From assembly GCF_001653235.2 (NCBI RefSeq), contig NC_035791.1, positions 620,001 to 684,000 of the forward strand: a DNA stretch of 64,000 nucleotides, given 5' to 3'. This document shows positions 1-64,000 of this stretch, one piece after another. A program made the translations under genes and the position numbers. The notes below the pieces were generated by a model. It had not been told where the DNA came from. It was given only the letters and a program-made list of their open reading frames with translations, and made no database searches. This stretch comes from Pochonia chlamydosporia 170 (lineage: Eukaryota; Ascomycota; Sordariomycetes; Hypocreales; Clavicipitaceae). Every line of letters starts with the position of its first letter. Within the stretch, counting starts at the first letter, position 1.

Positions 1-3000
1 TTGCGGGAGCGAGCGTCTGTTTCAGTGGGTCGGCACCAGACGTTCGGGTTTTGATTTGCCAGACTGCTGATGCCAAGGTTGAATAACATTGAAGCCCATA
101 GTCGTGGGGCACTTTTAGATGTCAAGTACCAGTTGACCAGCTTATTTGGAGTACATACACTTGTCAACTGGTGCACTCATCCTCAATCACCCTCAACTTC
201 TAAAGTTGGTGGCAGGAGCACCACTCTTCACTCTCCAACCGGCAAATTGTTGGCATGGACAGGGAAAGAACTGTCAGTCTTGCAGCCTTTCCCGTCTGTC
301 TGCGCCAAAGCGCCATCACTTTTGGCCCAGATTTTTCAAAAAATTTCTGTGTCTCTCTACCAACATTGAGTGCATGTGGTATCGGCCAAGCTGGCGGCAT
401 TCGCCTCTACCACTGAAATGGCTCTATCACCCACGCCCACTGGAAACTCTTCATCCAGCTCTCAAAGGATCGAGCGAAAGCAAACTGATTTGTGTTGCCA
501 TGCACAAGAGGACATGAATCCTTGGCCCAAGGTCTCAAGGCTTTGGCCAGATTGCAACAAGCTGGTGCCCAGACTCTACTTCGTTGTGTGTATACAGAGC
601 GAAATCCTGTATCAATACCTTGCTCGACTTCAGGTCCGGCCGCAATGGCAGGATGGACACCTGAGTCATCCATCATGTAGCTAATTTTGTCAAGTACGAA
701 ACACATGTCAACATCAACAGGCGACTGAAGTCAAAGACTTATTACTGTATGTAGTAGGCCCAGAGCACTTGGTACGGGGTGTGTAAAGATACCAACACGG
801 TACGTGTAATCCAAGGGGACGGGCGTCCGCTGGTCTCTTCGAAATTGAGGCCGAAGTTGGTACTTTCAACATTCTCAACTTCTCAACCACCAGAGTGGCA
901 CCTCCCGCACAAGTGGAAACACTTGAACAGACCACAAGGGCTAATCGCGGGGTTTGAGTGGCTCCCAGATAGCACGACGGACTGAGCACCTTCGCCTCCG
1001 TGTAAGATATTTGCACATTGGTAAATTGGTCCAACTTCGGCTCTTTCATTGTCAAGTCAGAATCGGGAGAAGCAAAGAGGCTGCGACCTGTTGCAATAGT
1101 TTCGATTTCATACACGGCCCGTGCTTTGGCGTGTTACAATTTGATACCCACGAGGGAAACAATACATGGTGGTCTGGGAGGAGTACACAAAACCAAACTA
1201 TGGGTGTGTGTGCCTACAGGAGGCTTCAAGACATTTAGACGCAAGAATGTCCCAAAGATACCATAGTGTCACTGCCAGCCAGTTCATTGATCTTCTTGCA
1301 GCAGGTTGCATACTTATCGGTGGTCTTGGCGTGTTGTTATCTCCCCTCCTGCCATCGCCACCCTTTGCATCCGTCTCATCGAATGGTTCTGGTTCTCAAT
1401 CCGCACCCATCCCCCTGCAGTTCTCATGGCCGGACAGTTACTCTCCCTGTACCGTATTCGCTGAGTGAAACAAGGGTAAACAAGGGTAATACAACATGAC
1501 CTGACTGAGAGAGCTGTTCGCCGTCTGTCCACGTGGGTGGATAGGCTGCAGAGTGAGGGCCAACTCACCGAGAGCCAATGACGGCATCATGGATTGAGCT
1601 CACCGATAACACTCTGCACAAGCCACGACTCTTACTTAGGCTTTGCTTCTTCAACTCCCACACAGTTGGAGTCGTCAGACTGACGCAATTGGCTGCTGGT
1701 ATTTCGATCCTGTGGCGCCACTGCCTCGGTGCATATGAGATCGATGAATGGGCGGAATTCTGACTTGCCTTTGTGCAATCTGTCAATGCTGGTAATTTGA
1801 TGAGTGACTCTTTTTGTGCCACCAGACAGCATCGGTGGAATCCTCTAGTGTGATGGCCCGCCTGTGCTGAGTTTGTATGATACGAGACAAGACATTTCCC
1901 AGCGTGATCCAGGGGCGTCGTCGGAGCTCGGCAACTACCCGTGGCTTCGGTAATGTGCTGCATCATGTTTAACGCACCTTGTTAATTTTTCCTAATTGTT
2001 CCCCGTTGAAGAAGGCTTTGTTTCGGGATCTTTGCATCTCCCCGACTGATGCGTCTTGTTTGCTTCCCACACCTCCAGTCCGTTCTCATGGTCACGTTGA
2101 GAGCACGGGCTCCAAGTGTTATCACCATCACCATCACAACCGCACCATATTTTGGCACCATAGGAGTCTTAGAACACCGTCTTTCTTTGCCCCGTTGAAT
2201 CAACGTAGTCATTCGACGGCTCCATTGTACTGCAACTCGAGTCTGGTGGAAGGAATCGGTTGTGATAGAGGTCCATTGTTAAGTTGTCATCAGCAATTTT
2301 AACATAGCGTAACGTGACAGCGGGCCGGGATGTGTCTTGGCCATTCCTGTCAGATGCAACACCGACACATTGTGCAGTGTGCAGACAAGCTTTGTGTTTA
2401 TTGCCTCGCATCTCAGTAAGGCCTGTTTCCGAAGGCAGAAACAGGCCAAGCTGATGTATTTTGAAAAGATTGACCACCTTAAAGCCATGTCAGCCAACAA
2501 ACGTCAATGTCAGTCTCCAACTGTTCGGCGGATATTGTGAGGGACAGCGTGGTACACCCGAATGTCTCTTCTTTTCAAATGCCGTCCCAGACGTGGAGAG
2601 GCCCAGGTTGACGAAGCGGCGTCCCAGCTATTCTCTGTAAACAAAATTTCGGGCATTGGGACATCTGGAGAAGAAATAAATGTTTTCGCAGCATCATTGG
2701 ATTTGAGGTAGCAGGAGTATGCAGCTGTCTGGTTTGGTCTGGTCTGTGATTATTACAAGGTGCGAAGTTACTATGGCATTTTGACAGGCGCTCGGGTTGC
2801 TCCTTCCACATCCACTCACACCAGCATCTCGTAGCGTCTTGGCTGATCAAGGTAGGAGCTGGACAGTCAGTGTTGAAATTCGATCGACACCTTTCCCGCA
2901 GACATCAGACTTCTCGATTCATCGAACTGCACCAGACATTAGGTGTCGTCGACCAATTCTTTCTCCCTGCATACAAAAATTTCTACGCGAGGCTGTACGT

Positions 3001-6000
3001 GCTTTCAATTTCTTCGAGTCGCATCATGACTGCTATTGCCGAAATGTCGCTATTGCATCTTGCTGAATCTATCTCGTTGCGAGGTTTTGCACCCTTACCT
3101 GGTCAACAGAATAGTCAAAATCAGAACTGCTTGCAATCAAGTATCCCTAATACCGATAACCGAGCATCTCGTCTCACACATCACTCAGCCACATCTTGAT
3201 ATGGCGATGAGGCGGTCCGTCCCTTCATGTTACCTTGGTGGTCCTACAAGCTTTCTACTAACAGACACGCTGAGCATGCCTGATATCCAGCAGAGCTGGC
3301 GCTGATGATGGTATCAAAATCCTTCATGCAATGCCTCACTACAAGATATGACAGCCATGTCATGCTGCTGAGAAGTTATCCGCACACGCCAAACAGCTTT
3401 TTCGGTATACGCGAACTACTTCAACACTACACCGGGTCTTGTTGGCAAGACAATTCAGCGAATTCCAGGCCGCTTTGCACACCAAGATTCTACAGAAATG
3501 GCATGGACTTGCATGCGGAGTCGATTATTGTAGAGAAGCAACTGGGCTCCTACCCCGTCGCCAGGGCGATTTGGGCTCTCGTTATCGCCGCACGTGCTTG
3601 GTTGGTACCAGTTTGCAGCAAACCGATCCATGTCCTTCGTTGCTGGTCTGATGCTCTCCTTTCATTTCCCTGGAAGACTACATTAAGGTCAAGGTCAGTC
3701 ATACCATCCTTCATCATCTCACCCCCGAGAGCAGCTCGGCCGCTGCAACTGAGTATGCGCGCGGAATTGCATCATCAACGTACTCTTGCAACATGGTGTT
3801 GGGAGCGCCAATATACTCACTGATGGCTACCGTACGTCGAACCTTCAACCGCAAGTCTGGAAGCTAAATGAAACGAATCTCATTATCATCGCTCACAGAG
3901 ACGCCCCTGGCGCATGCATGCCGCGGACCTCTAGGATCAACCTTTTGGCTGTGGATAGCGGCCCAGGTCTGGTGTGGGAGCTACATTTGTCCACGTAGCC
4001 GGCACTCTGCATTGGCAATCGGCAAATATTGTTTATCAAACAGCACAAGGATGGCAGTCATGGTCCAAGTTGAGTATGCAAATGCGTACTTTACTGGCTC
4101 AATACCAACTCAAGGCAACAATATTACCCCATGCCCGGGCTTCTTTTCAATGAGGACCCGACAATGGGAGGGCAAATGGCTCCGAGTGCCGACATCATCG
4201 TGCTAGCAAGAAGATGCCGTGCCATGATCTCAAACGAGAATTCCATGGACGGGAGCCAGAAGGGAGCCAGACTTTACTGCCGTCGCAAATTCCCTAGTGA
4301 GCAAACTTGGCGGTGCCATTCATTGTTCCCATGCATATTACCAATGACTACTGAGCTTGAGGTTCATCTCGCTTTGAAGGCGGTGTGGTTTCATCTTGGA
4401 GAAAAGTTTTGCTACAAGGCTGCATGATAGGTACCACGGGAAGGTTTCTCTGATTAGTAGCACTTTGGTGCACGGCGCTGGAAACAGTTTGATATTTGCC
4501 AAAACTTCCTGGTCACCACATGCACACGCCGGTTGGTTATCAGCATTCTTCGAGCATCCACTCCCAGACATTCGGTAATGTTTCTCTCTTCTTTTCTCTT
4601 CATTAGGAACGCTTGTTCTCTCTTGCCTCACCGAGCAACAGTCACGACTCGCCGCAAGCCGCATTCCACCTTCCAAGCGGCTGATTAGACTTGAACTAGA
4701 TCATCCCTACCGCAAACGTCGGAAGATCTCCCCGAAATTTGGGTCAATCTGTCAAAGCAGCTCTTCCGGTCCACGAGGGTGTACGACAAGCTGAAAATTG
4801 GCAATGGAAGTGATCAAAGCTTCTATGATCATTCCAAAAGGGGAGAGGGGCGTGAGCACAGCGATGATCGAACAAGTGTTCTAGTATGCGACTCAAACCT
4901 CCTTCGTCTCATCGTCCGAATAAGGTCGACGGTCAATGTCTGTATCCAATGCTGCCCAGGAAAGACCAGAAGTATGGGTAACATGTTTGTTCAATCACTA
5001 TCCAAACGATATACCCACGTTGTGGCAATGACGTCGATCATTGGATGTCCACCCCAGGCGGCTCATTCACGCCTGATGCAGCAACCCAGTCGCTTCTGCG
5101 CTGACGACTACATGTACCACGCAATTGAGACATGTGCCTCGGTGCGGTAGAGTAACCCGAGATTTACTTTGTTTTATTCAAATTTTGAGTTTCCTTGCTG
5201 GAGTGCTGTCTTGAGAAGAGTTGCTTTCGCGAGCCGAGTGGCGTGTCTTACATGGAATGTCGTACGGGTCAAGTTCTGGAACCGCGAATATGAACCACGA
5301 AACAAGAGCCGATTGCAGTCCCATGAAAAAAAGCTGAGAAGAAATGGTACCCTAGACACATCGAGCTGCAAGATACGTTTCTAGCCATTCATTGTCTTTG
5401 TGATATCAATGTGCGGAAAAGAGGTGGCCAAGGCAAATCTCAGCAGCTTCACGACCTCCAAAACTGAAGGGCGGCAACCAGGCGGCCGCAATATGGCATA
5501 ATTTGAGGCCAGTTTGCGAACAAAATTGCCGAACACCCACATCATCGTATCGTCAGCAGCCAGTATCTTCAGCTGTCACTCATTGTGAAGGCAATTGTCA
5601 CAGGGATCCCTACCCTGGAGCCATACATAAGCCGTTGGGCTTGACGACCGTGAAGGCTAAGTCGCCTTATCTCGAGGCGTAACAACTCCCTGTAACACAT
5701 CTGCTATCGGACAGCGAGAAATATCGCGCATCAATTATAGTGTTGCACCGTGACATCGTGGCCACTTGTCACTTACTGATGTAGCGACTGCAACCATCCA
5801 TTCACGATGACCAACAGTGATAAAACTCTCGGCCAGAGCTAGCGAACCTCTGGGAGATAGGAATTCATGCGGGTTGATACACTGAAGTAAGAAGGATAGT
5901 TGGTGGCAACTTATCGTACGAATAAAATATGACAAATGCTCCTAGTATGCAGATCCTGCTACATCAAGCGATAGTCATTAACACGCGACAACTACATCAC

Positions 6001-6391
6001 CACAATGAATTGATGAAGTTACGTAACCACGTAAAAATGACTTTTACAAATGATACTATCTTATGTTTGAGAAATTAAACTCAAATGTGTCGCATCCTCG
6101 CACGTTCTGATAATTGGAGGCGGCGGCTGACTTGGCTGGGCAATGGAAGTAGGGATAGATGAGATGGGGGATGCATACGATGAGAGGATTAAGATAGGAT
6201 GTATATATTCACGTTGTGACGGATGTTGTCATCTGCTGGTGGCTCGTAGTGTTCGAATATACTTGTAGATAATGTGAGTGTATTGACAATAAATGAGGTC
6301 AGAAACGGTATGATGTAAACGCCAATGCGCAGTACTCTGAAGTCCCTAACCATAGACGCCGTCTTTAATCGCAACTTTCCGTCCCAGATTA
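1..6391. other. Gene-free interval, left end
   Basis: No protein-coding gene could be supported on either strand. The longest open frame is 172 codons at 3305-3823 (+); it shows no recognisable domain, signal peptide or plausible splice partner, and most other frames here open on non-ATG codons. The last kilobase or so (about 5150-6390) looks AT-richer than the rest. The region lies downstream of the minus-strand gene ending at 6392, so it could be the upstream region of a gene beyond the left edge. No transposon ends or long repeats were noticed by eye. Confidence 0.55.
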
Positions 6392-9274
6392 TTAGCCTGT
6401 CTCATCCTGAGCCACTTTCCGCGCCCGATCCAGTTCTGCATCAACGTTCCACGGATCCCAAAAGTCTCCCATTTCGCGAACCATGTCTTCTACAATGTCC
6501 ATTGGCTCTTCCGAAGCTCGACTTAGCACTGAATCTGGACACTCCATTGTCTCTGCTTCCTTGGACTCTGATTCCTGGTCTGTGGCATCTGCTGCCATGA
6601 AGGTTTCCGCCATGGCGAACGGGTTAGGACTTTGCTGCTGTTGCGATTCCGTTGGGATAAGATTGTCCCGCTGATGGGTGTTGCGATTTGCCACTGCTTC
6701 GAAGTGTTTCGCGAACTTGGTGTCGGGGTCGGCTCGAAGGTCACTAATCGGCGTTTCTGGTGGAGGAGAGCTCCGCCTCCGCGGGCGAAGTTGTGTTGAG
6801 GATAGGATATCCTCCTGGGATGATGTTCCCTCTGCTTGCACAAGCGAATCCGCCCAGGAGACACGCCGGTCTGGGCGTTTATGGGCGAATCGAGTCGCCA
6901 TAGCTGATCGAAGGGCTCGGGCTCCTCGGCGATTTCCTAAGCAGGGTCTTGAGGATGAGAGTGCTATCGTACCTTTTCGGCTCCGGTCCGGTGATGGTGA
7001 TATGAATGACGAGAATGACTTGACGCAGAATTGTGGTTCTGGCGTCGTTGGTCGGGTTATTGAAGGGTTTGCACTTAGTCTTTGTTCGACGTTCTCTTTT
7101 GAGCCTGCGTTTGGAACAAACGACGCAACAGGCGATGTGTTCTTCGCCCACGGGCTTTGAATCTGCGAAGTGAACACAGAAGCGCCATTGTTAAAATCTC
7201 CAATGTGAAGAGACTTTGCTTCGGACAGGTTGGGTGGTAAAATGCCTAAGGGTGACCTGGACAGCACAGCGTGCTCTGTTTTGACCCAGGGGCTTTGTTG
7301 GGAATCAGAGACTCGAGGAATATCTTTCATTGTGGCGATAACGGGGCTCGTTGTTTCGTTTTTGCTTGCTGACGTTGTATTGGCACCTTGAATGGACTCG
7401 ATTAACTGCCCTGAATCGGGTATTTCACAACTAGATTGACTTCGAAGCCCGTCATGACGCTCGATTTCATTCTTGGGGACTACCTCGCTGTCTTGATGTA
7501 TAACGGCATCGTTCTCCTTTGGGGTGGCATTACGATCGCTTGTAATTGTGTCCGCCTGTTGGTCCTGGTTCTCGCCATCATTCATGCGCGGTTTAGGCGA
7601 CTTTGTTGACGGGCATGGAGAAGCTGAGGCTGTTAGGTGTGCGAGTTTGGACCAGGGGCTTGAAGGGACGAAGCGATTGAAAATGCCTTTGAAGCTGAAC
7701 TGGGATGTTTCCTTGGTAGGCCGACCGTGTGTAGGAGTCGCAGGAGTGGAATGATTGTTGGATTTCGAGCCTGCTTCCACATTGTCGTCGGCCATAGCTG
7801 TCTTGGAATCAACCAGGGCGGCATTGACAGATGTGCCCTCATGATTGGCATGCTTTGCGGAGCTTGCTTCATTGCCATCTACAGAAAGAAGATTTTGGGC
7901 TGAAGCAGTCGACTCTCCTGAATCGTCACCGGCTTCCATATCTGAGTCAAGCTCGTTGTTATCATCCGCAGTAGACTCATCATCACCTTTTATACTCTGA
8001 TTCCCAGATTCTGTGATTTCGAGCGGAACACCTTGGACTTGTCTCACTCCGATTGTATCGGACGTGCGGTTACCAACAGAGTGACCCTTCGGTAGTCCCT
8101 GTGAACCGTCGTCCTCTTCATTCAATGTGGTTTCCGGTACAGATTGTGCAGGAGAGCCGATGTCGGTTATACTCACAACATCCTCATCCTCATCGGCATC
8201 GTCGTCTCCGTCGTATTGTCCGTTGTCGTTGGTCTCTGGTGGCCCAGCTTCTGCTTGTAGTGACTCATCCTTGCTTGGGATATCCTGAACTTCAACGTAG
8301 CGTAAGCGGGATGGAGTAGTCTGAGTTCCCACAGACGATGTAATGTAATTGGGAGGCTGAGTTGTCGTCATGGACGATGACAAAACTGGGGCGTTCCGTA
8401 ACGACACAGGGGATGATAGTGTTGCAGCAGCCGCAGCCTTGTTAGGACTTAGCTCATCGTCGGACTCCGCCTGATTGGCCCTGGTAGCCTTTCGTAATGT
8501 GTTTCTTGGAGACCGTCGGTTAGACGGTGAGTTGACGGGTGCAGCTTTCTCAAGGCTGGATGATGGCGTGTCTGCCATTAGTTCGTCGACGTCGATATCG
8601 ACCGACCCATGGTAGAGAGAGGGCTGTTGTGTGATGGAAGAGCGCTGTCTCTTTGCAGATACCTTCTTCAGCCATTCGGATCCAGCTGCACGTCGCCGCT
8701 TGAGGGATGTGGCATTGTCCGTTCTGTCAGAGCCCCAAAAGTCGCCTTTGTTTGACAGAGGATCGACCTTCTCCCTCCACTTATTGACTTTGTCGAGCTC
8801 ATCTGCTTCCAGGTACGGATGCTGTTGAGTATATGGGGCCTGCTTAAGGCTCTCAGGACTCGGTAGATGGCAGTCGGTAGTACGGGCGTGTAGAGTCGGC
8901 TTTTGAGCAACCTTGGAATGAGATGATGTCCTGCTCTCTCGTTGGACATTCCGTTTGATGGCCTTGGCCGGCTCTGTACTCAGCCGAGATGTTGTCTTGC
9001 GGCGATTGGAAGCCCACGGATTGGCAAAGCCTGAACGGCTATCGAATGGCCCTCTTAATGAGGCGGAGACCAGCACAGGAATAGTCCCATCCAGAAAGCG
9101 CTGTCCAGCCTCTTCGTACCGACGTCGTCTCGTGGCCTCATTGTCGTAATCGTCGTTTTCCGATCCCTCGTAAAACACATCCTCCGGTTGGCAAATCGAT
9201 TCTGAATATATGATGTCGTCTCCCCAAGTCTCAGTCTCCTTCGTCTCAGTCGACATGCCCCTACCAGTGGCCAT
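6392..9274 (-). CDS. Conserved fungal protein, disordered, function unknown
   Basis: Single-exon gene of 960 residues; ATG at 9274, with a second in-frame Met at residue 7. I do not recognise an enzymatic domain. The N-terminus carries a compact motif (WGDDIIYSE, residues about 17-25, then a Tyr/Glu-rich stretch and an Arg-rich segment) of the kind seen in otherwise disordered ascomycete proteins. A basic cluster at about residues 192-211 (KRRR...KRQR) looks like a nuclear-localisation signal. A strongly acidic Asp/Glu run lies near residue 358, and a short basic motif, RRVSWADS, near residue 800. The rest is rich in Ser, Thr, Pro, Asn and Gln, with many SP/TP sites as expected of a phosphoprotein. 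It is divergent from cdc11 across an 0.88-kb shared promoter. Gene call is strong from length and composition; a nuclear role is inference only. Confidence 0.8.
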   Translation of the reverse strand: MATGRGMSTETKETETWGDDIIYSESICQPEDVFYEGSENDDYDNEATRRRRYEEAGQRFLDGTIPVLVSASLRGPFDSRSGFANPWASNRRKTTSRLSTEPAKAIKRNVQRESRTSSHSKVAQKPTLHARTTDCHLPSPESLKQAPYTQQHPYLEADELDKVNKWREKVDPLSNKGDFWGSDRTDNATSLKRRRAAGSEWLKKVSAKRQRSSITQQPSLYHGSVDIDVDELMADTPSSSLEKAAPVNSPSNRRSPRNTLRKATRANQAESDDELSPNKAAAAATLSSPVSLRNAPVLSSSMTTTQPPNYITSSVGTQTTPSRLRYVEVQDIPSKDESLQAEAGPPETNDNGQYDGDDDADEDEDVVSITDIGSPAQSVPETTLNEEDDGSQGLPKGHSVGNRTSDTIGVRQVQGVPLEITESGNQSIKGDDESTADDNNELDSDMEAGDDSGESTASAQNLLSVDGNEASSAKHANHEGTSVNAALVDSKTAMADDNVEAGSKSNNHSTPATPTHGRPTKETSQFSFKGIFNRFVPSSPWSKLAHLTASASPCPSTKSPKPRMNDGENQDQQADTITSDRNATPKENDAVIHQDSEVVPKNEIERHDGLRSQSSCEIPDSGQLIESIQGANTTSASKNETTSPVIATMKDIPRVSDSQQSPWVKTEHAVLSRSPLGILPPNLSEAKSLHIGDFNNGASVFTSQIQSPWAKNTSPVASFVPNAGSKENVEQRLSANPSITRPTTPEPQFCVKSFSSFISPSPDRSRKGTIALSSSRPCLGNRRGARALRSAMATRFAHKRPDRRVSWADSLVQAEGTSSQEDILSSTQLRPRRRSSPPPETPISDLRADPDTKFAKHFEAVANRNTHQRDNLIPTESQQQQSPNPFAMAETFMAADATDQESESKEAETMECPDSVLSRASEEPMDIVEDMVREMGDFWDPWNVDAELDRARKVAQDETG

Positions 9275-10154
9275 CCCGGCGACTCAACCACGAAGCTCAA
9301 AACTTGACATAGACAAACAAAAGGACCTTATGTAGGTAGTATGATTATTGAGTTCAACTGGAATAGAACGTGACACTCTTGGTTTGCAATAAATTGCTCA
9401 AACGCTCAACCATTGTTCAAATGTGATATAGAAAAGAAGTAACTTCAGTTAGCCAGCCTCCTCAACATTTTGACGCGAAACGCGTGTCACGGATACACGT
9501 GACATCGCGTAAAGTAGGTATTTGACACACGCCAAGATTCATAACGGCAGGTATTCGTCACCAAAGCTGCACTACAACGAAGAAAAACTATCTTCTACAT
9601 TATGTAAGTCTACTTCCTTTTGGCTACATTTTCAACCGAGTTTTGTATTTCTTATTTCGGGATTCCAAAGTTGCAGAAGATGCAATTTTGAAGGTCCAGT
9701 CCCACGTGAAAGCAGCTCTCCTGGGGTTGGTTGGCACAGCAACCATCTTCATCCAATCAGAAAGAGTGGTTTGTTTACTTGAGAACTGCCACCACAAACA
9801 CGCGCCACACACTCAAGACCCAAGACCTCGCGTGTTGAATGCACTCACTGGTTGACTTGACTTGACCTGACTTGATTTTGTGTGTATCGTTCAATTCCAG
9901 ATTCATACCTTTACTTCCGTCGTTTTCCAGCACAAGTGTATTTGGCTTCCTGGCAAGCTGACTTTCTGTTTATATTCAATCAATATTTGGTTCCGTCACA
10001 ATACCTTTGAAATCAGCGCATTCATAACACATCATCACAATCACAGCCCATTCCCAACCCCACCTGCGACAACTGATTGCCCGACATTCACATTGATGGC
10101 GCCCTTGTGAATTGTTTTCAACCCGTTTCCCACCATCATATCCCCGGCGCTACC
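9275..10154. promoter_or_regulatory. Divergent promoter, unknown protein / cdc11
   Basis: This 880-bp spacer separates the minus-strand gene starting at 9274 from the plus-strand cdc11 start at 10155, so it should hold both promoters and 5' UTRs. Visible elements are a cluster of ACGCG words and a CACGTG site (listed separately), a second CACGTG at 9703-9708, and a short TTGAC-type pentamer tract near 9851-9876. No open frame here looks like a gene. Confidence 0.6.
9473..9510. promoter_or_regulatory. MluI-box-like and E-box cluster
   Basis: Within 38 bp there are ACGCG (9473-9477), the palindrome ACGCGT (9480-9485), CACGTG (9496-9501) and TCGCGT (9505-9510). ACGCGT is the binding word of the fungal G1/S factor MBF, and CACGTG that of bHLH factors such as Cbf1. 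That they act on either flanking gene is inference from position, about 200 bp from the minus-strand start and 650 bp from cdc11. Confidence 0.35.
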
Positions 10155-13100
10155 ATGGCGCATGCTTGGTTGGATTCTCTCTCTGAGGACTGGGTCTCTC
10201 AGCCTGGATCCGACGCATCTGATGGACAACTTCCTCCTCTTCCTCCCCCAGACGATGTCGAGACACCTCAAATAAAACAGTTTGCCAGTCGGATACCACG
10301 AAAAGCCGGAATTAGGTCATCCTTACCACCGACAAGCGGCAACAACAGTCCGCAGATCTTGAGTGAACGCAGCGCAAACGACATCAATATTTCTATGAAA
10401 AAGTTGCCGTCAAAGTTGTCGCAAGAGATTAAAGCGGACGTATCGCGATCCGTTTCAAACGATACCAATGGGTCCGTTGTTCATAATAAGGTCTCCAGCC
10501 AGCGATCCCCCGACAAAAACGGCGAGACGCCAGAATGGAAGAGGCGCCTGATATATGGTGAAGTCGCATATGGCGAGCAACGAGACCTTTTTTGCTCTGC
10601 TGCCATCGGCCTTCAAGACATGTTCAAACCCCCGCAAGAAGATGGAGAGGAATCGAGACCTGGTCGAGATGCATCGCAGCACATTGACATGACGCTGCCG
10701 TCAAGCCCTCCAACATATCCGCAGCCCATCACGGAGGAGGACTTTGATGAATATCCAGATTTTGATGAAGACGAAGAATACCCCGTGGATGTTACCCCGA
10801 GTCCCAGCCCGAGACCCTTGCAAAAAGACATCAAGTACAGGTTGAACGAAAGTTCACCAATTCCCGACTCACGGAAGACGAGTCAACCGAGTCAACTCAG
10901 AGGCGACTACACTCCAAGACTTCAGTCTGAGGACGGGATATACCGTGACGAGAGCTGTCTGACAGCTCCGGAAGCAGAGAGCGCTTCAAGAAAGCCGAGT
11001 GGACAGAGTGATACTCGAAATGAAGATTTCAGTCCAATCTTAATTGGCAAACATAGTGGCGACAACGGAAAGGTTGATTTCGCGCCAATCGAGATGCCTG
11101 TAGATCAGCTGTGGCAGAAGCTGGAGCGGTTGCGAGTAAACCAAATGCTTCTCGATTCTCAGGCAGACCTTGGAGCAGGTTTCGAGACGAGTCCCAGATC
11201 TCCAGCCCCTATTGAAAACACCGACGACTACATCCAGAATGGAGGGTTCATCAACGTGCGACGTGGGGGAAGATCTGGCGATGGATCATTTTACAATAGA
11301 GGACTGAGCTCAGAAATCGGTGTTGACACCTCAGAGATGCTTCCAGAGGAGTCATTACAAGCCAGCACGCCGAAACAATTCCCGTCGGTGCGGACCCTGG
11401 GAACGAATCCATTTCCCACGTTTCAGGTCACGCAGAGTCCGTCTTTGCCTCGCGCCCCCTTTCCCAGCCCTGACAAGAAGCAACTTGTACCTGAGGAAGC
11501 TCAGCCGGCTGCGAGCAGTCCACTGAAATTGTTTGGACCATACGACACATTCACCAACCAAACACTACTGAGGCGTATCAGCCAATTTGAGGAGAGATCG
11601 GGCAGCCCTTCTCAACGGTCCACAATGTCCCACAACGCTGATCATGACTCTGAGAACGAAAAGCTGCCAATGCCGTCCGCCTCTGAGAGGAGAAGTATAA
11701 GTAAATTTGGAGGAGGTGACTTGGATGGATTCGAATTCCGCGGCGAGCTATCTGACGAAATTTATGAGGATTCCGACGCAGTTGGCAAAGAAAATGTTAC
11801 ACCAAACGAGACCTCACTTCCACTTTACCCGCTCCGAGAAATTGGAAGACGGGACGACTCTCCCGACGAATACTCTGGTCTAGTCATTGAACGGAGGCGC
11901 AACAAGCATGACACCCCGACTCGCGGCAGAAATAGCGAGATTTTCACATCCCCTAACTGGGCACCGGGTGATTCTGGAACACCACGACGAGACCCTGGGT
12001 CAGAAAGTAAGCGGCCGCGAACATCCCCCTCTAAGGATCCAACGCCAAAACGACGCCGAACACTGCATCGATCTGACATTGCGTTCGGCCGGGAGACAAA
12101 ACATGAAGCAGCGGAAGCAGCTCATCTGCAGATGCATTCACTGTTATCGAGCAAGAAGCGCAAAGATGCTCTGCCTGGCACCTTTGAGGTAGCTGACCCT
12201 AATGTCCTGGCTTTGAGGTCCATGCTGCAGCCACGAAACCCAACGTCTAGCAGAAGCTCATCGGCATCGTTCGACCAAGCCAGGAGGTCGCCACTACGCG
12301 ATCGTCAAAACGAGCTCCCAACTCCCCCGAGTGATGCGCCAAACGAGACGGACCGCAAACCATCCATTCGCACCCAAGACTTTGTGGACCAAGCGGCCCA
12401 AATAATGGCCATGATTCGAAACCAGGTGCAACCGGAGCTGGCGAGCCTTGAAGAGTCCGAAGAAGATGTTGAGGGTGAAGTTCAGCAGCCCTCAGAGGCG
12501 GGTTCATCCCAAGACTCCACAAGCGAACCCTTTTCTCGACCCCCAAGCAGGGAAGGAAACCTTAAAACCTGGGCACAAGCACGCCAAGATGACCCAGACC
12601 TGATGGACAGACTAAGAAAGTATCAGGAATTTAGTGATATGGGCGATGTGATTTCTTCCTCAGTGAGGTCCATGGGTCTCTCCAACAATGCCATTCTAGC
12701 GGCACAAAATCGGCAACGACATTCTGACGGACAGAGCCAATCACGGCCAGATGCTGTCCCTATTCCCGTCCGGGGGGAGATAATTAGTGACCTGCCTAAT
12801 GTGCGAATTACGAGCAACCCGCTTCCTACTGCGGGACAGACGAGCCCGTCACGGGAATATCCATCACAGTCATCAAACAGGTCAACAAGTCAGAACTATC
12901 CGTCAGCGTCTTCACGAGGATCGGATTCTAAGCGTATAATAATGCCTGAGAGCGTATCTCATTTGATCCCTGACAGAGTGGGCAGCATGTGTTTGGACAA
13001 AGATAAAAACGTCTGGGTCAAGAGGAAGGAGTCTGCACCATTGCCGGCGCGGAATATTCTACCATCGGAGGATAGCGAAGATGACCCGTTCGCGAGCATT

Positions 13101-15551
13101 CCCGATCTTTCGGTCGACATGACAAAGGAGATGCAGAATCTCAGATTAGCCATTGCTAGCAAAGAATTGGCGACAGACGACACCGCGGAACCAGGATCGC
13201 CACAGAGCCCGCCCAGTGCACCTGGACACAGAGCATATGCTGTTACTAAATCCACCCAGCAGACAAGTCCTCGAACAGGTGTTTTAATGAGTGAGGAGGT
13301 AGACAAACTTGATGCGCTTTCGGGCCGTGAGAAGGTTGGCGTCATGGCTAAAGAAGTTGCGCAAGACGACAAGGAGAGCAACGGTCAATCGTCAACAAAG
13401 CGACGCAACCTCACCATCTCCTTCTCCTCGCCGATTGCATCGGTGATCCGCGACCTTTCTCCTGAGGACTTGGATAGCTTTGAGGAATCAGAATACCTAG
13501 ACGAAGTTGCCAGCGCGCAAGCATCACCACACAGGGCTTCAAGCAGATCTTTGGCACAGGCAGGAATGAAACCGAGAAGCAGCTCTCAGCATCTGAATGC
13601 TACCCAGGCTCCGTTAAGACAAGCCTCTCTACGTGGGCCTGCATTCATCCCTCGCCCCGTGTCCCGAATTGACGAGCAAGACGAGGACAGCACCGTTGAA
13701 ATTGCAAATGAAGACCGCCAACTTAGCATCATTGGCGAACACAGCATGATTAGCCACAAGACGCCAGACGGAAGGCGAGCAAGTCTAAGCTTTATGTTTA
13801 ATCAAACTCCAGGCAATGCGGCTATTGCATTAGCTGCCGAGGATAGTGCCTTTATCGGACGAAATGTTGGCAAGTTGTCGCTGAGCCCCCTTTCCGAGTT
13901 TACGCTCAACAACCCAGACCAATCTTTTGGCTTCGAGGTCAGCTACGTCGTGGGTCCTCGCCACATGGCAACTGGAGATGGCTCTAAGAAAGTCTTGTCC
14001 ATGACTATGCGAGAACTGGTGGACCGACTTGGCGAAGCAGAACCCCATGAGTCCTTTTGGGAGGACCTTGCGGAACTTGACCTTCACGACAAGCGCCTTG
14101 CTAGCCTTCACATGTTGGATGAGTTTTGCGGAAACTTAGTCACGCTCGATGCGTCAAGAAATAAACTCAACCACTTGGATGGCGTGCCTTCGACCATTCG
14201 AGAGCTTAAGGTGTCTCAGAACTTGCTGACGGAGTTGACATCATGGGATCATCTGATGAATCTGCAATATGTGGATATTTCCAACAACGAGGTTACAAGT
14301 CTCTCGGCTTTGAAGAACTTGGTACATCTGCGAAGTATCAAGGCCGACAACAATCAGCTTACTAGCCTCGATGGCTTGGATGCTCACGACGGTCTCTTGT
14401 CTCTGCGTGCCAGAAACAATATGATTGAAGACGTTGACTTTGCGGTTTCACGATTTGAGCGACTTGAAACGTTGGACTTGAGCGGCAATCAGATTCGGTG
14501 TGTGGAGAACCTAGAGATGCTTCCTGTGCTCGCACGACTGAAGCTATCCAAGAACAAACTAATGGACCTACCTAAGGCGAGCTGCATGAAGTCACTCAGA
14601 CATCTGGATGTCAGCGACAACGAATTGCTTACGCTGGACATGGCTGCATTCCCGAAGTTACATTCCATGCACGCGGACAGAAACCACATCAGCAGTGTCT
14701 GCGGGTTTGATCGAACTCGACGACTGGACAGTCTGTCACTTCGTGAGCAACGCGGCAACGTTCCGTTGGACCTAAGCTTCCTCTCTATGGCCTATGAAGT
14801 TCGCAAGTTGTTCCTATCAGGCAATTACATGCAAGAATTTGATCCACAGGTCGACTTTCTCAACATGCAACTCCTTGAGCTTGCCAACTGCGGGTTGCAG
14901 CGTCTTCCAGACAACATGGGCCAGCTGATGCCAAATCTGCGAACGCTGAACGTCAATTTCAACGCGCTTCGTGATTTGTCGCCGCTCCAATTCATCCCGC
15001 GACTTAAAAAACTCCTCGTGGCCGGGAACAGATTAGCTGATTCGACGCGGGTGACACAGCTGCTGACGGAATTTCCCCATTTGACACAGCTCGACGTGCG
15101 GGATAACCCAGTGACTCTTGGTTTCTATGCTCCTCTGCAAGTCTTAGTACCAACGGACGGCTCTGGCATTGCCGATCCATTTATTCTGCCGGATGCCGAC
15201 GTTGGTAGGGACGAGACGTTTGCAAGCAGGTTAGACGAAGCTACGAGGTTGAGAAGACGGTTGCACCAAGTCGTTCTTGTAGCGAGCTGTTCGAGGCTGC
15301 GGGTGTTGGATGGCCTGCCAGTCTGTCGAAGAGACATCATGGCTAGGGATCGGCTGCTGCAAACGCTGATTGATGACGGCCTTGTTCCCGACCCAGAACG
15401 GCCGCGAGTTCAAGAGGGGGACACGAAGCCTGTTGTTAGCAAGGGCGAGGAGGGCATTGACGAAGAGACAATGGCGGATGAGCAAGCCAGAGCACAGCTT
15501 GAAGACGAAGCTGAAACGGCCTGGCAGAGCACTATGCACGAGAACAGCTAA
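10155..15551 (+). CDS. cdc11: Septation initiation network scaffold Cdc11/Nud1
   Basis: Encodes 1798 residues in one exon. The ATG at 10155 is in an ACCATGG context and is preferred over an upstream non-ATG extension of the same frame. About 1300 N-terminal residues are disordered and rich in Ser, Pro and acidic residues. Residues about 1303-1655 form a run of leucine-rich repeats of the LxxLxLSxNxL type, followed by a conserved C-terminal cap ending with a basic helix. Just before the repeats is a conserved stretch (VGPRHM, then a MTMRELVDRLGEAEPHESFW-type segment). This architecture is that of S. pombe Cdc11 and yeast Nud1, spindle-pole-body scaffolds on which the septation/mitotic-exit GTPase and kinase cascade assembles. 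Family membership rests on the repeat pattern and the layout; the role is by homology. Convergence or overlap with neighbours is absent. Confidence 0.9.
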   Translation: MAHAWLDSLSEDWVSQPGSDASDGQLPPLPPPDDVETPQIKQFASRIPRKAGIRSSLPPTSGNNSPQILSERSANDINISMKKLPSKLSQEIKADVSRSVSNDTNGSVVHNKVSSQRSPDKNGETPEWKRRLIYGEVAYGEQRDLFCSAAIGLQDMFKPPQEDGEESRPGRDASQHIDMTLPSSPPTYPQPITEEDFDEYPDFDEDEEYPVDVTPSPSPRPLQKDIKYRLNESSPIPDSRKTSQPSQLRGDYTPRLQSEDGIYRDESCLTAPEAESASRKPSGQSDTRNEDFSPILIGKHSGDNGKVDFAPIEMPVDQLWQKLERLRVNQMLLDSQADLGAGFETSPRSPAPIENTDDYIQNGGFINVRRGGRSGDGSFYNRGLSSEIGVDTSEMLPEESLQASTPKQFPSVRTLGTNPFPTFQVTQSPSLPRAPFPSPDKKQLVPEEAQPAASSPLKLFGPYDTFTNQTLLRRISQFEERSGSPSQRSTMSHNADHDSENEKLPMPSASERRSISKFGGGDLDGFEFRGELSDEIYEDSDAVGKENVTPNETSLPLYPLREIGRRDDSPDEYSGLVIERRRNKHDTPTRGRNSEIFTSPNWAPGDSGTPRRDPGSESKRPRTSPSKDPTPKRRRTLHRSDIAFGRETKHEAAEAAHLQMHSLLSSKKRKDALPGTFEVADPNVLALRSMLQPRNPTSSRSSSASFDQARRSPLRDRQNELPTPPSDAPNETDRKPSIRTQDFVDQAAQIMAMIRNQVQPELASLEESEEDVEGEVQQPSEAGSSQDSTSEPFSRPPSREGNLKTWAQARQDDPDLMDRLRKYQEFSDMGDVISSSVRSMGLSNNAILAAQNRQRHSDGQSQSRPDAVPIPVRGEIISDLPNVRITSNPLPTAGQTSPSREYPSQSSNRSTSQNYPSASSRGSDSKRIIMPESVSHLIPDRVGSMCLDKDKNVWVKRKESAPLPARNILPSEDSEDDPFASIPDLSVDMTKEMQNLRLAIASKELATDDTAEPGSPQSPPSAPGHRAYAVTKSTQQTSPRTGVLMSEEVDKLDALSGREKVGVMAKEVAQDDKESNGQSSTKRRNLTISFSSPIASVIRDLSPEDLDSFEESEYLDEVASAQASPHRASSRSLAQAGMKPRSSSQHLNATQAPLRQASLRGPAFIPRPVSRIDEQDEDSTVEIANEDRQLSIIGEHSMISHKTPDGRRASLSFMFNQTPGNAAIALAAEDSAFIGRNVGKLSLSPLSEFTLNNPDQSFGFEVSYVVGPRHMATGDGSKKVLSMTMRELVDRLGEAEPHESFWEDLAELDLHDKRLASLHMLDEFCGNLVTLDASRNKLNHLDGVPSTIRELKVSQNLLTELTSWDHLMNLQYVDISNNEVTSLSALKNLVHLRSIKADNNQLTSLDGLDAHDGLLSLRARNNMIEDVDFAVSRFERLETLDLSGNQIRCVENLEMLPVLARLKLSKNKLMDLPKASCMKSLRHLDVSDNELLTLDMAAFPKLHSMHADRNHISSVCGFDRTRRLDSLSLREQRGNVPLDLSFLSMAYEVRKLFLSGNYMQEFDPQVDFLNMQLLELANCGLQRLPDNMGQLMPNLRTLNVNFNALRDLSPLQFIPRLKKLLVAGNRLADSTRVTQLLTEFPHLTQLDVRDNPVTLGFYAPLQVLVPTDGSGIADPFILPDADVGRDETFASRLDEATRLRRRLHQVVLVASCSRLRVLDGLPVCRRDIMARDRLLQTLIDDGLVPDPERPRVQEGDTKPVVSKGEEGIDEETMADEQARAQLEDEAETAWQSTMHENS

Positions 15552-17616
15552 TAAAGAAGGCGTGTTGGATACTTGTCATTTCAGTACTTGGACGAACAAC
15601 ATGAAGAGTTCATGTAGAAGACGGAAGGGAGCAACATGGCGTTGAATGGTGTTCATTTGCAACATGCATTTCTTTAAAGGGCGCAAAACTGGTGTTTGAT
15701 TAGAGTAATTTGGTGTTATGTTTATACTGGGCTTTGTACATGGTTGGCTGGTGTATGAGTAGATGGTATTCAATGACGAGATATGAGTTAACAGGTAAAC
15801 AATATTGTGCGCGATTTGGAAGCCCTTTGATGAATTGCGTGATCAGTGCTCTGCTACGTTGTTCAATGTGTTGGCAGGGCAAGTGGAGGTTGATTGGTGC
15901 CCGATGGGCCGGTTGGGCAAGGACCAGGCGTTGAAGATTGCATGCTTCCTGTATGTCTTGTATGTCTGATTGTGGAGATGCGAGACGCGCAGATGAATTC
16001 GGGCATGGTAGGACGTGATGACGATGTTTGACTTGTTGACTGTGGGTTGACGGAGAAAGTTTGACTCAAGGGAGCCACGAAGAGTCGAGTCCCGCATTTG
16101 GTAGCTAGTTGTCTTTGGTGTAATTTGCATCGTTGGCGCAATTACACTGCATACCGAGAGAATATTTGTACTTGGCAGGGAGACGGGGAGAAGAAGCAAT
16201 TTGAAGGGCGAGTCATCTTTTCTGGAGAACCTTGGCGATGAATATGTCTGAGACACGACTACCCTTGGGACATGAGCCGAGGAGTTTTGCGAAGGGCAAT
16301 GCTGATTGAGGTAGAAATGTATAGGACGGAGTGAGTTGGCTTTGCGTAACAGCTTTCGGATAATTGTTGCTATCGACGCTCGCATTTCTACTTTGACAGT
16401 ACAAGTCATGCCATGACACGTGGGTGAAACGGAAGGGGGCGATGGGTCGATACCATTGTGGGCAGATAAATTGTGATGGAAGGTGATTAGGTCTGTTGGT
16501 GTGCGAGATTTTAATATGAAGTGGGCGAAACACTTGATCTGCTCAACTCGGCGGCAGATACTGGAGATGGCGATCTCACGGGACGGTGACAGGTCGTATG
16601 CATGGAGGTGATCCAAAACCTGGGGAGGGCTGCGCTAGCTCTCACAATGATGGCACTGCGGCGGTGAGGATGAAAATAGACGTTGTACGCGTGACCCGCA
16701 TATGCAAATAATTGCATGTAGTCAAGGGAGAGGACACTCCCGAATGACTGAGTCGTGAAAAATGCAACAAGTTTTCCCACTTGTTTCTGCGTACCAGCAG
16801 ACGACTCACGGAGGATTATGGCTCCTTCCCTTCCTTGGGGGTCCTAAAGGCATTCATCACTCCTTCCTTCCTGGTTGTTGGGCTGCCCTATGGACAAGGA
16901 GCGGCTGTTTTGCTCCTGCCTTCCCCACAAACGGACGCCACTGTCAAGGGAAGGAGTGGCGCCGCCATCAGCTAAAACGGCAGTAGCCATGCGGAAACGC
17001 ACCACGACAGAAGCTTGGCTTTGACGTGACTAGACCAGACTTTCACCAGCAACAACTCATGCAGCGTGGCCCCACTTCCACTTGCGCTTCGTCCAGCCTG
17101 CATCCTCTGCATCCTCCACATTGACTCAACCCTCTTTGACTCTAGCAGGTTGTCTCGACCACGCACGACTTCGACCACGGGCACGCGAACCATCCATCCC
17201 TCGTATTCCACACGTCTGCGTCCTGACACTGAACTTGACTTTACTTTCCATTCTTCACAACCATCCGATAAAACGACAACAACGCAGTTGACACCTCGAT
17301 CCCGCTCGCTTGGCCGCTTTTCTATTCTCACATCAGCCACTGACATCTGTCACATGGCAAGACCCGTTTGTTGCATCAACGTGAACCCTTCCGGCCAGTC
17401 ATTCTCGTACCGTCCCTCCGACTTGGAACGACACGCGGTCCCCAACAACAAAGCACCCCAAACACCATACGACGACTGCAAACAACAAACAAACATCTCG
17501 AGGATTGTCCTCTGCCCTCTCGACATGCACTTTTGTCGCTGAGGGACCCCGAGATAAACCTGAACTACACCTGCACAACTACCAAGTTGGTGCAAACGTC
17601 TTTGGCAGCCTGCGCA
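15552..17616. other. Intergenic, cdc11 3' side / TBC gene upstream
   Basis: About 2 kb lying between two plus-strand genes. A 257-codon minus-strand open frame (15843-16616) begins with TTG, has no recognisable domain and is not called. The part from about 16980 is C-rich on the + strand and probably the promoter and 5' UTR of the TBC gene. No RNA gene or repeat seen. Confidence 0.5.
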
Positions 17617-20600
17617 ATGGACCCGACGCTGGAACCGACGTCGGCGTGTCCTCTCGAGCGGTCATTCTCCCAACAAAGCGCAGCGTCAACACGCTCGATT
17701 CGAAGCAATAGAAGTAATCGGAGTACTACGCTTCGTGCCGGTCGCACCCGCCGACTCCCCAGCCAACCGAGCAGCTCGGCGAGTAGCATCGCTGCTAGCG
17801 ATAAGTCGTTGACTAGCTTTCCTAGCTTCAGTCCCGATCCTTCCAACCCGAATCCTCTCGAATACGAAGATGAGCGCCTCAAAACCGCGACTCAGGAATC
17901 CGAAAACAACCGCTCTAGGAACCTGAGCAACCGGGGTCTCTCCATTGTAGACAGCCTGACAGGGAAGGGTTCGTCTCGAGATGCGCTGTTTGAGGATGCA
18001 CCGTTACGACAATCTATCCCAGGGGCTTTGCACCAAGCTGATGATAGGCACATCGAGCGACTTATTTCTCGCCATGGCGCCGTCCCGCTCGTTCGACAAA
18101 TTGCTGAGGATTTGGCACAGCGAGATGCTCAAATTGCTGCACTTCGTCGACGAGCTGATGAGCGAGAGAGGGCACTGAGAAAAATTGTGAGGGAATGTGG
18201 TCTGTCGAATATGGACTTGGAAAACCGATTAAAGGCTGTTGAGACTGAGATGCGATCAAATGAAAGGAGACATAGCGACGGCGAGAATGGCCTGACTGAT
18301 CTCATGAGTGATGCCATGCAAGATACCATGGCGGCACACGCATACGGGGAGACGGAGCGGAGAAGTGCAACCGTTCGCGCTGGTGGCAATGCGGTACCTG
18401 GCAAAGGAACCATTCGCGGATGGAAAGAATATATCTGGGGAAGCGGCACTGCAAAACGAGGAAGCCGGGCGAGCAGTGTGAACGGCGACAACTTGAACGC
18501 GGCTACCGTAATACGCTCACAGTCGAGTATGGACAGGCGGCCTACCTTGCAGGATGATCTTTTTACACCTCCACCGGAACCCAACACAAACGCAGATGCG
18601 ACCAGTTCAAGTCGCGCATCGAGCATTCATTCTGCCGCCGTCTCTGAGCGAAAATCATCAGTATCCCTGGCCAGCCTCGCGTTGCGTCTCGTGGCTGGAG
18701 GCACAGTTACGCCGAGAGACCCTGAAAGCAGAGGCAGAGCCGTGAGTGCATCTGCTCGGAACGGATCGAGAGCGGGATCGACAGCGAGCGTCCGGACAGC
18801 CCAGTCCGCAAGGGTTGCGTCCATGGCAGGAAATCCCAAGGCCCTGATGGCCATGCGACGGACCTCACAGACACCACAGGCATTGACCAGCACAAAATCA
18901 CAAGCACAGGACATGTGGGGGAACATGGCAAGCAGCCCGCCAAACCTCACAAATGCACGCCAAGAAAGCTATGGCCCTGTTGAAATGGACGCCATCTTAC
19001 CTCCCGAATCGCAACCTCCAACCTTGACTCACATATATCAGAACAACGCACGTGGCGAGTTTCTAACGGATAGATTTGGGTTTATTTATGATCAGCGCAG
19101 GAAGAAGCGGCAGCGAGAAGCAGCGCACATGGCGAATCAGATGAAAGGCGGCCGTACTGAAATGCTTACCAATGGCCGCACGCGTATATCTCCGAATCTC
19201 CTTGACGATCTCCCAAGCCCCAAATGGAGCGTCTCAAGCGGCGGGAGACCTGGTAGCCCCAACAGTCACGAGGAAAGGGTTGAAGACGACGGCAAGCCAA
19301 AGCGATGGCAGGATTACCTCAAAATTGCCACCTTTCCAACCGAACTACTTAGCCACACTCCCAGCGTGAGTGCGTCTGCGTTGGAGGTATTGGAAGGCAC
19401 GGGCAGTTTGACGCCAGAAATCCGGGAACCTGAGTCAGCCAAGGTGCCAAGTATTACACCGACAACGGCTGGTTTAGTTCCTCCGCAGGCGAGTACGACG
19501 ACTGCAATTGATAACGAAACTACGCAGCCCGCAGAGACAGATGCAAATGCCACGGCGGTCGTCAAGGAAGACACAGAACCTGTCAAACTCTTGCTGGAGC
19601 AGTTGAGCGAGGTACACGACTCATTGCAGCGCGACAAGACAGTCAAATGGAATGACTTTTTACGCAAAGTAAGAGCCGAACGGCGACGCGAGGGCCAGGC
19701 CGCCGTGGCTGCTGCAGCTGCAGTCGCCGAAGCCCGTTACGAGACGCCGGCAATGATTCTTCCAGAAACACGAGTAGCAGACGGCGAAATTATCGGCATA
19801 TCTGGTCTTGGAAACAAGGGCAAGGTGGGCCGGGCCAAATGGAACGAGTTCAAATCGCTGGTACTCGGCGGGATACCAGTTGCTTTTCGCGCCAAGGTGT
19901 GGTCAGAATGTTCTGGCGCGAACGGAATGCGCATTCCTGGATACTACGATGACCTGGTTGCACAAACTAGCAACGATGATGATGATGCGGCCGTGGTCAG
20001 TCAGATTCAAATGGACATTCATCGCACATTGACAGACAACATCTTCTTTCGAAAAGGGCCGGGAGTGCAGAAGCTGAATGAACTGCTCCTGGCGTATTCG
20101 CGGCGAAACAAGGATGTTGGATATTGCCAGGGCATGAATTTGATTGCGGCGAATCTGCTTCTTATCATGCCTTCAGCAGAAGATGCGTTTTGGATCCTGG
20201 CGTCGATTATTGAACACATTCTACCGCAGGGGTACTATGATCAGTCGCTCATGGCGTCACGAGCCGACCAGCAAGTGCTGCGACAATTTGTATCGACGGT
20301 GCTTCCCAAGCTATCGGCACACCTAGACTCGCTGTCGATTGAGCTCGAGGCGCTGACGTTCCAATGGTTTCTATCGGTATTCACCGACTGTCTTTGCGCG
20401 GAGGCGCTATTTCGAGTGTGGGATGTTGTGTTGTGCACGAATGACGGCAGCACGTTTCTGTTCCAAATTGCGCTGGCGCTTCTGAAGCTAAACGAGAGGA
20501 ATCTGCTGCAGTGCGACACGCCGGCAGGAGTGTACACGTATATCAACCACCACATGACAGAGCACGCCATCAGTATAGATGGACTGATTCAGGCTGGAGA

Positions 20601-20802
20601 GGCGCTGCGACGAGTTGTGCGGCGCGAGGACATTGAGCAGCGGCGCAATAAGGCCATACAGGCGGAGAAGGACATGGTTGCAGAAAGAGATGACGATGCT
20701 CGAAAGCGGGACGCCAAGAAGGCGGCAGCACAAGCAGCAGCGGCAACTGCGGAGGGGGATGCAGTGTTGAGGGTTGAAGAGCCACGGCCGATAGAGGCAT
20801 GA
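17617..20802 (+). CDS. TBC-domain Rab GTPase-activating protein
   Basis: Single exon, 1061 residues. The ATG at 17617 (MDPTLEPTS) is chosen because the longer frame upstream opens only on TTG. Residues 1-150 are Ser/Arg-rich and disordered; about 154-219 is a heptad-like coiled coil (LAQRDAQIAALRRRADERER). A long low-complexity linker follows, then an Ala-rich helix near residue 690. The TBC domain occupies about 751-1004 and has both catalytic fingers: the IxxDxxR arginine motif as QMDIHRT (near residue 798) and the YxQ glutamine motif as GYCQGMN (near 836). A basic, Ala-rich C-terminal helix ends the protein. TBC proteins accelerate GTP hydrolysis by Rab GTPases in membrane traffic. Which Rab is the substrate cannot be told from sequence. 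It ends 187 bp from the convergent isomerase gene. Confidence 0.9.
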   Translation: MDPTLEPTSACPLERSFSQQSAASTRSIRSNRSNRSTTLRAGRTRRLPSQPSSSASSIAASDKSLTSFPSFSPDPSNPNPLEYEDERLKTATQESENNRSRNLSNRGLSIVDSLTGKGSSRDALFEDAPLRQSIPGALHQADDRHIERLISRHGAVPLVRQIAEDLAQRDAQIAALRRRADERERALRKIVRECGLSNMDLENRLKAVETEMRSNERRHSDGENGLTDLMSDAMQDTMAAHAYGETERRSATVRAGGNAVPGKGTIRGWKEYIWGSGTAKRGSRASSVNGDNLNAATVIRSQSSMDRRPTLQDDLFTPPPEPNTNADATSSSRASSIHSAAVSERKSSVSLASLALRLVAGGTVTPRDPESRGRAVSASARNGSRAGSTASVRTAQSARVASMAGNPKALMAMRRTSQTPQALTSTKSQAQDMWGNMASSPPNLTNARQESYGPVEMDAILPPESQPPTLTHIYQNNARGEFLTDRFGFIYDQRRKKRQREAAHMANQMKGGRTEMLTNGRTRISPNLLDDLPSPKWSVSSGGRPGSPNSHEERVEDDGKPKRWQDYLKIATFPTELLSHTPSVSASALEVLEGTGSLTPEIREPESAKVPSITPTTAGLVPPQASTTTAIDNETTQPAETDANATAVVKEDTEPVKLLLEQLSEVHDSLQRDKTVKWNDFLRKVRAERRREGQAAVAAAAAVAEARYETPAMILPETRVADGEIIGISGLGNKGKVGRAKWNEFKSLVLGGIPVAFRAKVWSECSGANGMRIPGYYDDLVAQTSNDDDDAAVVSQIQMDIHRTLTDNIFFRKGPGVQKLNELLLAYSRRNKDVGYCQGMNLIAANLLLIMPSAEDAFWILASIIEHILPQGYYDQSLMASRADQQVLRQFVSTVLPKLSAHLDSLSIELEALTFQWFLSVFTDCLCAEALFRVWDVVLCTNDGSTFLFQIALALLKLNERNLLQCDTPAGVYTYINHHMTEHAISIDGLIQAGEALRRVVRREDIEQRRNKAIQAEKDMVAERDDDARKRDAKKAAAQAAAATAEGDAVLRVEEPRPIEA

Positions 20803-20989
20803 TGGCAAATTATAGAAAGAGGTTGGATAGAGTTGCTAGATGATACCCATATACGTCTTTTGTCTGTATTTTGTGTCCTAAATTGTGTGTCCATTGTGAA
20901 TGTTTTACTCCAATGTAGTATGTGTGCAGCGCAGCATGGTAGTCTATTGCTCCCATATATTCATACATTTAAAAACAAAGTTCTCTATA

Positions 20990-21971
20990 TTACAACTTGG
21001 ACTTGTTTTCCTTTTTCCACTGCTCAAACCACACCTTTCCAAACTCCTTCCTCTCCCCATCTCTCCTCTGATCCTCATTAAACCTCTCCTCCTCCCTATC
21101 CACGCCCTCCTTCCGCAGCTCCTTTAACAAATCCTTATGCAGCTCCGCCTTGATGACGCCGTAGACGCCTGCCTTTGCCTTCTCCGTCAACTGTCGCTCC
21201 GCAATGAACTTCAGCGCATCCTCCAGCGACGAGGCCGTCGCGTCGGCGAGTCCACACTCCACTGCCTGTTCGCCGGTGAAGCGTCTCCCCTCGAGGGCGA
21301 GGGTCCGGTACGTCTGGGGCGTGAGGCGGTGGCGGAAGATAGCTGCCATGGGGGGCTTGAGCGGTGCGCCGAAGAGCACTTCGTTGAGGCAGAGGAAGCC
21401 CTTGGGGTGGGGGGCGAGGCGGTAGTCGTGGGCTTGGGAGAGCATGAGGCCGCCGGCGAAGGTGTGGCCGTTGAGGAGGGCGATGGTGGGCATGGGGTAT
21501 CTGGTTTTGTTAGTATCGAGGAAGTGAAGGAGAGGGCTGAACGAAATGAGGAGAAAAGAGAGAGGGAGCGAGCGAAGCGAGGAGAAATGAGAAGGGAACG
21601 AACGAAGTGAGGACAAAAAAAGAAAGAAGAGAGCGAGCGAAGCGAGGACAAAAAACGTACGTGAGGAATCGGACCCATAGATCGTAGAAGAGCTGCCAGA
21701 AACCGTCGGTGTTGATGGCGTGCTCGAGATCCAGGCCGTTGGAGTAGAATTTCGGGATGCCGCTTGTGGTGATGACCACGCCGGGGGTGTAGTTGCCAAA
21801 TTCGAGGATGTCGAGCGCCTGGAGGAGCGCGCGGCAGAAGGAGGTGGTGAGGCGGTTGTCCGGGGGGGATATGAATGTGAGGAGGTAGATTTGCGGTTGG
21901 GGCTGGGTGCAGGTGATTGCGCCGCCGGGGTGGGCGCCGCAGGGGGGGATGGGGACGGAGAAGAGGGACAT
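20990..21971 (-). CDS. Peroxisomal delta3,delta2-enoyl-CoA isomerase (crotonase family)
   Basis: Two exons, 21971-21661 and 21500-20990, give 273 residues. The 160-nt intron has donor GTACGT, a TACTAAC branch site and acceptor CAG; joining restores VRFLTYPMPTIALLNGHTF across the junction. Crotonase-fold signatures are visible: SNGLDL (oxyanion-hole loop), NGHTFAGGLM, and LNEVLFGAPL with an acidic residue where the isomerase acid is expected. The protein ends in SKL, a canonical PTS1, so it should be imported into peroxisomes and act on double-bond isomerisation during beta-oxidation of unsaturated fatty acids. Isomerase rather than hydratase is favoured by the NGHTFAGG and LNEVLFGAP pattern; hydratase is the alternative. 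The intron is unusually long for this window because of internal tandem repeats. Confidence 0.88.
21540..21656. repeat. Tandem repeats inside the isomerase intron
   Basis: Three to four imperfect copies of a purine-rich unit of about 27-34 bp, each containing GCGAGCGAAGCGAGGA or the variant GAACGAAGTGAGGACA followed by an A/G-rich stretch. They fill most of the 160-nt intron. The other introns I could define in the window are 48-71 nt apart from the 231-nt kinase intron, so expansion of this unit probably explains the length. Confidence 0.8.
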
Positions 21972-22712
21972 GTTGGTTGTGTTGTTGGTGAGTGAGGGTT
22001 TAGGTAGGAGGATGGGAGGATGAGAGGATGGGGAGGTGGTGATATTTGAGGGTGGTGAGATGGAGTTGGAGTTGGAGATGCCGAGGCTTGTGATTGTAGA
22101 TGGATGGACCGGGGAAGCGGGTCCGGTTGATGGACCGCCACATGCTAATGTTGGTGGTAATGGTGATGGCTGGAGGGATGATGCAGGTTGTTTATGGTAT
22201 TGATGGCGTAGGGGACTACTTTTTCTGGGCCGTCGGACGATAGAATAATCAGTCCGGGGGAGTGCGTATCTATGGATGAGCGATGATGAATGTATGGATG
22301 CGACATGCAGCTCGGTTGCCGGCTATGGATGTACTTGGCCGGCCACGTTATGTTAATGCGTTTTTGTCTCAACAGTAGGGAGTACCTGGGTATATAGTAA
22401 CGACGGGATTATGAATTTATTTTTAAAAATGTCCAAGTACCTAAATAATCAATATTGTTGCCATGCTACTTCTTGTGTCCTTTGATACTCAACTGCAACA
22501 TGATACTTTGTACTCCGTATGCACCATGCAGTCAGTGCCTGTAGAATTATGCCCCACAAAAGCTACAAGGTACTTCCCCTACCCCTGCAACTTCCAATCT
22601 TCACTTCACCCCACCAGCTCAAGCTGCAGCTGTCCTCAACTCCAACACCAAAACTCCATCTCAAACCCATACCAACACCCATGACGCCTAACCCTTTACT
22701 CCCACCGCCATC
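21972..22712. promoter_or_regulatory. Divergent promoter, enoyl-CoA isomerase / alg2
   Basis: 741-bp spacer between two oppositely oriented starts (21971 on -, 22713 on +). The half near the isomerase is G-rich on + ; the half near alg2 has an AT-rich segment (about 22390-22460) followed by a C-rich leader. An in-frame stop lies eight codons before the alg2 ATG, fixing that start. No further gene seen. Confidence 0.55.
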
Positions 22713-24249
22713 ATGGCCGATCTAAGCACGACGACCCCCCTCCCCAGCAGCACAATCGTCTTCTTCCATCCCGACCTCGGCATCGGCGGCGCGGAACGCC
22801 TCGTTGTCGACGCAGCAGTCGGCCTCCAATCCCGCGGCCACAAAGTCGTCATCTTCACCAACCACTGCGATCCTACCCACTGCTTCGACGAGTGCCGCAA
22901 TGGTAAACCACCTCCAATTCCCATCCCTACTTACGCCCTCTCCACATTCGCCAGTAGCTAACCCTCCAGGCACACTCGATGTTCGCGTCCGCGGCAACTC
23001 GCTCGTCCCGCCCTCCATCCTCTCCCGTCTGACTATCCTATGCGCCATCCTCCGACACATCCACCTCCTGCTAGCAATACACTTCACAGGCGAACTGGCC
23101 GCTCTCCGTCCGCGCGCCTTTGTCGTCGACCAACTCTCCGCTGGCCTCCCTCTGATGCAGTACCTCTCGCCGCAGGTCCCTATCCTCTTCTACTGCCACT
23201 TCCCCGACCTGCTGCTCGCACAGGGACGCAGGTCGGCCATAAAGCGTCTATACCGTGTGCCGTTCGACTGGCTTGAGGAATGGAGCATGGGCTTTGCGCA
23301 CGCGATAGCTGTAAACTCCAACTTTACAAAGGGAATCGTGGCCAAGACGTGGCCGGGCCTGCAGAAACGAGTGCCAACAAAGGTCGTTTACCCGTGCGTC
23401 GACACCAATGTCAAGCACGACAAAATCGACGGCCAAGAAAAAGTTACAGCGGGCAAGAAGCTCATCCTGAGCATCAACCGGTTCGAGAGGAAAAAGGACA
23501 TTGGCCTGGCAATCAAGGCGTTTGCCCAGATTCCCGCACCGCAACGCCAAAACGTCCGCCTCGTCCTCGCAGGTAACTACCAGATCGTCCATCACCATAT
23601 AAAACAATCCACTAACTAACCAGGCGGCTACGATCCCCGCGTCTCCGAAAACGTCCTCTACCACACCCAACTACAAGAACTCGCGACATCCCTCTCCCTC
23701 ACACACCACACCATCACGCCGTCCAAACTCTCCGCCATCTCCTCCCTCGCCTCCACCCCAGCCGACACACAAGTCCTCTTCCTGCTCAGCGTACCCAACA
23801 CCCTCAAGGAAGCACTCCTACGAACATCCCGCCTGCTAGTATACACCCCCACCAACGAACACTTCGGCATCGTTCCCCTCGAAGCAATGCTCGCACACCT
23901 CCCTGTTCTTGCTGCAAACACAGGCGGCCCCGTCGAGACCATTGCCGACGGCAAAACAGGCTGGCTCCGTGACCCCGACGACGTAAGCGCCTGGTCCGAC
24001 GTCATGAGTCGCTGTCTGGAATTGTCAGCAGACCAGGTCCTCGCGATGGGTGTGGCCGGCGAGCGCCGCGTAAAGGAGTTGTTTGGCCGTGACAAAATGG
24101 CCGAGACGCTAGATGAGAGTCTGACGTCTATTATCGGGGGGTATAAACGGCCAGATGTGTATAATAGGCTTGTAAACTTTGGTCTTTTCAGCATGTTTGT
24201 GGCATTTAGTGCTGCTTTGGCTGCCTTGGTTGTTCGCATGTTTGGGTAG
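22713..24249 (+). CDS. alg2: ALG2 alpha-1,3/1,6-mannosyltransferase
   Basis: Three exons, 22713-22902, 22970-23572 and 23624-24249, encode 472 residues, the usual ALG2 length. Both introns (67 and 51 nt) start GTAA, carry CTAAC branch sites and end CAG; the junctions read CRNGTLDV and LVLAGGYDPR. Motifs: [12 protein letters not shown] near the N-terminus (donor/acceptor loop of GT4 enzymes), [10 protein letters not shown], and [12 protein letters not shown], the EX7E-type catalytic motif of retaining GT4 glycosyltransferases. A hydrophobic segment of about 20 residues at the extreme C-terminus ([19 protein letters not shown]) should anchor it to the ER. Known role: adds the second and third mannose to dolichol-PP-GlcNAc2-Man on the cytosolic ER face during N-glycan precursor synthesis. 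Start fixed by an upstream in-frame stop. Confidence 0.95.
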
Positions 24250-25448
24250 ATACTATAGAAGCAACTATGCTATGTAAAGGCATTTCTGTCAAGATTAGAC
24301 TGGCTCACACTGATGAACATCATTTCCATATATCACAGCAACTCATACCTGCACGGCATCAACGGAACATTCGTACGTAATAAATACACTTAGATGTCAT
24401 TATATGTGGTCATCTATATAATATAACCATGACATCACTAACACAGCACATTCTCACAACATGTGACATCTTCATATACACTACTCTCAATACACAGGCT
24501 TAAGCCTCAGATATCCATACCCATCAGTAACATATGTGTCTCCGCCAACCATTCAAGCCGGCTCATTCAATCATCTCTCATTCGACAGCTGGCCTCCCAA
24601 ATATATCTATATATGCAATGCCGCCGGTACCATACCATGCAATATTCAATCAATCCCTGCTAAAACAATAAGATAAAAATAAAATAAAATACCTCCGAGG
24701 GGCATCCTTGCACCGGCCGCCCAGGAACAATCTCAGGGAAACACGAAAGGACAAAAAAAAAAAACTCCAGACAACGCAACCTCAAGGTTGTCAGTCAAAA
24801 CACCCTCCATCCTAGATTCATTCTAATGTGCCATACGGGGTTGCGCGTCATGACAAAGCTGAATAGAAAAACTAAGACAACCAAAAGTCGAAACATAGAA
24901 ACCCAAAAAAAACGGGGTCGAAAGGTTAAAATCAGCGCCGTGCCGCCCAATGCAATTCAAGCTCGGCTGCTCGTGGCAGATTCGAACCATCGCGTGGTGA
25001 AAATATGCCTGCATAATTGACGCCTTGATTCCGTCAAGTGCCATGCTCGTCCATCTAGGCGCAAGACCTCGCGTCCTGTTGAATTCGTCGATCCGTGTCA
25101 TTGCGTCCATCATTGATCGTTCATGCCGGCAAAGTAGAAAAAGCATCGACTCAAGCTCCAAACTTGAATAATGCCGTACAACCATGTGTACAACGCTGGG
25201 AAGATAAATATCGAGTGCGGAAAAATAATTAAGAGTTCGAAAGGCCGCAAGGCCCATCTATATTTGAATGCGTCTTGCATCCAATATCATGTAACAAATA
25301 AAGGGGGAAGTGGGTATCGTGGTCTAAAATTCAGGTGTCAGACTTCCTGCTCCTTTTGCAAGTTGAAGGAAGCATTCTGGTAACCATCTTTCGTCTAACG
25401 AAATCGCATCCCACCAAGATTCCACTCCTTGCCAGGCGGCCTGTGTGC
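24250..25448. other. Convergent 3' intergenic, alg2 / kinase
   Basis: 1.2 kb between two convergent stops. AT-rich and A-run-rich (for example a run of about ten A near 24757), consistent with 3' UTRs. A 144-codon ATG-initiated minus-strand frame (24823-25257) has no recognisable motif and lies where the kinase 3' UTR should be; it is not called. Confidence 0.5.
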
Positions 25449-28400
25449 CTACGGCTCCGAGTGAAACATGGCATCTCCGCCATAGACAGACACCTTCTTG
25501 GCCGTCTCGTTGCTGGCGGTGCTCGCGCCTGTGTCTCGCCTCCTGGCCTCAAAGGGCCGCGGAGACTGAGAGGCACTTGTAGGTGACGCCTTCTTCTTGG
25601 ACTTCGCCATCAAGAAAATACCATCGTCGCTGTCTTCGTCCTCGTCAACGTGAGGCGTCGGCGAATCCATGTCTTCAGGTGAATGTGTTTTGCTGTCGTC
25701 ATCAAGTTGCAGCCGCAGAGAGTCGCTGCCCATGCTCTGAGAATGCTCAAACATTGGAGTCATGGGAAACCCATTGGCGGGCTCTTTCACCAGTGCGGGT
25801 GGTGTTATTGCTTCAGATGACCCCTCGTGCCGCGACACCTGTCCACTTGCCCCAGCTCTTGCCAAAAGCTCTGCTTCCATGTCGGCAGAGACGGAACTAG
25901 CGCCACTGAGAAGAGCGGGAAGGGAGGGATCCGACTGGAACACAAGCATCTGTGCTGATGCTGTCTTGGGAGGTTCCGCGTGCACGGGACTAGTCGTCTC
26001 ACTCGGGCTTGTGAGAGGTGTTCCCAGGCCATCCATCGACTCCATGCTAGATGACTTGGTCGTCGTCATAGTATCTCCTCTGCATGGGGCTATCGGATGC
26101 TGTGGCCAGTCTTGTGAACCTGGGGAGGGGGGGCAGGGGATACTGGCAGGCTCTGCCTCCACCTTCGGCGGAGACAAGATTTGCGACTCGCACAGAGGCT
26201 CGACAGCTGCTTGAATTGTTTCGGGGCTCGACGACATATTTGCATGATGTTCCACCTGGGGGTGACCGCCTTCATGTCCTTTTACTGTGGCGGTCCGGTG
26301 AGTACTGGTACTGGTGCCGAACTGTTTTTGAAGATTTGAATCCGACCGAGGGTGCCCATGCTGATACGACGCAGTGCTGGCTTGTGGTGATGAGGACAAC
26401 GGGGAATAGGCGCCGTATCCTCGACTGCCTCTTCCTAGATCGAGAGACTTGATGGGTCCGGGATGGCGGTGTATGGTTCCCGTCGCAGTCGCTGGCGAAA
26501 CGGAAGAAGACCCATGGGTATGCTTGTCCACGCTCATGAAGAGACCTCGTTCGGCGGACGCAGACCTCGAGTTAGCTTCGCTTTGGGATTCGAGTGCTCG
26601 GGACCTGCGGCTTCCATCCCGGTGAAGCTGGGGATGCACATCCGCATGAGGCGTGACCGGAGTAGACTGCGTTTCAGGAAGGGCTGGGGCTAGTTGTAAG
26701 AATTGTGGCGCGAGTCTGCTATGGCCAACGTGGCGCTGAAACCGTCGAGAACAGGCTGTTGCAGCGGAGAAGTCCGTGTTGCCATTGTTTGCATGCTTCC
26801 CAGGAGCAGTCCAGAGGTGATGATGTTGCTCCTTGGGCGTTTCGCTTGACCGTAGGACCGTTGCGAGAGGATCGTATGCGCCATCGGCATGGACTGTAGC
26901 AGTCGACGTAGCAGTGGTCGTCGGGTGACTGGGCCCTCCTAGGCCGTCCTTGCCACTTGTGCCAAAGTAATCTTCACCACGGAGACTAGGGCGTCGCTCA
27001 AAGCTGGGATGAAAGGCAGGGCCGGTGGGTCTGAACATGCTGTCCCCGGCAGAGCTGGCCACGCTACTTGTTGCTCTCCTGCGTGACCTGCTGTCGCTGC
27101 GTTCCACAAGGGGATGAATCACCTTACCAACAGCCTTTTTCATGACTGATCGAGCGCGTTCCAAAAATGTGAGAGGAACGACAGCATATGACATATCCTT
27201 CTCATCAACTTGAATCTTCCTGCCCTGTGAAGGTCGCGCTGGATCAGTGTCATCAAGCCAACCCACGACATTGTTGATGCCTTGGACAACCCATGGATGT
27301 CGTTTGATATCCCGCAGACGAATCCTCTTTTCGGGATTTTTGGTCAACATCAGTCGAAGAAGATCATACAGCAGATTGTCCACATCCTCATACTCCAAGT
27401 CATTGTCATCTCGGTATGGGTGTGCGTTTTGTCGCTTGTAGAGGGAGTGCTCCGCTGGCGACGTGGAAGGGTCGACAGGTTTTAAGCGGCGGCGAGGGAT
27501 GTGAACTTCTTCTGTAGCAATCTTGCGGAACATTTGAAATTCATCTTCAGCCAAAAACGGAATACGGGCAAAGATGAGACAGTACAAGGTCACGCCGAGT
27601 GACCAAACATCAATCTGCTCCGACACTTTTGGCTGATTGTGGCTGTCGATATCGGTATAGCACAGCTCGGGTGCGAAGAAAGCTGGAGTGCCAACCGTCT
27701 TGGCTAGTTCGAGATCGTCGTCAAAGTCCTTAGCTTCAGACTCGGACACGGTGTCGTCAGGTTCGCCATCACGAATAGGGCGACCAAAGTAAGAAACTCC
27801 AAAGTCGGATATTTTCACGCGGTGCTCTCTTGTCCAGAGTAGGTTGGCCGGTTTGATGTCTCGATGGACAACGCCTTGATAATGGAGGTACTCTAGACCC
27901 AACACAGTATCACGGAATGTAGATCGGGCCTGATCAAAGGTGAAGCATGGGACGAAAGAATAGTCTTCGGCAAAAGGATCATGCGCGTAAGGGTTATAAT
28001 CGACAGAAGACATGTGGGAGATGATGGAATCAGCCATGCTCGGGGATCGCTCTCGAAATCCTTCTCGCGAGCCGTCCTCAGCGTACGCTCCGTACATGGT
28101 ACCGTCGAGTGCGGCGGTCGAGCCCGGAGCTGAGTGCAGAGGGCCAGGTGTTTCCATATCGTCGACCCATGAGATATCCTCAGCAAGCTCGGAGGGCATC
28201 AGGCCAGTTGAGGCAATCGACATTGATCTGGAGGGCGCCAGAGAGGAGCGTCGGGAGCCCGAGGGTGAAGATGGCCCGTCGGTAATAGCAAAGTCTTCAC
28301 GAGAGGAGATGCGAGACCAGTGTCCGACACTGCTACCCTCATCAGCGGCACCGTGCTCGACGCTCCAGTAGTCGGATGGGCCTGCAAAAGTTTGCGCCAT

Positions 28401-29402
28401 CTTCGCCCGCTTTAGTTCCTTGATGGCTTGTCGGCGTTCGAGGATTTGGTGATATTGTTCCTCCTCGGCGGTCGGTGCAGGGCCGCCCATTTCTCGTTCA
28501 ACTCGTCGTCGCTCATACTGACAAATGTGTGGCAAGCCCTTCTTGCGCCAGACAATCTCACCAAGCTCTACATGCTCAAGGACCATGTAGATTTTCTTGA
28601 GTTCTGGGTCGTCAATGACTTCGAGTAAGGCAACGACATTGGGGTGACGGATTTTCTTGAGAATGGCAATTTCCTTCTTGGTCTTGTCTTGTGGCGACAG
28701 GGCGGTCACTTTGCCCAGTCGTCGCTTCTTGGAGAAGCGAGGGATGATTTTGATGGCGACATTGTCGCCCGTTTCGAGATTTCGAGCCAGCTTAACTTTG
28801 CCATGCATGCCACGACCAATTTCCTCGATGACTTCATACTGGTTGATGGACTTGCGGCCAGTGATATTATCAGAGTCGATCAGGGCCTTGTGGGTTCTGA
28901 GAGGTGGTGACAGGTTAGCAAATTGCCGGTTCAACTGAGAGACGCCAAATGAAGCCAGGCTACAGGGGCATGTGGTGTCTGCAGAGTGATCTCTCCACCA
29001 GCGAACCCTCCTGCTTTTTCAAGATTTGAGGCAATCCAATGCAAGAGAGACCAAAAAGTTGTAGAGGGCATGAAGGTTTTTGGGGAGGGGGGGAGGTAGA
29101 AGTTATGGCGGGCGATAAGCAACTTACTCTCTGACTCGATGAGTCTGTAGCGGGTGCAGAAACGGGCTGCTGCCAATTGGAGCAGGCGTATTACACTCGG
29201 AGACTGAGGTGTAGGGAAGAGAGTTGAGGTTGTGTCGAGAGGCCGTTGGACTGAAGAGACCCGGTGACGAGACCGGTGTGCTGCTGGCGGTGCGAAGAGG
29301 CAACGACGTCGACTGCGGGAAGTGAGTATGCAGAGGCTGGGGAGCAGACGGCTCTACCGGCGGCGGCGGTGATTGCTGCTGTGGTCTGTGTGGTGATTCC
29401 AT
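25449..29402 (-). CDS. CaMKK-type Ser/Thr kinase (Ssp1/Sak1-like)
   Basis: Two exons, 29402-29128 and 28896-25449, encode 1240 residues; the intron has donor GTAAGT, a GCTAAC branch site and acceptor CAG, and the junction reads HRVRETHKALID. The ATG at 29402 follows an in-frame TAA. The kinase domain spans about 112-625: glycine loop GRGMHGKV (119-126), ATP lysine in VAIKII (141), catalytic HRDIKPAN (about 435), DFG (about 455) and GTPAFFAPE. An insert of roughly 200 Ser-rich residues (about 210-405) separates the hinge from the C-lobe. A long disordered tail follows. The GRGMHGKVK loop and INQYEVIEEIG lead-in are typical of fungal Ssp1/Sak1/Tos3 kinases, which phosphorylate the activation loop of AMPK (Snf1). 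Substrate assignment is by family. Confidence 0.9.
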
Positions 29403-32400
29403 CGTGAAATACGATTACAACGTCGTCGTCGTGGTCGGCGTCGCTCGATTCCGCATGCTGATGGGTAGGCTGGCCCAAGGAGGCTGGGTGAGAGCGGCCA
29501 ACCAGAAACCTATCGCCGCATGACGGTGAGGTAATGGTGGATTGAGTCGATAACGTATACGATGGGAGCAAAAGCCGCAAGGCAACACAACGGCTACTGC
29601 TGCTGCTGCTGCGAGTAGAGTAAGAGTAATAAAAAAGGGAGCGTAAAAGACGGCTGGGTCGTGAGAGTGGTGAAAGGTGGCGAGGTGTTTGCAGCAATAA
29701 AAGGGAAAAAGAGACAAATGTGAGTGGGATGCAGATGGAGACCAGACGACTCTTGGGACGCAGCGGAGGTTTGTCTTGGATTGCGATGGGTAAGTGGTGG
29801 AAGTGGGCTGGGTCTAGTAGGAAATGATTGACGGGGTGGAACATTGAACAAGAGGGCCACCCCCACCAGACTGGACTGGACCGGGCAGAACAGTCTGGTC
29901 TGGGTTGACAGTGCACATTGCACACAATGTGCCGCAGTACCCAGTGTGAGGTACCTCTACATGTATCTATTGACCAACGTAACTTGACAGGAAGTGACCA
30001 TGACTTTCCTCCGTGGCCGGCTGCTCCTGCCAATGTCACTTCTACTGCGACCAGACGTCTTGGGGTCAAGTCATGTCGGATGCTTGGGTTGGGCCAAGTT
30101 ACCACTTGAGCACTTGAGCAGGTGAGGCACTTGACAGAGAACTTCAAACAATGGGCAACTGGCAACTGGCAACCTGGCAGGCAGGCACGATGGGAACAGA
30201 AGGCGTTGAGGGTCTCCGTACTCCATACTCGAAGAAGTACACGGCTAGTCTGGGACAGACGACGAAGGATGTAGTGTTAGATCAGTGCCGGGGTACCTTG
30301 GATCGGTACATGGGTCAGGTACCTGGGTACTTGTCGTGGTCCACTTCCACTTATCGACCCAAAACACCGTCACTCCAGTCATTCTACGAATGGACGCTGT
30401 CACCGAGGCATGTTGACCAGAGAATGAAATGAGCAACTTTTTTGCTTAACCGCCATGGTGATAATGAGAGCCGTCAGTATCAACTCGGGCTGCGCAATGC
30501 GGTCTCTTGCAGCACAGTGCAGGTACCGCCCTCTAGCTGCAACATCAACTGGGGCTGATAGAGTTGGGCTAGTTTGTGGAGGTGTTGAATGTTGTTTTTT
30601 CCTTGTTCGTTGTCCGCCGGGAGAGTTCACCAGCGATTGCCCAACAGACATGGACCAGAAACACCAGACTTATCAAAGCAGCTCCCTGTCCGGCGAGCAG
30701 GAGCGGGCCAAGGTTGATTGATGGTTTTCTCTTGGAGATGGGGTGGGGACAGTAATTGGTAACAAGATCGCACGGTGCTCTGCCCAGGCCACATCCGTCA
30801 AGATCAGCTAACTTTGTCCCCTCAGCTCCCTGGTGGCGCCGATAAACCAGTAGTGTGACGCCAAGACTTTTGGTCGCCCAGCTGCTGATTGCACTGTGTG
30901 CCGACGTCGCCATGGCCAGCCATGCTCACCACTCCCACCACCACCAGTCGACTCCCACCACCATCCATCTATTCTTATTACTTTGTATGGGTGGACGCTG
31001 GTCCATACCATCAGTCGCACCTGTCAGGTCTGGTCTCTTTTCGCCATGGCATGGTGGTGGTTTGCAACTGAGACTCTTCGTGGCTAGATGCTCTTGTGCT
31101 CAGGTCAGCTCTTCTCAGCCAACCCGACCGTTCCAGGCAAGGAACCCACGCAAGCCTCAGTCACAACGCCACCGGTGGCAACCGACACTCTTATCTCTGG
31201 CTCTCACCTCAAAATGTCCCGGAGTTCCCAAATCATTATGTCACGACACGCACGGCAGCTCACGATGTGGCCCAGCATGCCTCATCTGCCCGACTGACGT
31301 ATGTTGGCGGGAACGTCGTTGTGCGATTGCAAGTGGATTACGAGTGGACCACCGCTTGGGCCGACCGACAGGGGCCAACAGAACAGAAGAAAAAGCTGCA
31401 ACAGATGCAGCAGATTGATGCAGCATGGGACGGCAAGGATGGCATGGGTCAGGTCCACGAGCTCATTCTCACCATCAACCCCTCGCAACCTCAGTCTCTC
31501 CCGTCCCGGTTGGTCGCCGTCCAGCCTTGCCTTGGTCACCGTGTGCCAGGTCCATCTCTCGGCTTGCACTGGTCGTGGGTACGGATTGCATGCTGTTGGA
31601 TGTCGATGTGACTTGGGATTGGACAGCCTCAGTCAAGCTGCTCTGGTTTGGCCAAGTCCGTGGATGTTTTACCCGGTCGTGTGCCAAGGAGCTTATCGGT
31701 CGCTCCATCGCCATTGGTCAGCTCGTGCGACATCGCAAAGCCCTGGCCGTGGCTTCACCTGTGGCTGGGCGCCGCTGCTGCAAACCTGCATCGAGCTCTT
31801 GCAGGGGCTGGCTGACCCGGATGTCAAGGTTTTGGTATTTGGGGTTTGTTGGAGTTGAAGCGGCTTGATCGGCACCCATTTGCACGACAACATTGGCCGC
31901 CGTGGATTGTCCTGTCAATTCTCATCTTTGCCGTGGGCAGCCAAGCCTGGCCATGCGCTAGTGTTGTTGTTCCTGTCGCTGAGGACGAGCTTGCCAACTT
32001 GGCCAACTTGCGTAGGGTGCGCCATGCCCGACCCAACGACGATCAAATCTGGTCAGGGACTGGATTGATTGTCCAGAAACCCACAGGCGGCATTTTGGGC
32101 GAAGTCGGCGGCCAACGCGATGCACCAGACCAGACACCAAACCACCTGCAAACCAGCCGCTTTCTCCATACAGCTGGGATGGACGAAGAACGACGACGTG
32201 CCGAGAAGCAGGCAATTTTCCGTTCCCAAGGGTTCCATACAATTTCGCAGACCATTGAGTCTGCCATAACGAAATTCTCTTGTTTTTCATTCATTTTTTC
32301 CCTTCTTCTTTGCTTTATGGCCCATCTGGGCCTCGAGCGCAGCGCTGTTATCTTGCTGGCTTTGGATTGCGGTCAATGACTGGCCAACGTATTATAAATT

Positions 32401-35204
32401 GTTTTACTTTTTTTTTCTCCCTTTGTCGTTATCTTTTCACTTATCTATCCCTGCCCTGGGAAGCAAAAAGCACTGGCCCGTCTGCCTGCACAGTTCCCTT
32501 CGTGCATTTTGGGCACGTCCTGACTATTTCTGGCTCATGTTCATCCTGCATTAGCGAATCCTGGCCAAATGCTGCTGGCTGCAATTGGGAAGGAGCCACA
32601 TGCAGTCGACTTCTGGTGCAAGTCCGTCCTCCTTGGCCTGCACTTGTACTTGGCCCCTCTCTGGCACGCCAAATCTGCACCCACGCCGCAAGCCCAATTG
32701 CGAGAGGCGTCAATGTTGGGGACATCAATTCCTAAGAAAGGCGTCTTGTCTTTTGCCATTTCAGCCAGTCGTCCAAAGTCGCCCAACCACATATCGAGAA
32801 ACTCTGCGAAGTTGAATCTCCTTGCTAGTTTGGCAGCTTGCCAGAGGGTTATTTTTCGCGTGAGGCTCGAAATCAGCCTGGTGCGTCGAGGTTCTTTGGT
32901 CCCGCATTACTCGGACAGATTTGAGAGCATCATGGTTGGGTCATCCAGCAGTCCGCTCAAAGTACTTGGCGAGGTCATCGTTGACTCCCAATCTCCAATA
33001 ACACAAAATCAACCAGCTGAGTCTGTTGTCCCGGTTTGGGACTGGTCGCCCATACTCAAGCCAGTCTGACATCCCGTCTGGTCGTACCTTGGGGAAGCTC
33101 CAATGCATATGTACACCTCCTGCATCTGATCTCGACCTTGACACCTTGACCGACTCTCCGATTCTCCGACTCTTAGGCTTTAATGTTCGGGTTTGTGCCG
33201 GCTTTCCTTTGCGAAGCATCGGATGCTCCATACAAACCATTACCTTTGGCGCCTTTGCCCTCGTTGTCAGCCATAAGTCTTGTCGTCTCCCAGGCTTCTT
33301 CCGGGATTGGATGTCTCCGTAGGCTGAGCTGATGATGAGTTTCTTGCCTCTTCCAGCCGCGCCGTATGCCACAATTGGCAATAGCGTGCGATACAGAGGA
33401 TTGTCAACACCACATTTGTTGTTTAGTGTCTGCTGGTCTTCGAGTTGTATGTTACTACTCTGGCTATGTACTTTTTCCACCGTGAGAGCGTGCCACGACA
33501 ACCGAGGCTACTATTTATCTAATATTCTCCGGGACCAAATTTTGCTCTGCCTGCAGCAACAGCATTGCTTTGTTACGTCTTTTCAGCTGTCTTCAAGGCA
33601 TTCCAAACAAGCCATCACCGTGAGGCTGAGTTGTTCAAAGTCCAACATCCATAACCACAACTTCTCGTTATACTCTCCAGCAGGGTCTTCAGGCAAGTGC
33701 CGCTGGGTACAGAGCCCATGAGCTCAGGATTGTCCTTGTCCTTGACACGTTCCAAAAGCTAGAGTTGTCCAGTGACATCTCACGATGCATCGCGGCCCGT
33801 TCAAATTGGGAGCGCGGGGAGCCCAGCGGTGGCGCAACGTCGCTTTGGTGTCAAGGCGCCACGGACTTAGCCGGCCAAGTTCCATCTGTCCAGTTAGAAT
33901 CAGACGATTAGACTCACGATCTTTCAGCCAAGGTTTCGTTGAGTGTATTTTTTTTTCGCCATGGTACGTGGCCCAAGCTTTGATGCACCTCGATCCGCTA
34001 GCTCAACATCATGACGGCCCAAGTGGGTTTGGCTTCGGGAGCTGTTCCCATTTCGAATCCTTGTCCACGATTGCCTCGTAGATGGACGGACGGCGGCGCA
34101 TTCGGCTGAATTACCATTGAACCAATTTTCTGATCCTCCTCAACGAAGTTCACTGGCACTGGTTTTGGGTTGTTGGCTCTGCTTGGCAGAGGCTGCACTT
34201 TGCGGGCCGGCATGCCTTGCTATCTCTCATCATGCGACTTCTATTTGCAGGCACTCGACGATGTCATCATGCTGGTGCCTCATGGTTTTGATGAAACCTA
34301 CGAGAGGGCTCATGCCAAACGTTGGGAGACACATCCAATCACGAGCCATCATTTCTGTCGAGTCCTCATCTTGTGCAGAGTATTCGGTGTTCAGCGCGGA
34401 GCACTCCATACTCTGCAGAGTTTGCAGGGCCGAATGCATCCAGAGCCTCACAACTTGCCAAGCTGTGACGTGGTTCACGTCGTACATACTCCGTATCTCG
34501 TAGAGTTTTCAAAATGATCTGTTACAGAGATTACGGCCCATACCATAACCCCATCTCGCCTATTATGACAAGGTGTTCGTGGATTGCAGATAAAAGACGC
34601 GTCGGCCCCCAGTCGTGCTCCAAACTCGGGCACTTGAGATCGTCTCTTAGCACTCCTATCAGCATGTACGCGATATCCAAGGGTTCATGGGTTCCCTGCC
34701 CTGCTTATTGCCCGCAGCGGGCCTCCCGCTTTCCAGTGGTCCCTTATGCGTTACATTAGTGATGAGCATTTCTGCAACTGAGGCTTTTGCCAGAGTCCTA
34801 CCGAACCATTTTGCGCCACTCTATCATGCCTCGCTTGGCCTGGGTCAAGGAGTAATCCATCCCAGAAACTTGCCTGGCTGGCTGGAGATAGTTATTTCTA
34901 CACTTGCATGCATCATCAATTGGCGGACATGGATATGTGCATGTGTTGGTGTTTGATGCCAATGTGAGGGAGCTACTTTGCAGCAGATAATTTGTTTTAA
35001 AATGCCTCGTATCACATTGCCTCCATCGAATTGCAACAACCCCTGGGTCATGATGGAAGACGCATCAAACTGTAGGTGGTCAGCCAAAATGCAAGTGCAA
35101 TCCGACAAGTGATAAAACCCGGCTAGAGGGCGTTTGTCAGGTCGCGTTTTTAAACATGATGGTCGAGTCATCGTCGTCGGCTTGGAAGCATCCTTGAAAG
35201 AGTT

Positions 35205-35229
35205 TGGTCTGGTCTGGTCTGGTCTGGCC
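35205..35229. repeat. TGGTC pentamer tandem repeat
   Basis: Four perfect TGGTC copies followed by TGGCC. Similar GGTCTGG/CCAGACC words recur elsewhere in the same gene-free interval, for example around 29866-29905. Confidence 0.85.
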
Positions 35230-35360
35230 GCGCCCGCCCAACATTACGTTCCCCCACTCAGAGCGACAGTGGGCATATTGCAGTGTTACAGGTTTCGGGT
35301 TCCCTTAGAGCATCGTGACGGCTGGCGCGCCTGCTGGTAATGAATCCATATGGCGTTGGG

Positions 35361-35416
35361 GTATGGAGTATGGAGTATGGAGTATGGAGCACGGAGCACG
35401 GAGCACGGAGTATGGG
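35361..35416. repeat. Heptamer minisatellite GTATGGA/GCACGGA
   Basis: Eight adjacent 7-bp units: four GTATGGA, three GCACGGA and a final GTATGG(G). The internal switch of unit type in blocks suggests slippage after a two-base variant arose. Related heptamers occur at several other places in the 30-37 kb interval. Confidence 0.9.
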
Positions 35417-36405
35417 CTCTGGTGGCATGGATGGAGTCTGGAGGTAATACCAAAGGTAATACCAGACATTCGGCACCTATGAACTCACTTACACCTCATC
35501 CATACACACAGCAATGTACGAAAGAACTTTGGGACATGGACCGCTCGTCCCGCTCCGATGAGACCCCAGTGCCGTTGGTAGCCACTTTGCTCCGAGACGA
35601 ACGCTTCACCTTTGAATGATGGGGGTGGGTGGGCGTCACATCGTGCGCTTTTAGAATTGGTGCGAACTGTACACCATCATCAGCGCTTTCCAACTGTTGA
35701 GGGGGGCTTTCATGCGTGAAATTAAGCCGACGATATTTTTTGTTGGTACGGCAACTCACTCCAGAGGCATTCTAAACGACGTGGCTGGAAAAATATGACA
35801 GTTGAATTGGTTCTATTCTTGAGAACGGCCCAGTTCAGCCATGGGCACCAGCTTCACATGGTCAGTTCCTGGCATGGGTCCATCCATGGCAGACTGGAGT
35901 CCTTGAGCTGGAAAGTCGAATTAGCTGGGTGAACATGCTCAGCCAGACTTTGATAATCTGCCCACGCCAATCTCTGCCCTTTGCAATGTACTGCTTTGGC
36001 ATTCTCGAACCAGCCATGGTACAAAGCACTGACCAGAAGACAGATTACATGGATATGGCAAACTCCGTGGTCAAGGCCTCTCGTTAGCAGCCAATATCTG
36101 CTGCTGCAAGTCCTTACAATCTATGGCCGTGACCTCTGTCTCCATAAACACCAGCCGTCGACATGAAATCTACACAAGCCCAACTCAACGCTGATCGGCT
36201 CTGCTCTCACGACGAACATGGTGCCTATCATGTCCATTTGCCCATTGTCCTGGAGGCGTCATTTGGCGCGGGTGGTTACGCACCAGAAACGGTGCATTTG
36301 TGATTCGTCACATTTGGAGAGCTCAAGATCCTTGTCCAACAGCCCGGGGTGGTCCGTTGTCACAAGCCAGAACTTACTTGATGGTGTGTACGGGGTACAT
36401 ACTAC

Positions 36406-36426
36406 AGAGCACAGAGCACGGAGTAG
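36406..36426. repeat. Short heptamer repeat, related to the 35.4-kb tract
   Basis: Two AGAGCAC units followed by GGAGTAG. These share the GAGCAC/GGAGTA core of the GTATGGA/GCACGGA minisatellite about 1 kb to the left. Confidence 0.55.
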
Positions 36427-39371
36427 TTTGTGAGTTAGCTTGTCAAGCTGTCAAAATAGGCACATTTCACGGTTGCCGTGTCCTCGACTACAACAAGGAC
36501 CTGGCCGGAGAAGAAATACCCGAGTCTCCAGCATACGTCAGGGTTGTTGGTGTTCTGGCCTGGCTGCATGTCATCAACACCAGCAGCTGAGTGAGTCCAA
36601 CGGCGAGTAAAACTACCGAGTCAGCTTCCAGAGCCAGATTATTTATTACCTGACAACCTGGCTGCTGGCATTGTCGTCGCAGAACGTCACAGCTCCACTA
36701 CCACGCGAGATTGTCGACAGTTGGTTCATGGGACAAGATCACATCACCAATGTTTCTTTGTACACGTCCACACACCCGTGTTCTGTCCTCGGTACTCAGT
36801 ACTCCGTGCAGTTTGTTGAAAAGCCCCTAGCACCCTAACTACTGATGGCTGTGGTGCGCCCGCTACCCTTCTCGTCGGAGGAGATGCTCCTCATGTAGAG
36901 ATGGCACTAACGGTGGCGTAACGAACTGCCAATGATGTTGCCCGGTGGCAACTTCATCTGGGAGATCGACGTTGCGCCGGTAATCGATATGTAGCCGTCA
37001 TCCAATTTGACAGACTAACTACCTCGAAATATCACTTGGCTTACAATTTTGGCTTTTCAGGAGAGCCCAGCTGCTTGTGAAGTGGATTATCTTGATTCAT
37101 AACTCTACTTGGGATTAAATCGCCTCCAGGTTCTCGGCGCACGCTAGTCATCCACTTCAATATTGGCTTTGTGGATCACTAGCTGTTCTTAGTTAACGTG
37201 ACTTCTTTACACGAGGATTTGACCGTTGTAGTGGATGTTGATCGTTGCCTGCTTTTAGTTTGTGCCTTGCTGATGTCTAGGCTGCTTCTTGGTTTTTGTT
37301 AGTATGTCGTGTGATGGTGAATAGCATCTGATGCTCTTTGTCGTGGTGGTGCTTGAATCTTGGGTCTAGGTTATGCTTGGCATTCTTATATGGGGGGTTG
37401 GATTAGTCGAATGGAACACGACAGTTTGACTGCAAGCAGGTAATTAGAGAAGTATTTCAAAACGACATCATGAATACAATTCAGCAAAGTGGAAGTACCC
37501 AAGAAGCATAGCTAGAGGCAGCTTGGAACATTTCTCATTCTTTGCTCGATGGCGCACAGCATTCATCAACTAGGCAACCACAGGACCAATGCAAACAGCA
37601 AAGCAGCTTCGTGCCAAATGAACTCTGTGAACCACCTGATCAGTACGAAGTGGTGCATCGGGGACGAGTGATAGCCTCATCCAGTCGAATTTGCTACCCT
37701 CTTCTAAAGTGTATGTCAACATACTCAACCGTTGTACAATAAGAGGTGTGATACATTCTCGTAGTGTTCAGCGCAGTGTTTTTCATAATACTAGCATCTA
37801 GTCCTCTACATGTAGTTATTGCGTTCTCATTGCCTGGTTTCATGTTATATTGCAAAGAGCAAGCCTTGTTAAACATCCCATTTAGTTCTGTAGCCTGAAC
37901 TTACACATTGTCTCTACGGCCATGACGTTCTTGTCCCTTGTCCCATGACTTAGACTTGAAGCGGAAGGTCTCGATTTGGGTTGTTTAGCTCACATGAGGT
38001 AGATTCAACTGGATCTTGGCACCGTGCACTTACTTTGGAGGAGTCTGTCCCCGTTGCCAAGAATGTTGGTATCTGAGGAACTAGTAATACATGTGGATGC
38101 GTGCATGATGGGGTTGTCAATTTGTTACAAAGTCTTTAACTGACGAGAATATTTAGGAGCTAGAGCTTCTCCTGCTGACTACTTTGATCTGAAGAAACAC
38201 CATGCCACATCCAGTTTAACTTGCCACAGGAGACAGTACTGGAATAATCTACGAAGCTTGGATGTACCTCCTGGACTCGCTCGAAATTGTACTCGCTGCC
38301 CATTTGATTTCTCATAGTTACGGTCATCTGGACAGGATGGCCGCAAGATATAGCTCGTATTATTGACAAAAGCTGCGAGAACACAAACTAGGACCGTAAA
38401 TCAAGGAAAGAAATCACATCGGATCTCCCCAACCATCTTAACCATCAACACCCATAGAATGCGCTCGGCGCAGTCAGCCTCGTACAAGAGTCATCTCACG
38501 ATTGTCAACACGGCACTTAACCCCGAATACAAGGCACCAGCAAGAGCAACATTCATCCCATGTATAAACACCAACTCAAAATCCGGTTCTACGCAACACA
38601 TACACCACTTGACATGCTGCGCCTTGAGCTGACGCACCCGTCCGTTCCGGCATTCAATCTTCGCCCCGTATTGATATCAATACAGTCGCCACCACACCCA
38701 CGTCTACCGAAGACACATCTTCATGAATAAACACCATCACAAGCAATAATATTTCCCTGCATAAGCACGATATGCCGGTTGGCGCCTGTTCCCGTGAATG
38801 GTCGGGTAGGTGTTGCAGCGGGATCCACAGGTGTGTCTGGTGATCGTGTAGTGTGGGCGCCAGGACGGGTACGGACAGAACCGTAGGACGAAGTGGGATG
38901 TGTGCTCCGTTCGGGGTTAGTGGTGATGGCTTGAAAGCAGGTTTTGAGTTGGGGAAATGGGAGGGAGTTCAGGGTAGGACTCGAGGTTGTGGTGAGCATC
39001 GTGAACCAATGGGGGAATTTTTGGTGGCTGCCAATCATGGGTGGTGGAATGTGTGAAATGGGCTCGTTTTGGAAAATGGTTTTTGGGGGTTGCTATTGGT
39101 GAGGAGGGTTGGAGATTGGGAATGAGGGGATTTGGGGTTTCTTCCTTTCATGTCGGGTTGAGATGTTGATGATGGTGATGTGGGTGAATTTGGCTGGTGA
39201 GATTAAGGATCGCGATAGATTGGCCTTATGGAGATGGATAGATGGAATAGATGGATAGTGAGGATGCTGGTGGTGCCGGGTTATGCGCTCTGGATGTGCC
39301 ACGTCACAAAGGTTCGTTGGCCTGGCCTGATGCGTTGAAGCATGGCTATAAACAAGGAGATAAGATGTCCG

Positions 39372-41154
39372 CTATTCCATCTTGTTAAATAGAACCTTGA
39401 CCTCCTTCAAGCCTGGCCTGGCTTGGTCCCAAGTCACCTCTAGTCCTGACGCCTGTCCATCGGCCCCAAAACTGAATTTGGCTGCCACCGCGTCTCCCAG
39501 TTCTCGAGGCGCTTTCGAACTGCCGAGATACATGATCCAGTAATCGCCCGAGACGTGTCGCAGCACAAAGTCGAAAGGCATAATCATGTCTCCGCGATCG
39601 CCGACGAGGACTGTGGAGCTGGCGTCTTCTGGGTCGACTGCTTCCTTGATCTGGAGTGTGCCGTATCCTGCGTCGACATAGGTCCCGACAAGGCTACTAG
39701 GCTTTTTGCTTGGCGGGAGAGTTGGCGACGGTAGGTTGGGGTACAAAATTTCTGCGGCGTGGTCGAGCTTGTATCGATGGTCTTCCACTTGCTTCTTCAG
39801 TCTACAACTTTGTTAGTTTGCCCTGCAGATTGGATCCCTCTCCTCAGAGTTAGGCCGCCAACATACCCGCTTGAAAGATCGACGCGCTGGTCCGCAGGAA
39901 TCTTGAGTTTATCCTCGATCAACTTTCGTATGACAAGAGCCTCGACCGAGTTCGAAGAGCCGGCGGTATTACCGAACATCGCCACGGCATATTGCAAATC
40001 TGGAAGCCAGTAAACGTCGGTCCCGAAGGCCCCAGTTCCTCCATTGTGCGAGTACACGACCTGGCCGTGTAGGACAGTACGTCCCCAACCCAGACCATAT
40101 AACTCTACATCATTGCCCCTCGATGGTTCGGTCTCTTCTACCATCCGCGGTTTTCGAATCTCGGCATGAGTGCTGTTGGAAAAAGGCCCGGTTTGATACA
40201 AGAGACACTTTAGCCATTTTGAATAATCCAATACGTTGGAGACGATTCCGCCCGCGCCACTGGATTCTCGAACGGTGTCAGAGACGGGGCTGTATTCCTT
40301 AGTCTTTGGATCCCACACATAGCCATGCGCGAGCGGCTCGCCTCTATCTTCCGCCTCTTGTCGGTCTAGGTACGTAGATGTCATGCCCAGCGGCCCCCAA
40401 ATGACGTCTCGTAAAGCGTCTTTCAGTCCCTCGCCAGTGACGGTCTCAATCACATGCGCAAGGGTAATGTACATGAGGTTGCAGTACTGCCAAATCACAC
40501 GAGGCGGAGCAGTAGGGGGTAAATTTCGAAGATTTCGAACAATGTCCTGGTTCGACACACGTTTTCCATCTCTAAGACGAGCCCATGACAGGTCGTGACG
40601 AGGCATGCCTGTGCGATGACTAGCGGCGTCTTCCAACGTTATGTGGTTGGTAGACCACTCATCTTGAAGCACAAAGTCATCGCGGATGATGGAAGAAATT
40701 GGCGTGGACCAGCCGCCTTCGAGAACATGGTAGGATCCGTTTGAGATCAAATGAGCCAGCGTGGCATCGACAAACGCTTTGGTTGTTGAGCCTCCATGCC
40801 ATAGTGTCTCCGGAGTTGCTGGCGTATCCGGAAGAATTGCGAATCCGTAGCCCTGAAAAAAAGTTGGCATTCAAATAACGTTGAAGCAGTTGGCGGCCAT
40901 CAACACACCATTGCATGTACCTCTTGGCCATCGATAACGGCGATTGACACTCCTGGTACCTTCCACTCTTCCAGCAGATCGGTGATGTATTCCCCAAATT
41001 CATCTGTAAATGGGTTACCGGGCGTTGAATGATCCCTGGCAGCAGCACCAGCACCAACAATTGGTTGCTGAAATCGTGAAGCAATTGAAATTGGGCATTG
41101 TATCGCCAGCAATAGCGCTGCTGCTGGTAAGCCGAGACGCCTAATCCGTGCCAT
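39372..41154 (-). CDS. Secreted beta-lactamase-fold serine hydrolase
   Basis: Three exons, about 41154-40909, 40852-39867 and 39801-39372, encode 553 residues. Introns of 56 and 65 nt have donors GTGTGT and GTATGT and acceptors CAG and TAG; the second has an ACTAAC branch site. Junctions read EVHAMGYGFA and DLSSGLKKQVED. The ATG at 41154 opens a signal peptide (MARIRRLGLPAAALLLAIQC, ending near IAS, residue about 26). The serine beta-lactamase/penicillin-binding-protein triad motifs are present: SxxK as S104-T-T-K107, YxN as Y205-C-N207, and HNGGTG near residue 351 in place of KTG. Fungal members are esterases, peptidases or transacylases rather than antibiotic resistance enzymes; the substrate is unknown. 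It is divergent from the NRPS, so a role in processing or resistance to its product is possible but only inferred. Confidence 0.85.
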
Positions 41155-42946
41155 TGTAGGCGAGTAGGAGAACAAAGTTGAAGGAAAGGACAAAGCGCTG
41201 TGTGAACAATCGAAGTTGCCGTCTTGCACCTTAAGCCCCTCTTGTTGCTTGAACTGTGTTCGGCTTATCCCTAGTTGAACCAAGACTTTGCGTCATGGGC
41301 CGCGTATCAAGAGCTGTTGGACGGGTGGTGGCGGGTACAGCTTCCTGTCAATTTCGTCTCTGCGTATTTTCGTTGAATAAGGTAGAATACAAAGGAAGAG
41401 ATCTGCAGCTGAAAGCCGTCGACTACGATCCCGTGCGCCAATTTCAATGTCGTAGATGTCGTACCTGTGAAACGTGACACCCCGCAGAAGAAGACGTTGG
41501 TTGGGAATCGGGATGTGGGAAGGAAGGTGCGGCTGATTATCTCGATTCTCGACTTCCTCCACACAATCCTGGGCTCCAGATTGTAGGACATGTTTTTTCG
41601 TCGCAACAAAACAACTCTACTTTCAACGCCTTTCGTCAATGACTAAGAAATCAATGGCACTGCTAATAGCTGCACGATGGTCCTTCTAGATCTTGAATAC
41701 AGACTGAAATTATCCACGAGCGCCAGCATCCGCTTCGCACCGGGTTGGGATGGCAGAGAGAGACCCATCTCCAACCTCCCTCTCCAGAGGCACACCACAT
41801 CTTGTCCAGCAGATATGACGGGCAGAAACATCACCAGAGCGAAAATAACTTCTAATACCACATGGGGCCTGCAGCCTTTGCCCGTGGCCCGACTGACTTG
41901 ACATCCTCTGGATGATGGTGTTCAGATTGGTCTCGTCCGTCATGAACATCACAAACAAGTACAGCATGTACCCCTGCCATCAATTGCGTAAATATCCGAC
42001 ATATGCCTCCAGTCAAGGTAAAGTGGAAGCAATACGCTTCCAGCATCTGCATCCTGCGACTCTGACAGGCGGAGCCACATTGGTCAGACGGCCCTGCTTA
42101 CCTTGCGATGCTTTCGGTCATGTCGGCACGAGATTGCCGTCACTTCTGACTCTTACAGCATCTTATGGATAGTATCATGCCAACATAGCGCCATTACATT
42201 CTACGGGCGGTATTTAATGAAAGCAAAACTTCTCCAATGATGGAACACAGCTGGCGAATGGCAACACTTACACTACGCAACAGATGTATTTCGCAACTTC
42301 GAGGTCAGACCAAGTTGCAGGCTATTTGATATTGGATCTCATGCTGTTGCCACTCCTTGTTCAACTTGGAATCCCATTATTTGGGTGGAGACGGCTGTGC
42401 GCCTGTCAGCTTTTCCACGTTCGCCTGCCTTTCGTGGTAAGGTATTGATTTGCCTCTTCATACACAAGTATTAGACTAGGACGTTTCCACAAAAGTTGAC
42501 AAGGTTAGTTGAAATTTGTATGCAAACGCCCGTTGTGGCCGAAACTAACTCGACTGTTGTGCAGGCTCGAAAAGGAGTCTTGAAGCGACCACAATGTCAG
42601 ATCGCCCGATCAAATACGTTGCGAGGACTGTTTTACACTGCAGTCTCAAGAGCTAGAGCACTATAGACAAAAGTGGTTGTGAGTGCATACAAGCTCATTT
42701 GGAGTAATGGCATAGTCTCACAATATTGTTTTTGTCTGGCTCACCAAAAGTAAGCCCACAGTTGTGGCTTCATGACAGGAATGCAAATCATCAACATGGT
42801 GCACATCCCTGGCAAGATTGGCCGTCTCCCTTTGCTTCTATGGTTGATAGGAGCCCTGATTTTCGCAACATGGGCAATGTAACTACTTCCTGCGTTGTCT
42901 CCGCCAACCTGGTGGCCATGGTGTGTAAGCTTACTCGAGACTCATC
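41155..42946. promoter_or_regulatory. Intergenic upstream of hydrolase and NRPS
   Basis: Most of the 2-kb spacer between the divergent hydrolase (starts 41154, -) and the NRPS (starts 43220, +). Both promoters must lie here or in the next 270 bp. Several short hydrophobic minus-strand frames at 41643-41967 look superficially like membrane-protein fragments but have no ATG-to-stop structure with usable splice sites. No gene called. Confidence 0.45.
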
Positions 42947-43135
42947 GTGCGAACGACCTATGGACCACTGGGATCATATAGCGTGGGACTAGGTACTCAT
43001 GGCTCCTTGCAATATCGATTTTCCATGCGACCTGAGGATAATGATCTTGTCTCGGCTAGCATTGGCACGAGGGCGTGGCTGTCACTCGCCGGGATGCTGA
43101 TTCAACAGTCGAGGTTGTCCGATGCTCTATATTAG
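42947..43135 (+). pseudogene. Possible decayed NRPS adenylation-domain fragment
   Basis: This frame reads TTYGPLGSY..., then RFSMRPEDNDL, then SIGTRAWLSLAG and RLSDA before a stop. The order and spacing match the A5-A6 stretch of fungal adenylation domains, where a TYGPxE motif is followed by an RFWVVDPxDxxRL-type segment and IGxxGELxxxGxxL. The key TE after TYGP is lost and several glycines are changed, so it cannot be functional. It lies 85 bp before the NRPS ATG and in the right orientation to be the missing upstream part of the truncated first adenylation domain. The resemblance is short and was judged by eye; chance similarity is the alternative. Confidence 0.35.
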
Positions 43136-43151
43136 TCCGTTTGCACCCCTC

Positions 43152-43160
43152 GATATAATG
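43152..43160 (+). promoter_or_regulatory. TATA-like element before the NRPS
   Basis: GATATAATG lies about 60 bp upstream of the NRPS start codon, in an otherwise mixed-composition leader. Position and sequence are compatible with a TATA box; no other evidence. Confidence 0.25.
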
Positions 43161-43219
43161 GGCACCGTTAGTCTTTTGTAGATTCAGTCACACTTAGGGC
43201 TCTGACAATCACAGTGGCC

Positions 43220-46200
43220 ATGGCGCCTGGGAAGATTGAAGAGGAGCGCACCGGCTTCGATCACTGGCGAAACAAAGCTGATGACTTATCGGGTAATTTG
43301 AATGCAAGCTTGGAGGAATGGCGACTCGAATCGGAACGGATAATTCTTCAACAAGCACTCATCAAAGATGCAAAGATTGTGCGGCTAGACCATTCGGGCA
43401 CTGACACAATATGGGTTGCCTTCATATCTCTCACCGATTCAGTCTCAGATAATCGGGAAACGGCAGTGTACACAGCACGAAAGGCATTGATGAAAGGTCG
43501 AAAATCTACCGGTAAAAAAAGTTTGCCAGTGCCTAAAAAATGGGCTGTTGTTGCAAACGTGTCTTCGATATCAACCAAGTCAATCGACGAGGAATCACTT
43601 GGAAGAATAATGACCGGATGCCCCGATGGTGATACGTTGGCGGCTCTGAAGCAAAATATTCGACATGCTTTGAAGAGAAAGGAGTTTGCTGGGGAAAATT
43701 TCGATTCAGAAGACTCCCATACCATCCCAATGGAAGAAGCTATGAAGTTGTTGTGGTGCCATGTACTAAGAGTCAGAGCTGAGTCAATTCAAAGCCATGA
43801 TACCTTTATGAGGCATGGCGGTGATTCAATAACAGCAATAGAACTTGCAACAACAGCCCGAGAATGTAACATCGGCATCGATGTTCCGACAATAATCCAG
43901 CATCCACGACTTCGCACCATGGCAGCAGCGGCGTGCTTGATAGAGCAGGAAGTAGTTGGGACCCCGGAGCCGTTTTCTCTGTTATCACCAATTGAACTTC
44001 CTGGAGTTTTGGAGACGGCCTACGAACAATGCGAAATGCTTAGAGACGAAACCATAGAAGACGCCTACCCTTGCAGCCCACTACAAGAAGGTCTCATGGG
44101 CTTGGCTATTAGGCAGCCTGGCTCATACATCACGCGCCGGTCGCAGCCGCTACCCCCGGATATAAACGTCAATCGATTCAAGGCGGCTTGGGAAAGAACC
44201 ATTAGCCAGTGTTCAAATCTTCGCACGAGGATTATAATGTGCAGAGTGGGAGCTGTCCAGATTGTCTGGGAAAACGACATATCTTGGGATGATCTCTCTC
44301 TTTCCCCACAATCGAGCACCGGACAGGACCTTCATGTGGCATATGGAACGAGGCTCAACCGCTACAGCATCTCTAGAGATCCTACTAGTGGTAGGTTTCA
44401 CTTCATATGGGTAATGCATCACTCCATTTTCGACGGATGGACAGTTCGCGCGATTCTCGAGCTGCTATATCAGCAATACTATCATTTGGAAGCTCCTCCA
44501 ATCACACCAGCACCGTACTCTGGGTATATCAGATACATCAAATCTAGCAAAATTACGTCTTCCATCGAATACTGGAGGAGTCAATTATCTGGTGCCAAAA
44601 GAGCAACATTTCCACCAAATGCCTCCTCGGACCGTCATAAGGAAGGAATAGCCGGCCATTACAAGCATGAAATATCTCTGCCAGGCATGAAACAAGAATC
44701 GATGACAATGGCCACGGTCCTACGGACAACCTGGGCAATTTTACTGAGCAGATATTGTGACACCAACGATATCTGCTTTGGAACTACGGTATCCGGTCGT
44801 CAAGCCCCCGTTGCCAGCCTGGATAGAATGCTTGGGCCGGTAATTGCGACAGTACCTGTGAGAATTCGCATTGAACCGCCCCAACCGATATCACAGATTC
44901 TTTTGACTGTACAGAACCAAGCAGTTGAGATGGTTAAACACGAACACTTTGGACTACAAAATATTGCCAAACTAAACCCTGACGCTAAGGACGCCTGCGA
45001 CTTTTCTAGCTTGTTCTTGATTCAGCCGGCTATCGACTTAACTCCTCGAAATGCAAATGACGGACAAATTCTTGCGTTTGGCAACCTGGCTGAGGAGGCA
45101 ATGCAGAGTTTCTTCAACTATCCGTTGTTGGTGCAGGCGCAAATATCCAGAAGCAACGACATCGAGCTGATAATGACCTACGACTCGGGGCTGTTACAAG
45201 AATTCCAAATCCAGGCGTTGTGCCATCAGTTTGACTGCGTTCTTCAACAACTGGCACGGTCAACTGCCTCAGATACGGTTGGCTCTGTATCCGTGGCCGG
45301 GGATTGGGATCTCCAACAAGCCATAAGGTGGAATGGCACTAAACAAGTAAAACTACTTGATGGTTACCCAGGTTTTGTACACGAATTTATATCGGACCGA
45401 GCTTTAAAGCAACCGGATTGCGAGGCAATCTACACATCCGCAGGATCCCTGACCTATCACCAATTGGAAGTTCAATCCACGAAATTTGCCAAGCTCTTAC
45501 AGCTGAATGGGGTCAAGCAAGGCATGATAGTCCCAATATGTCTCGAAAAGTCTATCTGGGCTGTGGTTGCCATGTTGGGTATCTTGAAAGCTGGTGGTGC
45601 TTTTCTCCCTTTGGATCCATCGCATCCCAAAGCTAGGAGACAAGGACTGATCGACCAAGTCAACGCCCAGCATTTGATTGTGTCACCGTTAGACTATGCT
45701 GCTAACAAGGACATGGCGAAGAATGTTTTACAGATTCATGAGAACTTTGATACGCCTATTTCATCCCCTAAATCCAGCAACTACGCCACCAACCTAACCT
45801 CAAACAACCCCATATACGTCCTGTTTACATCTGGGTCTACCGGTACACCGAAAGGCGTGTTGGTAGAACACGGAGCAGCCACAAAGAGTATATTGCAACA
45901 GATACTTAGTTTTGGATTTGGGAAGCACACCAGAACGATCCAATTTGCGGCATTTACATTTGATGTAGCCTTAATTGACATTTTTGGAACCCTGGTAGCT
46001 GGCGGCACTCTCTGCATTCCCAACTCAGAGGAGCGACTATACAACACGGATTCATACATCGAGGAAGCTTGTGTCAACACTGCTTTTCTAAGTCCATCTT
46101 TCTTGCAGACTTTGAATCCCGAGAAGGTGCCCAGTCTGAAGGTAGTCGTTCTTGGAGGCGAGGCCGCCACGCCAGACCTGGTACGAAGGTGGAACAAACA

Positions 46201-49200
46201 TGTAAGGTTGATAAATACGTATGGCCTCACAGAATCTTGCATTTGGAACACCATTCACGAATTTGGATCTGGAGATGAATCCCCACGAAACATTGGCCGC
46301 AGTTTTAACAGCAACTGTTGGATCGTGGATCATCATAATAATGATCGACTGGCACCAATTGGATGTGAGGGCGAGCTTGTTCTGCACGGTCCTTGTCTTG
46401 CACGAGGGTATGTGAACGATAAACTATTGACTGATAGCGTATTCAAGCAATCGTTCCAATGGCTTCCAACGAACATTTCTACGGGTGGAAAACACTGGAG
46501 GTTCTTAAAAACTGGCGACCTCGCGAGATATGCACCAAATGGTGACATCGAGCTTATTGGAAGAAGAGACACACAAGTCAAGTTAAGGGGCAGGCGAATC
46601 GAACTTCACGAAATCGAGTCGGTGATCAAATCAGTCCAGTCCGAGTTTACGCATGTTGCTGTGGATCTCGTCCATCTACGAGAACGGGATCACCTCGTTG
46701 CATTTATTTGTTCGAAGCCACAGATTAATGTAGACACCTCAGAGCACGCGACTGCGTTGGATGGTTCTGTTGATGTCTTGACCGCCGAAGACACCATGCC
46801 AGCAGGTCTCGCAGAGAAGCTGGGCGACCTGCTTCCAACCTACATGACTCCCTCATTCATTTTACCTATCAAATTCATGCCATTCACAACATCTTTGAAG
46901 CTAGATAGAAAGAAGCTGAGAGCTTACGCACAAAGACTTCCACCTGAGAAGCTTGGAGAGTTTACTGCAGAGGAGAGCGAAAAGGCACCACCGATAACTG
47001 ATATGGAGCACCAACTTCGTGATTTGTGGGCAGATGTTCTACAAATTAAAGCGGATGACATTGGTCGAAGGGACAGCTTCATGAAAATCGGAGGAGACTC
47101 CATTTCAGCTATTTCACTGACCTCACTTGCTCGAGAACAAGGAATCAAGCTTTCGGCTGCACGTATATTCGAGATGCCACGACTTTCCGAGATGGCACTG
47201 GCGGCCGTACGAACAGATTGCTCCACGACGACAATAACAACAAAGCAATTCAGTATGATTCCGACAAAAATGTTAAACACCTTTCTAACGACGGTGCGCG
47301 AAAAGTGTGATTTGCAACATAGTCAAGAAATTGAGGATGCTTTTCCGTGCACACCACTCCAGGAAGGGTTGATGGGACTATCCATCAAGGATCCTGGCTC
47401 ATATCTAACAAGACGAGTAATTCGACTTCCGGAGCATGTTTCAATTGCCAAGTTTCGTCTTGCATGGGACAAAACCGTAATACAATGTGCCAATTTAAGA
47501 ACCCGCATAGTATCGCATGATGGAAAGACTTTCCAAGTCATCGTCAAAGATGACATATCGTGGCAGCACACAGCAATATCTGGCGATCCATCAACAGCTC
47601 TGAAGAACGTTGAAATAGGTTACGGAAGCAGGCTATGCTACTACGAATTGATTGAGGGAGACGGAGGGGCAGCGTATTTCGCACTTTGTTTACAGCATGC
47701 CATTTACGATGGATGGGCTATAAGAATTGTGCTGGATGTATTACAACAAGCGTATGATGGAGGCCCTCCGCTTATACTGCATCCATATTCATCATTTGTC
47801 GAACGCATACATGCTACGGACAGGAGCTCTGCTCAAGCATACTGGCTAGAACAACTAGCTGGCGCAAAAGGAGCAAATTTCCCGGAACCTCCGACTTCTG
47901 GCAAGGTGGCCGAACGGAAAATGCCTGCCATGGACCATTCAAAAAGTTACTTCTCGATGTCACTACTGAAAGGTTCCCAATTTACGACAGCGACGGTCCT
48001 TCGGGCTGCTTGGGCCATCGTTCTCGCAGAGTACTGTGACACAGCTGACATTTGCTTTGGAGCGACGGTATCCGGCAGACAAGCCTCGGCTCCTGGGATA
48101 GAACTAATGGCCGGGCCAACTATAGCAACAGTGCCCGTGAGGATAAAGCTTGATAAAGAGTTAACCGTGTCTTCGTTCTTATTAGCCGTTCAGAATCAAG
48201 CCTCAGAGATGGTCGTGTACGAGCAGTTCGGAATGCGAAACATTTCACGGTTGAGTGAAGACATTCGCGAGACATGCAACTTCACAAGTCTTTTAGTTAT
48301 TCAGCCGCATAATAAGTCTGGATCGACGAGCGACAGACCTGCTCTGCTACCACTGGGCACGGTAGTGGACGAAGCTGCTAATATGTTTGCAAAATATCCC
48401 CTTGTGGTGCAGGTTGGCTTGACGGGATCCGACACCGTCGAGCTCGCGATTAGTTACGATAGTGCGATACTGACCGCAGAAGAGGTTGTGGCACTTTCGC
48501 ATCAAATTGGACATGTCGCCTTGCAACTGGTTCATCAACAAGACCAGCGGCTCGCCTCGGTTTCTGTGGCTGGATCGTGGGACCTGCGCCAGATTCAGAA
48601 ATGGAACAATGAGCTTCAGTTGAGAAATGATGAAGCCTGCGTTCTTGATTTGATATCTATGAGAGTTGAACAAACTCCATACAAGGAGGCGATTTATTCA
48701 ACGAACAGCTGTTTATCTTACTCCGAACTAGATCGCCAAGCTACAAAGTTTGCCTTCTACCTCGCTCAAATAGGTGTCCGACGGGGAAGCATTATTCCAA
48801 TTTGCTTTGAAAAGTCCATTTGGGCAGTCATTGCGATTCTGGGGATTCTCAAAGTTGGCGGAGTCTATGTTCCCTTGGACGCTGCAAGTCCCATCGGTCG
48901 GCGCAAAGGTTTGGTAGAACAAGTGGACGCAGCGATTATTGTTGTCTCACCGTTACAAGAGATATCATGCAAGGGTCTAGCAAACAGGATAGTTGTAATA
49001 TCTGGAGAATTTTTACGCCAAGTTCCTGAGCAGGAAACGATTGTCCGCCATGATCTATCACCGTCTGATCCAGCTTACATCTTCTTCACATCTGGGACAA
49101 CGGGCAAACCGAAAGGTATCGTCGTTCATCACAGGGCACTGTCTTGCAGTATAAAAGCCCACTCAATCAGATACGGAATTTCCAACCGTACACGACTATT

Positions 49201-52200
49201 CGAATTCTCTCACTACAACTTTGATGTTAACGTTATGAACATCTTCTGCACATTGACCGAAGGGGGGACCGTTTGTATTCCGACAGAAGAAGAGAGACTG
49301 TATACCCCGTCAGACTTCATGACAAGAGCCCGAGTTGACTTCGCCTGCTTTGCACCGTCGTTTGCAAGAACCATTCGCCCGCAAAGCGTTCCACATTTGA
49401 AGACCTTGCTTGTTGGCGGCGAGGCTCTGGCGAAAGATGTACAGGAAATGTGGTGCAATGAAGTCAAGCTCATTAATGGGTACGGTCCTACGGAGACCAC
49501 CATTAGCTGTGTGGCTTATGATGTGGTATCTTCAAATCGCTCCCCTAACGTCATTGGGAAACCTTTCGCAAATGACTGCTATCTGGTAAATCCTGATGAC
49601 CACAACCGACTCACGGCGGTTGGGTGTGTTGGCGAATTAATCATCCACGGACACAACGTTGCGCAAGGATACTTCAATAATAAGGAAATAACCAAGCAAG
49701 TATTCTTGGAAGGTGTTGATTTCTTAGGACCAGAATTGTGCGGAGACACTCGAAGGTTCTACAAAACGGGTGATTTGGTCAAATATCTACCTGATGGCAA
49801 TATTCTGTACCTGGGAAGAAAGGACACCCAAGTCAAGATTCGAGGCAAGAGAATCGAAATCGGGGAGATCGAAGCCACGATGAAAGGAACAATCTCTGGA
49901 GTCAAACACGTCGCTGTTGAACTTGTGCGGCTCAATACTCGCGAGGCGTTGGTGGGATTTGTATGCTTTGACCTCGAAACAACAGAATTGCAGCGCGACA
50001 CATTGGAAAAGACGAATCACCCTGACATAATTCCGTTGGATGATGCAATTAAAAAAGTTCTCCTCAAAGCAATTAGTTCCATGAAGGAGACCTTGCCGGC
50101 TTATATGATTCCGTCTATATTCATACCTCTCCGCATTTTCCCGTTCTTTTCATCATTAAAATTGGATAGGAAGACTTTGCAGGGAATTGCTACGTGCTTG
50201 GATTCAAAACAAATTGCGGCCTTCAATTTGGCGAGCAAGTCAAAAGTCCCACCTTCTACGGACATGGAGATGAAGCTTCAAGTGCTGTGGGCTCAAGTGT
50301 TAAAGATCAGACAAGAAGAAATTGGCAAACACGACAGCTTCCTGCAAATTGGTGGTGATTCGATAAGTGCAATAGAACTGGCGACAATCTCAAAGGAGCA
50401 GGGAATAAATATCACCGTTGCCAACGTTTTTGAGGCACCGCAGTTGGAGTCACTAGCGGCCATTGCTATTAAGAACAGCCAGGGCGTAAGCAGCGAAAAT
50501 GTCAAGATTTATAAACCATTCGGCTTAGTCGGTAAGCCTGAATCGGAGAATATTATGACAGAGATAGAACAACAGTGTGGATTACCATCGACAGACGAAA
50601 TTGAAGACGTCTTCCCTTGCACCCCTCTACAAGAAGGTCTCATGGCACTGGCAGAGAAACATCCTGGGTCATATGTCGGCAAACAGTTGTACGAAATTCC
50701 TCGTCATGTCGATATCGAGCTATTCAAATGGGCATGGGATCAGACCGTTCAGTTGTGCTGTAACCTTCGGACTAGAATCGTTTGGGTGAAGAGCAAGTCG
50801 TGGCAGGTTCTCCTGAAGACGACGCAAGATTGGGAGTTCATGAACCTCAAGACGGCCACTGACGCTATGGATTCGCTATCCAACACCAAGATGCGGTACG
50901 GAGCTCCTCTTTGTCGTTACTCGCTTGTCCGGAGCGATAGCGTGTTTTATTTTGCGATTTCTATTCATCATGCGGTTTTTGATGGTTGGACCGTGAACAT
51001 TATCATGGACACTTTACACAGGATGTACTATCGCAAGGACGTTCCCCATTTGCAGCCCTACTCCAATTTTATCAATTATACATTGTCTGTTGATGTCACG
51101 GACGCACAGGAATACTGGAAAAGGCAGCTTGAAGGGGCAGAAGGAGCTCGATTTCCACCGCGATCAAATCAGGAAATCGTCTCAGGCTGCACTTCCATGG
51201 TAAAGAAAAAGGTAGCATTTGGCAATTCAAGGGAGACTTCCATAACAAAAGCTTCCATCTTACGTGCTGCTTGGGCGATTGTCATGGCACAATACGGGAT
51301 GACCGACGACATTTGTTTCGGCGCAACAGTGTCAGGACGACTGGCTTCCGTACCGGGAATCGCTAATATGACAGGTTTAACGATTGCGACGGTACCAGTT
51401 CGCGTTAAACTTGACTCGCAACAGTCTGCTTTATCATTCTTACAGGACATCCAACACCAGTCGTCTGACATGGTAGCCTACGAGCAACTTGGTCTACAAA
51501 ATATTGCGAAAGTCAGTCATTCCGCTAAAATGGCATGTGAATTCAACAGCCTGTTTGTAGTGCAGCCAGTTCAGAGAAGCCAAGAGCCCGGTCATGATGG
51601 TAAACGCATTCTGCAGGCTGCTGAAATTAGTGAGCAAGTCGTCCTGGACTCTGCAGATAGTTACTTCAACTTTCCCCTTACCGCGCAGTGCATCTTGAAC
51701 GAAAAAGAAGTTGAGCTTCATTTGACGTTTCAAACAGATGTACTGTCAAAATTTGAAGTCACAGCATTGTCGAATCATTTCAGCCATGTCTTCAGCCAAC
51801 TTCTATCCCAAGACAGCACGCCGTTAGGAAAAGTATCGGTTTCCGGCCACTGGGATGCTGACACAAAGGCTGGATGGCAAAATACAGATCAGGGCTTGGC
51901 GATTGTTGATCCTCGAAATCATCATAACCTGGCGCCGATTGGATGTATTGGAGAACTGCTTTACATTGGTACAAATGTATCTGTGAAATACCCCGACAGT
52001 ACGGAACTTAACTTCGATGACAATCCAGACTGGGCGACTTCGTTGTTGAGCGATGGCAGGAAAGCCTTCAGAACCGGCCAGCTTGTCCGTTACTCAGAGA
52101 CTGGAACTATTATTGCTATGGGTAAAATGGAGGGCGCCAAAACACGACAATCCCGTGTTGTGGTTCAGGATAGTCTGCAAAAGTATCCCTCAGCTCGGGA

Positions 52201-55200
52201 CAAGAGGAGTTTGATGGAGACCGAGGCGAGCCTTAGCACTTTGTGGGCACAAGTTTTGGGCTTAGACGATGACGACGTATCTCAAAGTGATAACTTCCTC
52301 GAGATCGGAGGCGATTCAATAAATGCCATTGAATTGGTTGCACTGGCGCAGAGACAAGGCATTAATTTGACTGTGCCTATGGTATTTCGCAATCCAGAGC
52401 TGGCGTCTATGGCACGAGCAGCGGCAGTAAACCTCAAAGAGATCACTTATGAGGCATCCCCCTTTAGCTTGATTGAATCCCCTTTGGCCGCTGAGTTGGA
52501 ATCTAACGTGGTTACCAGCTGCGGTCTCTCATCCTTTGACGAGGTTGAGGATTTGTATCCTTGCACTGCGCTCCAAACAGGACTCATGGCTCTCACTGTT
52601 ACGCAGCCAGGGTCGTATGTAAACAAGAGCGTCTTCAAGGTGGACAAAGCTACTGATACGGAAAGATTTATTGCTGCGTGGAACCAAACAGTTGCGACCT
52701 TTACAAATCTCCGCACGAGAATAATCCTCGATTCTGGTCGTGCTCTACAAGTCATCACCAAAAAGGGGACCGCATGGGAACTCAATCCGTTGGACCTGAA
52801 GGTTGAAAATATTCGAATGGGCTACGGTCAGCCTCTCTGCCGTTATGGCCTCGACAGAGATGCTCAAGGGGATGAAGTGTTTGTATTGGTGATGCACCAT
52901 GCAATTTACGACGGATGGACTATGAATCTCATGGCAAATGCCTTCCGGAGGGCATATAGCGGTGAAACCGGAACGCAATTGCAGCCTTATGCAAATTTTA
53001 TAAAATACAATCTGTCTCTGGACAGTCAGGATGCTGCCTCATATTGGACAGCATACCTTGACGGCGCCACACCATCATCGTTTCCTGATTCAAAACGTAC
53101 TCGGAAGAAGGGAATGGCTGGTGGTTCCGGCTCATTGAGCAAAAGGGTCTTGTTACCGAAAGCTCTGGAGTCTCCAGCAACGAAAGCAACACATGTTCAG
53201 GCCGCCTGGACATTGCTCCTCTCGAGATACTGCGCTTCAAATGATGTGTGTTTTGGAACTACAGTTTCTGGCAGGCAAGCGCCAGTTTATGGATTGAACA
53301 ACATGCCAGGCCCAACGGTGGCTACAATCCCGGTAAGAGTTCGACTCGAAAGGTTGGAAACTATGTCGCAGCTTCTCTCGGCATTGCAAGAAGACTCGTC
53401 CAATTGTGTCCCACATGAGCAGTTTGGTGTGCAAAATATTGCCAAAGTCAGCCCAGAGGCACAGGCTGCCTGCACCTTTTCAAATCTACTCGTCATTCAG
53501 CCCGGATTTGAGGGCTCTACGACGAGACCAGGAGATCCAATGTTACTTCAACCTCAATCGACAGAGTCAACCGTGGGAGATATGAACAGCAATTTTTTCA
53601 ACTACCCGTTGGTGATTCAGGCTTTTCTGTCAGAAGACGAAGTGGAATTCTTCTTCACGTATGACCGGAGAGTTATAACCGCACAGCAGCTCGAGGCTGT
53701 ATCAAATCAGCTGGATCATGTTTTAAAGCAAATGTGCGATAAGAAGGACCAACCGCTTTCCGAGATATCGCTTGTTGGACCGTGGGAGATGGAACATGCT
53801 ATTCGGGCCAGTGCGCTTCGAGAACCTACACATGCATGCACCCATTGGCAAATACTGGAGCAAATCCAAAACCGACCGAATGATGAAGCAATCTCGGCTT
53901 GGGACCAGACTCTTACATACGCGGAGCTTGGGGCTCTTGCATCCCGACTCGCCCAAGAGTTGGTTAGGTCAGGTGTTGGATCGAATTCGCCTGTTGCAGT
54001 GTGTTTTGAGAAATCATCATGGGCAGTGGTAGCGATGCTGGCAATACAATACGCCGGAGGCTCAATTGTGCCGGTTGATTCAGCGACGCCAAGGCACCGT
54101 CGTGCGGTCATTATTCAGGAAACCGGGTCTCGATTTGCCTTGGTCTCACGACAGTTTCATCAGACATTCGGAGATATGGGCATTCCAACTTTTGTCGTTG
54201 ACGACGAAGCTGTGTCTAGCTTACCAGGTGCTGAACAGTTTGTGCCACCTGAGATCCAGCCAAGTAACGTCAGCGTAACTCTCTTCACATCGGGGAGCAC
54301 CGGAAAGCCGAAGGGAATTCTGCTCACCCACGAAAACATTTGTTCTTCAGCAGATGGTTACGGTGCTCAAATGTCAATTGGACCTGGGGCAAGAGTGTTC
54401 CAGTTCTCATCATATGCCTTTGATGTGGCCATCCTTGACATATTTACAACTTTGATCCGAGGCGGATGCCTTTGCATTCCTTCTGATCATGATAGAATGT
54501 ATGATCTTGCCGGTGCTATCATGCGATCAGAAGCCAATTGGGCATTTCTGACACCAACTGTTGCGAATACGCTATCACCAAAAGACGTACCATGTTTGAC
54601 GGCCCTGTGCCTTGGAGGAGAAGCTGTATCAGAAACCACAATACAGCAATGGAGAGATCATGATATTCAGCTGTACAGTGGTTACGGACCGGCTGAGTCG
54701 TCCATATGCTCCTCGAATTCGTGCATAGTCACAGCTGAAACCCCAACCAACATCGGAAGACCAATATCAAGCGCGTTCTGGGTGGTCGAGCCGTCAAATG
54801 AGCGCAAATTAGTGCCAGTTGGTTGTGTTGGAGAACTTCTCATTCAAGGCCCGTTACTGGCAAAGGGATACCTCAACAGTGACGCAACTTCTAATGGCAA
54901 GTGGCTTGAAAACATTGATTGGTTACCGAAAGGGTTTCCGTCCAGAGGGTTTCTCACGGGAGACTTGGTACAGCGGAATGCGACGGCACATTTGCATATA
55001 TTGGAAGAAAGGACACTCAGGTCAAACTGCATGGACAACGCATAGAGCTAGCAGAGATTGAACACCATATCTCTGTAGCCTTACTTGAGGCTGATACCGT
55101 AGTTGTTGACCTTGTTCAATGGAATGACAACCAGGCTCTCACTGCCTTCATCAGCTTACCCCGTGATGCTAATAGGGCCAAGCTTGCCAGCATTTCACCC

Positions 55201-56856
55201 AAGCTTTCTGCTGCTTTACCATCAGCAATGATCCCGAAATATTACATCCCAATGCAAAAGATGCCGATGACCCTGTCAGGCAAGTTAGACAGGGCAAGCT
55301 TACGCAAAACTGCCGCAGAAATGACACCAGCGCAGCTACTGCAATTTACAAGCACTGGGTACCGCGCGTCTCGCCCTTGTAGCACAGAACTAGAGCTGAG
55401 CATACGGCATCATTGGTCCGAGGTACTGGGAATACCAGAGTCTACTATAGGAGCTGAGGATAACTTTTACCATCTTGGTGGAGATTCCATCAGAATTGTG
55501 ACTCTAGCTCAGCGTATTCTGAAGGCATACGGCGTCACACTTGGACTATGGCTCATAAATAGCAAGGACACCACTGTTGCTTCCATGGCAGAATTGATTG
55601 AGAGCACTGCCGTTGGCGAAGGATTAAGAAAGGTGCCGACTCTCAACCTCGAAATGGAGTTTGATTCCATCGTCAACCAGGCTTGGAATCTGAGGAACGT
55701 AGTTGACAGCCCGATCACAAAGCTACCTAAAAACGCTACAGTCTTCCTCACAGGCGGCACAGGATACCTGGGGACCGAAATTCTCAGACAACTGCTTGCA
55801 TCAGATAACATCTGCAGAGTCATCATATTAGTACGAGCCAAATCAACCTCCCACGGCCTTGAACGTGTCAAACGAACAGCCCAAATTGCAGGTTGGTGGG
55901 ATTCTGCCAACACCGACAAAATAACTATCTGGCAAGGCGATCTTGCCAAGCCGAACCTTGGTCTTTCAGAGGATAATCTACGACACCTACAGGGCAAATC
56001 AACAACACACATCCACGCCATTATTCACAATGGGGCAGTCGTGAACTGGAACGCAGACTACAACAAACTTCGTCGCGCAAACATCGATTCTACAGTCCAA
56101 CTCCTCCGACTAGCCACTTCCTCCACAGCAACCAAATTCGTCTTCGTCTCAGGCGGCATGAAAGAAACAGACCAGTACAACAACGAAGATCTCTTCGCCA
56201 AATTACTCCCCAAATGCGGCTACGTACAAACGAAAATCATGGCGGAACGAATAATCCTCGAGATCGCGTCACGACTACCCGCGCTCCAAAACCGGATATC
56301 AGTCGTCAAGCCAGGTCTTATTATTGGCCCGACACAAACTGGAGTTGCGAATATAGATGACTTTCTGTGGCGCGCAGCAGCTACGGCCGTTTCGATGGGC
56401 AAGTGTCCTCTCGAAGGAGAAGCATGGCTGCACATTGCTGACGTGGAGTATGTTTCTGGCATAATAATCAATCAGGTATTCTCTTCGGAGATATGCACGT
56501 CGGTAGACATGCTGGAGGGGATGTACATGTCCACGTTTTGGGACCTGATTCACCAGGAACTCTGTCTTGAATACGATACTATCCCCTTTCCAGAGTGGGT
56601 TAAACTGGCGCTCGAGCAAGTGAATCGTGTTGGGGAGAGACATCCTCTCTGGGCGGCTCAGCACTTCTTGACGCAGCCTGATGGGCAATCTTCTCGCCCG
56701 GATGGGTACGTTACACCCCAGGATATGTGTGACGCTATGAGGAGTAATGTGCGGTATCTGGAGGGAATTGGCTTTATTAGACGGTCAATTGGGGGGTTGG
56801 GTATCGTGAATGGGGATGTGATTGGTAGGTCAAACATGGCAGATTATGAAGAGTGA
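43220..56856 (+). CDS. Nonribosomal peptide synthetase with terminal reductase, frame break
   Basis: Intronless, about 4545 codons if read through one frame break. ATG at 43220 follows an in-frame TAG 51 nt upstream. Domains (nt): A C-terminal relic 43220-43710; T 43730-43950 (GGDSI); C1 44050-45290 (HHSIFDG); A1 45360-46960 (TSGSTGTPKG); T 47005-47210; C2 47290-48590 (QHAIYDG); A2 48640-50215 (TSGTTGKPKG); T 50240-50470; C3 50530-51860 (HHAVFDG); A relic 51880-52190; T 52200-52440; C4 52480-53800 (HHAIYDG); A 53850-55350 (TSGSTGKPKG, broken near 54970); T 55380-55600; reductase 55720-56790 with TGGTGYLG and the YVQTK catalytic pair at 56221-56235. Terminal R domains release the peptide as aldehyde or alcohol with NADPH. 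Product unknown. Stop lies 106 bp from the convergent subtilase stop. Confidence 0.9.
51880..52190 (+). other. Residual adenylation domain inside the NRPS
   Basis: Between C3 and the following T domain only about 100 residues remain where a full adenylation domain needs about 500. The stretch starts directly at an A6-like segment (AIVDPRNHHNLAPIGCIGEL, which aligns with CWIVDHHNNDRLAPIGCEGE of A1) and continues through a TGQLVRYSETG remnant of A7. The ATP-binding TSGSTGKPKG loop, the FDxx and YGPTE specificity regions and the RGxRIEL motif are all absent. The deletion is in frame, so the downstream T and C domains stay readable. It cannot activate an amino acid. Confidence 0.85.
54965..54980 (+). 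other. Frame break in the last adenylation domain
   Basis: Up to TGDLVQ (A7 motif) the protein is in one frame; from CDGTFAYIGRKDTQVKL (A8 region) the homologous sequence continues in another frame. Spacing between the two conserved blocks is one base short of the in-frame spacing seen in A1 and A2. No GT-AG intron of realistic length can bridge them because homology is continuous on both sides. Unbroken translation stops at 55045, before the last T and the reductase. It is either a real one-base deletion or a base-calling/assembly error next to a G run. Confidence 0.85.
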
Positions 56857-56962
56857 GGCAGTTTAATGAATCTGAGATGGAACATACATTGTGTCGTTGA
56901 AATTGTCTGTTAACTATTTTATATACATTAAATATACTGGAGAAAATGCCATCGTTTCGCAA

Positions 56963-59655
56963 TCACTTGTTATACTTGATATAAAAGGACTGCGTCGAAG
57001 CCACATCCCAATCCTCCTTCTTCTTAGCATCGCCGTATATTCTCAGCGCCCTCATAACAAACTTGTACTTCCCAGCGGGGGCATACTTCTCCGAATCAAG
57101 CTTACCATCCCAGGACCACCAACTAATCCCCCTGGAATTCCAATAGCTAGGGAACCCAAAAGGTTGGCCAATGGACTTCACACCCATCACCTCAGTGGTG
57201 AGATTCTTGGGCGGACAAGTCGTCATGGGGATGATATCGACTCGAATCTGTGAAGATCCAAGAGCGAGGCCAATGTACACTGCTGGCAGGACATCCTGGC
57301 TACCTGCTTTTCCGGGGGGTGGGAGATTGAATGTAGTGTTGTTAGGAACCTTGACGTAGTTCTTGGAGTCGTTGGAGTTGAAAATCCAAGATTGATCGGA
57401 GGCAAGGACAGTGGCTTTACCAAGAGAGCCTGTGAGACCCTGGTACGGCATGGAGAGGGACGAGCCGTCTGTGCCGTTGACAGTGATGTATCCGGACCAG
57501 AGGGGGAGGCGAGAGGCGTCAAGGCCAGACGGTGGGGTGGGCATAACTTCAACAACGACTTGTTTTCCGGGGGCGACGGTAACGCTATCCTGGGAGAATT
57601 TGAGACTGGCATACGAGTCGACTGCGTCGTTGGGGAAAGCCATGGGGTATATGGACCCTTTTTGAAGAGTGTACATGGTCAAGGATGCGACTTGGTTGAG
57701 CTTGTATGTGACAGAACTTTTGCCAGTATTGGAGATGGTAAAGTTGAGCTCGCGGGCTAAATGGTCTGTGTCGTTGAAGGACAAGCTGGATGGGGATAGT
57801 AAGGAGGTGGTGTATGCGGCATCGTATGCCTGCACCATGCCGCCGCCCTGTTGGGCAGCCGGTGCGAATTTGTTGGAGAACTGCTTGCCGTCGTTGAAGA
57901 GCTGGGGGTTGGCGGTGGCAGAGAGAAGGTTGTTGATTAGTTCGGGATTGCGCGTGCCTCGCACTTGGGAAACCAAGGCGATGATGGCGGCTGTGATGGG
58001 GCACGACATGGAAGTGCCGGACAAGACGGCGTAGCTGCCCTTGGCGACTGGGTATGTCGACAGGATATTGCCTCCTGGAGCTCCGATTTGGGGTTTGAAG
58101 TCCATCTCCCAGGTTGGGCCCCAAGAGGAAAAGAGACTGATCGATCCTCCAGTGAGAGTGTTGTTGACTTGGCCGACTACGGAGGCGGCCTTGCTAAAGG
58201 AGGTGATGTCCAAGGTGACTGTAGATCCGGCCTTGAGGCTGTTGACCCAAGCAGCACCCGTCTCGGGGGTCACCATGCCAGCACCTTTCATGAGGGAAGC
58301 AGAATCTCCGAGTGTTGGGGCGAAATCGCCAGCAACATTGTTGTAAACCATCATATACTTGGCGCCCTTGGCAGCCAAGTTGACGGCCTTGTCGGCGAAG
58401 AGGCATGTACCACGTCGAACAAGCACAATATATTTGCTAAGATCGGGTGTATTCGCGGGAAGTGGAGTGCAAGCGTCATTGGCGATTGTGGTATCAAAGC
58501 TCGTGGCATAGAGAGGCATTGAGACGCTGGCAAGTGCTGGTGTGCCCGGCACGTAGAGGAAATCAGTCTTCTTTGCGCCATCGACACTGAAACTGGCTTG
58601 AAACTGCACAGACGGCGTGAGGACGTTGTCATATGACGCTACGGCGGTGACCTTCTTGCCGTTGGCTGCGGTACTGATATAAAACAAGCCATGGTCGCCA
58701 TCATTGCCAGCTGAGATGGTGCAGGGCACACCTTGCTCGACAATTCGGGAAACGGCGACGGCCCATGGTTCTTCGGTCCAGCCCCGAGCTCCAACAATAG
58801 AAGCGCTGATAATCTGGGCACCATCCTCGAAGGCTTTGTTAAAGGCAGAGATAAGAATATCAGTGCCAGCCAGGCCATCGCATCCAAACACGCGGTACGC
58901 TCCGAGTGTAACACTGGGCGCTGCACCAGTAAAGCCATGCACATTTGGCTGGGCGGCGACAATGCCAGCAACGTGCGATCCATGACCTTGGCAATCCATG
59001 GGGTCATTGTCAGGAACCGGGGTATTGTAGCCCGTGTAATCATCACCGACAAGATCGGTACCAAATGAGACCAAGCAGCCCTTTCCAAAGCAGTTGTTGC
59101 CCAGAGCAGGGTGCGTGTAGTCAATACCTGTGTCGATAATGGCTACTCGTACACCCTTTCCAGTAATGCCCTTGGCTCTGAGCTTGTCGACCTGAGTCAT
59201 GATGTGAGGTGAGAAGGTGTCAGCGGTTTTGTGGTCTCGTGCTGAGACTTTGCCAGGTGCTGGTGTTCCGACTACTCTCACATTGGCGTCGGGTACACCA
59301 AAGAGGTCAATTGGCCAGATGTGCTTGACTGCTGGCATCTGTGCAATCTTTTGTGCCTTCTTCTCGGCATTTTTAACATCGTGTAGCTGAATAGATACAC
59401 CCTTGAAGAGCTTGTAGTCGAGCTTCATACGGGTGGTAACTTCACCATTGAGAGCGCCGACAACGGCTGAGGCATCCTAAGTATCAACCGAGTCAGCTAA
59501 TTGTACTTTCTGATGATTTACATTTGGAATAATAAGGTCATACTTACATGGCCGTCTTCGAGCTCCACGATATAACCTCCCGGAACTCGGGCTGCGGCAG
59601 CCAGAGCTGTGGCCGCAGTCGCAAGAAGCGACATGAACATGGCGGTCCGAACCAT
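56963..59655 (-). CDS. Secreted subtilisin-like serine protease (S8, PA insert)
   Basis: Two exons, 59655-59548 and 59476-56963, encode 873 residues. The 71-nt intron has donor GTAAGT and acceptor TAG; the junction reads ELEDGHDASAVV. The ATG at 59655 follows an in-frame TAA and opens a signal peptide (FMSLLATAATALAAAA). An I9-like propeptide (YIVELEDG...) precedes the S8 domain with catalytic Asp151 (AIIDTGID), His201 (GHGSHVAG) and Ser525 (GTSMSCP). A protease-associated (PA) domain is inserted between His and Ser (around DACTPLPANTPDLSKYIVLV), and a C-terminal Fn3-like region follows (about 620-760). This layout is that of the large Vpr/C5a-peptidase-like fungal subtilases, including Pr1C-type cuticle-degrading enzymes of insect pathogens; that assignment is by family. 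Extracellular protein digestion is the expected role. Confidence 0.92.
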
Positions 59656-61281
59656 GGCCGCAACCTTGGCTTAGACGGCTACCGACAATCTCGATAATAA
59701 CAGAACACACAAGGGTGAGGCAGGAAAAATAAAAGACGAGAGGGAGAGCGATGCGAGGCTGGCACAACCTCAAAGACAGAGGTCGGTGAGGGCAGATATA
59801 CACATTTTGGTGGGTGTTGAATCACACCCAACAGCGTGGACGGCGTGGCAGGCCATGGCCAATGCAATTCATCAACAAGATCGATGTATCCTGTAAAACA
59901 ATCTGAGATAGTAAGCTGTCCATGAGACCTAACAATGGCCCTGACAGGTAGCCAGGCTGCATTGAATTAGCTTGATGCGTGCCTCATGGGTGGGCTACCG
60001 ATATCACCTTGGACCTGCTCCATGCGGAAGGTGAGCATAGACCCTGCGAACTAAACCCGGAGCGGGGAGAATTCTCCAAATTCTCCAACTCGATCGATGT
60101 TAAGTCTCAATCTCTTGATTGAACCAACAGTCTCTGGCCAGGAATCCCTGTGCGGAGATGGAAGGCATCCAAGTGGCCATTTTATTTCTATTACCCAATG
60201 CTGAACCGGCACCGGCGGCGAGACAAGCAAAGAAGTTTAAGAGATGAGCATTTCCATGGTGTGATAACAAAACGTGCATAAAATTGCGCGTATTGTCTCC
60301 AGTGTTCGGTATACGCTTCAAGCCATTGCGAATTGCTGCCAAATCACGGCGTTTGCAATTTCCTCTTCCTCTGAGATGAGCATACGCAAACGTCTGCTTG
60401 AGAGTCCATTGAGTTATTGGGCCCTGCGGTACTAGAGCCGCGACGTCCTCTTATTGCGGTGGTACTAGCAAGACTAGATTTCATGTCAGGCCTAACTGCA
60501 TTCTGCAGTTGTTGGAAGCTGCAAAGGCGCCGAAACAGGAGACCCAGATAAGTTCTCTCTCAGGCGAATCCTGTTAGTTCCTAGCCACAAAATCTACTCA
60601 AGTTCAATGGTTGCTAGTGTCCTTTGTTCCTTTGTTCGTCTCCTACTTCATTAGGAATGGCACCTCGTATGGTTAGCTAAGGCCCGCCAGGTACCGGTCA
60701 GCGCGTGCTAATGTCTTGCATTGATCAACGTAATGGCAATGCAAGCTCCCCAATATTTACAAATGCGTCGACGAAAGACCTCTCGGTAGCTCGGGTTTCC
60801 GCAGAAGTTAGACACTTAAATTGGTGATTCCAGGCTCCTGGGGAAACTGTGCCATCACCAACCATCCGACCACACAAGTCATTGCGGCTGATCAACAAAC
60901 ACAAGCGTCGCGGTCTGGAATCGCCTTTGATGTCCGTAGGCAGAAGGTAAATAAAATGAGATAATTTATTGTTTCCGGTAAGCATCCTGCAGTAGACTGA
61001 GAAAATAATTGTCCGTCATTGCCGATCCCGGGACAGGGGGCGACCGATGGCATGATGCTGCAACCAACCAAGGAGCTCGCCGGCAATCTAAAATGTTATG
61101 TTCTTGTTGTACATGTTATATATGCTACAGTGGGTAGTCATAAGTCTTTGAACACCCGCTTGTGCCTTGAATCCACTTTTTCTAGGTTTGATGGTAGAAA
61201 GAGTTGTTCAAATACTCATACCAACAGAAGGGAAGACGGCAGTTGGATCTATCGGTTTCGAGTCATATGACAGTCGCTCCA
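59656..61281. other. Intergenic, subtilase promoter and lipoate ligase 3' side
   Basis: About 1.6 kb between two minus-strand genes. The subtilase promoter should be at the left: on the minus strand a GTATATC element lies near 59800, about 145 nt before the ATG, followed by a pyrimidine-rich stretch. Only short frames without recognisable motifs occur in the rest. Confidence 0.5.
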
Positions 61282-62523
61282 TTAGAGCGTAGCAGGGGAT
61301 GGGATATTTGTAAACTCAGTGCCGAGAACTTGATTCATCCAAATTCCAATCTGGTTGGCATCTTTGCTTCCAAGGCCGGCTTGAGAAAGACGAGATTGCC
61401 AATCGGATACGTCTTGTATTGAGCTCGAAATAAGTTGCTCTTGGTTGAAGTTTTGCCGCTCCCCAACACCAAACCGCTCAATAACGCCATGCCTTGCTTC
61501 AAAATGGACTTTGCACTATGAATGGTTAGCCACAGAAAGACCACTAAATAGGTTGGCACTCACATCAAAGGGTAACTCAGGTCGCTCCCTAGGATCCTCT
61601 TCAAACGGATGAGTGCAAAAGGTGAATCGCGGTGTTTGGCCATATATCCAATCCCTAGACTGCAGTTCCTCGTAACCGCTCTTCACTTTCGGGTCCTGTA
61701 ACGCGTGTGTATCGAACTCCGTACGCAAGTCAAACTCACCATACATGGTGCCAAATTCTCTGATCACAGCATCTTTAAACACCTCAACATCCACATCGAC
61801 GTTCCTTACTGGACTGCGAACACTGTCGACGCCTCGAGCTTTGATAAAAGGCTCAGCCGGGGAGCGCAGCATGCCTGATATATTCGAAAGGTTTGGGCTG
61901 CGAAGAAGGCATGTACCGTGATGTAGTGACCGCAGGCGAGTAAGCTTGTACGCAGACCCAGATATCTTGAACGTACTCCCTGCTGGTTTCCCGTCTACTT
62001 GGACATCTATGACGATGTCATGCCGCTTGTTGACGCTGGTAGTTGGTCGTCCTAGGCTCTTCAAAGCTCGAACCACCATTTCCGCATGCTTATCCCGATC
62101 AAAAGCTTGTGGAGGGCAAATGACACTGAAATTGACGTTTCCAAGATCGTGAAAGACTGTTCCACCCCCAGACCGCCTCCGAACAAGCCTAACCGCTGAG
62201 TCGTCCCATCCAATGTCCTTTGGGCGGTTTGCAATCTGTGCTAGTCGAGGCAGATTAAGCTCCATCCAGGGGTTCTGGTTTCGACCAAAGACCACGCATG
62301 GCGAGTTCACGTATAACAGTAAAATTGTAGACTCTGGCGGTGATATTTGTAGAAGTCTATGCTCCACGGACAGGTTCAATAGCGGATCATTGGACCTTGA
62401 TATGTAGACTTGTGTCTTGTTGCTGTGGTGAGAGGCGGCTTCGGCGGAGAATAACCGCGTCTGATGGCGTGCCGCAGCAAGAGGCAAGGTAAGCCTCCTA
62501 GTTAATGAAATCCCGCGAGACAT
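61282..62523 (-). CDS. aim22: Mitochondrial lipoate-protein ligase A family
   Basis: Two exons, 62523-61564 and 61515-61282, encode 397 residues. The 48-nt intron has donor GTGAGT, a GGCTAAC branch site and acceptor TAG; joining gives ELPFDCKVHFEARHGVIERF, restoring the conserved HGVI region of the ligase C-terminal part. The N-terminus (MSRGISLTRRLTLPLAAARH) is basic and amphipathic, as expected for mitochondrial import. The lipoate/ATP-binding signature RRRSGGGTVFHDLGNVNFS and the KISGSAYK loop with the catalytic lysine are intact. Members attach lipoate or octanoate to a lysine of 2-oxoacid dehydrogenase E2 subunits and glycine-cleavage H protein; yeast Aim22/Lip3 is the counterpart. Scavenging ligase versus transferase activity cannot be settled from sequence. 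Confidence 0.92.
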
Positions 62524-63219
62524 TTTGCTGAAGTATTGAGGACAATCGCTGAACGCAGATGCAGAAACAAGGACCGAGGGGAATGTGTATGCTTGCTGTC
62601 AAGGAGACATGGCGATTTATGTCACCAATCGCGATGTTTGCAACCAAGGGTCCGAGAAAAGGGTTGTAAGTTGCGCTGGGCTTCAATTATGAATCAATTG
62701 AGCACACCGAAATGGATTGCAGGTTGCTGCTCAATGGCTGTTATGGCATTGTTTCTCAACTGAGCCAGGAGCTTCTTGAATCTTGAGGTTCCACAAGAGC
62801 TTTGCCGTCCGCCTCAGGTCGTTGAGGTCAAGTTCGCTCAGGTACGTACCTCAAGGACCCACAGGTGAGGGGATAAATCTTTACCCAACATCATTGATGG
62901 GAGTCACCTTGTTGAATTTGAGGTATGAATCATCTGATATCGGAGGTCAAATCTCGTCGATTCATTATACAACGGATCTATCTTGTTATAAGGGCCTGAT
63001 GCTCTCAATCTTGGACTTTGATATATTTCATACCTAATTGCCCTTGTAAAACTTGCAAAAACCATCCATCCCCATTGCTGCCCCTCCCCCACCAAGCCAA
63101 AATTTCGCCCTCATCACCACCGAGATCGGATTCCGTCCTCCAAAAATCCACTCCTACTGCTTCCCTCAAACTCTCTTCAACACCTCACCGGACAAGCACA
63201 GCATCATCAATTGCCCAGC
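62524..63219. promoter_or_regulatory. Divergent promoter, lipoate ligase / chorismate synthase
   Basis: A 696-bp spacer between opposite starts. It contains the perfect 12-bp palindrome AGGTACGTACCT at 62840-62851 and a GGAGTCA word near 62900, one mismatch from the TGA(C/G)TCA site of the amino-acid starvation factor CPC1/Gcn4, which commonly controls aromatic biosynthesis genes. Regulation is inference. Confidence 0.5.
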
Positions 63220-64000
63220 ATGTCCACCTTCGGACACTACTTCCGGGTCACCACGTAAGTCCTACCTGCCTCACCTCACCACACACAACAGAAGACTGAC
63301 ACCGCTACTCCATCCAGCGCCGGCGAATCCCACGGCAAATCCGTCTCCTGCATCATCGACAACTGCCCTCCCGGCCTTGCCCTCGTCGAAGACGACATCC
63401 AGCCACAGCTAAACCGCCGCCGACCAGGCCAATCGTCCATCACAACTCCCCGCAACGAAAAGGACAGAGTCACCATCCACTCCGGCACCGAATTTGGCCG
63501 CACCCTCGGCACGCCCATCCTCCTCACAGTTCCCAACGAGGACCAACGACCCAAGGACTATGGCAATAAGACCATTGACCTCTACCCGCGCCCCAGCCAC
63601 GCCGACTGGACCTACCTCGAAAAGTACGGCATCAAGGCCAGCTCAGGCGGTGGTCGGAGCAGCGCACGTGAGACAATTTCCCGTGTCGCTGCTGGGGCCG
63701 TCGCTGAGAAATGGCTAAAGGAGATGTACGGCGTTGAAATCGTCGCCTTTGTAACATCAGTCGGCAATATCAAGCTCTTCGAGGACGCGGAATCCATGAG
63801 CGCTGATCCCGCGTTCCTCAGCCTCGCCGACACAATCACCCGCGAACAAGTTGACCAGTTCCTGCCCGTGCGATGCCCCGACACCGAAGCCACGAAGCGC
63901 ATGGAGGACCGCATCGCCGAGCTGCGCGATCAAAACGACAGCACTGGCGGGACTGTGACGTGCGTCATCCGTAATGCTCCATCTGGTCTGGGAGAGCCTG
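63220..64000 (+). CDS. aro2: Chorismate synthase, 5' part (runs off window)
   Basis: Two exons visible: 63220-63254 and 63318 to the window edge. The 63-nt intron has donor GTAAGT, a CTGAC branch site and acceptor CAG; the junction reads [13 protein letters not shown], the family's N-terminal signature with its first conserved His. Downstream are further hallmark blocks: [47 protein letters not shown] and [19 protein letters not shown], which bind EPSP and reduced FMN. The enzyme makes chorismate from EPSP, the last shikimate-pathway step before aromatic amino acids. Fungal forms (yeast Aro2) also reduce flavin themselves. About 238 residues, just over half of the usual 400 or so, lie in the window. 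Confidence 0.97.

What the first reader, a model, noticed from the sequence alone, without database searches (positions are those of the whole stretch)
43220..56856. NRPS with five carrier domains but only three full-length adenylation domains, ending in a reductase
Seen: the order is (A relic)-T-C-A-T-C-A-T-C-(A relic)-T-C-A-T-R. Both the first and the fourth carrier domain lack a usable adenylation partner, yet their GGDSI phosphopantetheine sites and the adjoining condensation motifs are intact and the frame stays open for more than 3900 codons. Known: R domains release aldehydes or alcohols. Inference: either a partner adenylation protein loads the two orphan carriers in trans, or the existing domains load them, or those modules are skipped. 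I do not recognise a described synthetase with this exact order.
Basis: partly seen in the sequence, partly recalled or inferred. Interest (0 to 1): 0.75.

Follow-up and report, generated by a model that had tools for sequence, protein, structure and literature searches.

The report
Fungal peptide synthetase with borrowed loading
A large fungal peptide-making enzyme has one building station that lost its own amino-acid loader, and its relatives share the loss, so a neighbouring loader probably serves that station; this is a new example of a known trick, in a kind of enzyme where I did not find it described.

Summary
The domain order is real: T-C-A-T-C-A-T-C-(A remnant)-T-C-A-T-R, behind an N-terminal A-like remnant. 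One point was missed. The 3957-codon frame ends inside the last A domain; the rest of that A, with T and R, lies in another frame. A 95% identical relative, P0003, reads through. The window gene is therefore either recently broken or misassembled.

The internal A-less module is no lone decayed allele. Three Cordycipitaceae proteins (P0043, P0044, P0065) have exactly this order; P0183 and P0194 are one module shorter. A careful tree groups the C domains of the A-less modules (99/93); a quick tree of 973 did not. T4 keeps its serine motif in 7 of 7 members checked, window included. The N-terminal T1 or C1 motifs are broken in three members.

Most likely mechanism: the A domain of module 3 also loads T4, as reported for the truncated "dA" module of SidD and shown for A-less modules of SidC (PMC10192304). 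The product would be X2-X3-X3-X5, released reductively. The remnant is the A-core beta-barrel, predicted still to fold. This is a new variant of a known kind.

The parts
43220..55045 (+). NRPS, first reading frame (ATG at 43220; the frame is open from 43172), ends inside the last A domain
54919..56856 (+). NRPS, second reading frame: C-terminal part of the last A domain, T5 and reductase
43325..43675 (+). N-terminal remnant resembling the C-terminal A subdomain (A-sub), common to T-first NRPSs
43721..43936 (+). T1, orphan carrier, HGGDS
44042..45280 (+). C1 (HHSIFDG)
45347..46876 (+). A2, full length, pocket residues DVILVGTIW
46994..47209 (+). T2
47318..48556 (+). C2 (QHAIYDG: first histidine replaced, second kept)
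48602..50137 (+). A3, full length, pocket residues DVMFLGGIS; proposed loader of T3 and T4
50255..50470 (+). T3
50588..51829 (+). C3, C domain of the A-less module (HHAVFDG)
51863..52168 (+). A remnant of module 4: only the third (beta-barrel) subdomain of the A core, model positions 326-406 of 506
52211..52426 (+). T4, orphan carrier, IGGDS
52532..53761 (+). C4 (HHAIYDG)
53807..55260 (+). A5, last A domain, split over two frames near 54,980; pocket residues DVLLCGGIC
55381..55593 (+). T5
55714..56706 (+). R, thioester reductase (TGGTGYLG and YVQTK present)

Best explanation
This is a T-initiated, reductase-terminated fungal NRPS whose fourth module lost the catalytic two thirds of its A domain, and more, before the window's lineage and the Cordycipitaceae lineage separated. 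The module stays in use because the intact A domain of module 3 loads both its own carrier T3 and the orphan T4, as the A domains of SidD and SidC do with downstream carriers. The chain would be (starter on T1)-X2-X3-X3-X5, with the same residue at positions 3 and 4, released by R as an aldehyde or alcohol. T1 either carries a starter group supplied in trans or is vestigial; the relatives point to a dispensable role. Shown: the domain order, the missing A core, the shared architecture, the conserved T4 serine motif and C motifs, and the fold prediction of the remnant. Inferred: loading of T4 by A3, the repeated residue, and the nature of the starter.
For: (a) Same order in P0043, P0044 and P0065 (38, 38 and 37% identity to P0001). 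P0183 and P0194 are shorter forms with the same A-less penultimate module. (b) Counterpart domains group together in quick trees: A2 0.933, last A (with P0090) 0.981, A2+A3 of all members 0.954, R (with P0090) 0.935, C1 0.951, C4 0.984. The C domain before the A-less module groups at 98 (quick IQ-TREE) and 99/93 (careful). (c) T4 GGDS is present in 7 of 7 members checked, window included. The C domains on both sides keep the second histidine and DG in all 7 members shown. (d) P0001 and P0003 align without a gap through the remnant. The remnant differs at 7 of 93 residues and T4 at 6 of 72, not significantly more than the rest (P 0.21 and 0.16). In the P0043/P0044 pair the remnant is 82.8% identical, the whole protein 83.3%. 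(e) No further A domain found by NRPS-trained profiles in the window or 50 kb of flanks. (f) PMC10192304 (section 4 read, passages): the dA of SidD/Nps6 lacks about 290 N-terminal residues, and the authors' earlier work had SidD A1 load T1 and T2; SidC A3 loads T4 and T5, and T5 only when its C domain is present. (g) The pocket of the A upstream of the A-less module is similar across the family: DVMFLGGIS, DIILLGGVS, DIILIGAVS, DVILVGGVS, DVTLVGGVS.
Against: I found no biochemistry on any member. The quick tree of 973 C domains put the window's C3 with P0014_C5, P0168_C2 and P0083_C2 (0.83) and the Cordycipitaceae C3 elsewhere, so common origin of the A-less module rests on the IQ-TREE trees. 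In one search C1 of the window with P0043 and P0065 is only 90/58 (95/95 with P0090_C1), and C2 does not group firmly with its counterpart (85/39). A3 groups with its counterparts at only 0.642. P0011 lacks A4 too, but its C3 does not join the group. The remnant is no more conserved than the linkers. The window copy itself is frame-broken. A3 and A5 were not distinguished as donors by any result here; A3 is preferred by precedent only. P0003's record starts just before C1 and says nothing about T1.
Confidence: 0.55

Rival explanations
1. T4 is loaded in trans by a separate A or A-T protein encoded elsewhere in the genome, as in syringomycin (SyrB1) or albicidin (Alb04).
For: Trans loading of A-less or inactive-A modules is documented in bacteria (PMC8949500 passages). 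The genome has further A domains elsewhere (which scored only 14 of 133 candidates).
Against: No further A domain found in the window or 50 kb of flanks. The neighbourhoods of the relatives could not be read here.
Confidence: 0.14
2. T4 is loaded by the downstream A5 instead of A3, so the repeated residue would be at positions 4 and 5.
For: The A5 pocket is the most conserved of the family, DVLLCG(G/L)IC. The C4-A5-T5-R half is well grouped.
Against: In SidD and SidC the donor lies upstream of the orphan carriers.
Confidence: 0.12
3. Module 4 is skipped: T4 is never charged, and the chain passes from T3 to T5 or over an empty T4.
For: Skipped domains are described for another NRPS system (PMC8949500 passages).
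Against: T4 serine motif kept in 7 of 7 members checked and both flanking C motifs kept. T1-C1 shows that units in this family can lose their motifs.
Confidence: 0.12
4. In this strain the gene is a pseudogene or the assembly is wrong: the protein ends inside A5 and makes nothing, or the frame break is a sequencing error in an intact gene.
For: Frame change near 54,980 with no room for an intron. P0003 is intact there. The A-sub stretch just after the change is the most diverged domain piece measured against P0003: 16 of 93 residues differ, against 9 of 93 in A2 and 0 of 93 in A3, which would fit some relaxed constraint.
Against: Both frames stay open and close to P0003: 95.2% over the aligned part of the first, 93.9% over 624 residues of the second, with T5 97.2% and R 96.1%. 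Any real break is therefore probably young. It does not touch the A-less module shared by the family.
Confidence: 0.5
5. T1 takes a polyketide or fatty acyl starter from a partner enzyme, making a lipopeptide aldehyde or alcohol.
For: T-first NRPSs with the same N-terminal A-sub remnant are common here (34 of 232 proteins). In leucinostatin, PKSs plus an acyl-CoA ligase are thought to feed the first module (PMC4946873 passages).
Against: The nearest ketoacyl synthase match on this contig ends at C2:407267, over 200 kb away, and no further A-type domain was found near. C1 motif broken in P0043, T1 and C1 motifs broken in P0044 and P0065.
Confidence: 0.35

Closest known systems
SidD / NPS6 fusarinine synthetases (fungal siderophore NRPSs with a dA module)
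   Same: An internal module whose A domain lacks about 290 N-terminal residues, with an intact A in the module before it; SidD A1 is reported to load both carriers (PMC10192304).
   Different: Here the enzyme starts with T and ends with R, and in my trees its domains group with those of other fungal multimodular NRPSs (no siderophore synthetase was placed in them on purpose). The remnant is also cut at its C-terminal end.
SidC / NPS2 / Sib1 ferrichrome synthetases
   Same: A-less T-C units loaded by another module's A domain (shown for SidC), and differential loss of A domains among members (PMC10192304, PMC2644324).
   Different: No terminal C release and no T-C repeats; a terminal reductase instead.
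P0043 (Akanthomyces muscarius LMH87_003225), P0044 (A. lecanii LLEC1_02215), P0065 (Aphanocladium album PWT90_06554)
   Same: Identical domain order including the A-less penultimate module and R; counterpart domains group in trees.
   Different: 38, 38 and 37% identity to P0001. Their remnant keeps the A-sub part as well (model 320 or 325 to 505), and their C1 and partly T1 motifs are broken.
Mannopeptimycin NRPS [C-A-T-E-C-A-T-C-T-E]
   Same: One A serves its own T and the T of the following A-less module (PMC8949500 passages).
   Different: Bacterial (recalled), with E domains and no A remnant mentioned.
Peptaibol synthetases (Trichoderma Tex1 type) and leucinostatin LcsA
   Same: Hypocrealean; reductase-type release is described (listing; passages). 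Several fetched Trichoderma proteins share the A pocket DVLLCGLIC.
   Different: Longer; LcsA is described as ten C-A-PCP modules (PMC4946873 passages); some fetched Trichoderma relatives have fused PKS domains.

Membership tests
Fungal NRPS with a truncated-A (dA) module | A domain lacks its N-terminal part (about 290 residues in SidD/Nps6), including the ATP-binding core motifs | tested here: met
   No match to model positions 1-325 or 407-506; the A3-type motif is absent
Fungal NRPS with a truncated-A (dA) module | T and C of the module intact | tested here: met
   IGGDS, HHAVFDG, HHAIYDG; by motif only
Fungal NRPS with a truncated-A (dA) module | Intact A in an upstream module | tested here: met
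   A3 at 48602-50137, full length
Fungal NRPS with a truncated-A (dA) module | Orphan T loaded by that upstream A | not testable with these tools
   Needs an enzyme assay
Hydroxamate siderophore synthetase (SidC/SidD/NPS6) | Release by a terminal C domain | tested here: not met
   Terminal thioester reductase
Peptaibol synthetase | Terminal reductase | tested here: met
Peptaibol synthetase | Aib-type A pockets (DLG.LAG.F, recalled) | tested here: not met
   Pockets are DVILVGTIW, DVMFLGGIS, DVLLCGGIC
Peptaibol synthetase | N-terminal KS-AT starter domains (recalled; seen in some fetched Trichoderma proteins) | tested here: not met
   Pfam finds only A, C and T families in the first frame; no ketoacyl synthase match in the window or within 200 kb on its contig
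Lone decayed allele of an ordinary five-module NRPS | Relatives carry a complete A at module 4 | tested here: not met
   P0003, P0043, P0044, P0065 all lack it; so do P0183, P0194 and P0206 at the matching module

The most novel reading that the evidence does not exclude
The remnant is not debris but a kept part. In several fungal NRPSs, A-domain loss repeatedly leaves a piece that begins at the same structural border (model W326, start of the beta-barrel subdomain). That piece can probably fold alone (an equivalent piece of the FscH adenylation domain was crystallised with its MbtH-like partner, PDB 6eby) and may act as a spacer or docking face that lets the upstream A domain reach the orphan carrier, so that A-less modules are a selected way of making repeated residues.
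Probability: 0.2. Interest if true: 0.6.

Novelty: new variant of a known kind. Interest (0 to 1): 0.42.

Why it matters
Product prediction from NRPS genes commonly assumes one A per carrier. If A3 serves T4, a reading of this gene by that rule gives one residue too few. The family also gives a natural series for asking how a module survives loss of its loader: barrel plus A-sub in Cordycipitaceae, barrel only in the window, nothing left in P0194. It would extend inter-module loading, which in fungi I saw shown only for siderophore synthetases, to a reductase-ended family.

Tried and rejected
Missed upstream A exon: tblastn of three of the A domains against the window, and a six-frame profile scan, found none before the gene (the one hit at 43652-43837 is T1).

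Intron at the frame change: rejected, because homology is continuous to within a few codons on both sides.

Independent origins of the A-less module in the window and the Cordycipitaceae: suggested by the quick tree, not by two later trees. The 75-row set (partly a random draw) and the 50-row set were chosen by me from 973 C domains; one search warned of long branches among its outer rows.

Amino-acid specificity: the pocket residues were read with anchor positions recalled from GrsA PheA. DVLLCGLIC resembles, from recall only, a proline pocket of peptaibol synthetases. [quoted passage not shown] I make no substrate claim.

Selection test on DNA: not done, since the DNA of P0003 and of the other relatives was not available to me. 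Organism: not identified.

Published description of this synthetase family: not found (open-licence PubMed Central only; listings seen).
Full report
WHAT WAS CLAIMED.

THE OBSERVATION. An ATG at 43220 lies in a frame that is open to 55045. Pfam gives 3 A, 4 C and 4 T stretches in it, and T plus NAD_binding_4 in the overlapping frame 54919-56856. NCBIfam names the latter a thioester reductase domain (TIGR01746, 243.6 bits, cut-off 213.35). Profiles built here, seeded with the window's own domains and widened with fetched relatives, place each domain (coordinates under parts). The A remnant of module 4 scores 51.9 bits and matches only model positions 326-406 of 506. No further A, C, T or R domain was found in the window or in 50 kb of flanking sequence. 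The order is therefore confirmed.

The long frame ends inside the last A domain; the end of that A, T5 and R are in another frame. tblastn hits of one query to the last A stop at 54973 in one frame and restart at 54982 in the other, so there is no room for an intron. P0003, a protein from an unnamed Logan contig whose record starts just before C1, is 95.2% identical over 3649 residues without a gap and has this A in one frame. The second window frame is 93.9% identical to P0003 over 624 residues: T5 97.2%, R 96.1%, but only 82.8% (16 of 93 differ) in the A-sub stretch just after the change, against 90.3% and 100% for the same stretch in A2 and A3. The window copy is thus either recently broken or carries an assembly error; the low value would fit some relaxed constraint.

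THE N-TERMINAL REMNANT. The 183 residues before T1 match the A-sub profile weakly alone (6.3 bits, E 0.001 in a two-sequence search). As a family of 34 T-first proteins among the 232 held they match clearly (hhalign probability 98, E 2.4e-13, 97 columns). It is the C-terminal A subdomain, a frequent start of the T-first NRPSs fetched.

RELATIVES. Three searches (the first and last list only the best 120 of 772 and of 1307) gave 230 proteins, 232 with the two window frames. P0043, P0044 and P0065 (Akanthomyces muscarius, A. lecanii, Aphanocladium album) have exactly the window's order, with a longer remnant (model 320 or 325 to 505). P0183 is T-C-A-T-C-(remnant 325-503)-T-C-A-T-R; P0194 is T-C-A-T-C-T-C-A-T-R with no remnant; P0206 is a cut form of the latter; P0090 is T-C-A-T-C-A-T-C-A-T-R; P0011 lacks A4 without remnant and has two more modules.

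TREES. In a FastTree of 963 A domains the window's A2 groups with the Cordycipitaceae A2 (0.933), A2 and A3 of all members form one group (0.954), and the last A groups with theirs and P0090 (0.981). A3 alone groups at only 0.642. Among 43 R domains the family plus P0090 groups at 0.935. Among 973 C domains, C1 (0.951) and C4 (0.984) group with their counterparts, but C3, the C of the A-less module, did not. In an IQ-TREE set of 75 rows (98) and a careful mixture-model tree of 50 rows (99/93) all eight C domains of these A-less modules group together. In one search C4 again groups (97/91), C1 groups at 95/95 with P0090_C1 but only 90/58 without it, and C2 does not group firmly (85/39). P0011's C3 stays apart. 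I read this as one origin of the A-less module before the lineages split, with that discord stated.

CONSTRAINT. Against P0003 the remnant differs at 7 of 93 residues, T4 at 6 of 72, linkers at 19 of 274, and the whole first frame at 175 of 3648. Neither remnant nor T4 differs significantly from the rest, but the remnant is no more conserved than the linkers, so this is weak evidence for function of the remnant itself. The P0043/P0044 pair gives 82.8% in the remnant and 83.3% overall. T4 keeps GGDS in 7 of 7 proteins listed (the window, P0003, P0043, P0044, P0065, P0183, P0194). The C domains before and after it keep the second histidine and DG in all 7 members shown (P0001, P0043, P0044, P0065, P0183, P0194, P0206). 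By contrast, at the N-terminus the T1 serine motif is lost in P0044 and P0065. The C1 motif is broken in P0043, P0044 and P0065 (HAAVHDV, HASVCDA, HNAIYDA) and altered in P0183 (HHAIYDF). The window keeps HGGDS and HHSIFDG, and P0194 and P0206 keep C1 and the T1 serine with GGN instead of GGD. The two orphans thus have different fates: the internal carrier is kept, the N-terminal unit looks dispensable in some relatives.

MECHANISM. PMC10192304 (section 4 read; passages) describes truncated A domains in SidD and Nps6 lacking about 290 N-terminal residues. It states from the authors' earlier work that SidD A1 loads T1 and T2, and shows that SidC A3 loads T4 and T5 of A-less modules, T5 only when the C domain in front of it is present. 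PMC2644324 (passages) describes differential loss of A domains among ferrichrome synthetases. PMC8949500 (passages) gives mannopeptimycin, where one A serves two carriers. PMC12400406 (start of abstract in a listing) reports an A-less capreomycin module loaded by another module's A. The window has the same geometry: A3-T3-C3-(remnant)-T4. I therefore think A3 charges T4, giving a repeated residue at positions 3 and 4, then X5 and reductive release. This is inference by precedent; nothing here separates A3 from A5 as donor. For T1, a starter supplied in trans or a vestigial unit are both open; no PKS or further A domain was found nearby.

NOVELTY. dA modules and inter-module loading are known. 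A conserved A-less module in a T-first, reductase-ended family shared by the window's fungus and Cordycipitaceae was not found described. I call it a new variant of a known kind.

Noticed in passing
window 54919-55045: Frame change inside the last A domain; the relative P0003 is intact there. Error or young break, not decided. The A-sub stretch after it is only 82.8% identical to P0003.
   Followed up: partly
window 39372-40870 (-): Serine hydrolase of the beta-lactamase family (PF00144) with a DUF3471 part in the next frame, divergent from the NRPS; possibly a cluster gene.
   Followed up: partly
window 56963-59476 (-): Subtilase (PF00082, PA, Fn3-like), convergent with the NRPS, 3' ends about 107 bases apart. 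A protease beside a possible peptide-aldehyde synthetase may be chance or a self-protection target.
   Followed up: no
G000:C1:412450-439923 (-) and 467923-495369 (+): C domains of two giant open NRPS frames (10062 and 10009 aa) on opposite strands, of peptaibol-synthetase size.
   Followed up: no
window 47318-48556: C2 has QHAIYDG instead of HHxxxDG, also in P0003; it is the least conserved C domain between the two (89.6%), while C1 is 98.5%.
   Followed up: partly
P0044 and P0065, T1; P0043, P0044 and P0065, C1: Carrier serine and condensation motifs lost at the N-terminal starter unit in relatives, though the later modules keep theirs.
   Followed up: yes
G000: The genome has 44.2 Mb in 49 contigs, close in size to the 44.57 Mb published for Lecanicillium fungicola (PMC6509529, whole text read). 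Size alone identifies nothing.
   Followed up: no
L001 (G000:C2:684001-694000): Two Zn2Cys6-type transcription factor genes about 1 to 9 kb beyond the window end, possible cluster regulators.
   Followed up: partly
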